From an uncultured Opitutia bacterium (GTDB taxonomy: Bacteria; Verrucomicrobiota; Verrucomicrobiia; Opitutales; Opitutaceae), in NCBI GenBank assembly GCA_903855985.1, contig CAIOAO010000064.1:1-64000 (forward strand): a DNA stretch of 64,000 nucleotides, written 5' to 3'. The notes under the pieces are model-generated. The model saw only the letters and a list, made by a program, of their open reading frames with translations, ran no database searches and was not told the DNA's origin. Shown here in pieces: positions 1 through 64,000 of this stretch (position 1 is the stretch's first letter; every line of letters starts with the position of its first letter). Both the position numbers and the translations under genes were made by a program.

Positions 1-256
1 CGCCTAACGAAATCATTTTGTCCGATTTCAACTCCCGCCACCTCCACTTATTTTGAATCAAAAAGTGCCCGCCAGAGCCCAACTGGCGACGGCGGGCCTA
101 CGGCCCGGGCCGGCCTTGGCTGCCCGTGGACAAACTGGGCTTGGCCATCCTCCCAGGTATTCCCGCCTTGGGCGGAAAACCGTCGGCGATCACACTCCAG
201 GCTTGGGATATTCGCGTCGATTTGGGTCTATTCGCCCTTAAACCAAGTCTTTCCCC

Positions 257-1423
257 GTGACCTCCCCCACCCCTGCCGCGGCCACAAACGAACCCGATCC
301 GTGGTTCACCAAGCTCCAAGCCCGCGTCGCCGACCTGCTCGAGCATGCGCGCCAGCCTCATCCGCATGGCGTCACCTCGTACACCCCCGCCGCCTTCGGC
401 GCGGAATACCCGGCGCTCTACCTGCGCGACTTTACCTACATGGCGGAGTCGGCCCCGGAATTCATCCCGCCCGGGCACGTGCGCGCCATCCTCGCGCTGT
501 TCGCGGCTCACGTGTCGTCCGAGGGCCTTTGCCCGGAACGCATCAGCAATGACGGCGAGGTCATCTACATCTGCCATGGCGGGCGCCCGGTGACGGACGC
601 CCCCCTGTTCCTCGCCAAGCTGGCCCGCGCCCACCTGCGCCACGGCGGCGACACGGGTTTTCTCGCAGAGATCTTCCCCGTGCTCGAGCGGACCTTCGCC
701 ACCGTGCCGGTCGAGGCGTCGACGGGACTCGTGTGGATCGACCCCGCCCATCCGCACACCGCCTACGGCTTCACGGACACGATCGCGATCACGGGGCGGC
801 ATTTTTTCTGCTCACTGCTGCGCCTGGAGGCCGCGGAAATCCTGGCCGAACTGGCGGGCCGGCTCGGTCAGCGCGAACCCATCGAACGCTACACCGCCGA
901 GGCGGCACGCATCCGTGTGGGTCTCGAACACCTCTGGTCGCCCGAACACCGGCTGTACCTGGCCGGCTCGGTGGATTGCCGCCAGCCCGACATCTGGGGC
1001 TCGGCCTATGCGGGGGCCATCGGCGCCCTGGCGCCGGCGCGGCACCACCTGGTCGCCACCACGCTGCTGGCCGGGCGCGAGCGCTTTCTCCTCCGCGGCC
1101 AGGTCCGGCACCTGCCGCTGCCGGAATTCTGGCAGCGCCGCGTGGTCGTCGCGGAGTGGACCGAACCGGGCACCTTTCAAAACGGCCCGTACTGGGCCAC
1201 GGCCACGGGCTGGATGGCGGAGATGTTCGAGCTGGCCGCGCCCGGCGCCGGCCTTGCCTTGCTGCACGAACTCGCCGCCGACTTCGAAACCCACGGCATT
1301 TGGGAGTGCATCGGCCCCGCCGGCTATGCCCGCGTCGCCAACAACCTTTCCTCCGCCTGCCTGCCCTACGCCGCGTGGAAAAAACTTCGCGCCGCCGCCG
1401 CCCACCCGCGCCCGCAGCCCTGA
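257..1423 (+). CDS. six-hairpin ((alpha/alpha)6) glycosidase-like protein
   Basis: 388 aa ORF, GTG start; YLRDFTYMAE...ISNDGEVIYICHGGRPVTDAPLFLAKLARA resembles six-hairpin glycosidases; shares RD-type motif region with the fragment at 17249. Confidence 0.7.
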   Translation: MTSPTPAAATNEPDPWFTKLQARVADLLEHARQPHPHGVTSYTPAAFGAEYPALYLRDFTYMAESAPEFIPPGHVRAILALFAAHVSSEGLCPERISNDGEVIYICHGGRPVTDAPLFLAKLARAHLRHGGDTGFLAEIFPVLERTFATVPVEASTGLVWIDPAHPHTAYGFTDTIAITGRHFFCSLLRLEAAEILAELAGRLGQREPIERYTAEAARIRVGLEHLWSPEHRLYLAGSVDCRQPDIWGSAYAGAIGALAPARHHLVATTLLAGRERFLLRGQVRHLPLPEFWQRRVVVAEWTEPGTFQNGPYWATATGWMAEMFELAAPGAGLALLHELAADFETHGIWECIGPAGYARVANNLSSACLPYAAWKKLRAAAAHPRPQP

Positions 1424-1521
1424 CCCTGCCCGGCTCCCCGGGGCGGCTTGAGGGTCGCTCCAATGTCTTGCTCGGCCCGCGCGCGTCGTTTTCCCTCAGG
1501 CACCCTACCTGATTTTTCCCC

Positions 1522-2595
1522 ATGCTGACTGCCCCTGCCCCCCGCGACTACAGCCTGACCGGACCGGAGAACCAACGTGCCGGAGCGCGCGGCCTGGCCG
1601 ACGCCGAGTGGTACACGTGCATGATTCCCCGCTCGCGGCTGAAGGAGCTGATGCAGCGCCGGGACGGTCCCGCCATTCGTGACACCCTGCTGTGGTTTGC
1701 GCTGCTGATCATCACGGGCACGATCGGCTGTCTGACCTGGGGCACATGGTGGACGATCCTGCCGTTCATGGCCTACGGCGTCCTCTACGGCTCGTGCTCC
1801 GACTCCCGCTGGCATGAGAGCCTGCACCGGACCGCGTTTAAAACCGTCTGGATGAACGACGCCCTCTACGAGCTCGCGTCCTTCATGGTCCTGCGCGAAT
1901 CGGTGCCGTGGCGCTGGAGCCATACCCGGCATCACACCGACACCATCATCGTGGGCCGCGACCCGGAGATCGCCGTGCCGCGTCCGCCGGACTTCCTCGG
2001 CCTCGCCCTGAGTCTCTTCAGCCTGAAGAGCGGCCCGCGCGAATTCCGCCGCATGGCGCTGCATGTCTTCGGCCGCCTCACGCCCGGCGAGGCCACTTAC
2101 ATTCCGGAAACCGAGCGGCCCAAGGTCTACCGCAACGCCCGCATCTACTTGGCAATCTATCTCGCCGTCATCGCCACCGCGGTCGCCACCCGCAGCTTCC
2201 TCCCCCTCATGCTCGTGGGTTTTCCCTCGTTCTACGGCGCCTGGCTGCTCCTCGTTTTCGGGCTCACCCAGCACGCCGGCCTCGCCGAGGACGTGCTCGA
2301 CCACCGGCTCAACTGCCGGACGGTCTACATGAATCCCGTCCTGCGTTATCTCTACTGGGAAATGAACTACCACGTGGAGCACCACATGTTTCCCCTCGTG
2401 CCGTACCACGCCCTGGGCCACCTGCACCAGGAGTTGAAGGCCGACATGCCCGTACCCTACGACGGACTCTGGGCCGCCTACCGCGAAATCATCCCCACCT
2501 TGCTCCGGCAGGCGAAGGATCCGGCCTACCATGTGCAACGCCGGCTGCCCGCCTCCGCGCGCGCGCTGGGTTCCAACCCGCAGCCGGCCACCTGA
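1522..2595 (+). CDS. fatty acid desaturase-like di-iron membrane oxygenase (MocD-like)
   Basis: Histidine boxes HESLH, HTRHHTDT, HVEHHMFP plus hydrophobic segments. Confidence 0.88.
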   Translation: MLTAPAPRDYSLTGPENQRAGARGLADAEWYTCMIPRSRLKELMQRRDGPAIRDTLLWFALLIITGTIGCLTWGTWWTILPFMAYGVLYGSCSDSRWHESLHRTAFKTVWMNDALYELASFMVLRESVPWRWSHTRHHTDTIIVGRDPEIAVPRPPDFLGLALSLFSLKSGPREFRRMALHVFGRLTPGEATYIPETERPKVYRNARIYLAIYLAVIATAVATRSFLPLMLVGFPSFYGAWLLLVFGLTQHAGLAEDVLDHRLNCRTVYMNPVLRYLYWEMNYHVEHHMFPLVPYHALGHLHQELKADMPVPYDGLWAAYREIIPTLLRQAKDPAYHVQRRLPASARALGSNPQPAT

Positions 2596-2604
2596 GCCCG
2601 CCCC

Positions 2605-2931
2605 ATGGCCGACACTTGGATTGATACCGTTAACGCCGCCGACATCGCGCGGGAGGATGTCCTCCGCTTCGACCTCGGGGAGCGCACCTTCGCCCTCTAC
2701 CGGACAACGGACGACCGCTACTACGCCACTGACGGCCTGTGCACCCACGCCAAGGTCCACCTCGCCGGCGGCTTTGTCCTCGACCAGGTGATCGAGTGCC
2801 CGAAGCACAACGGCCGGTTCAATTTCACGACGGGTCAGGCCATGGGCGCCCCGGTCTGTGTGAACCTCAAAACCTATCCGACCAAGGTGGAGGCCGGCCG
2901 GCTCTGGGTGAACATCGCCCCGGCCGCCTGA
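2605..2931 (+). CDS. Rieske [2Fe-2S] ferredoxin (MocE-like)
   Basis: CTHAKVHLAGGFVLDQVIECPKHNGRF = CxH...CxxH Rieske motif; 9 nt after the desaturase-like gene. Confidence 0.92.
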   Translation: MADTWIDTVNAADIAREDVLRFDLGERTFALYRTTDDRYYATDGLCTHAKVHLAGGFVLDQVIECPKHNGRFNFTTGQAMGAPVCVNLKTYPTKVEAGRLWVNIAPAA

Positions 2932-3055
2932 GCGCCCCCTCTCGGCCCGGGTGTGTGCCCGGACGTTTATTCATCAGCAGCCGGGGAAAAACTTTGTGTC
3001 ACACCCCGCCGCCGCCTTGCTGTGACGCGCCCCTGTCCCCTTTTCCGCCCGCGCC

Positions 3056-6000
3056 ATGTCCGACTCTCCCGCTTCCCGAGCCCGCCCCGCCGCCACTGAA
3101 CGCCCGACCCGCTACTCCGCGCGCGACGGCGCGATCATCGGGTACAACCTGGGCGGCTGGTTCAACCGGCCGCTCTACCTCGCGCACACCGACGCATTTG
3201 TCCTCGCCGGCGACCGTCCCCTCCTGCGCTTCGCCAGCGGCAAGACCCTGCACGGCACGTTCGGCGTGGGCATCGTCCGCGGCAAAAAGTCGGCCTGGCT
3301 CCACGCGTTCTCCGACCTCACCTTCGAATATCGCGCGGCCCACGCGACCTGGATTGCCCGCGACCGCGCGTTCCCCGGGCTCGAGCTGCGACTCGAGGTC
3401 GTGGGCGCGGAACGCGGCGTGGCCTTCAGCGTCCGCCTGACCGTCCTCCGCGCGCGTCCCACCGACCGCCTCGTCTGGTTTTACGGCGGCGCCCACGCCT
3501 GGCCCAAGGATCCGCTCAACTGGGATCTGGATCCCCACCGGACCCCGCGCTTTCTCCCCGATGGCTTCGATCCCGCGCTGTGCCACGCCAATGGCGTGCA
3601 GGTTTCCGCCGCCGGTTTTGTGCTGGCACCCGCCCAGGCGAAGACCGCCGCGACATTCGGCCAATGCGACGCCACATCCCGGATCCGGCGGGGTGACGCC
3701 TCGCGTTTTCCGCAGCCCGCGGATCTCTCGGCCTCGTCCGCCGGCACCCAGCCGCTGGCGACCGGCGAGTTCAACGCAACCGAACAGCCGGTCGTGCACT
3801 GGACGTTCACGCGGATCAATTCGCCCGCCGCCTCGCCGCGCCGCCCGGGTCGGCCCGCCGCGGCCTTCGCCCGCGGACTTGGCCGCTCGGCCGCGCTGGC
3901 CGGCCGGCTGGTGGTCGAGACTCCCGAGCCGCGCCTCAATGCGGCCGCCTCTGCGCTGGTGGCGGCCATTGACGGCGCCTGGTACCCGCCCGTGTTCCGC
4001 CACGGGGCCATGCTCTGGAACCGCGCCTATCCCGGCTGGCGCACCGTCTTCGGCGGCACCGTCCTCGGCTGGCACGACCGCGTGAGGGCGCAGGCGAAAT
4101 ATTACGCGGGTTACCAGGTCACATCAAACCGGCGCCAGTCCCTGGAACTGAATCCGAAGATCCAGCTCACCCTGCCGGCGAAGAACTCCCGGTTCTACGG
4201 CCGCGGCCGCATCCTCGGCGGCCAGGGCGTGTACAACATGCAGTCGCAGTTCTTCGACCAGCTGATCCACGCGTGGCAGTGGACCGGGGACGCCGCGCTC
4301 GAGGCCCGGCTCCGTCCGGCGCTGGAGCTGCATCTCGAGTGGCTGAAGGACTGCTTCGATCCGGATGACGACGGGCTCTACGAGAGTTTCGTCAACGTCT
4401 GGCCCACCGACTCGGTCTGGTTCGCGGGCGGCGGGGCGACGGAGGAAACCGCCTACGCGTTTCGCGCCCACACCGCCGCTGCGCAGCTGGCCCAGCGCGC
4501 GGGCGACGGCCCTGCGGCTCGGCGTCACACCCAACAGGCCGCGCGCATCCGCGCGGCGTTCCGGCAAAAACTCTGGATGTCCGCACCCGGCCACCCGGGA
4601 TTGTACCGCGAGCAGCACGGCGAGCAGCGCCTGCACCCGGACGCGTGGCTCTACAGCATTTTCCTCCCGATTGACGCCGGTCTGCTCGATCCGTTGCAGA
4701 CTGCTACGTCCCTCCGCTTCACCGAAACCAGCCTGCAGAACGACCGTATGCCCTTCGGGGGTCGGCAGGTGTGGACGTCCAATTTCGTGCCGGCCATCTG
4801 GTCCGTGCGCGAGCGTTGGGCCGGCGACAATCATCACCTCGCCCTCGCCTATTTCCAGGCCGGGCTGGCGGCGGATGGCTGGGATGTCTTCCGCGGCACG
4901 TTCCTGCACACCGCCTTCGACTCGCGGGTACCCGGTGACTTCGGGGCCCCGGCCGGCGGCACTGATTTCGGCGACAGCACGCACATGTTCGCCCGGACGC
5001 TCGTCGAGGGCCTGTTCGGCATTACGCCCGACCGTCCGAGCGGCGTCGTGTGCATCAAGCCGCAGTTTCCGGCCGGGTGGGATCACGCCCGGCTCCAGTC
5101 GCCCGACGTGCACCTGCGCTACCGCCGGCAGGGGCAGGAAATCTCACTTGAAGTCGAGTTGACCCAGCCGTCGAAGCTCGAGGTCACCCTGCCCGTGCAG
5201 GCGCGCGGCATCACCGCCATCACGGTCAATGGCCGGCCCGCGCGGTGGACGGCCCAGCCCGGCTTTGGCCGCACGCTCGTGCAGATCAAGGTCTCCTCCA
5301 CCCGGCGTGCGCTCATCGCCGTGACCATGGCGGCAACCGTGCCGGATCGTGGTGGCGTGAAAATTTCCGGCGTAACGGGTGAACGTGTCGTGCTGCGCTC
5401 CGCCGCAGGCCCGGTCGTGTCATTTTCCGATCCGCAGGGCGTGCTCACCGATGCGCGGGTCCAGCATGGCACCGTGACCGGCCGCCTGACGGCGAACGCC
5501 GGCAGCCACACGGTGTTTGCCCGCGTGCGCTGCGGCGCACTGCCACAGTGGGAGCGGTTTCAGGTGCAGCTTTCCAACCCGGTCGCGGACCACGCCGCAG
5601 CTGCGCAGCGGCTTGACCGCGTGCCCGGCCGGCCGGACTGGCAGTGCGTGGACCTCGCGCCGGCGCTCAACGGCGACATCCGCACGATCTACCAGCAGCG
5701 CTATCTCACGCCGCGTCCGCCGACCATGTCCGCCCGGATCGGCACGGACGGCTACACGCCGTGGACTTTCCTGTATTGGAACAGCTTCCCGCCCGTCATC
5801 CAACTCGACGGCGTCCCGGCGCTGCTCACCGGTTCCGCCCGTGACCAACTGCGGACGCCGCAGGGCGTGCCATTCGCGTGGACCGGGGAGGCGCGCAACG
5901 TGGCCTTCACCTCGCAGTGGGACAACTGGCCCGAGTCTGTGACCGTGCCGGTCGGCTGCGCGGGCGACGCGGTGTGGTTTCTCGTCTGCGGCTCGACCAA

Positions 6001-6352
6001 CCCGATGCAGGGCCGGATCGCGAACGCCGAGCTGCGCATGCGTTACGCCGACGGCGCCGTGGAAACCCTCGAGCTGGTTCCGCCGGTCAATTACTGGAAC
6101 CTCAGCCCGATCAAACCCGTCATCACCGCCCCCGGCCAGGCGAGCCGCTTCGATTACACGGCGCCGGCGGACGCGTATTGCGTGCCGAAAGTGTGGCCGC
6201 AAACCGTCCAGCTCGGCGAAAACTGCCGCGCGATGCTCCTCGGCTGGCGGCTGCGGCGCGGCCAGGTCCTGCGCAGCGTCACGCTGCAGACCCTCTCCTC
6301 CGAGGTCGTCGTCGGCCTGATGGGCCTGTCCGTGATGAACCCCGTCAAGTGA
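3056..6352 (+). CDS. large glycoside hydrolase-like protein with (alpha/alpha)6 barrel (possibly DUF4450 family)
   Basis: 1098 aa ORF; YYAGYQVTSNRRQSLELNP...YNMQSQFFDQLIHAWQWTGD...ESFVNVWPTDSVW toroid-like region; C-terminal beta-rich region. Confidence 0.65.
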   Translation: MSDSPASRARPAATERPTRYSARDGAIIGYNLGGWFNRPLYLAHTDAFVLAGDRPLLRFASGKTLHGTFGVGIVRGKKSAWLHAFSDLTFEYRAAHATWIARDRAFPGLELRLEVVGAERGVAFSVRLTVLRARPTDRLVWFYGGAHAWPKDPLNWDLDPHRTPRFLPDGFDPALCHANGVQVSAAGFVLAPAQAKTAATFGQCDATSRIRRGDASRFPQPADLSASSAGTQPLATGEFNATEQPVVHWTFTRINSPAASPRRPGRPAAAFARGLGRSAALAGRLVVETPEPRLNAAASALVAAIDGAWYPPVFRHGAMLWNRAYPGWRTVFGGTVLGWHDRVRAQAKYYAGYQVTSNRRQSLELNPKIQLTLPAKNSRFYGRGRILGGQGVYNMQSQFFDQLIHAWQWTGDAALEARLRPALELHLEWLKDCFDPDDDGLYESFVNVWPTDSVWFAGGGATEETAYAFRAHTAAAQLAQRAGDGPAARRHTQQAARIRAAFRQKLWMSAPGHPGLYREQHGEQRLHPDAWLYSIFLPIDAGLLDPLQTATSLRFTETSLQNDRMPFGGRQVWTSNFVPAIWSVRERWAGDNHHLALAYFQAGLAADGWDVFRGTFLHTAFDSRVPGDFGAPAGGTDFGDSTHMFARTLVEGLFGITPDRPSGVVCIKPQFPAGWDHARLQSPDVHLRYRRQGQEISLEVELTQPSKLEVTLPVQARGITAITVNGRPARWTAQPGFGRTLVQIKVSSTRRALIAVTMAATVPDRGGVKISGVTGERVVLRSAAGPVVSFSDPQGVLTDARVQHGTVTGRLTANAGSHTVFARVRCGALPQWERFQVQLSNPVADHAAAAQRLDRVPGRPDWQCVDLAPALNGDIRTIYQQRYLTPRPPTMSARIGTDGYTPWTFLYWNSFPPVIQLDGVPALLTGSARDQLRTPQGVPFAWTGEARNVAFTSQWDNWPESVTVPVGCAGDAVWFLVCGSTNPMQGRIANAELRMRYADGAVETLELVPPVNYWNLSPIKPVITAPGQASRFDYTAPADAYCVPKVWPQTVQLGENCRAMLLGWRLRRGQVLRSVTLQTLSSEVVVGLMGLSVMNPVK

Positions 6353-6379
6353 GTCGGGCCGGCACTGCGGCCCGGTCCT

Positions 6380-6919
6380 TCACTCCGTCGGCCAGCCCTT
6401 GGCATTCCGCAGGCGGATGCCACTGGCGTGCACGGTCGAGCTCCAGACGTCCTTCCACGGCAGCAGCGAATCGACGACCCGCAGCTCCGTGCCGCTTTCC
6501 TTCAATTTCGCCGGCAGATCCGTCAGCGTGACCTTGTCCAGGGGGTTGACCGCCACCCGCGATACCCACATGCCGGCATCCTTGGTGTCGTGAAACATTC
6601 CCGCCGGCATCTCGTAGCGGATGATCTTGCCCAGTTGCAGGCGCTCGAGCCAGTCGCGCTCGATGATCGCCAGCGGCTGCTTCGGGTTGCCCTCGAGCCA
6701 CCGCTCCGCGTCCGCCGCCGTGGTTTTCGACGTGGCCCAGAGCAGGATCCGCGGACATTCCCGCGGGAAAAGGTACATCCGTTGGTGCGCTTCCTCAATG
6801 GCCCACACCAGGGGGCTGTTCAGCCATTCCCGACCCGCGGGCCGGTTGGAGGCGCCCTGTACGGGACGCGGGATGAACTTGGAGATCGCGGGATCTTCGG
6901 AGTAGTGAAACAGGCGCAT
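6380..6919 (-). CDS. conserved hypothetical protein (DUF6886-like)
   Basis: MRLFHYSEDPAISKFIPRPVQG...EWLNSPLVWAIEEAHQRMYLFPRECPRILLWA. Confidence 0.7.
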   Translation of the reverse strand: MRLFHYSEDPAISKFIPRPVQGASNRPAGREWLNSPLVWAIEEAHQRMYLFPRECPRILLWATSKTTAADAERWLEGNPKQPLAIIERDWLERLQLGKIIRYEMPAGMFHDTKDAGMWVSRVAVNPLDKVTLTDLPAKLKESGTELRVVDSLLPWKDVWSSTVHASGIRLRNAKGWPTE

Positions 6920-7073
6920 TGTCGCGCCATCTTTGCAAAAGCGCGGGAATCGACGCGATTTGAAAACACCCCGCCAGCCGGTCGATTTTTACGTACTGCG
7001 CGCGGGTCGCGCCGGACCCGCAAGGCACTTGCCGCGGGACCGCCCCCGGCCCAAGTTGCGGGGACCTAACGTG

Positions 7074-9011
7074 ATGAAAAATTCCACCCGCCGCGTGTTT
7101 CTCAAGGACGCCACTCTCCTCGCCGCCAGCCTGCCGGCCGCCTCCCTGTTCCTCCCGCGCACCTTGCTCGCCGCCACCGCTTCCTCCGGTCCGCAATCCA
7201 CCCCCCCGCCCATGCCTGCCACCACCCCGATCCGGCGCGATGCTTTCCGCGCCTACCTGCTCCGCGCCATTGAAGCCAAGCTCCCCGGCATCCTCGAACA
7301 CGCCCGGCCCAGCGGCCAGTTCGGCACCGAGCCGTGGGTCGTCGGCGACCAGAACTCCATCCTCACCCTCGCCCTGCTCTACCACTGCGAGGGCGGCCCG
7401 CACTACCGCGACCCGGTCCTGCTCGAGCACATCGCGGCCGGTGGACGCTTCCTGCGCGCCCGGCAGGACGCGAAGGGCATGTACCCCTTCGACAAGAAGG
7501 ACGGCTCCAACTGGGGCCCCATCTACATGCCGTGGACCTATCTCCGCTGGATGGTCACCTACCAGCTGATGGTGGCGGACCTCTCGCCCGCCGACCGCGC
7601 CATCTGGACGGAAGGCTTGACCCTCGGCTACGGCGGCATCGCCGCGACCGAACTCAGTTCCCGCAGCAACATCTATCCCGGCACGCTCACCGGCGCCCCG
7701 CCACTCCAGCCGGGTGAAGTCCGGCCGTGGATTCACAACATTCCCTGCCATCACGCCGCCGGCCTCTTCATCGCGGCCCGCCAGTTCGGGCGGCCCGAGT
7801 GGGAAAAACAGGCGCGCGAATACATGCAGCTGGTCATCGCCGCGCAGTCGCCGCACGGCTGGTGGACCGAGCACCGCGGCCCGGTCGTGTTGTACAACCG
7901 CGTCTACATCGAGGCCCTCGGCATCTACCACGCCCTCAGTGGCGACGAGGCCGTCCGGCCCGCGCTGGAGCGCGGCAATATTTATCACCTCAACTATCTC
8001 TATCCGGATGGCTCGGCGATCGAGACCGTGGACGAGCGCAACCCGTACGGCCCCCTCAAGGTCAGTCACGATGCCGCCGGCAAGGTGCGCTATGTGACGC
8101 CCCAGGCCTCGATTCACCCTGGCCTCTATTTCACCGACGCCGGCCGCGCCCAACTCGCCCACCAATGGCCCATCGTCGCCGCCCGCGACCCGGCGGAGCT
8201 CGACGCGGACTTCCTCTACCTCTTCCTCCCGAAGGATGACGCCGGCTTTGTCTTCACCAGCCAGCCGGACCGCCGCCACCGGATGGGCGCCGACGCCCTC
8301 ATCGCCCGCGAGGACCCGTGGCTGGTCAGTCTCTCCGCCTACTGCTGCGCCCGCACCCCCAACCGTTTCATCCAGGACCGGCAGAACCTGCTCAGCATCT
8401 TTCACCGCGACTCCGGCCTCATCCTCGGCGGCGGCAACACCAAGCTGCAGCCGCTCTGGAGCACGCTGACCGTCGGCGACACGAAGCTGCTCACGCCCAT
8501 CGGCGCGAAACGCGAAACCAACCTAGCGCCCGACGTGGCCCTGTCCTACACGCCTGACCACTGCGAAATCACCGAGCCCGCCCCGAACCGCTGGACGCAA
8601 CGCATCTCCGCCGCCGGCGCCATCGCCGATCTTACCTGCGAAATCCTGTCCGACCGCAGGCTCCGGCTCTCCGCGGCGCTCGTGCAGGCCGCGCCCGACG
8701 GCCGCCTCGCCACGGTCCACCTCACGTTCCTGCCCTATCCCGAAAGCCCGGTCACCTTCTCCGACGGCACGCACGCGGACATCGCCGCCACCACCCTCTG
8801 GGAAAAATCCGGCGTCACGACTGTCGGCCATCACAACTGGCAGCTCACCGTGCCCGCCGCCGCGCGGGTCGCGTGTCCCGTGTTGCCGCACAACCCGTAT
8901 TCCACCGACGGCCACGCCGAAGCCACGGAAGGCCGCCTCGTTGTCTCCCTGCCGCTGGGTGCGAAGGAGCAGCGCCACAGCCTTACGCTGTCGGTGGCCA
9001 AGCAGAGCTAA
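7074..9011 (+). CDS. Tat-exported protein, putative polysaccharide lyase / (alpha/alpha)6 toroid enzyme
   Basis: ATG at 7074 gives MKNSTRRVFLKDATLLAASLPAASLFLP, a twin-arginine signal; the 6933 ORF start is upstream of it. Confidence 0.65.
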   Translation: MKNSTRRVFLKDATLLAASLPAASLFLPRTLLAATASSGPQSTPPPMPATTPIRRDAFRAYLLRAIEAKLPGILEHARPSGQFGTEPWVVGDQNSILTLALLYHCEGGPHYRDPVLLEHIAAGGRFLRARQDAKGMYPFDKKDGSNWGPIYMPWTYLRWMVTYQLMVADLSPADRAIWTEGLTLGYGGIAATELSSRSNIYPGTLTGAPPLQPGEVRPWIHNIPCHHAAGLFIAARQFGRPEWEKQAREYMQLVIAAQSPHGWWTEHRGPVVLYNRVYIEALGIYHALSGDEAVRPALERGNIYHLNYLYPDGSAIETVDERNPYGPLKVSHDAAGKVRYVTPQASIHPGLYFTDAGRAQLAHQWPIVAARDPAELDADFLYLFLPKDDAGFVFTSQPDRRHRMGADALIAREDPWLVSLSAYCCARTPNRFIQDRQNLLSIFHRDSGLILGGGNTKLQPLWSTLTVGDTKLLTPIGAKRETNLAPDVALSYTPDHCEITEPAPNRWTQRISAAGAIADLTCEILSDRRLRLSAALVQAAPDGRLATVHLTFLPYPESPVTFSDGTHADIAATTLWEKSGVTTVGHHNWQLTVPAAARVACPVLPHNPYSTDGHAEATEGRLVVSLPLGAKEQRHSLTLSVAKQS

Positions 9012-9072
9012 GGTTCCTCACGCAAAGCCGCAGAGACGCAAAGGTGGCACGACCGAAATCGAAATTCGAAAA

Positions 9073-10218
9073 TCACGTAAGCCAGCGATCAAACCAGCCA
9101 AACGCTTCCGTCTGCATCGCGCGGTTGAACTGGTGGTGGCCGGGATACCAGGAGCCGCGGTAGTTTTCCGGGCGCCCGCTTGAAGCGTAAACTTTGCCGA
9201 GCATGGCGTCGGCGCGCTCCATCTCGCTGCGGGTGAAAAACGGGTCGTCCCGCGTGTTGATCACCAGCGTCGGCAGCGGCGCGCGCAGCCCGAGCACTTC
9301 CGGATAGTCCAGGTCGCGCGGCAACAGCGGCACATAACACATCCAGGTGTGCGTCCAGCTCTTGCTCAGCAGGTAGTCCCGCCACGTCGTCATCATGCCC
9401 ACGCATACCGTCGCGCGGATGCGGTCATCCATGCCGGCCAGGAAAACCGTCCTCAATCCGCCGCCCGAAAGCCCGCCGCAGCCCACCCGCGCCGCGTCCA
9501 CATCCGCCCGCGCACACAACATGTCCAGCGCCACGCGATCCTCCACCGCAAACACCCCCGGCCAGGTCGTGCCGGCACTGAACAGCGACTTCGCCATCAC
9601 GTGCTCGTGCTCCGCCGCCCAGTCGTTGTACGCGGCCACCCCGGCCGCAGAGTCGTCGGTGTCATCCTTCATCGTCCCGCGGATCTCCGGCAGCACCTCG
9701 GCCAGCCGGACCTTGCGGCTGCCGAACGCATAGGCGTCGTGCACCAGCACCACGTAACCGCGACGCGCGAGTTCGTTGGCCCACGCGAGATTTTCGTAGG
9801 CGTCGGCCCGGTGCTGCACGACGAGCGGGTGAATCGCCGGCCCCGTCTGCGCAATTTTCTCCTTCCCGAAAAACTTGAACCGCCCGTGATCATGCAGCGC
9901 CAGCACCGCCGGCAGCTTTCCAGTCGTGCCGACCGGTTTCAGCACCAGCGCCGACGTCGGCGGGCCGTACGGCATTTGCCAGCTGACTTCCTCGATGGCC
10001 AATCCGTCGTACACCCAGCTCCGCACCGTCCGCGCCGTGATTCCCGCCGGCTTCGGCGGAGTCGCCATGCACTCCGTCACCCGCGCCCGCGCCGCCACGC
10101 GGCGCGCGTCGAATTCACCCGGGGGGCACTGTTGCAGCGAAAGCGGACCCGGCCCCTCGGGCACGAGCGTCGCCGCCCAAGCGCCATAGGCGCCGATCGT
10201 CGATGGTTCGTTTCTCAT
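9073..10218 (-). CDS. alpha/beta hydrolase (dienelactone hydrolase / acetyl xylan esterase-like)
   Basis: PAVLALHDHG, GCGGLSGGGLRT nucleophile elbow, late HH near C-terminus. Confidence 0.82.
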   Translation of the reverse strand: MRNEPSTIGAYGAWAATLVPEGPGPLSLQQCPPGEFDARRVAARARVTECMATPPKPAGITARTVRSWVYDGLAIEEVSWQMPYGPPTSALVLKPVGTTGKLPAVLALHDHGRFKFFGKEKIAQTGPAIHPLVVQHRADAYENLAWANELARRGYVVLVHDAYAFGSRKVRLAEVLPEIRGTMKDDTDDSAAGVAAYNDWAAEHEHVMAKSLFSAGTTWPGVFAVEDRVALDMLCARADVDAARVGCGGLSGGGLRTVFLAGMDDRIRATVCVGMMTTWRDYLLSKSWTHTWMCYVPLLPRDLDYPEVLGLRAPLPTLVINTRDDPFFTRSEMERADAMLGKVYASSGRPENYRGSWYPGHHQFNRAMQTEAFGWFDRWLT

Positions 10219-10235
10219 GGCAGTTCCGATCCGAA

Positions 10236-10264
10236 GTGTGGGGCGGGGTCCCCCGGCCTACAAC
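10236..10264. repeat. small hairpin repeat (GTAGGCCGGG family)
   Basis: reverse strand GTTGTAGGCCGGGGGACCCCGCCCC; shares GTAGGCCGGG with 17202-17228. Confidence 0.45.
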
Positions 10265-10320
10265 CGATCCTTCGATCCGTATTCATCCGCGTTATCCGTG
10301 GTTAAAATTCCGAAACCCGT

Positions 10321-11487
10321 TCAACCCGCCCAGGTTACTTCCCTCACCGCCTCCCCGGCGAAATGAATTTCCACGCGGGTGTTCTTCCCTTGTTTCGTCA
10401 GCAGACAGAAATCCGCCGGCGCGCCGGCCACCAACGCCGGCGGCAGCCCGATAAACTTCGCCGGCTGCGTGGAAAAGAAATCCCAGACGCTCTGGGGCGT
10501 CCGCCGCAGCATTTCCGCCGCCCGCCGCACGCCTTCCAGCGGCGCGAGGCTGGATCCGGCGTAGTTGGCCTTGCCCGGCTGGCGCACGATGCCGTCGGCG
10601 CCGACTTCCACCTGCATGTTCGCCAGGGGGAAAATCCCCGGACCCGCCCCGCCCGCCGAGATGGCGTCGGTCGTGTAACAGATGCGCGCCGGGTCGAGCG
10701 CGCGGTGAAACAGGCGGAAGAGCAGCGGCGAAACGTGGATCCGGTCCGGGATGATGCTCGCGCGCAGCCCCGCCTCGTCGAGCACGCGGAAAACGATGTT
10801 GTCGTGCCGGTGCAGCTGCGGCGGACACCCATTGCCCAAATGCGTGTAGCCTTCGGCCCCGGCCGCGACCGCCGCGGAAAGTTGCTCCACCGTGGCATCC
10901 GTGTGCCCGAGCCAGACATGAAACCCGAGCTCCCGCGCACAGCGGATCGCCTCCGGGGTCTCCGGCCATTCCGCGGCAATCGTAAGCAGCACGGGGTCAT
11001 CGCCCGTCACCGCCTTGATCTCGCGCAGGCGCGCGGGCGTCGGCGCCACCATGAACTCCGGCGGATGCGCCCCATGGAACCCCGGTGTCGCACTCATGAA
11101 CGGCCCTTCCAGGTGCCAGCCCGCAATCCGGCGCGTCAGCAACGGCGACTCCGCCCGCAGGTCGCGGAAGTGTTTCAGCCGCGCCAGCATCCGGTCCCAG
11201 CGGTCCGTGATGAGCGTGAGCAGAAACCGGCTGCACGCCGCTGCGGCGAGACCGTTCGCCGCCTTTTCCAAATCCGCGCGTGTGCCGGTATCGTTCTGAA
11301 AATCCACCCCGGCAAAGCCGTTGACCTGGATGTCCACCAGCGGCGGCAGCAGCACAGGGAGCCCGGCGGGCGCGACGCCACCCAAGGGCTCGAGCGATAT
11401 GATCTTCCCGCCGGCGCACGTCAGCCGCACCGCCTCCTCCGTCCGGTAGTCAATCGCATCAACCGTGTTCATGCGCAGCGCCTCCAA
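10321..11487 (-). CDS. nagA: N-acetylglucosamine-6-phosphate deacetylase
   Basis: WHLEGPFMS, LGHTDATVEQL, HLGNGCPPQLHRHDN, CYTTDAISAGG motifs. Confidence 0.92.
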   Translation of the reverse strand: MEALRMNTVDAIDYRTEEAVRLTCAGGKIISLEPLGGVAPAGLPVLLPPLVDIQVNGFAGVDFQNDTGTRADLEKAANGLAAAACSRFLLTLITDRWDRMLARLKHFRDLRAESPLLTRRIAGWHLEGPFMSATPGFHGAHPPEFMVAPTPARLREIKAVTGDDPVLLTIAAEWPETPEAIRCARELGFHVWLGHTDATVEQLSAAVAAGAEGYTHLGNGCPPQLHRHDNIVFRVLDEAGLRASIIPDRIHVSPLLFRLFHRALDPARICYTTDAISAGGAGPGIFPLANMQVEVGADGIVRQPGKANYAGSSLAPLEGVRRAAEMLRRTPQSVWDFFSTQPAKFIGLPPALVAGAPADFCLLTKQGKNTRVEIHFAGEAVREVTWAG

Positions 11488-11494
11488 TCCGTTG

Positions 11495-11591
11495 CCCGCG
11501 AATTACGCGAAAAAGCGCGAATCGCAGCAGGGGGCTCGGTATCCGGATTTCTCATCTCAGGCTTTCGCGTCGATTCGCGTATTTCGCGGGC
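11495..11591. repeat. imperfect inverted repeat (CCGCGAAWTACGCGAA family)
   Basis: CCCGCGAATTACGCGAAAAAGCGCGAAT near 11495 and TTTCGCGTCGATTCGCGTATTTCGCGGGC near 11563 are near reverse complements. Confidence 0.8.
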
Positions 11592-11599
11592 GACTCAGT

Positions 11600-12403
11600 T
11601 CAGCGCTTGAGCAGCGACGCCGAATCGGCATCGAGGTACAGCACCGCATGCGCCTGCTGCCGCAGGAAACTGCCCGGACACGCCGTCGCGATCGGGCCTT
11701 CCAGCGAGCCTTTGACGGCCTCCGCTTTGCGCTTTTCCGGCACGACTGCAATCATGCGGCCGACGCGGCAGAGCGCGGGGATCGTCAGGGTGATCGCGTA
11801 CGCCGGCACGGCGTCGAGATTCGGGAAATGCCCCTCGCCCACCTGCTGCCGGCGGCACTTATCGTCGAGCTTCACCAGCTTGATGGTCTCGGGGTCGGCA
11901 AATTCCGCCACCGGCGGGTCGTTGAACGCGAGGTGGCCGTTCTCGCCGATGCCCAGGCAGCAGAGGTCCACCGGCGCCGCCGCCAGCGCGGCCGCGTAGG
12001 CCCGCATGGCCTTGAGCGGCTCGAGCGCGTCGCCCTCGAGGTAATGCGCGCTTTTCGGTTTCACCCGGTCAAACACGCGCTCCTTCAGGTAGCGGCGGAA
12101 CGAGGCCGGATGGGTGATCGCCATCCCGAGGTACTCGTCCATGTGAAAGAGCTCGACCTTCGACCAGTCGATCCCCGGCCGCTGCACGAGCTGGGCGAGG
12201 AACTGGTCCTGCGAATTTCCCGTCGCGATGATCGCCCGGGCGTGTCCCCGCGCCGCGATCGCCGCGGTCAGGACCGCGGCCGCATCATCGGCCGCCGCCG
12301 TCGCCAGGTCGGCGATCGTGGCGAAAATCCGGACCGGCAGCCGGTCCACCGTGTATGATTTGGTCGGGGAGGAAGGCATCGTTGCGAAGGACGCCATCGC
12401 CAA
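11600..12403 (-). CDS. nagB: glucosamine-6-phosphate deaminase
   Basis: LFHMDEYLG, CLGIGENGHLAFNDPP signature. Confidence 0.95.
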   Translation of the reverse strand: MAMASFATMPSSPTKSYTVDRLPVRIFATIADLATAAADDAAAVLTAAIAARGHARAIIATGNSQDQFLAQLVQRPGIDWSKVELFHMDEYLGMAITHPASFRRYLKERVFDRVKPKSAHYLEGDALEPLKAMRAYAAALAAAPVDLCCLGIGENGHLAFNDPPVAEFADPETIKLVKLDDKCRRQQVGEGHFPNLDAVPAYAITLTIPALCRVGRMIAVVPEKRKAEAVKGSLEGPIATACPGSFLRQQAHAVLYLDADSASLLKR

Positions 12404-12443
12404 CCGCGAAGGGTGACAACGGAAAAGAACCCACCCCCGCCCG

Positions 12444-12941
12444 TTAGTGCGCCTGGGAATGGTTCTGGCTGATGTTCACGTTCAGCCCCGAGTGTTGCAC
12501 CAGCGTGATGAACCGCGTGCCCCGCTTGTTCATCAGCTTGAGCTCCAGGGTCACGCGGTCGCCATTTTGCCGGTTGATGAAGAGCCGGTTGAGCTCGCTG
12601 CCCTCGCCGAAGGTCGCCTGAAAGTTGTCCACCGCGAGCCCGTTGATGCCAAAGATGCGCGTGCCGGGGATGATGCCCTCCTGGTCGGCCATGGACTCCG
12701 GCTGCACGGCCTTTACATACATCGCCAGCACCCGATGGGTGTTCTTGTCCTCCCAGAGCTCCAGCCCGAGACCAAAGCACAGCAGGTGCCGGTCATTCAC
12801 GGTGAATTTCTCCAGCTGCACCGGCGGCTGGCCACCGCCGGCCGGTTCGGCCGGCGTGGCCCGGGTAAAGAACAGGGTCCCCATCACCAGCGTCAGCAGT
12901 CCTGCCCGGCCGACCCTCAATCTGTCACGGGCGGTCTTCAC
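12444..12941 (-). CDS. secreted PDZ-domain protein
   Basis: Signal-like N-terminus; YVKAVQPESMADQEGIIPGTRIFGINGLAVDNFQATF PDZ pattern. Confidence 0.7.
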   Translation of the reverse strand: MKTARDRLRVGRAGLLTLVMGTLFFTRATPAEPAGGGQPPVQLEKFTVNDRHLLCFGLGLELWEDKNTHRVLAMYVKAVQPESMADQEGIIPGTRIFGINGLAVDNFQATFGEGSELNRLFINRQNGDRVTLELKLMNKRGTRFITLVQHSGLNVNISQNHSQAH

Positions 12942-12968
12942 CAGGGTGAAATTCGCCGGGGAGCTGGG

Positions 12969-13613
12969 TTAAACCAGCCGGAATTCCAGCGTCTCCAGCT
13001 CGTTCATGTTGAACGGAGCACTGGCGAGGAGTTCCTGCAGCTTCACCAGCGCGGCCGCCAGATCCGGGGCCTCGAACACCGCGGCGCCGTCGTCGCTGTC
13101 ATGGACGTTGATCGCCCAGGGCGTGGCGGCGTGACCGGTTTCATAGAGTGAGCCGTAGAGATAGTTTCCCGGCAGCCCAGGGTGCGGACCCGCGCCGGGC
13201 ACGAGAAAGAGGCTGTGAATGAGGTCGTGCACCGGTGTGCCGTCATGCTTGCGGTGGTGGACCGGCTTGCCCGCGACCTGGATCCGGCGGGCTTCCGCCC
13301 GGACGCGGCGGTCCGCCGGCAGCGACTGCACATAACGGTCGAAAATGCCGGCGTTGCGCTCGAGATGCTCGGGATTCAGCCGGCCCTGGATCACCTCCTC
13401 GAGGTTCGAGGCGTGAAACGACGGGAGCTTCGTCAGCGAGCGCGCGGTGACATGCCCGTCCTTGTGGTCCGCATCGGCATACGCCTGGTGCGTGGCATAG
13501 AGGCGCTTTATCGCGTCTTGGTAAGCCGGCGTGCCCGGCACCGCCCCGATCGGGCTCTGCTCAATCTTGTCCAATACCGCGTGATCAAACTGTTCGTTGG
13601 GGTCGTGGGGCAT
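12969..13613 (-). CDS. hypothetical protein
   Basis: Likely start MPHDPNEQ at 13613 (longer ORF to 13691); codon-consistent ORF in line with neighbours. Confidence 0.6.
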   Translation of the reverse strand: MPHDPNEQFDHAVLDKIEQSPIGAVPGTPAYQDAIKRLYATHQAYADADHKDGHVTARSLTKLPSFHASNLEEVIQGRLNPEHLERNAGIFDRYVQSLPADRRVRAEARRIQVAGKPVHHRKHDGTPVHDLIHSLFLVPGAGPHPGLPGNYLYGSLYETGHAATPWAINVHDSDDGAAVFEAPDLAAALVKLQELLASAPFNMNELETLEFRLV

Positions 13614-13683
13614 GGGGAGGGGTGACAGACAAACGCACCGGAACGGGAAAGTCCAAGTGTAACCACCGGCGATCTTCCGACCC

Positions 13684-13706
13684 AGTGTCACCTATTGGGT
13701 TACACT
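13684..13706. promoter_or_regulatory. putative operator palindrome AGTGTCACC-TATTG-GGTTACACT, plus upstream half-site AGTGTAACC at 13656-13664
   Basis: Inverted repeat with one mismatch; near-identical to reverse complement of 28818-28848. Confidence 0.75.
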
Positions 13707-13770
13707 CCTCCGCGACCCGCCCGGTTTTCCTTTTGCGCAAACCCGCCCCACCTGCACTGTCGGCACCGCC

Positions 13771-14676
13771 ATGCCCGCCCCCTCGCGCATCGTTGATTCC
13801 CACCAGCACGTCCGCTGGCACCAGCGCGACGAACACGGCCTCGTCGCCGACCTCGATGCCCACGGCATCGGCTACGCCTGGCTCCTCACCTGGCAGCTCG
13901 GCCCCGTCGAGCAGTCGCCCGAGCACGCCAACTACCTCAACCCCGCGCTCACCCTGCCCGACGGCTCGCACCCGGGCATCCCGCTCGCCGAGTTGATCGC
14001 CGTGCGCACCCTCTACCCCCAGCGCTTCGTCGTCGGCTACTGCCCGCACCCACTCTGGCCCAGCGCCCCGCAGCTGCTCGAGGCGGCGCACCGCATGCAT
14101 GACGTCCGCATCTGTGGCGAATGGAAGTTCCGCGTGCCCTTCGACGATCCTCGCTGCCTCGCCATCTTCCACATGGCGGGAAAGCTGAAACTCCCCGTCG
14201 TGCTGCACCTCGACGTCCAGTACCTGCCCGACTCCGTCACCGGTGCGCCCGTCTATCAGCGCATGTGGTACGGCGGCAACGTCGGCGCCTTGGAACGCGC
14301 GCTCACCGCCTGCCCGGAGACGGTCTTCATCGGCCACGCGCCCGGGTTCTGGCGCGAGATCAGCGGCGACGCCGACACGAGTCCCAGCCAGTACCCGCAC
14401 TCGCCCGTGACGCCCGGCGGCCGGCTGATGCCGCTCTTCGACCGCCATCCCAACCTCTACGCCGACCTGTCCGCCGGTTCCGGCCGCACCGCCCTCGCGC
14501 GCGACCCGGCCCACGCCGTGCAGTTCCTCACGCGCTACGCCGACCGCCTGCTCTTCGGCCGCGACTACTACGGCACCGAGCTGCACACGTTCCTGCAGTC
14601 GCAACCGCTCAGCACCGACGTCGTGGAGAAAATCTACTGGCGCAACGCCGAGCGCCTCGTCGCCCCGCCGCGCTGA
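13771..14676 (+). CDS. TIM-barrel amidohydrolase family protein
   Basis: IVDSHQHVRW N-terminal metal motif; LPVVLHLD, FIGHAPGFW, LLFGRDYY. Confidence 0.85.
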   Translation: MPAPSRIVDSHQHVRWHQRDEHGLVADLDAHGIGYAWLLTWQLGPVEQSPEHANYLNPALTLPDGSHPGIPLAELIAVRTLYPQRFVVGYCPHPLWPSAPQLLEAAHRMHDVRICGEWKFRVPFDDPRCLAIFHMAGKLKLPVVLHLDVQYLPDSVTGAPVYQRMWYGGNVGALERALTACPETVFIGHAPGFWREISGDADTSPSQYPHSPVTPGGRLMPLFDRHPNLYADLSAGSGRTALARDPAHAVQFLTRYADRLLFGRDYYGTELHTFLQSQPLSTDVVEKIYWRNAERLVAPPR

Positions 14677-14696
14677 CCGCCCTCTTTCCCCTACTC

Positions 14697-17153
14697 ATGA
14701 AGAAAACCGTCGTCCACGTCATCCCCAACGCCCATCTCGATCCCGTCTGGCTCTGGGATTTTCGCGAGGGCCTCAACGAGGGCGTGGCCACCTGCCGGGC
14801 GATGCTCAACCTGCTGGACGCCGAGCCCGACCTGACCTTCATCCGCGGCGAGGCCGCGATCTACGAGCACATCCGCCGCACCGACCCCGCAACCTTCGCG
14901 CGCATCAAGAAAATGATCCGCACCGGCCGCTGGGAGGTCGTCGGCGGCACCTGGATCCAGCCCGACACCAACCTGCTCGAGAGCGAGGTCCTCTGCCGCC
15001 ACTACGAGGTGGGCCTGCGCTATTTCCGCGAGGAACTCGGCCTGCACGTGAAGAGCGGCTGGCAGGCCGACTCGTTCGGCCACACCGCCGGCCTGCCGGA
15101 CGTGCTCGCCGCCGGCGGCGTGGAGAACTTCGCGTTCACCCGCCCCAACCGGGAGGACTTCATCCTCAAGACGCCCGCCTTCTGGTGGCACGGCCGCAGC
15201 GGTGCCAGGATCCTCGGCTACCGCGCGCCCATCGGCTGGTACGGCTGCGAGCGCGATGAAGTGAAGCGTCGCTTCGACGAGCTCGTGCCGTACGCCAAGA
15301 CCTCGAAACTGCGCAACATCGGCATGTTCGTCGGCCTCGGCAACCACGGCGGCGGCCCGAGCCGCCAGATCGTGGCCGATGTCCACGCCTGGGCCGCCGC
15401 GCATCCGGACTTCGAGGTGCGCTTCAGCGGGCTCAACGGTTTCTTCAATGCCCTCCGGCGCGAAGTGGCCGCCCCTGACGGGCCGAAGCTCGATAACATC
15501 CACGGCGAGCTGCAGTACTGCCAGCGCGGCTGCTATTCGTCCGTGATGCGGTTTAAACATCCTTACCGCCGCGCCGAACACGAGCTGCTCCGCGGCGAGC
15601 GCACCACCGCACTGTTGGCCAACGCCGGGATCGCCCCCGCCACGGACCTTTCCAAGGCCTGGGAATCCGTCCTCTTCAACTCGTTCCACGACATCCTCCC
15701 CGGCTCGAGCATCGAGCGGGCTTTCGACGAGCAGATCGACGAGGTCGGCGGCGCCCGCCACGCCGTGCGCCACGACACGTTTCTCGCGCTCAACCACCTC
15801 GTTGGCCGCGTCCGCATCGCCCTGCCCGCCGTCGGCCACGATCACCCGAAGGCCGTGCCCTTCCTCGTCTGGAATCCGCATCTGCGCCCCGTGCAGACCT
15901 TCGTCGAGATCGAGGCCTGCCTCGATCACCGGCCGATTGCGCAGTATAAGGACCGCGCCGAAAAGCTGCCGCTTGAGGTCCGCGTCGGCGGGAAACGCGC
16001 CGCCTTCCAAGTCATCGAGACCGAACACGAGTGCTTCCCCGAGCTCGCTTGGCGCAAGCGCGTCGTCGTGCCCATCACCCTCCCCGCCGCCGGCTGGAAT
16101 CTCGCCACCGTCGGCTGGGTCGAGGGCTCGAAATCCCCCGCGTTCCCCCGCATCGCCACCGGACGCGGCACTTCGATCCGCAACGACTTCTACCAGGTCT
16201 CCGCCAAGCCGGGCGCCGGCGGCATCCAGGTCCGTCACCGCGGCCGCTCGCTCTTCGGTGCGCGCGGGCTCCAGCTCGACACGCTCGCCGACAACTGGGG
16301 CTCCTGGGGCTCGATGAACGAGTCCGCCCCGGGCGTCCGCCTCACCGAGAAGATCGGCCGCTGGAAAATCACGCGCGTCGAGGTGACCGAGACCGGCCCG
16401 CTCCGGGCCACGCTCGTGGTCCGGCTCACCACCAACCACGCCCACGTTGACCTGACCTTCCGGCTCACCGCCGGAGACGAGGAAGTGGCGATCGACGCCC
16501 GCGTCTTCACCGACCTCGAGGCCGCGCGCATCAAGCTGATCCTCCCCGGCGCCACTTCCGTCGAGTGCGAGGTCCCCGGTGAGCGCGTGAAGCGCTCGCT
16601 CGAAGGCGAGGCCCCCATGCTCCGGTGGGTGAAGGCCCGCGACGGACGAAATGGCTTTGCCCTCGTGAGCGACGTGCTCGCGAACTACGACCTCGAGGGT
16701 GGCGACCTCCGCATCACGCTCGCCCGCGCCAACCGCTACTCCTGCGCCGAGAACCTCGACCAGAAAACCGCCTGGTGGCGTCCGACCACCGACCGGGGCG
16801 AGCTCCGTGAGAAACTCCTCCTCCTCCCGCTCGCCGCTCCCGTCGTCGAGGCCGCCGAGCTGCTCAGCCAGCCCCCGCTCATCGCCATGGGCTGGGAAAA
16901 TCGCACCGGCGACCTCCCGATCTCGGGCTCGCTCGCCACGTTGACGTCCCCCGACGTACAACTCCTCGCCCTCAAGTCCGGCCCCGCCGGCCGCGGGCTC
17001 GAGCTGCGCGTGAAGAGCTACGCCACCTCGCCCCGCCGGCCCATGCTCAAGCTCGGGAAGAAAACCCTCCGCTTCCCCACCGTCCTCCCCGGCGAAGTCG
17101 CCACCTTCCGCGTCACCGGCTCCACCGCCCGCCGCATCGCGCTGGGCCGCTGA
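14697..17153 (+). CDS. alpha-mannosidase, GH38 family
   Basis: MKKTVVHVIPNAHLDPVWLWDFREG; GWQADSFGHTAGLPDVLAAGGVENFAFTRP; ATG at 14697 inside the longer ORF. Confidence 0.9.
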   Translation: MKKTVVHVIPNAHLDPVWLWDFREGLNEGVATCRAMLNLLDAEPDLTFIRGEAAIYEHIRRTDPATFARIKKMIRTGRWEVVGGTWIQPDTNLLESEVLCRHYEVGLRYFREELGLHVKSGWQADSFGHTAGLPDVLAAGGVENFAFTRPNREDFILKTPAFWWHGRSGARILGYRAPIGWYGCERDEVKRRFDELVPYAKTSKLRNIGMFVGLGNHGGGPSRQIVADVHAWAAAHPDFEVRFSGLNGFFNALRREVAAPDGPKLDNIHGELQYCQRGCYSSVMRFKHPYRRAEHELLRGERTTALLANAGIAPATDLSKAWESVLFNSFHDILPGSSIERAFDEQIDEVGGARHAVRHDTFLALNHLVGRVRIALPAVGHDHPKAVPFLVWNPHLRPVQTFVEIEACLDHRPIAQYKDRAEKLPLEVRVGGKRAAFQVIETEHECFPELAWRKRVVVPITLPAAGWNLATVGWVEGSKSPAFPRIATGRGTSIRNDFYQVSAKPGAGGIQVRHRGRSLFGARGLQLDTLADNWGSWGSMNESAPGVRLTEKIGRWKITRVEVTETGPLRATLVVRLTTNHAHVDLTFRLTAGDEEVAIDARVFTDLEAARIKLILPGATSVECEVPGERVKRSLEGEAPMLRWVKARDGRNGFALVSDVLANYDLEGGDLRITLARANRYSCAENLDQKTAWWRPTTDRGELREKLLLLPLAAPVVEAAELLSQPPLIAMGWENRTGDLPISGSLATLTSPDVQLLALKSGPAGRGLELRVKSYATSPRRPMLKLGKKTLRFPTVLPGEVATFRVTGSTARRIALGR

Positions 17154-17201
17154 ATTTCTCAGCCACAAAGAGGCGCAAATAGGCCCAATAGAGCGTCAGC
17201 C

Positions 17202-17228
17202 GTAGGCCGGGCTTTACGCCCGACTTAC
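17202..17228. repeat. small hairpin GTAGGCCGGGC-TTTAC-GCCCGACTTAC
   Basis: 9/11 paired arms (remaining pairs G-U possible); downstream of GH38 gene. Confidence 0.55.
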
Positions 17229-17248
17229 ATTTTCTCGCCACCGCAACT

Positions 17249-17677
17249 ATGCCCAATCGCTCGGCCACGCCGATAGACGACATCAACCTGGACTCCGCCT
17301 ACACCGTCTTGCGCCAGATCGCGCGGGAGACGATCGCGAGCGCAGCGGTGAAACCGGGCGGGCAAATCTCGACCGGCCCCAACACCACCGGCCACGGGCT
17401 GCACCTTCCGGGTGGCAGCGGATTCTACCCGGCGTTCTGGGTTCGCGATGCCGCCATGATGCTCGGTGACGGTTTCATCGCCGCGGAGGAAATTGAAGGC
17501 TGGATTCGCCTGATCGCGGCGACGCAGCCGGGCCCGCAAGGACTTGCCCTGGAGCACGGCATGTCCGTCCCGGGCTTCAGTATCCCCGATCACATCAACG
17601 TTAACGGAAAACCGGTGTGGTTTCCCGGTACCTACTCCGACACTACCGACCAAGGCAAAGGTGAGTATGGACACTTC
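17249..17677 (+). pseudogene. N-terminal fragment of a six-hairpin glycosidase
   Basis: Coherent homology-like sequence MPNRSATPIDDINLDSAYTV...FYPAFWVRDAAMML...VWFPGTYSDTTDQGKGEYGHF stops abruptly; frame then runs antisense into the oxidoreductase. Confidence 0.65.
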
Positions 17678-18678
17678 ATCGCCGCCGCCCACGGCGCCGC
17701 CGTCAGGTCCACGGCCTGGCCGGATTTGATCGACTCGATTGCCGCCAACACGACCGCCGACGTGCGGCGGGCGGATTGCACCGAAACCGGGGCCGGCCGG
17801 CCTTCGGCGACCGCGGTGATGAAGGGCGCGTCGATCACCGCCGCCCCTTCCTCGGGATGCGCGGGGTGCTCGGTGATCTTCTTGTCCTCGCGCGTCATCA
17901 GCGAGTTGAGCCGGTTGAAGAGGCTGAAGCTTTTCGCGCCGTCCGACTGCTGCAGCGCGAATTTCGACGAGTGCGGCGGCACGCCACAGTCGCCCACGGC
18001 CACCGTGGCCACCGCGCCGTCGGCAAAGGTCAGCGTGATCGAAGCCGTGTCTACGATGTCGCGCGTCGGGTGATGCCGGTTGCCGCCCGCCGCATAGACG
18101 CGCACCGGCGGCGTGGGATGCAGGTGCAGCACCGTGTCCACCATGTGGCAGCCCTGCGACAGGACGTTGCCGCCGCCCTGGATCGGGTCGTTGGCCCAGA
18201 AATCCGACGGCCAGTGGTCGTCGATCACCTGCGCCATCGTGAGCGTGGGCTTCGGCAGGAAGGCCTTGGCTGCCACGACCGCGGGGAAGAACCGCAGCTT
18301 GAATCCCGACGAGGCGATCACGCCCGCCTTCTCGACGGCCGCGACGATCCGGTTGCAGTCGGCGAGCGTCAGCGCGAGGGGCTTCTCGAGGAAGAAATTC
18401 TTGCCCGCCGCCGCGGCCGCCTCGGCCAGCGGGGCGTGCGTATGGTGCTGCGTGCAGATCCAGACGGCGTCGATGTCCGGGTCGGCCCAGATCTTCGCCA
18501 CGTCGCCCGTGGCGTAGCCCGCGCCATACTTCTGTTTGAACTCCTCGGCCCGCGCGGCGGCGATGTCGGCGACCGCGACCAGCTTCACGCCGGGATAGGC
18601 CGAGAGGAACTTGGCGTGCTCGGCGCCGTAGCTGCCGCAGCCGACGATGGCCGCGCGGACGATGCGGGGAGTGCTCAT
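17632..18678 (-). CDS. Gfo/Idh/MocA family oxidoreductase (C-terminus possibly altered by rearrangement)
   Basis: AAIVGCGSYGAEHAKFL Rossmann, EKPLALTLADC motif; MSTPRIVRAA start near 18678. Confidence 0.85.
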   Translation of the reverse strand: MSTPRIVRAAIVGCGSYGAEHAKFLSAYPGVKLVAVADIAAARAEEFKQKYGAGYATGDVAKIWADPDIDAVWICTQHHTHAPLAEAAAAAGKNFFLEKPLALTLADCNRIVAAVEKAGVIASSGFKLRFFPAVVAAKAFLPKPTLTMAQVIDDHWPSDFWANDPIQGGGNVLSQGCHMVDTVLHLHPTPPVRVYAAGGNRHHPTRDIVDTASITLTFADGAVATVAVGDCGVPPHSSKFALQQSDGAKSFSLFNRLNSLMTREDKKITEHPAHPEEGAAVIDAPFITAVAEGRPAPVSVQSARRTSAVVLAAIESIKSGQAVDLTAAPWAAAMKCPYSPLPWSVVSE

Positions 18679-18741
18679 GGGGTCGCGGCGAGCAAACGCC
18701 GGCACCCGGGTGTGAACAAGCTTTTTGGCCGGGTCGAAGGC

Positions 18742-19959
18742 TCAGCCGCGCAGAAAACAGTCCGTCAGCCGGCGGTGCCAGTCTACATCGCGCCAGTTGG
18801 CGAAGTGCGGCTGCAGGTAGTTGTGCGGCGTCCAGCCCCACATGCCCGCGTCCCGCGCGTCGTCCACGCTCCACTCCGCCCATTCCAGCAGCCAGCCCCA
18901 ATCGAGGTCGGGGCTGTCGAAATAATACCACGTGGACCACGCCTCCGTCGTCGTCAGCGGCGCCCCGCGCTCATCCGCCCAGCGGGCGAACTGCGCGAGC
19001 TTCGCCCGCTGGCGCTGGCGCAGCATCGGGGCGATCGCGCCGGCGGTGCGGCGGCAGCGGTCGGAGAACTCCGCGTGCCAGTCGTTGCGCTTGAACAGGT
19101 GCGGCATGAGTTCGCCAAACCGCGTGCGGTCCGACCAGCGCGGGTCGGCGTCGGCGTAGAAATGCACGTCGAGGCAGTCCAGCTCGAGCGGCACGTCGAG
19201 CCAGCGGAGGTCCCCGTGGATCGAAATCGTGAACCGCAGCTCGGGAAACTCCCGCCGCAGCAGCGCCAGCGCGGGATTGAGCTCGGCGGCGATCGCCTGC
19301 GCCTGCGCCGGGGTGAAGGCACCGGTCGCGCCCCAGTCGAGTCCGTGCTCCTTTTTCAGGCGTTCGAGGAATCCCGGGAAGAAGTACGGCACCTCGTTGG
19401 CGAGGTCCACGTACACCAGCCGCTCAAACCCGAAGCGGCGTTTCCACTCCCGCAGCATGACCGCCCACATCTCCGCGCCTTCCAGGTGATTGGCCGGCGT
19501 CCGGAGAACCGGCGGGCCCATCAGCGGGTGGCCGGGCGTGAGGCCAAACCACCACGCGCTGAGCGTGTAGTGCAGCGCCGGTCGCGCCAGCAGCTTCTCC
19601 ATGAACTCGATCAGCCAGCGTCCAGCCGTCGCCGTCACCGCGGTGTTCCAGTCCCACGGCAGGAACGGGGACGCCGGGTCGGGCCAGTGCAGCACCTTGT
19701 CCGGCTGCGTGAGGTCCAGCCACTGGGGCATCGGGTCGAGCCGCACGGTGTTGTAACCCCGCGCCAGCGTCTCATCGAGCACCCGGTCCCAATCCGCGAA
19801 GCTGCCGCCCGGCCCGTGCCGCAGCAGAAACGCCTGGTCCCACATGGCAAACGTCAGCCGCCGCGGCGTGAGCCGCTCGCGGGGATCGAAGCCGCCGGCG
19901 GCAGCGCGCGCGGGGGAAGTTGCGGGGCGGACGGAGGGAACCTGCGCCGGCATGTTCAT
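18742..19959 (-). CDS. cellulase-like (TIM-barrel) glycoside hydrolase family protein
   Basis: MWDQAFLLRHGPGGSFADWDRVLDETLARGYNTVRLDPMPQ; YVDLANEVPYF; start MNMPAQVPSV near 19959, excluding repeat-derived N-terminal ORF. Confidence 0.65.
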   Translation of the reverse strand: MNMPAQVPSVRPATSPARAAAGGFDPRERLTPRRLTFAMWDQAFLLRHGPGGSFADWDRVLDETLARGYNTVRLDPMPQWLDLTQPDKVLHWPDPASPFLPWDWNTAVTATAGRWLIEFMEKLLARPALHYTLSAWWFGLTPGHPLMGPPVLRTPANHLEGAEMWAVMLREWKRRFGFERLVYVDLANEVPYFFPGFLERLKKEHGLDWGATGAFTPAQAQAIAAELNPALALLRREFPELRFTISIHGDLRWLDVPLELDCLDVHFYADADPRWSDRTRFGELMPHLFKRNDWHAEFSDRCRRTAGAIAPMLRQRQRAKLAQFARWADERGAPLTTTEAWSTWYYFDSPDLDWGWLLEWAEWSVDDARDAGMWGWTPHNYLQPHFANWRDVDWHRRLTDCFLRG

Positions 19960-20020
19960 GGGATAGGCCCGTCTCCTACCGCGGGATCGCCGGCCCGTCG
20001 AGGACAAGCACAAATCCAAG

Positions 20021-20118
20021 CCGGCAGATTTGAAGGGGGAAGCCAGGAAACCAGGAACGAGGCCAAGGCATCGGGCCCCCCGTTCGAACTCCTGGTTTTC
20101 TGGCTTCCCCTTAAAAAA
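20021..20118. repeat. GGAAGCCAGGAAACCAGGA inverted repeat, copy A1
   Basis: CCGGCAGATTTGAAGGGGGAAGCCAGGAAACCAGGA ... TCCTGGTTTTCTGGCTTCCCCTTAAAAAA. Confidence 0.9.
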
Positions 20119-20248
20119 TCCGTGGATCGATCTCTGCGTCCTCCGCGCCCTCCGCGTTTCAAGCTCCGGCTTCACCCTTGAACTTTCACCCGCGCCGCCC
20201 CGTTTTCCATTCCCTCCGCGCCGCCGCGTGTCGTAGCGTCCGCCCTTC

Positions 20249-22681
20249 TTGAAAAACCCGACCGACCTCGCCCCGCGTTACTACACGTTCTGGTCCATCA
20301 ACGGCGACCTCGACCAGGCCCGGCTGCAAAAGCAGCTCGCGGACTTCCGCGACGCCGGCCTGCACGGCGTGGTGTTTCACCCGCGCTTCTACCCGGGCAA
20401 CCCGCCCTACATGAGCCCGAAGTATCTCGCCGAGGTCGACGCCTGCATCCTCCACGCTAAAAAACTCGGGCTGCGTTTCTGGCTCTACGACGAGAACGGC
20501 TGGCCGAGCGGCACCGGCGACGGCCAAGTGCTGGCCAAATACCCCGACAGCAACGCGTGGCGGCTCGACCTCACTCCGTCGGCCGAGGCCGGTTCGATCG
20601 GGTCGTTCACCTCCGCCGGGCTCAACCACCTCACCCCCGGCGCCGGCTCCACTCCGCTGACGTGGCACCTCACGCCGAAAAAAATCAACTACGTCGACTC
20701 GCTCAACCCCAAGGTCCTCGGCCACTTCCTCGAGCTGATCCACGAGCGCTACCGCGCCGGGCTGAGCCCGGAGGCGTTTGCCTACGTCGAGGCGTTCTTC
20801 GCCGATGAACCCGAGTCGGGCATCATCAAGGATCCGTTTCCCGTCACCGCCGGCATCCCGTGGTCGCCCGTCATGCCCGCGCGCCTGCAGGAAAAGTTCG
20901 GCGCCAACTACGCGGAAAAACTGCCCCTCCTCTTTACCCGGGGCCCGGGTTACCAGGAGGTTCGCACGGTCTACTGGGAACTCGTTACCGACGTGCTGAT
21001 CGACGGCTTTTTCGCGCCGTACCTCGCGTGGTGCGAAAAAAACGGGAAGCAGTTCATCGGCCATGTGAAGGGCGAGGAACACCCGCTCTTCCAGCTGCCG
21101 ATGGTCGGCTCGCTGCACCGGATCTTCCGCCACCTGAGCATCCCCGGCATCGATTCGCTCGAGCGCTACCCCGCGCTGGATTTTTATCCGCGCCAGGCCG
21201 CCGCCGCATCGCGCCAGTTCGCCAACGGCCGCAGCATGGTCGAGTGCTTCGGCGGCGCCGGCTGGGGCGCGTCCCCCGAGGACCTCGAGCGCTACCTGCT
21301 CTGGCTCGGCCGCAACGGTATCACCGACTTCGTTTTCCATCTCAGCCAGTACCGCCTCGACACCCCCGCGCTCACCGACTGGCCGCCGTCCGAACCGCTG
21401 CACCTCAGCTGGCGCGAGGCGTTCCCAGAAATGCTAGCGCGCGTGTCGCGCGAGCTCACCACCAAGCCGCCGGTCGTGCCCGACACGCTGGTCGTCGCGC
21501 CGTATCGCGGCCTCATGACCGAGTACGAACCGTGGGAACTCTTCCAGACCAACCAGCATGTCGCCACGACCTTTCCCGACACGCCCGCGAGCCGGATGAA
21601 CACCGCCTTCCTCGCCAGCCTCGAGAAACTCAAAGCAGCCGGCATCCCCTACGACCTCACCGACGAGCGCACCCTCGAGACCGATGGTGTCCTGGAAAAC
21701 GGCCGGGTGCGCCTCGGCCAGGCCACGTACGCCCACCTTGTCGTGGATCCGGCCGCGATCGTGCGAGGTGCGGCGGCGGTCTGGCGCACCGTCCCGCCCT
21801 CTCCACCTCTGACCGGGGTAAGGGAGGATAGCGCACCCTATGGTCGCACCGAACTTCCCCTCGCCTGGACCATCCCCGCGCTCCCCGAAAACGCGTGGCT
21901 GATCGAGCCGGTTAAAATTGCGGCCAAGGAGTATACCGCGACCTTCACCACCGCCTTCGGTCCCGCCAACCCGGCCGGCCTGCACCTGCATTTCGCCGAC
22001 GACCTCGTGGACGCCAGCCTCGACGGCCAGCCGCTGAAACTGACCGTCGGCTACGACGGCGCCCTCGCCACGCCGCCCGCGCTCGGCCGCGGCGAGCACA
22101 CGCTGCATTTCCGCACCGTGCGCGAGTTTCCGGCCAAGCCCTATCTCTGGCTCAAGGGTCCGTTCACGCTGCAGAGCCGCACGCCCTACGTGACCGGCCC
22201 GAATCACACCCTTCGCACCGCCGGCCCGTTCACCGCGGGCGTCGAGGCCGTGTCCGCCGCCGGCGAGCTCACCGCCGCCGGCTTCCCATTCCTGAACCAG
22301 CCGCTCGTCGCCGAGAGCACATTCATGCTCGCCGCGCCCGCCAGCACATTGCGTTTCACCGGTACACTGGGCGATGCGGCCCGCGTGGCCGTTGACGGCC
22401 AGCCCGCCGGCTGGACCTGGGGTCCGGACTGGTCACTCACCCTGCCCCAGCCGCTCGCCGCCGGCCCGCACCGGCTTCGCCTCGAACTCGTGCCGAGCAC
22501 CTTCAACATTTTTGGCCCGCACCATTACTACAACGGCGACTGGCACGTGGTCAGCCCGGGGCAGATCGTTGGCGATAAAAACTTCGCCGACCTGCCCGAC
22601 GCGCCCAACCACACGCTCATCCCCGAGTGGCATTTCAAGCCGCTGCAGCTGCCGAGCGCGCTGCAGAGCAGCGCCAAGTAA
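20249..22681 (+). CDS. GH106-like glycoside hydrolase (alpha-L-rhamnosidase-related)
   Basis: YYTFWSINGDLDQARLQKQLADFRDAGLHGVVFHPR...LGLRFWLYDENGWPSGTGDG; TTG start. Confidence 0.6.
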   Translation: MKNPTDLAPRYYTFWSINGDLDQARLQKQLADFRDAGLHGVVFHPRFYPGNPPYMSPKYLAEVDACILHAKKLGLRFWLYDENGWPSGTGDGQVLAKYPDSNAWRLDLTPSAEAGSIGSFTSAGLNHLTPGAGSTPLTWHLTPKKINYVDSLNPKVLGHFLELIHERYRAGLSPEAFAYVEAFFADEPESGIIKDPFPVTAGIPWSPVMPARLQEKFGANYAEKLPLLFTRGPGYQEVRTVYWELVTDVLIDGFFAPYLAWCEKNGKQFIGHVKGEEHPLFQLPMVGSLHRIFRHLSIPGIDSLERYPALDFYPRQAAAASRQFANGRSMVECFGGAGWGASPEDLERYLLWLGRNGITDFVFHLSQYRLDTPALTDWPPSEPLHLSWREAFPEMLARVSRELTTKPPVVPDTLVVAPYRGLMTEYEPWELFQTNQHVATTFPDTPASRMNTAFLASLEKLKAAGIPYDLTDERTLETDGVLENGRVRLGQATYAHLVVDPAAIVRGAAAVWRTVPPSPPLTGVREDSAPYGRTELPLAWTIPALPENAWLIEPVKIAAKEYTATFTTAFGPANPAGLHLHFADDLVDASLDGQPLKLTVGYDGALATPPALGRGEHTLHFRTVREFPAKPYLWLKGPFTLQSRTPYVTGPNHTLRTAGPFTAGVEAVSAAGELTAAGFPFLNQPLVAESTFMLAAPASTLRFTGTLGDAARVAVDGQPAGWTWGPDWSLTLPQPLAAGPHRLRLELVPSTFNIFGPHHYYNGDWHVVSPGQIVGDKNFADLPDAPNHTLIPEWHFKPLQLPSALQSSAK

Positions 22682-22733
22682 CAGGATCCAAGTACCAAGG
22701 GGCCGACCGCCTCGGACGAATCCTGTTACTTGG
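22674..22733. repeat. perfect 14-bp inverted repeat between convergent genes
   Basis: CCAAGTAACAGGAT (22674-22687) / ATCCTGTTACTTGG (22720-22733); arms carry both stop codons. Confidence 0.85.
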
Positions 22734-23559
22734 TACCTGTCTCTTGCCCCTTCGCCCCAACGGAGCGCTGCACCTCCGCCAGCCGCTCCTTGACGATGTA
22801 GTCCCGCAGGTCGCGCGGGTTCTCCTTCAGGAACGTCCGGTAAAACTGCGCCGCCTGCGGCCGGTTGCCGGTCAGGCGCGAAAGCTCGGCAATCTGCACC
22901 AGCACTTCCGCGCGCGCGGTCCAGTCGAGCCGGCCGAGCCGCTCCGCTTCGAGCAGGTGCGGCAGCGCGCCCGCCGGGGCCAGCCGGTAGAAAAACACCG
23001 CATCGGCGATCGCGTAATGCACATCACTCCGGGCGGAGGGCGTGTGGGCGTGGGCCAGCAGTTTCTCCGCCTCGCCCAGCCGGGCCGCCGGCGTCCACGC
23101 GGGGTTGAGCTCGTAGATTTCCAGCAGGGCCAGCCGGCCAAGCGCGGACTGGGCCCACACCGAGTTTTCATCCATGGCCAGCAACCGGCGGAACTGCCGG
23201 GCCGCTTCGGCGGCATCGGGGATCGCCAGGTGATGCTGGGCGATGCGGCCGAGGAAAAACCGCGCGCCCTGCGCGGAATCGTCCGTGCCGCTGTCGGCCA
23301 GCGCGGTGAACAGGGCGCGGGCTTCCGCGATCTGCACCGGGGTCACAGGCTGCCGGTCCAGCAGCGCGACCCCGCGGCCGAACCGCGCCTCCCGCGCCAC
23401 GGCGGGATTCGCGTCGGACAGGTGGCGGTCAAACACCTCCAGGGCCTGCCGGGCGCGGAAATTCGTCAGTGACTGCCAGCCCGGGGCGAGCTCATCGGCC
23501 GCCGCCCGCGCCGGCGCGACCAGGACCAATCCGACCAGCAGTGCGAGCACGGTTCTCAT
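22726..23559 (-). CDS. secreted tetratricopeptide-like protein
   Basis: Signal peptide MRTVLALLVGLVLVAPARAAA; repeated helical A/L pattern; ATG at 23559. Confidence 0.65.
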   Translation of the reverse strand: MRTVLALLVGLVLVAPARAAADELAPGWQSLTNFRARQALEVFDRHLSDANPAVAREARFGRGVALLDRQPVTPVQIAEARALFTALADSGTDDSAQGARFFLGRIAQHHLAIPDAAEAARQFRRLLAMDENSVWAQSALGRLALLEIYELNPAWTPAARLGEAEKLLAHAHTPSARSDVHYAIADAVFFYRLAPAGALPHLLEAERLGRLDWTARAEVLVQIAELSRLTGNRPQAAQFYRTFLKENPRDLRDYIVKERLAEVQRSVGAKGQETGTK

Positions 23560-25118
23560 GGGTGCGCCAGGACCGCGCGGGCCTGGTAAAGGTTGATTTC
23601 GTTCGCGAGCGTCACCAGCGGGAGCACTTCCGGCCGCCGGCCCGCCGGCGCCAGCTCCGCCCGGGCGGCCGCGGCGGCATCCTCGCGGCGGATGTTGTTC
23701 AGCCCGGAGATCACATCGCGCCGGAAACCGTCCCGCACGATCGCCGCCATCCCGTTGGTCAATGCCGAGCTGAAGACCGCGACCTGGCCATCGGGACTCC
23801 ATAGGGTATAAAGGACACTCAGGACCAGGTTCTGGGTCTCCATGTGGCTGCTGGGCCCGAGAAAATTGCCGTACCAGCTGTAACCCTCGGCCTGGAGCTG
23901 GAACTGGGCGGAAAACTCCGACGGCTTCACCCCCACGACGATCGGCAGCCAGTTGCTCACGTTGGTGAAGATCGTGCTGCCCTCCTGGCTGCTCATGAAC
24001 CGCAGGAAATCCAGCGCCTCGGCCCGGTGCGGCGTCGACCGGTTCAGGTAAAACGGCATGCCCGTGAGGACCTGACCCTCGCTGAACGGGCCCTTGGCAA
24101 ACCGGCCGTAGACCGGGTCGTTTTCCCGCGCGGTGGGATAACGAAAGGCGCCGAGTTCGAAGGGACACAGCTGTTGCAGGCTCGTCGCCTCCCAGCTCGG
24201 CGCGACGACCATCACGGCGCGTCCGCTGACAAAGTCCGTCAGTGCGGTGTCGCGCTCGCGCTGCAGGAAGCCCGGCGTGCACACCTCGCTGAATTCCTTC
24301 AACGCCTGGAAGCCGGCGAGCAACTCGGGCTCCTGATAGTTCCATTCGCCCTTCAGATACGCCCGGCCGAGGTCGTCCGGCTCCAGTTTCAGCCGGTGCC
24401 GGAAATCCATCCGCCCCGCCAGCTGCGTGGCCATGTCGTTCACGATCTCGGCGGTGAGGGTGATGTGGGTCGTGCGCGAGCACGCCAGCGGGGCCAGGTT
24501 CAAGTGGTTCGCCTTCGCGTAATCCTGGATCCGGCGGCAAATCGCCAGGAATTCCCGGTACGTGCGCGGCGGGGCGTCGCGGCCCGTGATGGATTTGAGC
24601 AGCGCCCGGTTGTAGACGATCCGCTGCATGCCCGTCGTCATGGACACCCCATAATACTGGCCGAGCGTCTGCACGTAGTTGTCCGGGCTGCTCATGCCGT
24701 CAATGAATGTGTCGCGCCATGGCACGCCCTCGAGCGGCGTCCCGCGATTGTAGGGGTTCGGCTGCATCACCTCCGCGCTGATGGGTGAGAAGTTCCGCGC
24801 GGTGTCCGGCCACGGCCAGGAATACTCCGCGATGTCCGGCCCCGACCCGCCCACCAGCTGGGTCTGGATCCAGGGCAGATACACCCGGTCGGGCGCGGCG
24901 ATCTGGATGACGTGGATCCGGGGGTTCAGCTCCTCATACCGGCGGATGATTGCATTCATCGCGTCCCGCACGCCGCCCTCGAGCTGCCACTGCGAGATCC
25001 GGAGGGTAACCCGGTCCGAGATCACTTCCTCCGCCGAGCGCCGCGCAATGAGATAGGCGGAGGCCAGATAGGCCACGCCCAGCAAGGCGAAGCCGATTTT
25101 GTTGCCGGTTAATCTCAT
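23556..25118 (-). CDS. extracellular solute (sugar)-binding protein, family 1-like
   Basis: MRLTGNKIGFALLGVAYLASAYLIARR N-anchor; LRISQWQLEGGVRDAMNAIIRRYEELNPRIHV; VQTLGQYYGVSMTTGMQRIVYNRALL. Confidence 0.78.
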   Translation of the reverse strand: MRLTGNKIGFALLGVAYLASAYLIARRSAEEVISDRVTLRISQWQLEGGVRDAMNAIIRRYEELNPRIHVIQIAAPDRVYLPWIQTQLVGGSGPDIAEYSWPWPDTARNFSPISAEVMQPNPYNRGTPLEGVPWRDTFIDGMSSPDNYVQTLGQYYGVSMTTGMQRIVYNRALLKSITGRDAPPRTYREFLAICRRIQDYAKANHLNLAPLACSRTTHITLTAEIVNDMATQLAGRMDFRHRLKLEPDDLGRAYLKGEWNYQEPELLAGFQALKEFSEVCTPGFLQRERDTALTDFVSGRAVMVVAPSWEATSLQQLCPFELGAFRYPTARENDPVYGRFAKGPFSEGQVLTGMPFYLNRSTPHRAEALDFLRFMSSQEGSTIFTNVSNWLPIVVGVKPSEFSAQFQLQAEGYSWYGNFLGPSSHMETQNLVLSVLYTLWSPDGQVAVFSSALTNGMAAIVRDGFRRDVISGLNNIRREDAAAAARAELAPAGRRPEVLPLVTLANEINLYQARAVLAHP

Positions 25119-25191
25119 GAGGGCCCGGGCGATGTAGACTATCGCCGCGCATTCGCCAAGCGGTTTGCCTTGGGGAACCCACGAACACGAA

Positions 25192-25322
25192 ATTTTTAAG
25201 GGGAAGCCAGGAAACCAGGAATCCAATCCGAGGCCTCAGCACCAGAAAGGCTTGGTTCGGTTCCTGGTTTCCTGCCTGCCCGCCGTAGCCTTGGCGAAGG
25301 CGGGGCTTCCCACTTAAAAAAT
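25192..25322. repeat. GGAAGCCAGGAAACCAGGA inverted repeat, copy A2, right arm interrupted by a second small repeat
   Basis: TTTTTAAGGGGAAGCCAGGAAACCAGGAA ... TTCCTGGTTTCCTG[CCTGCCCGCCGTAGCCTTGGCGAAGGCGGG]GCTTCCCACTTAAAAA. Confidence 0.9.
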
Positions 25323-25382
25323 ACGCCCCTCCCGGCTTGCGACCCGCGCCTCCGGGGCAAAATCTGCCTTCACCCCTCACCC

Positions 25383-27035
25383 ATGACTCCGAACCTGTTT
25401 CTCGGCATCGACGTCGGCACCGGCAGCGCACGGGCCGGCGTGTTCACCGCCACCGGCCGCATGCTCGGCCACGCCACCCAGCCAATCAAACTCTGGCGGC
25501 CCGCGCCCGATTTCGCCGAGCACTCGTCCGATGACATCTGGGCCGCCTGCGGCCGTGCCGTCCGCGCCGCGCTGAAAGCCGCGAAGACCAATCCCGCCGC
25601 CATCGCCGGGATCGGCTTCGACGCCACCTGCTCGCTCGTCGTGCTCGACGCCCAGGACCGCCCCGTCTCCGTCAGCCCCACCGGCCGCGCCGCCCAGAAT
25701 GTGATCGTCTGGATGGACCACCGCGCCATCCCGCAGGCCGAACGCATCAACCGCACGGGTCATCCCGTCCTGCGCTATGTCGGCGGCGTCATCTCGCCCG
25801 AGATGCAGACCCCGAAGCTGCTCTGGCTGAAACAAAACCTGCCCGCCACCTGGCGCCGCGCCGCGCGCTTCCTCGACCTGCCGGATTTCCTCACCTACCG
25901 CGCCACCGGCGACGACACCCGCTCGCTCTGCACCACCGTCTGCAAGTGGACTTACCTCGGACACCGCAAGAGCGGCGGCTGGGACGCCTCCTATTTCAAG
26001 CGCATCGGCCTCGGCGACCTCGCGACGGAGAAATTCCGCCGCATCGGCCAAACCATCGCGCCGATGGGCCAGCCGGTCGGTCGCGGCCTCACCGTCCGCG
26101 CCGCCAGGGAACTCGGCCTGTGCGCCGGCATTCCGGTGGGCGTGGCGATCATTGACGCCCACGCCGGCGGACTCGGCGTGCTGGGCGCCGGCCTGAAGAG
26201 CAATTCCATCGGCGCCGCCACCCTCGAGCGCCGGCTCGCGCTCATCGGCGGCACCTCGTCGTGTCACATGGCCGTGTCGGCCAAGCCCCGTTTCATCCCC
26301 GGCATCTGGGGCCCGTATTTTTCCGCGATGGTCCCCGGCCTGTGGCTCACCGAGGGCGGCCAATCCGCCACCGGCGCGCTCATCGACCACGTCATCTTCT
26401 CCCACGCCGCCGCCGCGCCCCTCGCCGCGCAGGCGAAAAAATCCGGCCGTACCATCTACGAGCTGCTCAACGACCGGCTCGACGCTCTGGCCAAGACCCA
26501 CGGCGTTTCCTTCCCCGGCGAACTCACCCGCGACCTGCACATCCAGCCGGACTTCCACGGCAACCGCTCGCCCCGCGCCAACCCGACGCTCCGCGGCGCG
26601 ATGAGCGGACTTTCGCTTTCCGCCACCGCCGACGACCTCGCCCTGCAGTACCTTGCCGCGATCCAGGCCGTGGCGCACGGCACGCGGCACATCATTGATG
26701 CGATGAACGCCCGCGGCTACCGCATCGCCACGCTCTCCGCCTGCGGCGGTGGCACGAAGAACCCCGTCTTCCTCCGCGAACACGCCGACATCACCGGCTG
26801 CGCCATCGTGCTGCCCCGGGAACCCGAGGCCGTGCTGCTTGGCTCCGCCATGCTCGGCGCCGTCGCCGCCAAACGTTACGGCAGCGTGGCCGCCGCGATG
26901 GCCGCCATGAGCGCCGCCGGCCGCACGCTTCAGCCGGCCGGGGGAAAAGTCCGCGCCTTCCACACCCGCAAGCACGCCGTCTTCCACCGCCTCCACGCCG
27001 ACTTCCTCGCCTACCGGCAGATCATGCAGGGCTGA
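25383..27035 (+). CDS. FGGY-family carbohydrate (pentulose) kinase
   Basis: [42 protein letters not shown]-type C-terminal motif. Confidence 0.9.
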
Positions 27036-27063
27036 ATTTCCCGGGAGGTTTCCGGTCTATCCC

Positions 27064-27513
27064 GTGGTTGATCTCGCCAAAGTCTCCCTGCGCGCCGCCC
27101 GCGACGACGACCGCACCTTCGGTTTTGCGGTGAAGAAAGCCGCGATGCGGCCGTACATCGAACCGGTCTGGGGCTGGGATGAGGCCTTTCAGGTGGAATA
27201 TCACCGGAAGGACTGGGTGAAGCAGCGGCCGCAGATCATCACGCTCGATGGAACCGATGTCGGCACGATGGAGATCGTGCGGGGCGAGATCGGATTTCAC
27301 CTCGGGGAATTTTATCTCTTCCCCGCCTACCAACGCCAGGGCATCGGCCTGCACCTGATGACCGCGCTGCTGCGTGAGGCGGATGCAGCCGGACTGCCGA
27401 TCCGGCTGGAGGTGTTTAAAGTCAACCCGGTGCAGAGCCTGTATCTGCGTTGTGGCTTTAGGGTCACCGGCGAATTCAAGACCCACTACCGGATGGAGCG
27501 GGCGCCAAGCTAA
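27064..27513 (+). CDS. GNAT family N-acetyltransferase
   Basis: YLFPAYQRQGIGLHLMTALLREAD acetyl-CoA motif; GTG start. Confidence 0.85.
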   Translation: MVDLAKVSLRAARDDDRTFGFAVKKAAMRPYIEPVWGWDEAFQVEYHRKDWVKQRPQIITLDGTDVGTMEIVRGEIGFHLGEFYLFPAYQRQGIGLHLMTALLREADAAGLPIRLEVFKVNPVQSLYLRCGFRVTGEFKTHYRMERAPS

Positions 27514-27548
27514 GCGCTGCCACGCGGAGCCACTTTCCATTCAGACTG

Positions 27549-27738
27549 TTTAGCCGCGAAGCCCGCAAAGAGCGCGAAGATCGAACCGCCAGGCCCCGGA
27601 TTTATTAAGCGGAAGCCAGAAAACCAGGAGTAAGGGCGCGGTGCGGGTTCCCGTAGCTGCCCTCCTGGTTTCCTGGCTTCCCCTTAAATCTGCCGGCCTC
27701 CGCCCCGGCTTCGCGCACTTTGCGCCCTTCGCGGTTAA
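27549..27738. repeat. nested inverted repeats: outer CCGCGAAGSSCGCAAAG arms around inner GGAAGCCAGGAAACCAGGA element (copy A3)
   Basis: Outer TTAGCCGCGAAGCCCGCAAAGAGCGCGAAG vs rc of right arm TTAACCGCGAAGGGCGCAAAGTGCGCGAAG; inner 27601-27695. Confidence 0.9.
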
Positions 27739-27747
27739 TCGGATAAC

Positions 27748-28737
27748 TCAGTCCCAGATATCCCGCCAGTTCATCGGGTACTTGCTCAGCTCGTTGAGCG
27801 CCTTCATTTCGTCGGCGCTCAGCCGGTAACCCGCGGCGCCGAGCGCGTCCTGCAACTGGGCCGGGGTGTTGGCGCCGATGATGGGCGCGGTGATCACGGG
27901 ATTCGTCAGCAGCCACGCGAGGGCGGTCTGGGCGACCGTCTTGCCGTGCGACTTGCCGATGGCGTCGAGTTGCTCGATCAAGGCGAAGCCCTGCGCGTTG
28001 GCGTATTTCTTGCCGATGTCCGAGGCGCGGACGCTCGCGACGTTCACGCCGCGGCGGTATTTGCCGGTGAGGAACCCGCCCGCGAGCGGTGAATACGGAA
28101 TCACGCCGAGCCCGTAGTTCCGGCAGAGCGGCCGCGGCTCCGTCTCGAACAAGGACCGCTCCATCAGCGAATAGTCCGGCTGGTAGGACTCGAAGCGCGC
28201 ATAGCCGTGCTTTTCGCTCGCCCACAGGGCCTCGAGCAGCCGCCACGCCGGGTAGTTGGACGCGCCGAGGACGCGCACCTTGCCGGTCTTCACCAACTGC
28301 GTGAGTCCGTCGAGCGTCTCCGCGATCGGCACCTTCAGGTCGGCCGAATGGGTCTGGTAAAGGTCAATGTAGTCCGTCTGCAGCCGCCGCAGTGAGTCCG
28401 CGCAGGCCCGCGGCACGCGGTCGCGCGCCAGGCCCTCGCCGCCCGGACCGTCGGCCATGCGGCCGCGGAGCTTCGTGGCAATGATCAGCTTCGACCGGTT
28501 GCCGCGCGCCTTCATCCACCGGCCGATGATCTCCTCGGTGCGCCCCGCGCCGGCCATGCCATCCGGTCCCCACGTCGTGTAGATGTCCGCCGTGTCGATG
28601 AAGTTGCCGCCGGCGGCGACATACGCGTCCATCACGGCGAACGACGTCTGCTCATCCGCGGTCCACCCGAACTGCATGGTGCCAAGGCAGAGCTCGGTGA
28701 CGTTGAGTTCGCTGCGGCCGAGTTTGCGAAGGTGCAT
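27748..28737 (-). CDS. aldo/keto reductase
   Basis: MHLRKLGRSELNVTELCLGTMQFGW; DYIDLYQTHSAD; start at 28737 excludes upstream operator region. Confidence 0.9.
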   Translation of the reverse strand: MHLRKLGRSELNVTELCLGTMQFGWTADEQTSFAVMDAYVAAGGNFIDTADIYTTWGPDGMAGAGRTEEIIGRWMKARGNRSKLIIATKLRGRMADGPGGEGLARDRVPRACADSLRRLQTDYIDLYQTHSADLKVPIAETLDGLTQLVKTGKVRVLGASNYPAWRLLEALWASEKHGYARFESYQPDYSLMERSLFETEPRPLCRNYGLGVIPYSPLAGGFLTGKYRRGVNVASVRASDIGKKYANAQGFALIEQLDAIGKSHGKTVAQTALAWLLTNPVITAPIIGANTPAQLQDALGAAGYRLSADEMKALNELSKYPMNWRDIWD

Positions 28738-28817
28738 GCCGGCATCGAAGCACGTCCCGCGCCGCTGGCGAGCCTCCGGTCGCCATCCTATTCCCGGCAG
28801 GCTGAATCCTCCACCCC

Positions 28818-28848
28818 ATCCAGTGTAACCCAATAGGTTACACTGGAT
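28818..28848. promoter_or_regulatory. putative operator: perfect 13-bp palindrome ATCCAGTGTAACC-CAATA-GGTTACACTGGAT
   Basis: Perfect arms read directly; repeated at 13684-13706. Confidence 0.8.
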
Positions 28849-28851
28849 CGA

Positions 28852-28873
28852 GGGGGGGGGGGGGGGGGGGGGG
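28852..28873 (+). repeat. 22-nt homopolymeric G tract
   Basis: Uninterrupted G run read directly. Confidence 0.95.
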
Positions 28874-28931
28874 CGGCTGGCCCCAAAATAGCTGGTCGCG
28901 ACCCAGCCCCGCCACCAATCTGCCCGCCGCC

Positions 28932-29954
28932 ATGCCCCTTTCCCCCTACAAGGTGTCCATCGACGACTTCCGCCGTTTCCGTCGCGAGGGCTACGTGGTC
29001 ATCCCCGGCCTCGTCCCGGCCGCCGATATCGCGGAGCTGCGCGCCCACACCGAGGACCTGATGCAGGGCCGGCTGCCGGAACAGCACCCCGACACGCCCG
29101 AGGCCGACCGCCTCCCGCGCCCCGCCGACCATCTTTCGCCGCTCGAGAAGGCCCAGGCCGTCGCCCGCATCCACATGCTGCACCGCCAGGTCCCGCTGCA
29201 CGAACGCTACCTGCTGCACCCGCGCGTGCTCGACGTGCTCGAGACGCTGATCGGCCCCGATGTCTTCGCGTTGCAGACGATGCTGTTTCTCAAGCCACCC
29301 GGTTCCCAGGGCCAGGGCTGGCACCAGGACACGTTCTACATTCCCACCCACCCGGCGACGCTCTGCGGCGCGTGGATCGCGATCGACGACTGCGACGAAT
29401 ACAACGGCGCGATGTGGATGGCCGTGGGCAGCCACGCCGAGCCGGTCTACCCGCCACCCGCGCCCGAGCCGTGGTATGGCGACCGCCAGCTGGCCGGCGT
29501 GCCGGAAGTCGCGAGCGTCAGCGACACGGACGACGCCCGCAACCAGCTCACCCCGATCGCCAACCGCTACCCGCAGGTGCTCGTGCCGGCGAAGGCGGGC
29601 GACGTCGTGTTCTTCAACGGCCACATTCTCCACCGCAGCAAGCAGAACGTCACCCCGGACCGCTTCCGCCGCTCCTTCGTGAGCCACTACTGCAACGCCC
29701 GCTCCTTCACGCAGTGGGGCGCCATCACCGGCCCCAAGGCGCCGAAGCAGGATCCCGTGACGCTGATGAGCAACTCCTCGCACATCCTCGCGCGCGGCGA
29801 CACCCACCTGCCCTACGCCCAGCCCCGCTTCGGCACACCCTGCGCCGCGCTCGAGGATCCCGCCGTGCGGCGCAAAAAGCACCGCACCATCCCCGCCGTC
29901 CTCGGCAACGCCGCCTCGGGGGATATGGAAGTGAAGTCCACCGCCCCGTACTGA
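28932..29954 (+). CDS. phytanoyl-CoA dioxygenase (PhyH) family protein
   Basis: FRREGYVVIPGLVPAADIAELRAHTEDLM; GQGWHQDTFY; LHRSKQN. Confidence 0.88.
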   Translation: MPLSPYKVSIDDFRRFRREGYVVIPGLVPAADIAELRAHTEDLMQGRLPEQHPDTPEADRLPRPADHLSPLEKAQAVARIHMLHRQVPLHERYLLHPRVLDVLETLIGPDVFALQTMLFLKPPGSQGQGWHQDTFYIPTHPATLCGAWIAIDDCDEYNGAMWMAVGSHAEPVYPPPAPEPWYGDRQLAGVPEVASVSDTDDARNQLTPIANRYPQVLVPAKAGDVVFFNGHILHRSKQNVTPDRFRRSFVSHYCNARSFTQWGAITGPKAPKQDPVTLMSNSSHILARGDTHLPYAQPRFGTPCAALEDPAVRRKKHRTIPAVLGNAASGDMEVKSTAPY

Positions 29955-29973
29955 ATTGCAGGGCGATACGCGT

Positions 29974-32151
29974 CTACTTCTCCAGCAACACCACATTCGC
30001 CGCCCACTCGCCCGCCGGCGTCCAGCGGAGTTCGCCCTTCGCCAGCTTCACGCCCGTGCGGTCCGTGTGCAGTTCCTCCGCCACGCGCCACTTTCCCTTC
30101 GGCAGCGGCACGCGGATCGTCTTCACGCCGGGTTTTTCAAACACGTGTCCGACCACGAGTAATTTTTTCCCCTCCGCGCCCGCCCGCACCACCACCTGCC
30201 AGCCCTGCGCGTGCCGGTAGGCCGCGACGTCGGGCCCATAACGCCGCGAGCGCCCGTTCCGGATCACCGGCACCGCCTGCGCATAGAGCGCAATGGCCCG
30301 GTCGACCAGCGCGCGTTGGGCCGGCTTCAACGTGGGAAAATCTCCCGACAAACACAGCCGGCCGAGGAATCCCCCCGCCAGCAGGTAAACAATCCGCCGC
30401 AGGCTCGCCCGCGCCCGCAGCACCGCCCAGACCTGGCTCTGCCGCGGCAGCATCAGCCGCTGCAGGTTCGCCGCGATGATCGGGATTTCCGGGCATTCGT
30501 GCGCGTCCGAGAAACTGCTCATCGCCGTCAGCCCGATCATCGTCGGCTCCAGCCGGTGTCCGCCGGAGGAACAATTCTCGATCACGAGGTCCGGCAGCTC
30601 AACGCGCAGCTTCCGGAAAAACGCCTGCACGCCCTCCAAGTGCTGCCGCAGCCCTTCGCCCAGCGACTCCGCTCCGTCCACGCCGAGGCCGATGTTGTCG
30701 TTATAGTCCACCTTGAGATAACCGAAATTCCCCGCCCGCAGCAGGCCGATTATCCGCTCCGTGAGATGCGCCACCGCCGCCGGTTTCCGGAGGTCGAGAA
30801 AGCGCCGCCCGCCCGCCGTGATGACCCGGCCGTCGCGGTGCAGCAGCAGGTCGGTGCGGTCGTAAAGCGACGCCGCCGACCCGATCACTTCCATCTCAAA
30901 CCAGAGTCCCGGGATCAGCCCGCATGCCCGGATCGCGTCGGCCGTCGCGCGGATGCCCTGCGGGTACATCTTCGCGTTGGGCTGCCAGTCACCCTGCGCG
31001 CTGAACCACTGGCCGCCGTCGGGCTTGTACCAGCCCGCGTCCATCACGAGGTATTTCATCCCTGTGCCGCGCAGCGACTCCGCCAGCTTGACCATGTTCT
31101 CATGGCTCGGGTGTCCCCAGCTCGTCGTCCACTCGTTGAACATCACCGGCAGCGACTGCTCGCTCTTGGGCAGATTCACGAGCGGCACTTCCTGCGCGGC
31201 CGTCAGCGCAGCGCAAACGTCGTCGAGATCTCCCGCCACACAGGCCAGCGCCGCCACCGGCGACGCGAAACTCGCGCCCGCGGCCAGCGTTTTCATCCAG
31301 TGGCCGAATTCACGGTCCGCGAGCCCGCCGGACATCGCGGCAAAGTCATCCCGGCGGTAAACCTCCATCTGCCACGAGCCCGGATGCGCGAGCTGCGCGC
31401 CCCACGTGACCCCCGCCCCGGTGTCCTCCACCGCGACAAACGGAAAGAACCCGTTCACCGGCAGCGAGCCCACGTCGCCAAACCGCTCGTTGCGCACCCC
31501 GTGCCCGGCCCACGAGCGCTCCAGCTGGATGTCCTCGAAGGGCCGCGTCTCCAGGCGCCCTTCCATGCTCCACACCCCGCGGAACCGGTGCAGTTTCAGC
31601 CGGCCCGGCGCGTCGCCCGCCGCAAACGGCGTAAGGCCGCCGATCGAAAAACTCGCGAGGAACTCCAGCGTCAGTGGCTGCGCCGAGGTGTTGTCCACCG
31701 TCACGCTGCTCTCCAGCCAGCCCGCGCCTTTCCGCCAGGCCAGATCGTGGTGCGCGCGCCAGCCGGCGTCGGGATGCGTGAAGCTCGTGCGCACCGTCAT
31801 GACGCCGCCGGCGCGGGTAATTTTCTGGCCGGTGAATTTCATCCGGTCCGCCGTCGGGCTGTTGCGCATCGTCCGCCCCTGCCCGAACCCCGCCACCGCA
31901 TCCTCATCGCGCGCCTTCAACTGCAGCAGCGACTCGATCCCCCACGCCGGCAGCCCCTTGCCCTCGGGATCCAGGATGCCGTCAATCTCGACGCCACTCA
32001 GGTTTTTCCGGTGCGGCACGATTCGCTGCCGCCGGCCGGTGGGCACCAGCCACAGCCCGAGCCGGCCGGTGGCGGGATCCTGGACATACAGCGCAGTCGT
32101 GGCGCCGAGGCGGACTTCACGGTAAACCTTGGGGAGGAAGGCGGATTTCAT
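29974..32151 (-). CDS. alpha-galactosidase, GH36-like
   Basis: YLVMDAGWYKPDGGQWFSAQGDW; LKVDYNDNIG; VIENCSSGGHRLEP. Confidence 0.85.
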   Translation of the reverse strand: MKSAFLPKVYREVRLGATTALYVQDPATGRLGLWLVPTGRRQRIVPHRKNLSGVEIDGILDPEGKGLPAWGIESLLQLKARDEDAVAGFGQGRTMRNSPTADRMKFTGQKITRAGGVMTVRTSFTHPDAGWRAHHDLAWRKGAGWLESSVTVDNTSAQPLTLEFLASFSIGGLTPFAAGDAPGRLKLHRFRGVWSMEGRLETRPFEDIQLERSWAGHGVRNERFGDVGSLPVNGFFPFVAVEDTGAGVTWGAQLAHPGSWQMEVYRRDDFAAMSGGLADREFGHWMKTLAAGASFASPVAALACVAGDLDDVCAALTAAQEVPLVNLPKSEQSLPVMFNEWTTSWGHPSHENMVKLAESLRGTGMKYLVMDAGWYKPDGGQWFSAQGDWQPNAKMYPQGIRATADAIRACGLIPGLWFEMEVIGSAASLYDRTDLLLHRDGRVITAGGRRFLDLRKPAAVAHLTERIIGLLRAGNFGYLKVDYNDNIGLGVDGAESLGEGLRQHLEGVQAFFRKLRVELPDLVIENCSSGGHRLEPTMIGLTAMSSFSDAHECPEIPIIAANLQRLMLPRQSQVWAVLRARASLRRIVYLLAGGFLGRLCLSGDFPTLKPAQRALVDRAIALYAQAVPVIRNGRSRRYGPDVAAYRHAQGWQVVVRAGAEGKKLLVVGHVFEKPGVKTIRVPLPKGKWRVAEELHTDRTGVKLAKGELRWTPAGEWAANVVLLEK

Positions 32152-32185
32152 GGGGTGGGGAAAGTTGGACCATGCCGGCTCGGTC

Positions 32186-33928
32186 TCACTGGACCGCCGG
32201 CGGGCGGCGTGGTGTCGTCACCGCCAGCTCGATGCTGGTCACGGTAACCGGCTCCGCTGACCGCACGCTGATTTCGTTGCGGCCATAGTTGAGCCCGGTC
32301 CCGTCCACGGCAAAGTCATGGCACTGCCCCAGCGCGGGCGGCTTCTGGTCATACGGCTCCGGGAAAAGATGCACCGCCTGGGCCGGGCGCGCCGGGCCCG
32401 CGTCCCGTCCGTTCACCGACACCGAGAGATTCAAACCGGATGCGGCCTGCGCCGTGACCACCCGCAGCGTGCAGGATTTTCGCGCCGGCTCGCGCTCCCC
32501 CACGGCCAGCGTGACCCGCAGGGGCGCCGTCGCCGTCACCGCCGCGGGGAGCTGGGCCCGCGCATCGAACAGCGGCCGGGCAAACAGCGTGAAGGTCCCG
32601 TCCACGAGGTAGAGCTTGTCCCGGCCCTCGAGCGTCGCGGGATCGCCAATCTCGCGCAGCACCTCCAGCGGCTCCCCGTGGTTCCAATTGCGTCCCTGCG
32701 GATCAGAGCCGTTGGCCTGCGCCGCAAACATGTTGAACAGGGTCAGCCCGTCCGCGCCCTGCGCATATAGCGCGGCGGCGGCCCCGCGGTAAATCTCGGC
32801 GGTGCCATCCCGGGGATGAAAATACCCGTCGAGGAGCGGGCCGCCCACGACATAGTCGATGCTGGCGTAAAGCGGCAGGCCCGGCATGGCCCGCTGGTAG
32901 TCGGCGATGGGCAGCGCCTGGACGAGCTGCAGGAACTTTCCCACCGTCAGGAAATCGAGCCAGCCGTGCTGATGCCAGGCCACGGGATCGAGCCCGATCC
33001 GGCGGCAACCGGCCAGGCTCGACGGCACCCGGGCGCACAGCGCGATGGGCCGGCCGGTCTCCCGGCGCACACGTTCCACCATCCGGCGGACTGCGCCCAC
33101 GAATTCCGTCATCACCGGCACCTGCGCCTCCGCGTTGTCGCAGGAAAAATCCGTCGCATTGGGATCGGGCTCCGTCCACCGCGCCGCCTCCTTGCCGGAT
33201 TTTTCGTCCCGTCCCGGGCGCGCCGGCGCGGGGGAATTCGGCGGAAAATAGGGCGGACTGCGCAGGAAATCCAGCTCGAGCCCGGTGAAGGGATAACGCC
33301 GGAGGAGCTCCTCCATGATCGCCAGCCGGTGCGCCCGCACTTCCGGGATGCCGTAGTTCAGCCCGCCCTCGGGCAACCGCCAATCCGGATGCCGGCGGTA
33401 AAACGCGTCGGTGTAGGGCCCGTCGCCGTTTTCCAGGGTCACCATGTGCACATCGTTCATGCGCAGGGTCACAAACGCCTCCCGCCCGCTTTGGCGGACC
33501 GCGTCAACCAGCACGCCGAAGCCATCAAAGCCCTCGCGGCGGTAAAGCGCCGCCACCTGCTCCACCCCGCCCGCCGCGGTTTCTCCCATCACGTGGTAAA
33601 GCTCCTCGCGCACCCCGGGCGCCAAGGCGCGCCAGTGACACAGCTCGGACACCTGGCTGGGATAATTCACGCTTTGGCCGAGGCTCGGGCTGAGCATGAC
33701 CGTGGTCACCTGGGTGCCGGCCAGCCGGTCAATGGCCCGGCGGATGTCCGCGGGCGCAGATCCGTTGTAAAACGGGGACCAGCCATCGTAATTGAAGCAC
33801 AGCCGGCGGATCGGGGAGGGAGGCAGGGGGTTCGGCGGGGATGCGCTGGCCCCGGCAAAGGACGCGGGGCCAGTGCTGCAAGCCAGCAGGACCAAACCGA
33901 ATCGCAGTGGCCAAGGTGACGTCATCAT
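32186..33928 (-). CDS. secreted glycoside hydrolase-like protein (TIM-barrel, GHL10/DUF-type)
   Basis: Signal peptide; RLCFNYDGWSPFY; GLELDFLRSPPYFPPN. Confidence 0.6.
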   Translation of the reverse strand: MMTSPWPLRFGLVLLACSTGPASFAGASASPPNPLPPSPIRRLCFNYDGWSPFYNGSAPADIRRAIDRLAGTQVTTVMLSPSLGQSVNYPSQVSELCHWRALAPGVREELYHVMGETAAGGVEQVAALYRREGFDGFGVLVDAVRQSGREAFVTLRMNDVHMVTLENGDGPYTDAFYRRHPDWRLPEGGLNYGIPEVRAHRLAIMEELLRRYPFTGLELDFLRSPPYFPPNSPAPARPGRDEKSGKEAARWTEPDPNATDFSCDNAEAQVPVMTEFVGAVRRMVERVRRETGRPIALCARVPSSLAGCRRIGLDPVAWHQHGWLDFLTVGKFLQLVQALPIADYQRAMPGLPLYASIDYVVGGPLLDGYFHPRDGTAEIYRGAAAALYAQGADGLTLFNMFAAQANGSDPQGRNWNHGEPLEVLREIGDPATLEGRDKLYLVDGTFTLFARPLFDARAQLPAAVTATAPLRVTLAVGEREPARKSCTLRVVTAQAASGLNLSVSVNGRDAGPARPAQAVHLFPEPYDQKPPALGQCHDFAVDGTGLNYGRNEISVRSAEPVTVTSIELAVTTPRRPPAVQ

Positions 33929-35178
33929 GTTCCGGGCGCCGCCATCGCCTGGCCCGCGAGCCAGCCGGTGGTCCAGGCGGACTGGAAATTAAATCCCCCG
34001 GTCACGCCGTCGATGTCGAGCACTTCGCCCGCGAAATACAATCCCGGACACACCTTGCTCTCCATCGTCTTGAACTCGACCTCGCTGAGCCGCACGCCGC
34101 CGCAGGTGACAAATTCCTCCTTGTTCATGCTCTTGCCCACCACGGTGAACTCCGCGGCGGTGAGCAGCGTCGCCAGCCCGCCCAGCGCCGCGGCGGACAC
34201 CCCCGCCCACTGCGTCGCCGGCGCGATGCCGGCGGTCGTCAGCATCCGCTCCCAGAACCGCTGCGGCAGACCCAGCGGATTCCAGTTGGCCATCAGCTTC
34301 TTCGCGTGCCCGCCGCGCGTCGCCGCAAACACCTTGAGCAGCGCGTCGCGGTTGTGCTCCGGGGTGAAGTTCACCCCGAGCTTGAACTCGTAGTTGCACG
34401 CCGCGAGGTCGCGCGCGCCCCACGCCGAGAGCTTCAGCACCGCCGGGCCGCTCAGGCCCCAGTGCGTGATCAGCAGCGGGCCGGACTCCTTCAGCTTCGT
34501 GCCCGGCACGCTGGTGATGACGTTTTCGAGCGACACGCCCGACAGCCCGATCAGCCGCGCATCATCAATGTGAAAGGTGAACAGCGACGGCACGGACGGC
34601 TCGATGGCGTGGCCGAACGCACTGGCGATGGTCAGGCCCGCGGAGGACTTGTTGCCGCCGGTCGCCAGCAACAGCCGGTCGCAGCGCACGGTCGTGGCGT
34701 CGGTCAGCGTGAGCCAGAAATCCGGCGCCGCACCCTCCCGGTGCAACCGCTCCACTTTCCGCACGCCGATGCTGGTGATCACGGTGACCCCGGCGGACTC
34801 CGCCGCACGGGTCAGGCAGTCCACGATCGTCGCCGAGTCATCCGTCACGGGAAACATGCGCCCGTCCGCCTCGGTCTTGGTCTCCACGCCGCGCGCGGCG
34901 AACCACTCGATCGTGTCGCGCGGCTGCCAGCGGTGAAACGCGCCCATCAGCTCGCGCCCGCCGCGCGGGTAGCGCTTCACGAGCTCGCGGGGCTCGAAGC
35001 AGGCGTGCGTGACGTTGCAGCGGCCGCCGCCCGAGACGCGCACCTTGGCCAGCGGGTGCGCCGTGGCCTCGTAGAGGGTGACCTGGCCGGCCGTGCCGAG
35101 CTTTTCCGCGCAGGTGATGGCCGCGAAATAGCCCGCCGCTCCCCCGCCCACCACCACGACGCGTGTTGTTTCAGCCAT
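33925..35178 (-). CDS. NAD(P)/FAD-dependent oxidoreductase, HI0933/BaiN-like flavoprotein
   Basis: VVVVGGGAAGYFAAI; VSGGGRCNVTHA; FAGEVLDIDGVTGGFNFQSAWTTGWLAG. Confidence 0.92.
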   Translation of the reverse strand: MAETTRVVVVGGGAAGYFAAITCAEKLGTAGQVTLYEATAHPLAKVRVSGGGRCNVTHACFEPRELVKRYPRGGRELMGAFHRWQPRDTIEWFAARGVETKTEADGRMFPVTDDSATIVDCLTRAAESAGVTVITSIGVRKVERLHREGAAPDFWLTLTDATTVRCDRLLLATGGNKSSAGLTIASAFGHAIEPSVPSLFTFHIDDARLIGLSGVSLENVITSVPGTKLKESGPLLITHWGLSGPAVLKLSAWGARDLAACNYEFKLGVNFTPEHNRDALLKVFAATRGGHAKKLMANWNPLGLPQRFWERMLTTAGIAPATQWAGVSAAALGGLATLLTAAEFTVVGKSMNKEEFVTCGGVRLSEVEFKTMESKVCPGLYFAGEVLDIDGVTGGFNFQSAWTTGWLAGQAMAAPGT

Positions 35179-35287
35179 GGCGCACGGTGCGAGGCGGCCG
35201 GCGGCGAGTCGAAGCGAAAGCATCCGGACGCAAAAAAGCCGCCGTGACACCCCGGCCACGGCGGCCTGCCAACCCGGACAAATTTAC

Positions 35288-35728
35288 TTACGCCTTCGGC
35301 GGCGGCGGGGCGTCATCGCCGTGCGGCGGTCCACGACGGCCGCGCTCGGGCGGGGGCATCGCGTCAAAGGTCTTCTGCTGGTCCGGCGTCAACAGGGCGC
35401 GGACCTGGTCGTGCGAGGACTTCATGATTTCCATCATCTGCGACTTGCGGTCCTCCTTGGCCAGCGACTCGTCGGCGCGCAGGGCCTTGCCCTTCTGCTC
35501 ACTGGCGGCCCAGATCGCGGTGATCTGCTGCTTCTGCGTGTCATTGAGGTGGAGCTTCTCGTCGAGCTGCTGGAGGCGGCGGGCGGCGCGTTTGGCCGGG
35601 TCGGGACGAGCGTGTTGACCGGCGGGCGGCTTGGCGGGAGTCGCCACCGGCTCCTCAGCGCGCGCGAGCGGCGCGGCCACGAGGACGGTGAGACTGAGGA
35701 GGGAGAGGAGCTTAAGTGAAGTTTTCAT
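35288..35728 (-). CDS. periplasmic Spy/LTXXQ-like small secreted protein
   Basis: Signal peptide MKTSLKLLSLLSLTVLVAAPLARA; LNDTQKQQITAIW and LTPDQQKTFDAM motifs. Confidence 0.6.
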   Translation of the reverse strand: MKTSLKLLSLLSLTVLVAAPLARAEEPVATPAKPPAGQHARPDPAKRAARRLQQLDEKLHLNDTQKQQITAIWAASEQKGKALRADESLAKEDRKSQMMEIMKSSHDQVRALLTPDQQKTFDAMPPPERGRRGPPHGDDAPPPPKA

Positions 35729-35897
35729 GGGTAACACTGCCCATGACGCCCCTGCCCGGGTCCGGTTACAGGTATATTAAGCAGATTTGGGCGGTCGGGC
35801 ACGTCCCGGACCCAGATTTGGCCCACTCCCGGCGCCATTTGACCATCCGTCCATGCCGACTTGCCGTCGCTGGGGTTGGGTTCCAGCGTTCCGGCCC

Positions 35898-36629
35898 ATG
35901 ATCGAAGTCACCGGACTCATTAAGCGCTATGGCGCGTTCACGGCGGTGAAGGAGCTCTCCTTCACCGTGCGGCCGGGCGAGGTGCTCGGGCTCGTCGGTC
36001 CCAACGGCGCGGGCAAAACCACCACGCTGCGCTGCCTCGCCGGCATCATCCCCGCCACCGCCGGCACCATCCACATCGCCGGCCAGGACCTCACCGCCGA
36101 CCCGGTGGCCGCGAAGCGTTCCCTGGCGTTCTTCCCCGACGAGCCGCGGCTGTTCGATTACCTGACCGTGCGGCAGCACCTCGCGTTTGTCGCCCGCATC
36201 TACGGCGTCGCCCACCACGAGGACATCGCGCAGCCGCTGCTCGAGGAACTCGAGATCGCCGACAAGGCCGACCAGCTCCCCGGCGAACTCTCGCGCGGCA
36301 TGAAGCAGAAGCTCGCCATCGCCTGCGGCCTGCTGCACGCGCCGTCGGTGATGTTCTTCGACGAGCCGCTCACCGGGCTCGACCCGCTCGGCATCCGCCG
36401 GATGAAGGACTCGATCCTCAAGCGCGCCCGCGCCGGCGCCACCGTCGTGCTCAGCTCGCACCTCTTGCACCTGCTCGAGGAGGTCTGCTCGCACGTGCTC
36501 ATCCTGAAAAAAGGCGAGAAGATCGCCGACGGCACGCTCGCCGACGTGTCGGCGCGCTTCGCGAACGGCGAGGCCAACGTCAGCCTCGAGGAAATTTTCA
36601 TCCGCGCCACCGGCGGCACGGAAAGCTGA
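35898..36629 (+). CDS. ABC transporter ATP-binding protein
   Basis: GLVGPNGAGKTTTLR Walker A; ELSRGMKQKLAIACGLLHAPSVMFFDEP signature/Walker B. Confidence 0.95.
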   Translation: MIEVTGLIKRYGAFTAVKELSFTVRPGEVLGLVGPNGAGKTTTLRCLAGIIPATAGTIHIAGQDLTADPVAAKRSLAFFPDEPRLFDYLTVRQHLAFVARIYGVAHHEDIAQPLLEELEIADKADQLPGELSRGMKQKLAIACGLLHAPSVMFFDEPLTGLDPLGIRRMKDSILKRARAGATVVLSSHLLHLLEEVCSHVLILKKGEKIADGTLADVSARFANGEANVSLEEIFIRATGGTES

Positions 36630-36635
36630 CCCGCC

Positions 36636-38405
36636 ATGTTCGGCGCCCTGCTTTACCTGCGGCTCACGTCGCTCCGGAACACGGTGCTGTCCCGCGTGCG
36701 GCGGCTAAAGCAGCCCAAATACCTCGTCGGCGCCATCGTCGGCGCGGGTTACTTCTACCTGATGTTCTTCCGCCGGATGGCCGCCGGCCGGCCCCCGGTC
36801 CATGGCCCGGGCGCTCACGGCCCGGTCACCGTGCCGCCCGAGCTGCTGCCCACGCTCCTCGCCCTCGGCGCGCTCATCCTGCTGGTGATCGTGGTCCTCG
36901 GCTGGATCCTGCCGGACCAGCGGGCGGGGCTGACCTTTACCGAGGCGGAGATCGCGTTCCTGTTCCCCGCGCCGGTCCGCCGGCGGACGCTGATCTTGTA
37001 CAAGCTGATCAATTCCCAGGTCGCGATCATGTTCACCGCCGCGATCATCACGCTGGTCACCGGGAGCTGGGGCTTTCTCGGCGGCAGCGCGCTGACGCAT
37101 GGCATCGGCTGGTGGTTCATCCTCGCGACGCTGAACCTGCACTTCATGGGTGCGTCGTTTGCGATGACACGCCTGCTGGACAACGGCATCACGCCCTGGC
37201 GCCGGCGTTTCGCCGTGCTCGGCCTCGTCGCGCTCGTCGCGCTGGTGACCCTCGCCTGGCTGTGGCGCGACCTGCGGGCGCCGGCGGCGGCGGATTTCGA
37301 GAGTTTCCGCACGGCGGCGGCCTACCTGAACACCCTGCTCACGAGCGGTCCGCTACCGTGGCTGTTGCGGCCGGCCGAGTTTGTGGTCGGGCCGTTTTTC
37401 GCCCCGGACACCCCGGCGTTCCTCGCCGCGCTGGGCCCGGCACTGCTCGTGTTTGCCCTCCATTACATCTGGGTGCTGCGTTCGGAGGTCTCGTTTGAGG
37501 ATGCGTCCATCGCGAAGTCGGAAAAACGCGCCGCCAAGATCGCCGCCGTGCGCGAGGGCAACTGGCGCGCCGCCAGCGGCGCCATCAAGGCCCGTAAGCC
37601 CGCGTTCCGGCTCGCGTCCACCGGCCGGCCCGAGGTCGCGTTCCTCTGGAAAAACCTGCTTTCCACCTTCCCCATCTTCCGGCTGGGCACGCTCGTGACG
37701 CTCGCCCTGGTCATCCTCATCGGCGGCCTGTGGATTGACGTATTCCCGGGCTATCGCGGCGTCCAGACCGGCGCGAGTGCATTTGCCCTGTTCATGGTGG
37801 CTTACACCCTGTTTCTCGGTCCCCAGCTCGCCCGGCAGGATTTCCGGAGCGATCTGCTCAACACCGACATCCTCAAGACCTACCCGCTCCGCGGCTGGCA
37901 GGTCATGCTCGGCCAGATCCTCACCCCGGTCGCCATCCTCAGCTCCATCCTGTGGCTGGCGCTGCTGATCCTGCTGCTGATGGTGCATTTTCGCCAGCTG
38001 GCTTGGCTCACGCCGTCGCTGCGCCTCGTCATCGGCCTCGGGCTCGTGCCGATCGTGCCGGTGCTCTGCGCGCTCCAGCTGCTGGTGCCGAACGCCGCCG
38101 CCCTGCTGTTTCCCGCCTGGGCACAGACGATGCGCAACCGCAGCGAGCGGGGCATCGAGATGCTCGGCCAGCGCCTGATCTTCATCGCCGGGCAGCTCGT
38201 GGTGATCGTGCTCGCCCTGCTGCCGGCCGCCGGGGGCGCGGCGCTCTTCATCTTCATTACCCAGCACTGGATCGGCCTCCCCGCGGCCGTGGCCGTCGCC
38301 GCCGGGGGCGTCGTGGCCTGCCTGGCTGCCGAGGTCTGGTGCGGACTCTGGCTGCTCGGGGAGCGGTTTGAGAAATTCGACCTTTCCGCCGAACTTCGGC
38401 CGTGA
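36636..38405 (+). CDS. putative ABC exporter membrane protein
   Basis: Multiple hydrophobic segments; 6 nt after ATPase gene. Confidence 0.8.
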   Translation: MFGALLYLRLTSLRNTVLSRVRRLKQPKYLVGAIVGAGYFYLMFFRRMAAGRPPVHGPGAHGPVTVPPELLPTLLALGALILLVIVVLGWILPDQRAGLTFTEAEIAFLFPAPVRRRTLILYKLINSQVAIMFTAAIITLVTGSWGFLGGSALTHGIGWWFILATLNLHFMGASFAMTRLLDNGITPWRRRFAVLGLVALVALVTLAWLWRDLRAPAAADFESFRTAAAYLNTLLTSGPLPWLLRPAEFVVGPFFAPDTPAFLAALGPALLVFALHYIWVLRSEVSFEDASIAKSEKRAAKIAAVREGNWRAASGAIKARKPAFRLASTGRPEVAFLWKNLLSTFPIFRLGTLVTLALVILIGGLWIDVFPGYRGVQTGASAFALFMVAYTLFLGPQLARQDFRSDLLNTDILKTYPLRGWQVMLGQILTPVAILSSILWLALLILLLMVHFRQLAWLTPSLRLVIGLGLVPIVPVLCALQLLVPNAAALLFPAWAQTMRNRSERGIEMLGQRLIFIAGQLVVIVLALLPAAGGAALFIFITQHWIGLPAAVAVAAGGVVACLAAEVWCGLWLLGERFEKFDLSAELRP

Positions 38406-38773
38406 ACCTCGCCCGCCTGACCGAACTCGCCGCCGCCACCGTGACGGCGACCCAGCGCCAGCTCCCCCCGGCCATCCGGCCGCTCGCCCTCGCCGTCCCG
38501 GTGCATTACGAGGCCGCGCCGCACCCCAGCGTGCTCGCCGAGGGCTTCGAACCCGACATCCTCGGGCTGTTCAGCGGTAACCCGCACGGCACCGAGCTGG
38601 CCCACGACTCGCCCGCCCCGCCCGAGATCCTCCTCTACCTCGAAAACCTGTGGGACCTCGCCGAGGGCGACCCGGCCGTCTTCCGCGAGGAGACCCGCCT
38701 GACCTACCTGCACGAACTCGGCCATTATCTGGGCTGGGACGAGGACGAACTGGCCGCGCGGGGCCTCGATTGA
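38402..38773 (+). CDS. zincin-like metallopeptidase (PF06262-like)
   Basis: TYLHELGHYLGWDEDEL = HExxH...D motif; 4-nt overlap with previous gene. Confidence 0.85.
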   Translation: MNLARLTELAAATVTATQRQLPPAIRPLALAVPVHYEAAPHPSVLAEGFEPDILGLFSGNPHGTELAHDSPAPPEILLYLENLWDLAEGDPAVFREETRLTYLHELGHYLGWDEDELAARGLD

Positions 38774-38861
38774 GCGGCCGAAGGAACCGTCTTCACTCCG
38801 CGCTTTCCAAGTTCGCGCGACCGTGCATACACTGGCCGCAAATCAGCTCCCAATTCCAGTC

Positions 38862-39545
38862 ATGAAGAAACTCCTCCTGTCGTCCCTGCTCGCCCTCCTC
38901 GGTGCAGCCTCCCTTTGCGCCGCCCGCTCTGATCCGCGCGCCGATTACGTCACGCGCGTCGAATCCTGCGAGGCCATCCTGCGCGAGTTCATGGCGAAAC
39001 CCGAGACGGCCATCCCCGCCGCGGTCCTGGCCCAGGCGCACGCGATCGTCATCACCAACCAGGTCAAGGTCGGCTTTATCGTCGGCGTGAAGGACGGCTA
39101 CGGCGTCATCATGGTGAAGCAGGCGAACGGCCGCTGGAGCCTGCCCGTCCTCATCGGCGCCGGCGAAGTCAGCTTTGGCTTCCAGATCGGCTCCAACACC
39201 GCCGAGACCATCCTGGTCATCACCGACGACGCCACCCCGCGCATGATCTTCAACCGGCGCTTCAACGTCGGCGTGGACGCCAAGGCCGTCGCCGGCCCGA
39301 ACAACGCCAAGGCCGAGACCGTCAACCGCGAGCTGCTCGCCACCCCCGTGATCGTCTACGGCAAGGCCCGCGGCCTCTACGCCGGCGCCACGGTCAAGTC
39401 CGGCTGGATCGAGCGGAACGACGAGGCCAATTACACCCTCTACTCGACGCAGTACACGATGCCCGAGCTGCTCTACAGCAACTGGGTGACGCCCGCCCCC
39501 GAGGTCGTGCCGCTGATGGATTTCGTGAAGCAGATCGCGCCGTAA
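38862..39545 (+). CDS. SYLF/Ysc84-domain lipid-binding secreted protein
   Basis: Signal peptide; AHAIVITNQVKVGFIVGVKDGYGVIMVK...WSLPVLIGAGEVSFGFQIG. Confidence 0.85.
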   Translation: MKKLLLSSLLALLGAASLCAARSDPRADYVTRVESCEAILREFMAKPETAIPAAVLAQAHAIVITNQVKVGFIVGVKDGYGVIMVKQANGRWSLPVLIGAGEVSFGFQIGSNTAETILVITDDATPRMIFNRRFNVGVDAKAVAGPNNAKAETVNRELLATPVIVYGKARGLYAGATVKSGWIERNDEANYTLYSTQYTMPELLYSNWVTPAPEVVPLMDFVKQIAP

Positions 39546-39565
39546 GCGGTGGCGCAGCCGCCGCG

Positions 39566-39669
39566 GTTGAAAGTTAAGCGGTGAATGTTGAAAGTGGGTC
39601 ATGCGCTGACTCCTTTTCGCGGCCTTTCCCGCTGATCCGGCCTGCAACTTTCAACCTGCAACTTTCAAC
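39566..39669. repeat. double inverted repeat of GTTGAAAGTT
   Basis: GTTGAAAGTT 39566-39575 / AACTTTCAAC 39660-39669; GTTGAAAGT 39587-39595 / ACTTTCAAC 39647-39655. Confidence 0.85.
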
Positions 39670-39675
39670 TCCTGC

Positions 39676-40092
39676 ATGAATCCCATCCTCGGCAACGGCG
39701 GCTTTCACCACGTCTGCATGAAGACGAAGGACTGGGACGCCACCATGCGGTTCTACAAGGACCTGCTCGGTTGCACCGACAAGGTGGCCTGGCGCGATGC
39801 CCCCACGCGGGCGGTGATGCTCGACGCGGGCGACGGCAACTACATCGAGGTGTTCGAGGACCTCGCCTACTCCGGCCCGACGAACGGCGCGGTGAACCAC
39901 TACGCGCTGCGCACCTCGCGCCTCGATGCCGTGGCGGAGCGGGTCCGCGCCGCCGGCTACAAGATCACGATGGAACCCCGTGACGTGACGATCCCGAACA
40001 CCACCAGCCTCGGGCCCGTGCCCGTCCGCATCTTTTTCTGCGAGGGCCCCAACGGCGAAAGCATCGAGTTCCTGCAGAACACGCTGACGTGA
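39676..40092 (+). CDS. VOC family (glyoxalase/bleomycin resistance) protein
   Basis: GGFHHVCMKTKDWDATMRFYKDLLGC; FFCEGPNGESIEFLQ. Confidence 0.9.
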   Translation: MNPILGNGGFHHVCMKTKDWDATMRFYKDLLGCTDKVAWRDAPTRAVMLDAGDGNYIEVFEDLAYSGPTNGAVNHYALRTSRLDAVAERVRAAGYKITMEPRDVTIPNTTSLGPVPVRIFFCEGPNGESIEFLQNTLT

Positions 40093-40115
40093 GGCCGGGC
40101 GGGATCGCCCGACCC

Positions 40116-40616
40116 TTACCCGCGCACTTCGCGCAGGTACTTCACCAGCTCCGCGACCACGGCCGCGGCAACCTGTTCCTGCACCTGCCCGCGCGTGGCT
40201 CCCGGGCATTCCACCCGGCCGCTGCGCACCGTCCGGCGGCCGCCGCCCAACTCGTGCGCGAGCGCCCAGAACGCAAACGGCACCGGCACACCGGTCGTCG
40301 GTTCGGCATAACCCGTCGTCGCCAGCCCGAGCTCGCTGCCAAAGAGCACACACACGCCGCGGGCCATCTGCTCCGCGACCGCCGCTGACACGCTGTACAC
40401 CGGCGCGGCCACCGCGCGGTCCACGCCGAGGTGCCTCACTTTCTGGTCGAGCGTATAGGCGGTGATGCCGCCGAGGAAAAATTCCGACGCGCCGGAGATC
40501 GCGCCGATGTGCGCCTGCACGCGGCCGCACGTCAGGCTCTCCGCCACGGCGAGCGTGCGGCGGGCCGGCTGCAGCATGAGCTCCTTGAGTTCGGTCATCG
40601 CGGGATAATCCTGCAC
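40116..40616 (-). CDS. CinA-family nicotinamide-nucleotide amidohydrolase
   Basis: LAVAESLTCGRVQAHIGAISGASEFFLGGITAYT; EQMARGVCVLFGSELGLATTGYA. Confidence 0.92.
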   Translation of the reverse strand: MQDYPAMTELKELMLQPARRTLAVAESLTCGRVQAHIGAISGASEFFLGGITAYTLDQKVRHLGVDRAVAAPVYSVSAAVAEQMARGVCVLFGSELGLATTGYAEPTTGVPVPFAFWALAHELGGGRRTVRSGRVECPGATRGQVQEQVAAAVVAELVKYLREVRG

Positions 40617-40641
40617 TCCGGCCGCGCAAAGGCCACGCGAA

Positions 40642-41403
40642 TCACGCCAGCTCCAGCCCCACCGGGCAGTGGTCGCTGCCCATGACCTCGGGGGAGACCC
40701 ACGCGCGCTTCAGCGCCGGGCGCAGCTTTTCCGAGGCCACGAAGTAATCGACGCGCCATCCGATGTTCCGCGCCCGGCAGTTCATCATCTGGCTCCACCA
40801 GGTGTAGTGGCCGTTGCCCGGCTCGAACACGCGGAACGTGTCCACGAACCCCTTGCTGAGCACCGTGCTGAAGTTGTTGCGCTCCTCGTTCGTGAAGCCC
40901 GCGTTGCGGCGGTTCGTCTTGGGATTCGTCAGGTCCAGCTCCGTGTGCGCGACGTTGAGGTCGCCGCAGAAAATCACCGGCTTCCCTTTTTTCTCCAGCT
41001 TCCGCAGGTAGGCGAGGAACACCGGGTCCCACTCCTGCGTGCGGTACTCGAGCCGCGTCAGCCCGCGCTGCGAGTTCGGCTGGTAGACGTTCACCAGGTA
41101 AAAATTTTCAAACTCCGCCGTGATCACGCGGCCTTCCTTGTCGTGCGCCTCCGCCTTGATGCCATACGTCACCTCCCGGGGCTTGATCCGCGTGAGCACC
41201 ACGGTGCCGCTGTAGCCCTTCTTGTCCGCGCTGTTCCAGAAGGTCGCGTAGCCCTTCGGCCAGGCGACGTGCTGCACGTCCCCCGGGTGCGCCTTCGTCT
41301 CCTGCAGGCAGATCACGTCGGCATCCACCGCCGTGAAATAATCCATCGCGCCCTTGCGCAGCGCGGCACGGATGCCGTTGACGTTCCAGGAGACCAGTTT
41401 CAT
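40642..41403 (-). CDS. xthA: exodeoxyribonuclease III
   Basis: MKLVSWNVNGIRAALRKG; CLQETKAHP; FCGDLNVAH; GSDHCPVGLEL. Confidence 0.93.
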   Translation of the reverse strand: MKLVSWNVNGIRAALRKGAMDYFTAVDADVICLQETKAHPGDVQHVAWPKGYATFWNSADKKGYSGTVVLTRIKPREVTYGIKAEAHDKEGRVITAEFENFYLVNVYQPNSQRGLTRLEYRTQEWDPVFLAYLRKLEKKGKPVIFCGDLNVAHTELDLTNPKTNRRNAGFTNEERNNFSTVLSKGFVDTFRVFEPGNGHYTWWSQMMNCRARNIGWRVDYFVASEKLRPALKRAWVSPEVMGSDHCPVGLELA

Positions 41404-41573
41404 GCGCGCCCGTTCAATGCAGGCCCCCGGCCGGGCGCAAACCGTTTCGCTTCGACCCGTTGATTTGCCTTCAGGGGCAGGATGATTTGACCGCGGTTCG
41501 CACTGGCGCATGACGCACCTTCCTGTTGCCAAGCCCCGGCCGCGCGGCCGACACTCGCCTCCCCCCTCCGCTC

Positions 41574-43073
41574 ATGTCCGTCTTCACCCCGCTTCCCCTC
41601 GGCCAGCGCATCCCGGCCAGCCTGCACGCCGTCTCGTGCAGCCTGCCGACGATGGCCGCGGTGCGGGGCTACGAGGAAAAAGACCCGGCCATCACGCAGC
41701 ACCTGACCTCGGGTTACCCGCGCTTCGTGGTGCATCCCTTCCTCCAGCAGCTCGCCGCCGAACTGTCGCGTGTCCACGGGCTCGGGGAACACACGCTCTG
41801 GCTGACGTCCTCCGCGGCGATGGCCGGCCGGCTCGCGGTCCAGCTCGGCACCGCCTCCGTCGTGCGTGTTTCCGACCACGGGATCCACGGCCTCGCCCAC
41901 CCGCCTTCGCCGGAACTGGCCGCGCGGGCCAAGGTGTTTCTCCAGAATGTCGGCGGCTTCCTCTCCTCCCGCGCCGCGGAGGACGAGTTGGTCCGCCGCG
42001 GCCTGCTCCCTGCCGCCGCTCCCGAGGAGCTGTTCGCCGGCGATGCCGCCGCCGAGGTCCGCCGGCAGCTGCGCCCGGCGTTTCCCGGCATCGCGGACGA
42101 CCAGCTGCTGCTCACGAACTGCGGCATGAATGCCGTGGATGCCGCTTTCCGCGCGATTTCCGAGCTTCAGGCCGCGGCCGGCCGCACCGTCTGGATCCAG
42201 CTCGGCTGGCTCTACCTCGACACCATCGCCCTCCTGCAGAAATTCACCCGCACGCCCGGCGACTACGTGCACGTGGCGGATGTGTTCGACCTCGCGGCGT
42301 TGGAGCAGGTCCTCGCCGCCCACCCCGGCCGGGTCGCCGGCATCGTCGCCGAGGTGCCGACCAATCCCCTGATCCAGACCCCCGATGTCGCCGCCCTCGC
42401 CGCGCTCGCGCGGAAACACGGTGCCCGCCTGGTGCTCGATCCCTCGATCACCTCGGCCTTCAACCTCGCGATCCTGCCCCACGCCGACGTGGTGGTGAGC
42501 AGCCTGACCAAGTACACCGCCAGCGACGGCGACCTGACCGCGGGCCTGGTCGTGGTGAATCCCGCGTCGCCCGACGCCGCGCGGCTCCGCCGGCTCATCA
42601 CCGAAAAGCTCGAGCCCGCCTACGCCCGCGACCTCGCCCGGCTCGCCGTGGAAATCAGCCGCACGTCCGCTGTGCTCGCCCGCCTGCACACCAGCGTGCC
42701 GCAGGTCGTCGCCTTCCTCCAAAGCCATCCCGCCGTGCGTGACGTTTACTGGGCGCTGCACCCGGCCTCGCGGAAAAACTATGCGGCCATCGCCCGCGCG
42801 CCCGGGGCGGTCGGCGGCATGATCACGTTCACGCTGCGCGGCCCGCTCGACCGGTTCTACGACCGGTTGCGGTTGCCGAAGGGCCCGAGCTTCGGCATGG
42901 CCACGACCCTCATCTGCCCGTTCATGTACCTGGCGCACTTCGACCTCGTGAGCACCGCGGCGGGCCGCGCCGGGCTCATCGCGGGCGGACTCGATCCCGA
43001 CCTGCTCCGCCTCTCGATCGGCACCGAGCCGGTGGACGACATCATTGCCACGCTCGCCGAGGCGCTCGGCTGA
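41574..43073 (+). CDS. PLP-dependent Cys/Met-metabolism (trans-sulfuration-type) enzyme
   Basis: DVVVSSLTKYTASDGDLTAGLVV PLP-Lys motif; AEVPTNPLIQTPDVAALA. Confidence 0.85.
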   Translation: MSVFTPLPLGQRIPASLHAVSCSLPTMAAVRGYEEKDPAITQHLTSGYPRFVVHPFLQQLAAELSRVHGLGEHTLWLTSSAAMAGRLAVQLGTASVVRVSDHGIHGLAHPPSPELAARAKVFLQNVGGFLSSRAAEDELVRRGLLPAAAPEELFAGDAAAEVRRQLRPAFPGIADDQLLLTNCGMNAVDAAFRAISELQAAAGRTVWIQLGWLYLDTIALLQKFTRTPGDYVHVADVFDLAALEQVLAAHPGRVAGIVAEVPTNPLIQTPDVAALAALARKHGARLVLDPSITSAFNLAILPHADVVVSSLTKYTASDGDLTAGLVVVNPASPDAARLRRLITEKLEPAYARDLARLAVEISRTSAVLARLHTSVPQVVAFLQSHPAVRDVYWALHPASRKNYAAIARAPGAVGGMITFTLRGPLDRFYDRLRLPKGPSFGMATTLICPFMYLAHFDLVSTAAGRAGLIAGGLDPDLLRLSIGTEPVDDIIATLAEALG

Positions 43074-43075
43074 AC

Positions 43076-43348
43076 ATGCCGGCCCCGTCCTGCCTGCTCG
43101 CGCTCAAGGCGATCCCCAACGCCCCGCGCAATGCCGTCGCCGGCTGGCTCGGGGACGCACTCAAGGTGAAGGTCCACGCGCCCGCGCTCGAGGGCCGCGC
43201 CAACGAGGAACTCTGTGACTTTCTCGCGGAGCAGCTCTCGCTCCCCCGCCGGGCCGTCACGGTGGCCCAGGGCGGCAAGTCGCGCCAGAAGCTGGTCCGC
43301 ATCGCCGGCCTGACGCTTGCCGAGGTGAAAACCCGGCTCGCCGTCTAG
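43076..43348 (+). CDS. DUF167/YggU family protein
   Basis: ALKVKVHAPALEGRANEELCDFLAEQLSLPRRAVTVAQGGKSRQKLVRI. Confidence 0.92.
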   Translation: MPAPSCLLALKAIPNAPRNAVAGWLGDALKVKVHAPALEGRANEELCDFLAEQLSLPRRAVTVAQGGKSRQKLVRIAGLTLAEVKTRLAV

Positions 43349-43430
43349 GCCGCACCCGCCCGCCCCGGTTTGGGCTGGCGTTGGGTTCAATTCCCCGCTT
43401 TCAAGCGACCCAAGTTCCACGCCCCGCCGC

Positions 43431-44825
43431 ATGACTTCGACCCAAACGTTCGGAACCCCCTCCATCGCCGCCGCGAGCCCAAGATGGGAGCGCTGGGCCG
43501 GATGGCTGCTGCTCGCCGGGTTTGCCGCGGCGGGCTTCAACCACATCCACACCAACACGGTCTTCGGGCAGGATTTTTACCTGCACACCAAGGGGACCGA
43601 GGCGATGCTGGCGGATGCCGGCCGGTGGTTCCCGCAGGATTTCACCAACCGCCCGCTGCTGTACGCCCTCGGGGTGGCCGGGCACTGGCTGACCCACGGC
43701 AAGGCGCCCTACGAGATGGCCGCCGTGATCTACGTGCTGATGAACACGCTCGCGCTGTGGTTCGTGCACGACAGCACGCGGCGTTTCATCGCGTCGCCGT
43801 GGCTGCGCCTCGCGGCCGTCGCGTTCGTGGGCTTTCTCCCCTCCACCCAGGTGGCCGCCGTCGTCTACGCCGGGGACACCGTCGCCCAGCTGCCCTTTGC
43901 CCTCACGGTCTGGGCCCTGTTGCGGAGCCTCGAGTCGGTCTCTTTCCGCGCGTGCCTGGGTTATGCCGCCCTGACCGGCGCGGCGCTGGTCCTCGGAAAT
44001 TTCGCCCGCTTCCCCTTCGTCATCCTGCCGGCGGCGGTGCTGGTGGCGGTGATCCTGGCCTGGCGCTGCCGGCGCCTCTCCTGGCAGCGGGGCTTGCTGG
44101 TCGCCGCCCTGACGCTGCCCGCCCCGATCCTGGCCTTCGCCTACATCAACCACCAGGCCGCGGTCCAGCTTGCGAAGGACCCCAAGCACCACTCCTTTCA
44201 CTGGGAGGGCGCGGGTGACATGACCTGGCGCGACCTGCTGCTGGTCAAGTCCACGGACGTCCGCATCTTTAACGCCCCGGGTTACTGGGAAAACGAAATG
44301 ATCAACGGGGCGCTGCACTACGGCCTGCCGTATCACCAGAACTACAGTTACCCGGCCCTGATCCAGCTCAGCACCTACACCGACGTCCTCGACTACGCCA
44401 ACGACGGCCAGCTCGACAACGGCCAGGTGCGGCCCGAGCCGCAAAAAACCCTCTCCAAGTGGTCCGTCCGCCTCGGCCTGGTGACCTCCGCGGGCATGAT
44501 CCTCGCGATGCTGCTGTTCACGTTCCGGACGGTGGCCACGCTGGTCAAACCGCGGTTCGCGCCGTCCACCGGCGTGATCATCTGGGGCATGATGGCCCTG
44601 GCCTGGTACCTGCCGCTCGTCCTGAGCTTTCCCTACATGGAGAACGTCTACGACTGGGGCTACTGGCTGTCGCGCCTCATCATTCCGTCGCTGTGGGGCT
44701 TCGGCCTGGTCATGTTCGCCGAGGCCGACCAGCGCCTCGCGTCGCGGCCGCGTTGGGTGACGATCCTCGTGGCGGTCCTGATTTTTGCGCAGGCGGCCGT
44801 GCACCTCCGCAGCGTGTGGTTCTAG
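43431..44825 (+). CDS. multi-pass membrane protein (GT-C glycosyltransferase-like)
   Basis: 464 aa with many TM segments. Confidence 0.6.
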   Translation: MTSTQTFGTPSIAAASPRWERWAGWLLLAGFAAAGFNHIHTNTVFGQDFYLHTKGTEAMLADAGRWFPQDFTNRPLLYALGVAGHWLTHGKAPYEMAAVIYVLMNTLALWFVHDSTRRFIASPWLRLAAVAFVGFLPSTQVAAVVYAGDTVAQLPFALTVWALLRSLESVSFRACLGYAALTGAALVLGNFARFPFVILPAAVLVAVILAWRCRRLSWQRGLLVAALTLPAPILAFAYINHQAAVQLAKDPKHHSFHWEGAGDMTWRDLLLVKSTDVRIFNAPGYWENEMINGALHYGLPYHQNYSYPALIQLSTYTDVLDYANDGQLDNGQVRPEPQKTLSKWSVRLGLVTSAGMILAMLLFTFRTVATLVKPRFAPSTGVIIWGMMALAWYLPLVLSFPYMENVYDWGYWLSRLIIPSLWGFGLVMFAEADQRLASRPRWVTILVAVLIFAQAAVHLRSVWF

Positions 44826-44864
44826 CCCGGACCGGTCCGGCGCGCCCTTCGGCGCGGGGTCCGC

Positions 44865-45290
44865 TCAATTCACCTCGCGCACGCGGATGGTGTATTTCTT
44901 CGCCAGGGCGTTGGTCGCGGTGAAGCGCACGGCCTCGGTGGCGTTCGCCGCCAGCTCGACGGTCTCAAAAGGGGTCTCGTCCCCCGTGGTGAAGCCCGCC
45001 GCATCCTTGAACACACAGTTGACCTGGATCCGCACCTTGCGGTTCTCGCGGTTTTTCACGCTGGCCACGACCTCGAGGCGGCCATCGGGCAGCACGCGCG
45101 GCTGCAGGCCGGTGCCGGCCACGGCGGTCTGGGTGGTCTTGCCGAGCAGCTCGAAATTCTCGGTGTTCTCCAGCGTGTACTTCGTGGAGTCCTGCGGCGC
45201 GGTCGCGCCGGGCTCGCTCGCGCAGCCCGCCCAAAGGGCAAGGGCGGCGGCGGCGGTGGTGGCGAGGGCGAAAAAGGGCTTGGTCTTCAT
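44865..45290 (-). CDS. DUF1425/YcfL-like lipoprotein
   Basis: Lipobox ALWAGCAS; QVNCVFKDAAGF...ETVELAANATEAVRF. Confidence 0.75.
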   Translation of the reverse strand: MKTKPFFALATTAAAALALWAGCASEPGATAPQDSTKYTLENTENFELLGKTTQTAVAGTGLQPRVLPDGRLEVVASVKNRENRKVRIQVNCVFKDAAGFTTGDETPFETVELAANATEAVRFTATNALAKKYTIRVREVN

Positions 45291-45390
45291 GCGTTCAGGG
45301 AAGGTGAGACTGCGAACGGGAGTTTAAGTTCACCCGCATTTTATCGGCGGCCGCGGGCCCGGGCGCAAGCTGCGCCCGCGGGCCGCGGAA

Positions 45391-48300
45391 TTATTTGGCC
45401 CCCACGAATTTGCCGGCGGCGACAGGCGCCGCGGCGGTCCGGCGGTGCTTCAGCCAGGTCGTGAACCGGTCCATGTAGACAAAGATGACCGGCGTGATGT
45501 AGAGCGTCAGCAGCTGCGAAACCAGCAGGCCGCCGACCACCGCCAGGCCGAGCGGCCGGCGCGAGTCGGACCCGGTGCCGAGGCCCAGCGCGATGGGGAA
45601 CGCGCCCGCCAGGGCGGCGAACGTCGTCATCATGATCGGCCGGAAGCGCACGAGGCAGGCCTCGACGATGGCTTTCTCGGCATTGAACGCCTTCCCCTGC
45701 TCGCGCTCCTTCGCGATCGCGAAGTCCACCATCATGATGGCGTTCTTTTTCACGATGCCGATCAGCAGGATGACGCCGACATAACCCATGATGTTCAGCT
45801 CCTGGCGGAACGCCCACAGCGTGAACAGGGCGCCGAAGCTCGCCGCCGGCAGGCCGGACAGGATCGTCAGCGGATGGATGAAATCCTCATACAGGATGCC
45901 CAGCACGATGTAGATGACGATGACCGCCGTGAACAGCAGCAGGCCCATGCCGGCCAGCGACGAGGCGAACGCCTGGGCCGAGCCGACGAAACTATAGCTC
46001 ACGGTCGGCGGCAGGTCCTGCTCGGCAATCTTCGCGATGGCCGCCGTCGCGTCACCCAGTGACACGCCCGTCTTGAGGTTGAACGAGATCGTGACGGCCG
46101 GGATCTGGCCGAGATGGGTCACCGTCAGCGGGCCGACGTCGCGGCGCAGCGTGGCCACCGTGTCGAGCGAGACGAGTTTCCCGCTGCGCGAGCGCAGATA
46201 GATGAGCGAGAGCGCCGCGGTGTCGCGCTGGAACTCCGGCGCCACCTCCATGATGACGTAATACTGGTTGGTCGGCGTGTAGATGGTGGAGACCTGCCGC
46301 GTGCCGAAGGCGCTGTAGAGCGCATCCTCGATCTGCGCCGGCGTGATCCCGAGCGTCGCCGCGCGGTCGCGCTGGATGTCCACGCGCAGCTGCGGACTCG
46401 TGATCTGCAGGTCGCTGTTGACGTCCACCAGCAGGTCCGGGAGGCCGCGGAATTTATTCTCCATGGCGCCGGCCACCGCGTAGAGCTCCTTGAGGTCGCT
46501 GCCGGTGAGGGTGAACTGGTAGAGCGCCTTGGTCAGCTGGCCGCCGATGCGGATGGCCGGCGGGATCTGCGGGTAGGCGCGGAGGCCGGGGACCACCGCC
46601 AGCTTCTTGCGCAGGTCGTTCATGATCACGTCAATCGACGGTCGTTCGTCGCGCGGCTTCAGGCGCATGAAGACGCGGCCCTGGTTCGGGGTGGCACTGA
46701 CCGCCCCGCCCGACCCCATCGCCGACATCATCGCCGCCACGTACGGCTGCTGGGCGACGATCGCCGCCGCCGCCTGCTGGTGCCGCACCATCTCCTCGAA
46801 CGAGATGTCCTGGGCGGCCTCCGTGAAGACCAGCACGATGCCGGTGTCGTCCGTCGGGATGAAGCCCTGCGGCAGCACCTTCACCAGCCCGACGGTCAGC
46901 ACGGCCATCAGGCCCGCGATGGACACGACCGCCACCCGGTGGCGCAGGCTGAGGTGCAGCGTGCGCTCGTAGAATTTTTGCACGCGGCCGAAGGCCTGCT
47001 CGCTCCACGCGTACAGCCGGCCGTGCGCCGACGTCCCCGCGGGCGAGCCGGTGCCGTGCGGCTTCAGGAAGCGGCTGCAGAGCATCGGCGTGAGCGTCAG
47101 CGAGACCACGCCCGACACCAGGATCGCCGCCGTGATCGTCACCGCAAACTCGTGCAGCAGCCGGCCGAGGATGCCGCCCATGAACATCAGGGGGATGAAC
47201 ACCGCGACCAGCGACAGCGTCATCGACATGATCGTGAAGCCGATCTCCTTCGAGCCCTTGAACGCCGCCTCGCGCACGCCCATGCCGCCCTCGATGTAGC
47301 GGACGATGTTCTCGAGCATGACAATGGCGTCATCCACCACGAAGCCCACCGAGAGTGTCAGCGCCAGCAGCGAGAGGTTGTCCAGCGAGTAGCCGCAAAA
47401 ATACATCGCGACGAACGTGCCGAGCAGCGCCATCGGGATGGCGACGCTGGGGATGACCGTCGCCCAGACCGAGCGCAGGAAGATGAAGATCACCAGCACC
47501 ACCAGCGCAACCGAGAGCAGCAGGGTGAACTCGACGTCATGCACCGAGGCGCGCACGGCCTCGGAATTGTCGCGCAGGATGCCCAGGTGCACCGACTCGG
47601 GCAGCTGCTTCGCGAAGATGGGCAGCAGGGCGCGGACGCGGCCGACCACCTCGACGGTGTTGACGCCGGGCTGCTTCTGCACCGCCAGCACGATGGAGCG
47701 CGCCGGGTCCAGCTTACCGTCGGGGCCGCGTTCGGCATACCAGTTGGCAATGCGCGCGTCCTGCACGCTGTCGATCACCTGCGCGAGCTCGCCCAGGCGC
47801 ACGGGGGCGCCGTTGCGGTACGCCACCACCAGGCCGGTGAATTCCGTGGCGTTCGCCAGCTGGCCGCTGGCGAGGATCTGCACCGACTGGCGGTAGCCGT
47901 CGAGCAGGCCGGTGGGCTGGTTGACGTTGTGGGCGCTGAGCGCGGTCTTCACCTCGTCGAGCGTGATGCCGCGGCTCGCGAGCAGCCGCGGGTCGAGCCG
48001 GACCCGCAGCGCGTATTTTTGCGCGCCGAACACCTGCACCTGCGAGACGCCGTCCACGCTGGAGATGCGCTGCGCCATCAGCGTCTCGGCGTATTCGTCC
48101 ACGACGGACAGCGGGAGCGTGGGGGAGCTGAGCGCGAGGTAGAGCACCGGCTGGTCGGCCGGGTTGGTTTTGCGCAGCGAGGGCGGCGACGGCATGTCCG
48201 TCGGCAGCCGGCGCTGCACCGCGGCGATGGACGCCTGCACGTCCTGCGCGGCGGCGTCGATGTTGCGGTCGAGCGTGAACTGCAGGGTGATCGACGTGGA

Positions 48301-48561
48301 GCCCGTGCCGCTCGTCGAGGTCATCGAATCGATGCCCGCGATGGTGGAAAACTGCTGTTCGAGCACGGTCGCGACCGCGCTCGACATCGTCTCGGGCGTC
48401 GCGCCCGGCAGGCTCGCGCCGACCACGATGGTGGGAAAGTCCACGGTGGGCAGGTCGCTCACCGGCAGGAGCCGGAAGGCCATGACGCCAAAGAGGCACA
48501 GCGCCCCCGTGAGCAGCGTGGTCATCACCGGCCGGCGGATACAGAGTTCCGGGAGATTCAT
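45391..48561 (-). CDS. RND multidrug efflux permease (AcrB/MdtC-like)
   Basis: 1056 aa; FPTIVVGASLPGATPETM; SVGFVVDDAIVMLENIVRY; IGIVKKNAIMMVDFAI. Confidence 0.95.
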   Translation of the reverse strand: MNLPELCIRRPVMTTLLTGALCLFGVMAFRLLPVSDLPTVDFPTIVVGASLPGATPETMSSAVATVLEQQFSTIAGIDSMTSTSGTGSTSITLQFTLDRNIDAAAQDVQASIAAVQRRLPTDMPSPPSLRKTNPADQPVLYLALSSPTLPLSVVDEYAETLMAQRISSVDGVSQVQVFGAQKYALRVRLDPRLLASRGITLDEVKTALSAHNVNQPTGLLDGYRQSVQILASGQLANATEFTGLVVAYRNGAPVRLGELAQVIDSVQDARIANWYAERGPDGKLDPARSIVLAVQKQPGVNTVEVVGRVRALLPIFAKQLPESVHLGILRDNSEAVRASVHDVEFTLLLSVALVVLVIFIFLRSVWATVIPSVAIPMALLGTFVAMYFCGYSLDNLSLLALTLSVGFVVDDAIVMLENIVRYIEGGMGVREAAFKGSKEIGFTIMSMTLSLVAVFIPLMFMGGILGRLLHEFAVTITAAILVSGVVSLTLTPMLCSRFLKPHGTGSPAGTSAHGRLYAWSEQAFGRVQKFYERTLHLSLRHRVAVVSIAGLMAVLTVGLVKVLPQGFIPTDDTGIVLVFTEAAQDISFEEMVRHQQAAAAIVAQQPYVAAMMSAMGSGGAVSATPNQGRVFMRLKPRDERPSIDVIMNDLRKKLAVVPGLRAYPQIPPAIRIGGQLTKALYQFTLTGSDLKELYAVAGAMENKFRGLPDLLVDVNSDLQITSPQLRVDIQRDRAATLGITPAQIEDALYSAFGTRQVSTIYTPTNQYYVIMEVAPEFQRDTAALSLIYLRSRSGKLVSLDTVATLRRDVGPLTVTHLGQIPAVTISFNLKTGVSLGDATAAIAKIAEQDLPPTVSYSFVGSAQAFASSLAGMGLLLFTAVIVIYIVLGILYEDFIHPLTILSGLPAASFGALFTLWAFRQELNIMGYVGVILLIGIVKKNAIMMVDFAIAKEREQGKAFNAEKAIVEACLVRFRPIMMTTFAALAGAFPIALGLGTGSDSRRPLGLAVVGGLLVSQLLTLYITPVIFVYMDRFTTWLKHRRTAAAPVAAGKFVGAK

Positions 48562-48573
48562 GGGCGGCGCGGG

Positions 48574-49752
48574 TCAGGAATGCTTGGGTGCCGCCGCGGG
48601 GGCGTCCGCCGTGACGGGTTGGCCGGAAATCCGGTGCGCCTCGACCTTCATGCCGGGCAGCAGGCGGAGCTGGCCGTCGGTCACGACCGTCTCGCCGGGC
48701 TTGATGCCCTCGGCCAGCAGCGTGTTGTCCCCGTCGGTGCGGGCCACCTTCACCGTGCGCAACTCGACGGTCGCGTCGGCCTTCACCACGTAAACCGTGG
48801 AGCCGCTCTGGCTGTTCTGCACCGCGGTCGAGGGCACGACGATGGCGCCGGCATCCACGCCGACCTGGGTGACGACGTACACAAACCGACCCGGCCAGAG
48901 GGCGTCGTCGTCGTTGGGGAAGACCGCCTTCAGGGTGACCATGCCGGTGGTGGGATCGATGGTATTGTCGATGAACTCCAGCCGGCCGTTCTCGCGGGTG
49001 GTACCGGACGAGCGCTCGGTGACGGTGACCGTGGCGCGGCCGGCCGCGAAGGCGGCGCGGATCTCATTCAGCGCGCGCTCGGGCACCGCATAACTCACGG
49101 CGACGGGCGCGACCTGGTTGATGGTGACGAGGGTGAAACTGTTGTCATTGGCCTTCACCAGCGCGCCCTCGTGCAGGAGGCGCTGGCCGGCGCGGCCGGC
49201 GATGGGGGCGCGGATCGTGGTGTAGCCGAGCAGCAGCTCCGCGTTGCTCACGGCGGCCTCCTTGGCCTGCACCTGCGCCTTGGCCGTTTCCGCCTTCGTG
49301 ACGTACTGGACATACTCCTCCTTCGAAACCACGGCCTGCCGGTCGAGCTGCTGGTAGCGGTCGAGGTCGGCCTGGGCCTGGGCGGCCATCGCGCGGGCGT
49401 TGGCCAGGTCGGCCCGGGCAATCAGCAGGCTGTTCTCCAACGGGCGGCGGTCGAGGGAGACGAGCAGGTCGCCTGCCTTCAGCTCCTGGCCCTCCTGGAA
49501 ATTCACCTCGGCAATGATGCCGTCGACCTGGGATTTCACGCTCACCGAGCGCAGGGCCTGCACGTTGCCGATCGCCTCCACCCGGCGCGGCACATCCCGC
49601 TGCACGGCCACCGCCGTCTGCACCGGCACCACGGGCGCAGCGGGCGCGGCGTTGCCGGAGCGGCTGCAGCCCGCGGCGGACCACAGGAGGGCCCCGCCCA
49701 GCAGGGACAGGACAGAAAATTTCAGGGCCGGGGAAAGGGCGGAGGTTTTCAT
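48574..49752 (-). CDS. RND efflux periplasmic adaptor subunit (MFP)
   Basis: Lipobox GCSRSG; VDGIIAEVNFQEGQELKAGDLLVSLD; TIRAPIAGRAGQRLLHEGALV. Confidence 0.93.
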   Translation of the reverse strand: MKTSALSPALKFSVLSLLGGALLWSAAGCSRSGNAAPAAPVVPVQTAVAVQRDVPRRVEAIGNVQALRSVSVKSQVDGIIAEVNFQEGQELKAGDLLVSLDRRPLENSLLIARADLANARAMAAQAQADLDRYQQLDRQAVVSKEEYVQYVTKAETAKAQVQAKEAAVSNAELLLGYTTIRAPIAGRAGQRLLHEGALVKANDNSFTLVTINQVAPVAVSYAVPERALNEIRAAFAAGRATVTVTERSSGTTRENGRLEFIDNTIDPTTGMVTLKAVFPNDDDALWPGRFVYVVTQVGVDAGAIVVPSTAVQNSQSGSTVYVVKADATVELRTVKVARTDGDNTLLAEGIKPGETVVTDGQLRLLPGMKVEAHRISGQPVTADAPAAAPKHS

Positions 49753-50207
49753 CGGTGGGCGTTCGCCTCCATTTGGAGGAGGTTGGTTTTGACGTGCAAA
49801 AGGTCGTTGATCAAGGCCGTGCGTCGCGCCGCCGGCAGGCCGCTGAGGTAGTCCTCGCGCAGCCGCCCGGCCAGGCCGGTCAGGCGCAGGGCGATCCGCT
49901 CGGCCTTCGGCGTGAGGTGCAGGTGGTAAGCCCGGCCGTCCCGCTGGTGGTCGCGGCGCTCGATCCAGCCCGCCCGTTCGAGCCGGCTCGCCTGCCGGCT
50001 GACGGAAATGCGCTCCATCTGCAGGCTCTCCGCCAGCTCGCTCTGCGTGCAGCCGGGCTGCCGCGCGAGGTGGTAGAGAAAAAGCCACTGCGAGCGTGTG
50101 AGCTCCAGCCCGGCCACGCGGCGGTCGAATTCCTTGCGCGCCAGCCGGCTGATATCGCTGAAAATGAAGCCCAGGCTGCGGTCAAACGTGGTCGGGCGGT
50201 GCGCCAT
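49749..50207 (-). CDS. MarR family transcriptional regulator
   Basis: LTRSQWLFLYHLARQPGCTQSELAESLQMERISVSRQASRLERAGWIERRDHQRDGRAYHLHLT. Confidence 0.95.
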   Translation of the reverse strand: MAHRPTTFDRSLGFIFSDISRLARKEFDRRVAGLELTRSQWLFLYHLARQPGCTQSELAESLQMERISVSRQASRLERAGWIERRDHQRDGRAYHLHLTPKAERIALRLTGLAGRLREDYLSGLPAARRTALINDLLHVKTNLLQMEANAHR

Positions 50208-50220
50208 GAGGGTTAAATTG

Positions 50221-50234
50221 GTAAGCTAGCTTAC
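50221..50234. promoter_or_regulatory. perfect 14-bp palindrome GTAAGCTAGCTTAC, candidate MarR operator
   Basis: Read directly; 13 nt upstream of the marR start codon. Confidence 0.75.
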
Positions 50235-50320
50235 TTTCCTGCGCAAGCCCGCGCCGAAAGTTTTTCCGTCCCGGCGCTTGCGGCGGCCGCCCCGCCACCC
50301 GAGTCTCCGTTCCCCCCGCC

Positions 50321-51817
50321 ATGAGCCGGAAATTCATCCTCGCGCTCGACCAGGGCACGACCTCGTCCCGTTCCCTGGTCTTTGACCGCCACGGCCGCGT
50401 GCGCGGCGCGGCGCAGCAGGAATTTCCCCAGCACTTCCCCCGCCCGGGCTGGGTCGAGCACGACCCGGAGGATCTCTGGGCCACCACGCGCCGCACCGCC
50501 CTCGCCGCCGTCGCCGAGGCCAACCTCACCGCGCGCGACCTCGCCGCCATCGGTCTCACCAACCAGCGCGAAACCACCCTGCTCTGGGACCGCCGCACCG
50601 GCCGGCCGCTCGCCCCCGCCATCGTCTGGCAGGACCGCCGCACCGCCGCGCTCTGCGAAAAACTCCGGCGCCGCGGCCTCGAGCCGCTCTTCCGCCGCCG
50701 CACCGGCCTCGTTCTCGACCCGTATTTCAGCGGGACCAAGCTCGCCTGGCTCCTCGACCACCTCCCGGGCGCCCGCACCCGCGCCGCGCGCGGCGAACTC
50801 GCCTTCGGCACCGTGGATACCTGGCTCCTCTGGAAACTTACCGGTGGCGAGGTCCACGCCACCGACGTCTCCAACGCCTCGCGCACCCTCCTGCTCAACC
50901 TGCGCACCGGCGCGTGGGACGACGAGCTGCTTCGTCTCCTCCGCATCCCGCGCGCCGTGCTGCCCGCCGTGCGCGCCAGCAGCGAGGTCTACGGCCACGT
51001 CTCCAGCATCCCGGCGCTGCGCGGCGTGCCCATCAGCGGCGTCGCCGGCGACCAGCAGTCCGCCCTCTTCGGCCAGGCCTGCTTCCGCCCCGGCATGGCC
51101 AAGAACACCTACGGCACCGGCTGCTTCCTCCTGCTCCACACCGGCGAAAAGCCCGTTGTCTCCCGCCACCAGCTCCTCACCACCATCGCGTGGCGGCTCG
51201 GTCCCGACAGCCCGCTCGAATACGCCCTCGAGGGCAGCGTGTTCATCGGCGGCGCCGTCGTGCAATGGCTGCGCGACGGGCTCGGGCTCATCCCGCGCTC
51301 CGCCGACATCGAGGCACTCGCCGCCCGCGCCGCCGACAACGGCGGGGTCTACCTCGTGCCCGCGTTCACCGGTCTCGGCGCCCCGCACTGGGACGCCTCC
51401 GCCCGCGGCGCCATCACCGGGCTCACGCGCGGCACCACCGCCGCCCACCTCGCGCGCGCCGCGCTCGAGAGCATCGCCTACCAGAGCGCCGACCTGCTCC
51501 GCGCCATGCAGGCCGACTGCGGCGGCAAACTGCGCGAACTGCGGGTGGACGGCGGCGCCACCGTGAACAACACCCTGATGCAGTTCCAGGCCGACCTGCT
51601 CCGCGTCCCCGTCGTCCGCCCGCGCACCCGGGAAACCACCGCCCTCGGCGTCGCCTACCTTGCCGGCCTCGCCGTCGGTTTCTGGAAGGACCGCGCCGAG
51701 ATCGCCCGGCTCTGGCGCGCCGAGTGCACTTTCCGCCCCCAAACCCCGCCCGCCGCGTCCCGCCAGCTGCTCGCCGGCTGGCATCGCGCGGTCGACCGGG
51801 TGAAAAATCCGGGCTGA
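50321..51817 (+). CDS. glpK: glycerol kinase
   Basis: [56 protein letters not shown]. Confidence 0.95.
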
Positions 51818-51929
51818 GGGCGCCTCCTTCCGCAGTTCGCTTGCAGCGCCGCGTAAAATATTTGTCAGCCAAGGGCTCCCGCCGATTCCCGCATTGAGTC
51901 CATGGGAAAAGCACTTAGGATCTGTTTTC

Positions 51930-52637
51930 ATGTCCATGTTCGCTCGGGCCACGCTGTTGATTCTGCTGTCCCTCGGATTTGTCCGCCTCGTGGCGGCCGA
52001 TTCCGATGAACTTACCCTGCTCCGGTCCAAGGCGGAGCACGGCAACGCCCTCGCGCAGTATAATCTCGGCCTGGTGTACGCCCAGGGCCGCCTCGCGCCC
52101 GCCGACCCGGCGGAAGCCTTTGCCTGGCTCTCCATCGCCTCCGAGAGCGGCGCCACCGGCAAGGCCCTCGACAGCCTCCTCGGGAACATTACCGACCAGC
52201 AACTCGCCGAGGGCCGCCGCCGCCTCGGGGCCTACCGCACCGCCCTCGCCAGCGCCAGCACCACCATCACTTCCCATCCCACCCCGAAGCTCGCCCCGCG
52301 CGGCTTCACCGTCGACACCACGCCGGTCGCCCCGCCCGCCACCGATCCTACGACCCCACTCACCAAGACCCCGGAAGTCGTCGCCCCGCCCGCCACCACC
52401 ACCCCGGCCGAGGGCGCCGGCGTGACCGAGCTCGCCCAGGCGCGGAAGGAACTCGGGCAGTCCCGGGCCGACTTGCTCGCCGCCAACACCGAGCTCGCCA
52501 CGCTGCGCGCGGCCGTGGCCCGCTTGACCGAGGAACTGGCGGCCGCGAAGCGCGAACTCACCACCCTCAAGCCTGTCGCCGATCTCACTCCCGCAGAAAA
52601 ATCCAAGGCGGAGGATTCCGCCCGCCCCCGGCCATGA
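51930..52637 (+). CDS. Sel1-repeat secreted protein
   Basis: Signal peptide; AEHGNALAQYNLGLVYAQGRLAPADPAEAFAWLSIASESG; short C-terminal coiled coil. Confidence 0.85.
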   Translation: MSMFARATLLILLSLGFVRLVAADSDELTLLRSKAEHGNALAQYNLGLVYAQGRLAPADPAEAFAWLSIASESGATGKALDSLLGNITDQQLAEGRRRLGAYRTALASASTTITSHPTPKLAPRGFTVDTTPVAPPATDPTTPLTKTPEVVAPPATTTPAEGAGVTELAQARKELGQSRADLLAANTELATLRAAVARLTEELAAAKRELTTLKPVADLTPAEKSKAEDSARPRP

Positions 52638-55600
52638 ACCTCCTCCGCCTCCGACTCTGTTTGCTCCTGGCCGTCGCGCTGTCCGCCACCGCCGTCCTCT
52701 CCGCCGAGCCGGCGGAAATCGCCTCGCTCCGCACGAAGGCCGAAAAGGGCAACGCCATCGCCCAGTACAACCTGGGCCTCGCCTACGCCGAGGGCCGCGA
52801 CGATCTGCCCGCCGACCAGGTGCAGGCCTTTGTCTGGCTCACCCTTTCCGGCGACAGCGGCAGCACGCGGAAGGCGCTCGCCGCCGTCCTCGCCACGATC
52901 TCCGACGCCCAGCTCGCCGCCGCCCGCCGCCAGCTTGAATCCTACCGCGGCACTCCCGCCGCCCGGAATCTCGCCGGCACCAGCCACAGCACTCCGGCCA
53001 AGTTTGTGGTCGTTGCTCCTGCGGTTTCCGCTCCCTTGGTTCCGGCGCCCGTCCCGGCTGCTCCGGCGGCCAAGCCGGCCGAAACCCCCGCCAGCCCGGC
53101 CGAGCCCGTGGAAACGGATGACGTCGCAGCCCTGCGCAAGGACAAGCACCAGCTGAGCGACGAGCTCGCCATCGCCTGGAAGGAAAACGACCGGCTGAAA
53201 ACCAGCATCGCCACCGCCCAGACGGCGTCCACCCGCGACCAGCAAATCATCAAGCTGCTGGAACAGCGCAGCGCGGAGCTCACCGCCACCCAGACCGAAC
53301 TCGCCCAAACAAAGACCCGGCTGACCGAGGCGTCCGCTCACTTTGACCAGCTGCAAGCCGAGGCCACCGCCCGCAACGCCGCCGCCCTCAAGGCCCGCGA
53401 ACAAGTCGGGGAATCCGCCCTCCATCTCGCCGAGGCCCGCTCGCGCATCTCGGATCTCCAGGCCCGCCTCACCGCCGCCGAGGCCGCCGGCGCCGCGCTC
53501 GTCGCCGCCCAATCCAATGACGGCAGCCGCGAAGCCGCGCTGAAAGAGGACCTCGCCGCCGCGCACAAGGAAATCGAAACCGCCCAGGCCCTCGCCGCCA
53601 GCACCGCCGCCAAAAACGACCTACTCAAATCCGAGCGCCAGGCCGCCGAGTCCGCGCGCGCCCAGCTCGCCGCCGAAAAGGAAACCCTGACCGCCCAGCT
53701 TGCCACCGCCGGCAAGGCGGGCCCGCAGCTGGCTGAACTCCAATCCCAGGTCTCCGGGCTTAAGTCCCGCCTCACTTCCGCCGAGTCCGCCCGCGCCAAG
53801 ATTGCCGCCGACCAGGAAGTCCTCGCCGCCCAGCTCGCCGCGGCCAAATCCGCCGCCCAAGCCGGCAGCTCCGCCCAGGCCAAGTCCGCCGCGCTCGCCA
53901 CCGAGCTCGCCGCCGCCCAGCAGTCGCTCGCCGAATCCAAACAAAAGCTCGCCGCCAGCGAAGCCGCCCGCACCAGCGCCGTGGAGGCGTCCCACCGGAT
54001 CGAAGCCGCCGGCCAATCGTCCGCCGACCAGCTCGCCGTCCTGCAGTCCCGCGTGAAATCGCTCGAGGCTGAATCGGCCGCGGCCGCCGCGAAAGCCCAG
54101 GGCGCCGCCAAACTCACCGCCGAACTTGAGGCAGCGCGCCAGGAAACCGCCCGCGCGCAAGCCCTCGCCTCGGCCGCCGCCGCCGACCAGGCCAAGTCCG
54201 CCGCCTCCCTTTCCGCCGCCGTCGCCGAAAACACCCGCCTCGTCAACGAACGCGACGCCGCCGAGACCGCCCGCACCCAGCTCGCCGCGGACAAGGAAAA
54301 ACTCGCCACCCAGCTGGCCGCCGCCACCGCCGCCGCCGCCCAGAGCGGCAGCTCGAGCCAGGCCAAGACCGCCGAACTCACCGCCGAGTTCGAGTCCTCG
54401 CGCCAGGCGCTGTTCGAGGCCCGGCAAAAACTCACCGTCAACGAGACCACCCGCACCGCCCTGGCCGAGCAGCTCAACCCGCTCCGCCTGCAGGTAAAGG
54501 AAGCCCAGGCCGCCCTCGCCTCGGCCAATGGGCAGAATCAGAACCTGGTCACGGAACGCGACGGCGCCGCCGCCCGGCTGGCCGTGGCCACCGCGGCCCT
54601 CGCCACCTTGGAGAGCGACCTCGAGAAGGAACGGCTCGCCCGCGCCGACGTGGTCAACGCCCTCACCTCGGCCCGCAAGCGCCTCGAGGAACAGTCCGCC
54701 GCCAATCTCAAGCTCACCGCCAAGCCCGCTGCGGCCGCGCCCTCCCCCCAGCTCACCGCCGAGCTCGAGTCGACCCGCCGCGAACTCGCCGCTGCGAAGG
54801 ACCAGCTGGCCGCGCTCTCCACCGCCTCGGCCTCGGCCCGCGCCGACGCCGCAAAGTCCGCCGCGCAAGTGACCCAGTTGCAGGACCAGCTGGCCGCCGC
54901 CGGCGAGGCCGGCGAAAAATCCCGCGCCGAGCTGCGCGCCACGAATTCCGAACTCACCACCCTGCGCACGAGCGTCACCCGCCTCGAGGCCGAGCGCGCG
55001 AGCGCGACGTCCGCCGCCGGCAACGCCGCCCAGCAGCTGGCGCAACTCACCGCCGTGTCGGCCCAGGTCGCCGACCTCAAGTCCCGCCTCGCCGCCAGCG
55101 AATCCAGCCGGCAGGCCCTCTCAAACCAGCTGGCCACCGCCGCGGAGGCCGAGAAAAACTCCACCGGCCAGCTCGCCGCGCTGCAACAGCAGCTCGCGGA
55201 CACCAAGGCCGCCGCCACCGCGCCCGCCGCGGCGCAGGCCGAGGCCAAGCTCGCCGTCAGCCTGCGCAGCTACAGCGTACTCCAGGCCGAAAACGACGAA
55301 CTCAAGTCCCGCAGTGAAAAGCTCGCCGCGGAAAAATCCGCCCTCGAAACCTCGCTCGCCGGCGTGCGCAACGCGGCCACGGAAGCCGGACCCCTGCGGG
55401 ATCAGCTGCGTCAGGCGCAGGCCCAGGCCACCGCGCTCACCGCGGAAAACGCCCAGTTGAAGACGCGTCTCGCGGCCGGCGTCCCGGTCGCCATCTCCGC
55501 TCCCACCCGGCCCAATGCCCCGTTCCCCGCCGCCTCCACTCCCGCGCCGGCCGCCGCGGCCGCTCCCCGTTCCCACATCGTCGTGGCCGGTGACACCCTC

Positions 55601-55723
55601 GCCAAGATTTCCCGCCTGTACTACGGCGTCCCTACCCGCTGGCCCGAGATTCTCGCCGCCAACAAGGACGTCCTGAAGGACGAGCGCAGCCTGGTCGTGG
55701 GCCGCACCCTGGTCATCCCCTGA
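52634..55723 (+). CDS. Sel1 + long Ala-rich coiled coil + LysM protein
   Basis: AEKGNAIAQYNLGLAYAEGRDDLPADQVQAFVWLTLSGDSG; about 750 aa heptad-like region; HIVVAGDTLAKISRLYYGVPTRWPEILAANKDVL LysM. Confidence 0.88.
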   Translation: MNLLRLRLCLLLAVALSATAVLSAEPAEIASLRTKAEKGNAIAQYNLGLAYAEGRDDLPADQVQAFVWLTLSGDSGSTRKALAAVLATISDAQLAAARRQLESYRGTPAARNLAGTSHSTPAKFVVVAPAVSAPLVPAPVPAAPAAKPAETPASPAEPVETDDVAALRKDKHQLSDELAIAWKENDRLKTSIATAQTASTRDQQIIKLLEQRSAELTATQTELAQTKTRLTEASAHFDQLQAEATARNAAALKAREQVGESALHLAEARSRISDLQARLTAAEAAGAALVAAQSNDGSREAALKEDLAAAHKEIETAQALAASTAAKNDLLKSERQAAESARAQLAAEKETLTAQLATAGKAGPQLAELQSQVSGLKSRLTSAESARAKIAADQEVLAAQLAAAKSAAQAGSSAQAKSAALATELAAAQQSLAESKQKLAASEAARTSAVEASHRIEAAGQSSADQLAVLQSRVKSLEAESAAAAAKAQGAAKLTAELEAARQETARAQALASAAAADQAKSAASLSAAVAENTRLVNERDAAETARTQLAADKEKLATQLAAATAAAAQSGSSSQAKTAELTAEFESSRQALFEARQKLTVNETTRTALAEQLNPLRLQVKEAQAALASANGQNQNLVTERDGAAARLAVATAALATLESDLEKERLARADVVNALTSARKRLEEQSAANLKLTAKPAAAAPSPQLTAELESTRRELAAAKDQLAALSTASASARADAAKSAAQVTQLQDQLAAAGEAGEKSRAELRATNSELTTLRTSVTRLEAERASATSAAGNAAQQLAQLTAVSAQVADLKSRLAASESSRQALSNQLATAAEAEKNSTGQLAALQQQLADTKAAATAPAAAQAEAKLAVSLRSYSVLQAENDELKSRSEKLAAEKSALETSLAGVRNAATEAGPLRDQLRQAQAQATALTAENAQLKTRLAAGVPVAISAPTRPNAPFPAASTPAPAAAAAPRSHIVVAGDTLAKISRLYYGVPTRWPEILAANKDVLKDERSLVVGRTLVIP

Positions 55724-55793
55724 GCCTCCCGCCGGCGTTTCCGCCCTTCGCGAAAGATTGCCTCAAACGTCGTTTCACCCCATCCCAATCCCC

Positions 55794-56501
55794 ATGCGCT
55801 CCTCCCCTCTTCGCCCCGCGCTCTGCCTCACCGTCCTCCTCGCCGCGGCCCCGTTCAGCCGCCTGTTCGCCGCCGAAACCCCGGCCCCGGTCGTCGCGCC
55901 CGAGGACACCCCCGCCGCTCCCGCCCCCACGCCGGCCGCTGCTCCCGCTCCGGCTCCCACCGTCACCCCGGCTCCCGCGCCGGTGCCGGATCAGGACAGC
56001 GCCGAGGCCAAGCTCGCCGTCGTGCTGCGGAGCTACACCCTGCTGCAGGAGGAAAACGACCAGCTGAAGGCCGCGGCGGAAAAAAATGCGACGGAGAAAT
56101 CCGCCCTTGAGGCCCAACTCGCCGTGGCCAAGGACGCCCTGCCCCTCGCCGCCCAGGCCGCCGGCCTGCGCGAGCAGCTCCGCCAAACGCAGGACCAGCT
56201 GGGTGCGCTCGCCCTCGAAAACAACGCGCTCAAGACCCGGCTCGCCGTTAATCCGGCGGCGCCCGGCGCCAGCAATCTCACCCCCGTCAGCGTGCCCACC
56301 ACCCTGACCCCGATCACCGCGCCCGTCGCGCCTGTCACCGCCCCGCGCGTGCACGTCGTCGCCGCCGGTGAAACCCTCAGCAAGATTGCCGTCCAATATT
56401 ACGGCAGCGCCAGCCGCTGGCCCGACATCCTCGCCGCCAACAAGGACGTCCTGAAGAACGAAAAGAGCCTGCTGGTTGGGACGAAGCTGAAGATCCCGTA
56501 A
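55794..56501 (+). CDS. coiled coil + LysM secreted protein
   Basis: Signal peptide; VHVVAAGETLSKIAVQYYGSASRWPDILAANKDVLKNEKSLLVGTKLKIP. Confidence 0.88.
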   Translation: MRSSPLRPALCLTVLLAAAPFSRLFAAETPAPVVAPEDTPAAPAPTPAAAPAPAPTVTPAPAPVPDQDSAEAKLAVVLRSYTLLQEENDQLKAAAEKNATEKSALEAQLAVAKDALPLAAQAAGLREQLRQTQDQLGALALENNALKTRLAVNPAAPGASNLTPVSVPTTLTPITAPVAPVTAPRVHVVAAGETLSKIAVQYYGSASRWPDILAANKDVLKNEKSLLVGTKLKIP

Positions 56502-56517
56502 GCGGCCGGAGCGCGGC

Positions 56518-57261
56518 TCACGCCGCCTTCTTGAGCAAAAACGGCGCGACCTCCGCGCGGCATTTCTCCACTTCCGCGCGGTACGCGGGACTCTTCCGGA
56601 GCTCGGCCACGATCGCCTGGGCCGCGACCCGGCCCCCGGCCACGTCGCTCGGGAAATGCACGCCGCCGATGACGCGGCCCCACGCCACGCGATGGGCGCG
56701 GGTGAACAGGTCCGCCTGCCGGTCCGGGAAAACATCCCCCAGCACCGCCGCCCACACAAACGCGCGCAGCGAGTGGCCGCTGGGGTAGGAATTGGACTTG
56801 GGGATTTTTACGCAGGGCTGCACCGTCGGCTCCACCGCCGGGGGCCGCTGCCGCGGGTAGAGGTTCTTCATGCGGTTGCTCACCAGCCACGCATCGGCGG
56901 TGACCGACGAGAGGAAATTCGCGAGGACCGGCAGGCTCTTTTCCTCCAACCAGGGTCCGAGCACGTCGCCGTAATCGGCAAACACCTTGTCCTGCTCAAT
57001 CAGCTTCGCCCACGCGACCTCCGCCGGCGTGCGGGTGGCCTGCACCTGCAGCACCGTCTCCAAATCGCCCAGCGCCGCGATCGAGCCCGGGGCCGGCGGC
57101 GCCGGCAGCAGCGCTTTCCAGTCCACGGCTTCCGGCTGGATAAAGTGGGCCACCGCCGGGGTGGACTTTTCCTCCAGGGTTTGGGCGGACGCCAGCGGCG
57201 CCACCAGACCAAGCAGGAGCATCAGCCAGGGAAACAGGGAACGACGCGTCATGACCGGCAC
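56518..57261 (-). CDS. PAP2 family phosphatase (class A acid phosphatase-like)
   Basis: KNLYPRQRP; SYPSGHSLRAFVWAAVL; VGRVIGGVHFPSDVAGG-type motif (RVIGGVHFPSDVAGG). Confidence 0.9.
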   Translation of the reverse strand: MPVMTRRSLFPWLMLLLGLVAPLASAQTLEEKSTPAVAHFIQPEAVDWKALLPAPPAPGSIAALGDLETVLQVQATRTPAEVAWAKLIEQDKVFADYGDVLGPWLEEKSLPVLANFLSSVTADAWLVSNRMKNLYPRQRPPAVEPTVQPCVKIPKSNSYPSGHSLRAFVWAAVLGDVFPDRQADLFTRAHRVAWGRVIGGVHFPSDVAGGRVAAQAIVAELRKSPAYRAEVEKCRAEVAPFLLKKAA

Positions 57262-57397
57262 CGTGCCAGATTCACCCCGGCGGCGAAACCAGAATTTTCG
57301 GCGTCACGGATAGGTTGCACGAGTGGGCGGGTCCGGCCCGGGTCCGCACTGACAATCACGTTGTCCACCCCAGCCGATTCATCCACCGTCGCGCCCC

Positions 57398-58534
57398 ATG
57401 AGATTCCTGCCCGCCTTGCTCCCCCTCCTGGCCGCCGGTTCCGCGCTGTTCGCCGGCGAACCCGCCGCCCCGCTCCCCGGCGCCGTGCAAAAACTCCCCG
57501 ACGGACTCTACGCGGAGATCGTCACCGCGCGCGGCATCATCACTGCCGAGCTGTTCTACGCCAAGGCCCCGCTGACCGTGACCAACTTCGTCGGTCTCGC
57601 CGAGGGCACGCTCGGGCCCAAGCCCGGTACGCCGTTTTTCAACGGCCTGAAGTTTCATCGCGTGGTGCCGAACTTCGTCGTGCAGGGCGGCGACCCCCTC
57701 GGCACCGGCGAGGGTGATCCCGGGTACACTTTCCCCGATGAATTCATCCCGGGCCTGCACCACGACGCCACCGGCATGCTCTCCATGGCGAACAGCGGCC
57801 CCGACACCAACGGCTCGCAGTTCTTCATCACCCTGCGCGAGGTCAACCGGTTGAATTACCTCCACAGCGTCTTCGGCCGCGTCGTCCGCGGGCTCGAGGT
57901 GCTGCCGCTGATCCAGCAGGATGACGTCATGACCGCGGTGAACATCCGCCGGATCGGTCCCGCCGCGACGGCCTTCCGCGCGGACCAGGCGTCGTTTGAC
58001 CGGCTCGCGGCCGGGGCGAAGAAAGCCATCCTTCCCCATTTCGAGGACCCCGACTCACTCCTGCCCGCCGACCCGCCCCGCGCCCTTAATTTCCAGCGCA
58101 AGCTCGCGAACTACGAGCGCGGCACCGGCGTGAAAATCTACGCGCGGGTCTACGCCAAGTTTTCGCCCGAGACCCCGGACCAGCGTCCCGGCAAGCTCGT
58201 CGGCTCCCTGGCCAAGCAACTCAAGCTGCCCCCGTCCTCGACCCTCGCCGTGTATTTTGCCGACACCGCCCAATGGGGCCTGTGGATCGGCGCCGACGCC
58301 CTGCCGCAGTTCGTCGGCCGGGCCGGCACCGTCCAGGAGTTGGTGAAGGACGGCGCCCTGCACCGCGCCAAGCAGGACTTCCTCACCGCCGCCAAGTCGC
58401 TGGGCGATCAGTATACCGTCGAGGCCGCCAAGGCGACCCCGCCCGACAAGCCGCTGACCAACGGCCAGAAAATCAAGTACCAGGTCGACGCCGTGATCGA
58501 CGGCCTCATTTTCAAATTCGAGCCCAAATCCTGA
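57398..58534 (+). CDS. cyclophilin-type peptidyl-prolyl cis-trans isomerase
   Basis: FNGLKFHRVVPNFVVQGGDPLGTGEGDPGYTFPDEF; GMLSMANSGPDTNGSQFFITL. Confidence 0.95.
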   Translation: MRFLPALLPLLAAGSALFAGEPAAPLPGAVQKLPDGLYAEIVTARGIITAELFYAKAPLTVTNFVGLAEGTLGPKPGTPFFNGLKFHRVVPNFVVQGGDPLGTGEGDPGYTFPDEFIPGLHHDATGMLSMANSGPDTNGSQFFITLREVNRLNYLHSVFGRVVRGLEVLPLIQQDDVMTAVNIRRIGPAATAFRADQASFDRLAAGAKKAILPHFEDPDSLLPADPPRALNFQRKLANYERGTGVKIYARVYAKFSPETPDQRPGKLVGSLAKQLKLPPSSTLAVYFADTAQWGLWIGADALPQFVGRAGTVQELVKDGALHRAKQDFLTAAKSLGDQYTVEAAKATPPDKPLTNGQKIKYQVDAVIDGLIFKFEPKS

Positions 58535-58538
58535 TCCC

Positions 58539-59867
58539 ATGAAATATTTCCCGACCCTCCTCCTCGCTGCCCTCGCCACGCCGCTGTCCGGCACCGCCGC
58601 CATTCCGGTCCGCGAGGTCGTCGCCCAAAAAGTCGCCGCCGATTATCCCGCCCTCCTCTCGTTCTACACCGACCTCCATCTCCACCCCGAGCTCTCACTC
58701 ATGGAGAAGGAAACCTCCGCCAAGGTCGCCGCCTCCCTACGCGCCTCCGGTTACGAGGTCACTGATCACTTCGGCGGCTACGGCGTCGTCGGCGTGCTCA
58801 AAAACGGTCCCGGCCCCGTGCTGCTGATCCGCACCGACATGGACGCCTTGCCCGTCCTCGAGGTGACCGGCCTGCCCTACGCGAGCAAGGTCCGCGTCAC
58901 CGACCTGTCCGGCCACGACGTGCCGGTCATGCAAGCCTGTGGCCATGATGTGCACATGACGGTGGTCACCGGTGCCGCCCGCGTGCTGGCGTCCCTCCGC
59001 GACCAATGGTCCGGCACGCTCGTGTTCGTCGGCCAGCCCGCCGAGGAACGCGTCATTGGCGCCCGCGCCATGCTTGCCGCCGGACTCTACCGCCAGTTCC
59101 CCACGCCCAACTTCGCCCTCGCCGTGCACGACGAGAGTGAGATCCCCGCCGGCACCGTCGCCACGATGGAGGGCTTCAGCCACGCCAACGCCGATACCGC
59201 CACGATTCTCATTCACGGCATCGCGGCCCATGGCGCCATGCCCTACAAGGGCAAGGATCCCGTCGTCCTCGCCGCCCGCATCATCCTCGCCCTCCAGACC
59301 ATCGTCAGCCGCGAGTTGAAGGCCACCGACCCCGCCGTCGTCACCGTCGGCTCCATCCACGGCGGCACCAAGCCCAACCTCATCCCCGCCGAGGTGAAGC
59401 TCGAGCTCACCCTGCGCTCCTACTCCGACGATGTCCGCGCCTATCTCGTCTCCGCCATCCGCCGCATCTGCCGCGGCGAGGCCATCGCCGCCGGCCTGCC
59501 CGACGAGCTGATGCCCGAAGTGACCGTGACCGCCGGCGAAGGCGCCACGTCCGTCTACAACGACCCCAGCCTGACCAAGCGGGTGCGCGCCGCCATGATC
59601 TCCTGGCTCGGGGAGGACCGCGTCGAGACGTTCCACGCCTCCATGGTCTCGGAGGACTTCTCGGAGTTTGGCCGGACAGTCGAACACGTGCCCCTTTGCA
59701 TCATCCGCCTCGGCGCTTCCGCCCCCGCCGCCATCGCGGAAAGCACCCGCACCGGCACCCCCCTCCCATCCCTGCATTCGGACAAATTTGCCCCGGTGCC
59801 CGAACCCACCCTGAAGACCGGTGTCACTGCCCTGACCGCCGTGGCCTTGGATATCCTGAAAAAATAA
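58539..59867 (+). CDS. M20-family amidohydrolase/peptidase with signal peptide
   Basis: LHLHPELSLMEKETSAKVAASL; IRTDMDALPVLE; QACGHDVHMTVVTGAA. Confidence 0.93.
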   Translation: MKYFPTLLLAALATPLSGTAAIPVREVVAQKVAADYPALLSFYTDLHLHPELSLMEKETSAKVAASLRASGYEVTDHFGGYGVVGVLKNGPGPVLLIRTDMDALPVLEVTGLPYASKVRVTDLSGHDVPVMQACGHDVHMTVVTGAARVLASLRDQWSGTLVFVGQPAEERVIGARAMLAAGLYRQFPTPNFALAVHDESEIPAGTVATMEGFSHANADTATILIHGIAAHGAMPYKGKDPVVLAARIILALQTIVSRELKATDPAVVTVGSIHGGTKPNLIPAEVKLELTLRSYSDDVRAYLVSAIRRICRGEAIAAGLPDELMPEVTVTAGEGATSVYNDPSLTKRVRAAMISWLGEDRVETFHASMVSEDFSEFGRTVEHVPLCIIRLGASAPAAIAESTRTGTPLPSLHSDKFAPVPEPTLKTGVTALTAVALDILKK

Positions 59868-59916
59868 CCGGTTCCAATCCGCCGGTTTCCACCTCACTCC
59901 AACCAGGCCAATAAGT

Positions 59917-59936
59917 TAACTCAGGCAACTGAGTTA
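59917..59936. promoter_or_regulatory. 8-bp inverted repeat TAACTCAG-GCAA-CTGAGTTA in an AT-rich leader
   Basis: Perfect arms; just upstream of TTATATATT. Confidence 0.5.
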
Positions 59937-60061
59937 TGGATTATATATTGCATCCTCCGCCAACTTCCTCCGGGATACGTAGTATTACGCACCCAAAAAA
60001 TATTGCGGGCGTTCCCTTACAAACTGTGCCTGATTCCGCGAGACACCCCTCTGCCAACCTG

Positions 60062-60409
60062 ATGAAAACCCGGCCCACCACTGGCTTTACGCTGGTCGAA
60101 ATCATGATCGTCGTGGTCATTATTGGCATGTTGGCGGCGCTCGCTATCCCGGGTTTCCAGAAAATCCGCAGTTCCTCCCAGGATAAGGCCGTGTTGAGCA
60201 ACGCCCGCCAGCTGGCGGCGGCCACCGACCAGTACATGATGGAATACGGCAAATCCACGGTGTCCATCAACCGCCTCGTCGGCCTCACCAATTACGTCAA
60301 GAGCCTCGATACGGTCGCCCAGGAATCCTACCCCCTCGTCTACACGGCGGGTGTTCCGATCACGGTGACCGGTGTTGGCGGCGTCCGCACCATCACCTAC
60401 GGTCTCTGA
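60062..60409 (+). CDS. type II/IV prepilin-like (pseudopilin) protein
   Basis: MKTRPTTG|FTLVEIMIVVVIIGMLAALAIPGF canonical prepilin peptidase site. Confidence 0.95.
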   Translation: MKTRPTTGFTLVEIMIVVVIIGMLAALAIPGFQKIRSSSQDKAVLSNARQLAAATDQYMMEYGKSTVSINRLVGLTNYVKSLDTVAQESYPLVYTAGVPITVTGVGGVRTITYGL

Positions 60410-60449
60410 GGGCTCGCCCTCGGGTCGTTTGCTGTTTCGCTCTCGGGGC

Positions 60450-60914
60450 ATGACTGCCTCCCCCTTGCTCCGCGCTGCGCTCCTGGTCATCGCCCTGGCC
60501 TCCGGCCTCCGGTTGTCAGCGGCCGCCCCCGCCGCCCCGTCCGCCGCCGCCCAGATCGAACTCGTCCTGCGCACCCAGGCCGACGCGTGGAACCGCGGTG
60601 ACATTGACGCCTTCATGCAGACCTACGCGCAGGTCGACGACCTGCGCTTCGCCTCGGGTGGCAACGTCACCTATGGCTGGAAGGCCACCCTCGCGCGCTA
60701 CCAGCAGCGCTACCCGGATCGCGCCGCCATGGGCACGCTCGCTTTCAGCGAGCTCACGGTCACCGAGCTGTCCCCCGACGCCGCCCTGCTCTTCGGCCAC
60801 TGGCAGCTCACGCGCGCCCACGACACGCCCCACGGCCTGTTCACGTTGCTGGTCCGCCGCACTCCCGCCGGCTGGAAGATTTTCGCCGACCACACGTCCT
60901 CCGCATCGCCGTAA
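60450..60914 (+). CDS. SnoaL/DUF4440-like (NTF2 fold) secreted protein
   Basis: Signal peptide; LRTQADAWNRGDIDAFMQTYAQVDDLRFASGGNVTYGWKATLARYQQRYP. Confidence 0.85.
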   Translation: MTASPLLRAALLVIALASGLRLSAAAPAAPSAAAQIELVLRTQADAWNRGDIDAFMQTYAQVDDLRFASGGNVTYGWKATLARYQQRYPDRAAMGTLAFSELTVTELSPDAALLFGHWQLTRAHDTPHGLFTLLVRRTPAGWKIFADHTSSASP

Positions 60915-60966
60915 ACCCGGCGCGCTTGCACCGGTGCCGGGACATGCCACGGTGGGGTTTCCCGCC

Positions 60967-61500
60967 ATGCGTAACGCGCTCTACCTGCTCCTGCTCGGCC
61001 TCGTGCTCCTGACCCTCGCGCTCGTCGTGCGCTCCGGCCTGATGGCCCGCCGCGAGCCCGGCCGCCCCATCAACAGCGCCATGCGCGAGGCCATGGCCGA
61101 GGAGGCGCCGCAATGGAGCGAGGAGGATACGACCGTTATCCGCCAGAAGTTCGCCAACGCCCACCGCCTGCACTCGGGCCTGCTTTACGTCGTGCGCGAC
61201 CCCGGCACCGGCAACGCCACGCCCCGCGAGGGCCAGGAGGTCATTGTCCACTACGACGGCCGCCTGCTCGACGGCACCAAGATTGACAGCTCTTACGAGC
61301 GCGGCGCGCCCTACACGTTCCGCCTCGGCACCGGCGCGGTCATCCAGGGCTGGGATGATGCCGTGCTCACCATGAAAAAGGGCGAGAAGCGCACACTCAT
61401 CATTCCGTACTGGCTCGGCTACGGCATCTCCGGCCGCGCGCCCAAGGTCCCGCCGCGCGCCACTTTGGTCTTCGACGTCGAGCTGCTTAATTTCCGCTGA
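60967..61500 (+). CDS. FKBP-type peptidyl-prolyl cis-trans isomerase
   Basis: GQEVIVHYDGRLLDGTKIDSSYERGAPYTFRLGTGAVIQGWDDAVLTMKKGEKRTLIIPYWLGYG. Confidence 0.95.
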   Translation: MRNALYLLLLGLVLLTLALVVRSGLMARREPGRPINSAMREAMAEEAPQWSEEDTTVIRQKFANAHRLHSGLLYVVRDPGTGNATPREGQEVIVHYDGRLLDGTKIDSSYERGAPYTFRLGTGAVIQGWDDAVLTMKKGEKRTLIIPYWLGYGISGRAPKVPPRATLVFDVELLNFR

Positions 61501-61569
61501 GACCCAGGCCCGCCGGGCTTCCCGCGTAACACCTAAAACTTAACCCTGAGCCGCGCGCCCGGGCGCGGC

Positions 61570-63159
61570 TCACGCCTGATGCGCCATCGGGTTCGGTGCG
61601 AGCGCCGCACTGTCGCGCGGCCGGCGGTAGTTCACGCCGAGCCGGTCGAACCGTGCGAGGAGCAGGTTGAGCCGGGTGCGGAAATCCGCGAAATCCTTCC
61701 GCGCCACCGGGGACCACACCACCTCGGCCAGCGCGCTGAGGCGCGGATACGCCCGGCGTTCCACCACGCTCAGGCTCGGCATGCGCTCGCGCCAGAGCTG
61801 GCCCTGCGCCCCGAGCACGCGGGCGTGATACGCCGGCTCGACGCCGGTGAGGGGGTCGAACGAGTAGACTTTCTCCAGCGTGGTGTGCGCCCCGATCTGG
61901 CCGCCTTCCTCCTCGGCGGTGCCCTCGGTGTAGTCGAAATACGTGTGCGACGTCGGTGCCATCACCACGTCGTGCCCGAGCCGGGCCGCCTCGATCGCCC
62001 ACTTCACGTCGCGCCACGCCATCATGGCCGCGCCCGGAGCGAGCCCGCCTTCCTGGATCTCGTCCCAGCCGATGAGCCGGCGGCCGTGCTTCGCCAGGAA
62101 ATTCTCCGTGCGGCGGATGAACCAGCTTTGCAACTCGTGGCCGTTCTTCAGCCCGTTCGCCGCCATAAACGCCCGTGCCGTGGGCGAGGCCTCCCACTGC
62201 TCCTTCATCGCCTCGTCGCCGCCCACGTGGATGAACTTGGAGGGAAACAGCGCCAGCACCTCGGTGAACACGTTGTCCAGGAACTCGAGGGTTTCCGGCT
62301 TCGGCGCATATGTCTCAGGGAAAATCGTCCAGCGCGGCTGCACCACCGGCGCGTAGCCGGGGGCGTCGGTGTTGCCAAGGTGCGGATAGGCCGCGAGCGC
62401 CGCCGAGCTGTGACCCGGCACCTCGATCTCCGGCACCACCGTGATGAAACGCTCCGCCGCATACGCCACGACGTCGCGGATCTCGTCCTGCGTGTAGAAC
62501 CCGCCGTGCGGGATGCCGTCGGACACCGGCTCGTTGTCCACCTTTGGCGTCGCCGCCCGCCACGCGCCCACGCTCGTGAGCTTCGGGTATTTTTTGATTT
62601 CGATGCGCCAGCCCTGGTCGTCCACGAGGTGCCACTGGAAAACGTTCAGTTTGTGCAGCGCGAGCGTGTCGAGGTACTTCTTCACCTCGGCCACCGGCGA
62701 GAAATGCCGGCTCACATCCAGCAGCGAGCCGCGCCAGCCGAACCGCGGCCGGTCCTCGATCTCCACCGCCGCGACCGTCGTCGCCCCGCCGCCCGCCCGC
62801 CAGCCGAAGCGCTCGATGTCCGGCGGCAGCAGCTGCCGCAGCGACTGCATCCCGTAAAACACCCCCGCCGCGCCGCCGCCCCGGATCGTCACGCCCTTGG
62901 CTGTGACCGAAAGCGTGTAGCCTTCCCCGCCGAGTTTCGGGGTCAGGGCCGGGTCAATGCCGAGCGCAATGACGCTGCCGCCCGCGGGCGCCGTCTCCGC
63001 CACCGTCACCGCGAGCAACTTGGCCAGCTGCGCCGCCACGCCGCGCAGCGCCGCCTCACCCCCGGTTGCGACCACGGTCTGACCCGTGAGGGCAAAAGGC
63101 GCCCCGCCCGTGAGGCGGCACGAAACTGGAATCGGGATGATGCTCGGGGTCTGGCTCAT
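61570..63159 (-). CDS. beta-N-acetylhexosaminidase, GH20
   Basis: FGWRGSLLDVSRHFSPVAEVKKYLDTLALHKLNVFQWHLVDDQGWRIEIKKYP; FIHVGGDEAMKEQW. Confidence 0.95.
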   Translation of the reverse strand: MSQTPSIIPIPVSCRLTGGAPFALTGQTVVATGGEAALRGVAAQLAKLLAVTVAETAPAGGSVIALGIDPALTPKLGGEGYTLSVTAKGVTIRGGGAAGVFYGMQSLRQLLPPDIERFGWRAGGGATTVAAVEIEDRPRFGWRGSLLDVSRHFSPVAEVKKYLDTLALHKLNVFQWHLVDDQGWRIEIKKYPKLTSVGAWRAATPKVDNEPVSDGIPHGGFYTQDEIRDVVAYAAERFITVVPEIEVPGHSSAALAAYPHLGNTDAPGYAPVVQPRWTIFPETYAPKPETLEFLDNVFTEVLALFPSKFIHVGGDEAMKEQWEASPTARAFMAANGLKNGHELQSWFIRRTENFLAKHGRRLIGWDEIQEGGLAPGAAMMAWRDVKWAIEAARLGHDVVMAPTSHTYFDYTEGTAEEEGGQIGAHTTLEKVYSFDPLTGVEPAYHARVLGAQGQLWRERMPSLSVVERRAYPRLSALAEVVWSPVARKDFADFRTRLNLLLARFDRLGVNYRRPRDSAALAPNPMAHQA

Positions 63160-63184
63160 GGGATAAGTCGGAAAGGAAATGTTC

Positions 63185-63264
63185 CTACAGGAGGCAACGG
63201 AGAGAACGGAGGGTTTCGAAGCCGGGAGCAAACCCTCTCTCCGTTGCCTCCGTTACCTTCTGTA
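63185..63264. repeat. imperfect inverted repeat (TACAGRAGGYAACGGAGG family)
   Basis: CTACAGGAGGCAACGGAGAGAACGGAGGGTTT / AAACCCTCTCTCCGTTGCCTCCGTTACCTTCTGTA. Confidence 0.8.
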
Positions 63265-63276
63265 AAATCGCAATCC

Positions 63277-63996
63277 TCACAATCCCAGCAGGCTGCCGTT
63301 GCGCTTGATCCACTTCTCCGCGTCGCGCCAGGCGGGACAAACCTCCTCCACCCGCTCCCAGAAGCGCGCCGAGTGGTTCATTTCCCGGAGATGCATCAGC
63401 TCGTGGTAAATGATGTAGTCGCGCACGAGATCCGGCGTCTGCACCAGCCGCCAGTTGAGCGAAATCGTCCCGCCCGCCGAGCAGGAGCCCCAGCGCGACC
63501 GTTGGTTGCGCACCGTCACCTGCTTCACGTCCACCCCCGTGATGGCTGACAGCTCCCACGTGCGCGCCGGCAGCTCCACCTTCCCGCGCCGCAGAAAGTG
63601 CGCCTCCAATGTCGGCCGCAAATCGCCGTCGAGGGACGGAACCCGGAAAACATCCGCGGCCAGGCAAACCTGCGGCCGGGCGGCCAGGTCGGCCCCGGCG
63701 ACGGAGAACGGCGCTACGGTAGCGGAACGGATCTCGCACATCTCTCCCCGCCACAGCACGTGGGTGCCGAGCGTCCAGATCTCCGCGCCGCGCGGCCGCT
63801 TCGCCTGCCGGGCCCGCGCGCGGTCCAGCCAGTCGCGGTGTTGCTCGACGAATCGCTCCGCCTCGCGCACCGACCCGCGTGCCGGGATCACCGCCACCGC
63901 CGTGCCGTCGCGCCGGAGCGTGAGCCGGTAGTTCCGGGCCCGCGGGCTGCGCTCAAACACCACGTGGTCACCTTCCGCCGGCGGCGCCTTGTGCAC
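63277..63996 (-). CDS. M48/YgjP-like (DUF45) metallopeptidase
   Basis: YIIYHELMHLREMNHSARFWERV HExxH motif; RSRWGSCSAGGTISLNWRL. Confidence 0.93.
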   Translation of the reverse strand: MHKAPPAEGDHVVFERSPRARNYRLTLRRDGTAVAVIPARGSVREAERFVEQHRDWLDRARARQAKRPRGAEIWTLGTHVLWRGEMCEIRSATVAPFSVAGADLAARPQVCLAADVFRVPSLDGDLRPTLEAHFLRRGKVELPARTWELSAITGVDVKQVTVRNQRSRWGSCSAGGTISLNWRLVQTPDLVRDYIIYHELMHLREMNHSARFWERVEEVCPAWRDAEKWIKRNGSLLGL

Positions 63997-64000
63997 GCCC

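Follow-up and report, generated by a model that had tools for sequence, protein, structure and literature searches.

What recognizes a long perfect palindrome between two divergent genes, and does it act there as an operator? The question is raised by positions 28818–28848 of a 64,000-nt stretch (the window) of contig CAIOAO010000064.1 from an uncultured Opitutia bacterium (assembly GCA_903855985.1; G000 below), where ATCCAGTGTAACC-CAATA-GGTTACACTGGAT forms a perfect inverted repeat with 13-bp arms and a 5-nt spacer. The original prediction had taken this repeat, located in the divergent region of an aldo/keto reductase (AKR) and a PhyH dioxygenase gene, for an operator of glycan catabolism bound by an unlinked regulator. 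Its symmetry and position were confirmed: the core is centered at 28833, and its distance to the start codons is 96 nt for AKR (28737, minus strand) and 99 nt for PhyH (28932), where ~95 and ~100 nt had been estimated.

The palindrome and its second copy in the window

The arms of this repeat are the longest of all palindromes in the window. A search allowing up to three mismatches returned two matches in the window, against 0.00 expected. The recurrence of the motif at 13684–13706, already pointed out in the original prediction, is real, but the copy is not identical, a mismatch sitting in one arm (TGTCACC). The same prediction had described an asymmetric 5-bp spacer. CAATA is better read as the center of an odd 19-bp palindrome with the consensus TGTNACNY-AWT-RNGTNACA, because the central base of any odd palindrome is necessarily asymmetric; the Y/R pair flanking the AWT center is complementary in most relatives. 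The coordinates of all features are compiled in Table 1.

Table 1. Palindromes, candidate partner gene and neighboring genes; positions refer to the window unless a contig is given
Feature	Position	Strand	Remarks
Perfect 13-bp-arm palindrome, 19-bp core TGTAACCCAATAGGTTACA at 28824–28842	28818..28848	.	1 of 20 genomic copies; orthologous copies in G003 and G005
Palindrome-containing segment between two blocks alignable with G004/G008	28786..28881	.	same interval 18–24 bp only in G008 and G004
Second copy, one mismatch (AGTGTCACCTATTGGGTTACACT), core 13686–13704	13684..13706	.	orthologous copies in G003 (L106) and G005 (L122)
Extra half-site AGTGTAACC near second copy	13656..13664	+	
118-aa XRE/Cro-type HTH protein	G000:C74:250228-250581		other contig than window
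Aldo/keto reductase, palindrome neighbor (context only)	27748..28737	-	Pfam PF00248, E 1.6e-76
PhyH-family dioxygenase, palindrome neighbor (context only)	28932..29954	+	Pfam PF05721, E 1.1e-38
Second-copy neighbor (context only)	12969..13613	-	no Pfam match at 1e-6
Amidohydrolase-family protein, second-copy neighbor (context only)	13771..14676	+	Pfam PF04909, E 7.7e-12

Two further long palindromes of the window, at 35944–35967 (11-bp arms) and 61547–61572 (10-bp arms), are unrelated in sequence to the AAT-centered family. A run of 22 G (28852–28873) adjoins the repeat, and the sister species G003 and G005 carry shorter mixed G/C runs there; the run could be real or a sequencing artefact.

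Dispersed copies in the genome and in relatives

A genome-wide scan, suggested with the original prediction, identified 20 sites with up to three mismatches in the 2.94-Mb G000 genome and none for the reversed-pattern control. Across 57 relatives, the distribution of this motif type was patchy: most site positions were common to G003 and G005, a few to G011, and one locus to G032, a member of another genus. The more general pattern TGTNACNNAATNNGTNACA had exact matches in 28 of the 57 genomes, with up to 67 copies and controls at or near 0.

The expectation of conservation in related promoters held for the two sister species, but the corresponding promoters lacked the sites in those further members of the genus that were compared. 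At the AKR/PhyH locus, the congeners G008 and G004 have kept both genes and the adjoining conserved CCAAAATAGCTGGTCGC, with 18–24 bp in place of the 96-bp palindrome segment, and the kup/enoyl-CoA hydratase site is absent from six other genus members, most of which retain the conserved blocks on both sides. As congeners keep the conserved flanks without the palindrome, such segments come or go without disturbing promoter-proximal sequence; their clade-specific presence and absence would be compatible with either gain or loss.

Genes bordering the sites

According to a gene model based on codon usage trained on the window, every copy in G000 is intergenic rather than lying inside coding regions, the outcome that had been named as speaking against an operator; in relatives, a few copies fall inside predicted ORFs. 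The sites border hemL/xerC (convergent), kup/enoyl-CoA hydratase, monomeric IDH, mnmA, tyrA/aroA, wecG/ABC-F, HNH/DEAD helicase and dus (some of these names being assigned from sequence alone), and no coherent target function was found among the genes bordering G000 sites. Nor was a promoter bias detected in ten genomes, whose 86 site-bearing intergenic regions comprised 30 divergent, 42 tandem and 14 convergent ones vs. a length-weighted expectation of 27, 51 and 22% (chi-square p = 0.19). With neither promoter bias nor related neighbors, the data lend no support to promoter operators of one pathway. Sites between convergent genes, and congeners without the palindrome, likewise leave the proposed role in glycan catabolism unsupported.

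Sites are bordered by PhyH genes in three cases, an association with p = 0.02 that is post hoc and assumes 2,600 genes, but 41 of the 44 PhyH matches in G000 are not beside a site. Given the unrelated neighbor functions and this 3/44 proportion, a glycan or PhyH regulon was rejected. The 44 PhyH-family matches occur in a genome of 2.9 Mb; 13 of 14 control genomes have none.

A small HTH protein as candidate partner

At only one locus are sites common to several genera: two palindromes there bracket an ORF of 118 aa, which lies between dus and a gene for an aminotransferase. The product of this ORF stays below all cut-offs of the Pfam and NCBIfam profiles, with sub-cut-off similarity to HTH domains (YdaS, CI-like, HigA). 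An AlphaFold model (pLDDT 84, pTM 0.56) combines an XRE-type HTH core with a long N-terminal helix, and the best Foldseek matches of the model are small XRE/Cro-type domains with weak E-values; a TxRPGxxTPLWN motif is also present. Neither the Pfam/NCBIfam scans nor the AlphaFold model searched with Foldseek revealed a catalytic domain, so that the protein alone cannot explain the dispersal of copies. Encoded on another contig than the window, it is the likely partner that the idea of an unlinked regulator called for, its binding being predicted.

All genomes with at least two G000-type motifs carry a homolog of this protein, and diverged homologs in other genomes are likewise bracketed by palindromes, of the same architecture and different sequence. 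In a further set of 80 homologous genes from public genomes, nearly all Opitutae, 66 had AAT-centered palindromes within 500 bp, mostly on both sides of the gene, compared with 6 of 260 control segments (Fisher 7e-49, a statistic that ignores relatedness). Conversely, 16 of 17 protein-bearing genomes had at least five copies of the general pattern vs. 4 of 40 protein-free ones. Those four, G008 (27 copies), G031 (9), G015 (8) and G028 (5), have no detected HTH gene; their repeats may have been orphaned by loss of the gene, or divergent paralogs may have been missed, or the assemblies may have gaps.

The profile of the protein matched 6 of 12 genomes listed for the family to which the window belongs, plus one weak case elsewhere in a class sample of 113. 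One query of phage and plasmid records returned no homolog, and a phage or plasmid origin of the system was rejected on these grounds. No partner gene beside the HTH gene recurs across the family. Loci encoding 70–80% identical proteins often differ in their gene surroundings, implying that the gene relocates or is exchanged. Two HTH proteins from an Akkermansiaceae MAG (L189) and an Opitutia MAG (L198) are ~94% identical and have the same palindrome layout, with no neighbor genes in common in the stretches compared; transfer between families or a mis-binned contig are possible explanations. The sole Y1 (RAYT-like) match of G000 lies at C100:37396-37725 (L090, L164), on a contig without a palindrome.

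Joint variation of recognition helix and half-site

Comparison of the homologs with their palindromes revealed that helix and half-site vary together. PRQRVH mostly occurs with TGTCAC, (S/T)RQRLH mostly with TGTCATC and (D/S/Q)RQ(T/Q/A) mostly with TGTCAAC or CGTCAAC, and PRQR(L/I/V)(N/Q/H) is found with TGTAAC, PKQR with AGTAAC and PPQR with TTTCAC or TTTAAC. Residues 80, 81, 83, 85, 86 and 93 stand out in mutual information with the half-site, the first five being in or beside the recognition helix predicted by the AlphaFold model (81–90). Tree-based counts gave two to six independent changes for most helix/half-site traits; with so few, the phylogenetic independence of the covariation is weak, and a tree-based pair test cannot reach significance.

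Stronger than this covariation is the association of TTTCACNTAATANGTGAAA, the PPQR-type pattern, with PPQR-type proteins. G003, the sister species with a second HTH paralog, holds 28 copies of that paralog's palindrome and G014 holds 36, both encoding PPQR-type proteins, vs. two in G000, three in G005, a single copy in both G027 and G033, and zero in the remaining 51 genomes. G011 has a PPQR-type helix too, but belongs to the TGTAACC clade, with some TATAACC/GGTTATA sites. The tyrA/aroA locus contains a TTTCAC palindrome in G003 and the TGTAACC type in G000 and G005. On the proposed reading, the 118-aa protein would pair with TGTAACCCAATAGGTTACA, and the PPQR paralog of G003 with TTTCACTTAATAAGTGAAA.

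Spacing and arms of neighboring palindromes

Center-to-center distances between neighboring palindromes peaked at about 46, 55.5, 66, 80, 89, 100, 111, 122 and 135 bp, i.e. with a period close to 11 bp. After removal of near-duplicates, this phasing was evident in each class on its own, with p < 0.0005 for the sites that adjoin HTH genes (n = 40) and p = 0.0085 for the dispersed ones (n = 24). The spacers themselves are not conserved: those of G014 and G003 palindrome pairs have at most one 15-bp match in common, and between the L191 and L207 loci the HTH gene and four palindromes are conserved, with spacers and flanks close to unrelated. Helical phasing over unrelated spacers is most simply read as placement on the same face of double-stranded DNA, which might allow cooperative dimers or short loops. 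Non-homologous spacers also mean that there is no larger repeated unit, and a composite transposon was rejected. Nor do the clean edges at which the L191/L207 homology ends prove transposition, because only the gene and its palindromes are conserved there.

Beyond the core, complementarity of the outer arms exceeded within-genome shuffles in a pooled set that counts sister-species orthologs more than once; by genome, single positions did so in G014 and G003, and none in G017 or G030. This may reflect a hairpin or cruciform constraint or correction by template switching, though not as a general feature. Clusters of G017 (e.g. L266, L270, L271) are arrays of four palindromes with near-identical spacing of about 46-55-46 bp; in several of them, the middle spacer contains a short stretch that resembles GAGGG. 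In the closed genomes G014:C1 and G030:C1, the distance of sites to the cognate HTH gene tends to be smaller than expected by chance (z about −1.5 in G014 and about −2.5 for the CTAATRGG type of G030; computed by hand from coordinates, post hoc).

Discussion

We consider it probable (roughly 0.6) that this palindrome belongs to a family of dispersed intergenic repeats of REP-like character, recognized by a small, unlinked XRE/Cro-type protein whose own gene is bracketed by such palindromes. The computed basis comprises the dispersed copies, the bracketed HTH gene, the helix/half-site covariation, the paralog with its own palindrome copies, the clade-specific sites beside conserved flanks and the helical phasing of neighbors. 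Against this reading count the copy numbers (20–67, low for REPs), the four genomes that have 5–27 copies and no detected HTH gene, and the mostly orthologous positions of the sites in three sister species, which would be expected of a regulon too.

Mechanistically, a homodimer of the HTH protein would bind the 19-bp core as double-stranded DNA, and neighboring dimers on the same helical face might touch, perhaps via the long N-terminal helix, and thereby bridge the DNA or fold it into short loops. The HTH gene may be autoregulated via the sites that bracket it; at most dispersed sites, binding would be architectural or serve the repeat itself, with no particular gene being switched. Dispersal of the copies could be due to some recombinase or slippage process.

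The main rival is an autoregulated XRE repressor or activator of the ordinary kind. Its regulon would take in about 20 or more promoters, and its operators would be the palindromes, paired for cooperative or looping repression, as with lambda CI and GalR. Like XRE/Cro/CI repressors and the controller (C) proteins of restriction-modification systems, the protein has an HTH core fold, a palindromic operator of similar size and predicted binding sites beside its own gene, upstream and around it; phased pairs, orthologous sites in sister species and the three PhyH genes also fit. It differs from such repressors in falling below the profile cut-offs, in its long N-terminal helix and TxRPGxxTPLWN motif, and in having tens of dispersed sites without promoter bias, 14 of 86 regions being convergent. 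Since this likeness comes without promoter concentration or target coherence, and since the HTH gene has sites on both sides and congeners without the site keep the adjoining conserved sequence, we retain the regulon as the main rival and regard it as rather unlikely. One repressor with many short binding sites over a genome is also known from mycobacteriophage stoperators (PMC9283540), but these are asymmetric and reside in the phage genome, unlike the chromosomal palindromes found here, whose partner has no homolog in the phage records.

The other explanations are less credible. Small dedicated proteins with tens of short palindromes on the chromosome are familiar from MatP/matS, Noc and SlmA, and the present family, with about 20–60 intergenic palindromes in a genome, some in phased pairs, and a small protein dedicated to them, resembles such chromosome-organizing sites; the lack of exact TTTCAC-type sites between 2.54 and 4.66 Mb in closed genome G014 would fit as well. 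By GC skew, however, the terminus of G014 is at about 4.35 Mb and that gap does not lie symmetrically around it, G030 has no common ori- or ter-specific zone, and many genomes of the same family lack the system. We regard this reading as improbable; in the two closed genomes, sites are uneven and GC skew gave no clean ori/ter pattern. A RAYT (Y1 transposase) as partner, of which the repeats would be the REP elements and beside which the HTH gene would be a bystander, is very improbable and already largely refuted. Dispersal and a bracketed gene resemble REPs (PMC2817692), RAYT-like genes are common in the family and G000 has one Y1_Tnp match, but Y1 genes occur with and without the motif, an AAT-centered palindrome lies within about 1 kb of 1 of 30 Y1 loci (and that one is of another family), the sites lack the GTAG tag, and palindrome type follows the HTH protein. 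RNA hairpins (terminators or sites of an RNA-binding protein) or chance repeats hardly come into consideration: outer-arm complementarity above shuffles in part of the data would suit the former, but no Rfam family was found at the sites, central-base orientation relative to genes looks random, many sites are in divergent regions and the phasing points to double-stranded DNA, while controls near 0 speak against chance.

The closest parallel remains REP/REPIN-RAYT (TnpAREP, 'REPtrons'; PMC2817692, PMC3733652, PMC8266576), with which the present family shares dispersed, partly clustered intergenic palindromes with non-homologous spacers, a bracketed cognate gene, several protein-palindrome types per genome, co-variation of protein and palindrome, and complementary changes in the arms. 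Unlike there, the partner is a small XRE/Cro-type HTH protein instead of an HUH/Y1 transposase (PF01797), flank alignments and consensus have no GTAG (or CGTC) tag, the 19-bp palindrome is odd with an AWT center, neighbors are helically phased and copy number is lower. Likeness to REP-RAYT without HUH transposase or GTAG tag thus suggests that these are REP-like repeats of a variant kind, whose partner is a DNA-binding protein. GTAG REPs, which are another repeat, are reported to be abundant in Opitutus terrae (PMC3733652). In the open-licence literature we found no description of palindromes with an HTH partner, or of such repeats in Opitutaceae/Verrucomicrobia, which is weak evidence of absence.

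More tentatively, and at somewhat less than even odds, the repeats may represent an undescribed class of dispersed bacterial repeat, namely helically phased short palindromes kept by tiny transposase-free DNA-binding proteins that bridge copies, with several distinct protein-palindrome pairs within one family: a selfish 'binding-site plus binder' element or a site-specific DNA-bridging system. For dispersed palindromes in bacteria, the usual explanation invokes a partner resembling a transposase. Here, a small DNA binder without a recognized catalytic domain is apparently the partner, and adjacent sites stay in helical phase even though their spacers are unrelated. With roughly 80 natural protein-palindrome pairs, a ready data set for a DNA-recognition code is at hand, and two questions become testable: whether binding alone can maintain a repeat family, and which role pairs of phased sites play on a chromosome.
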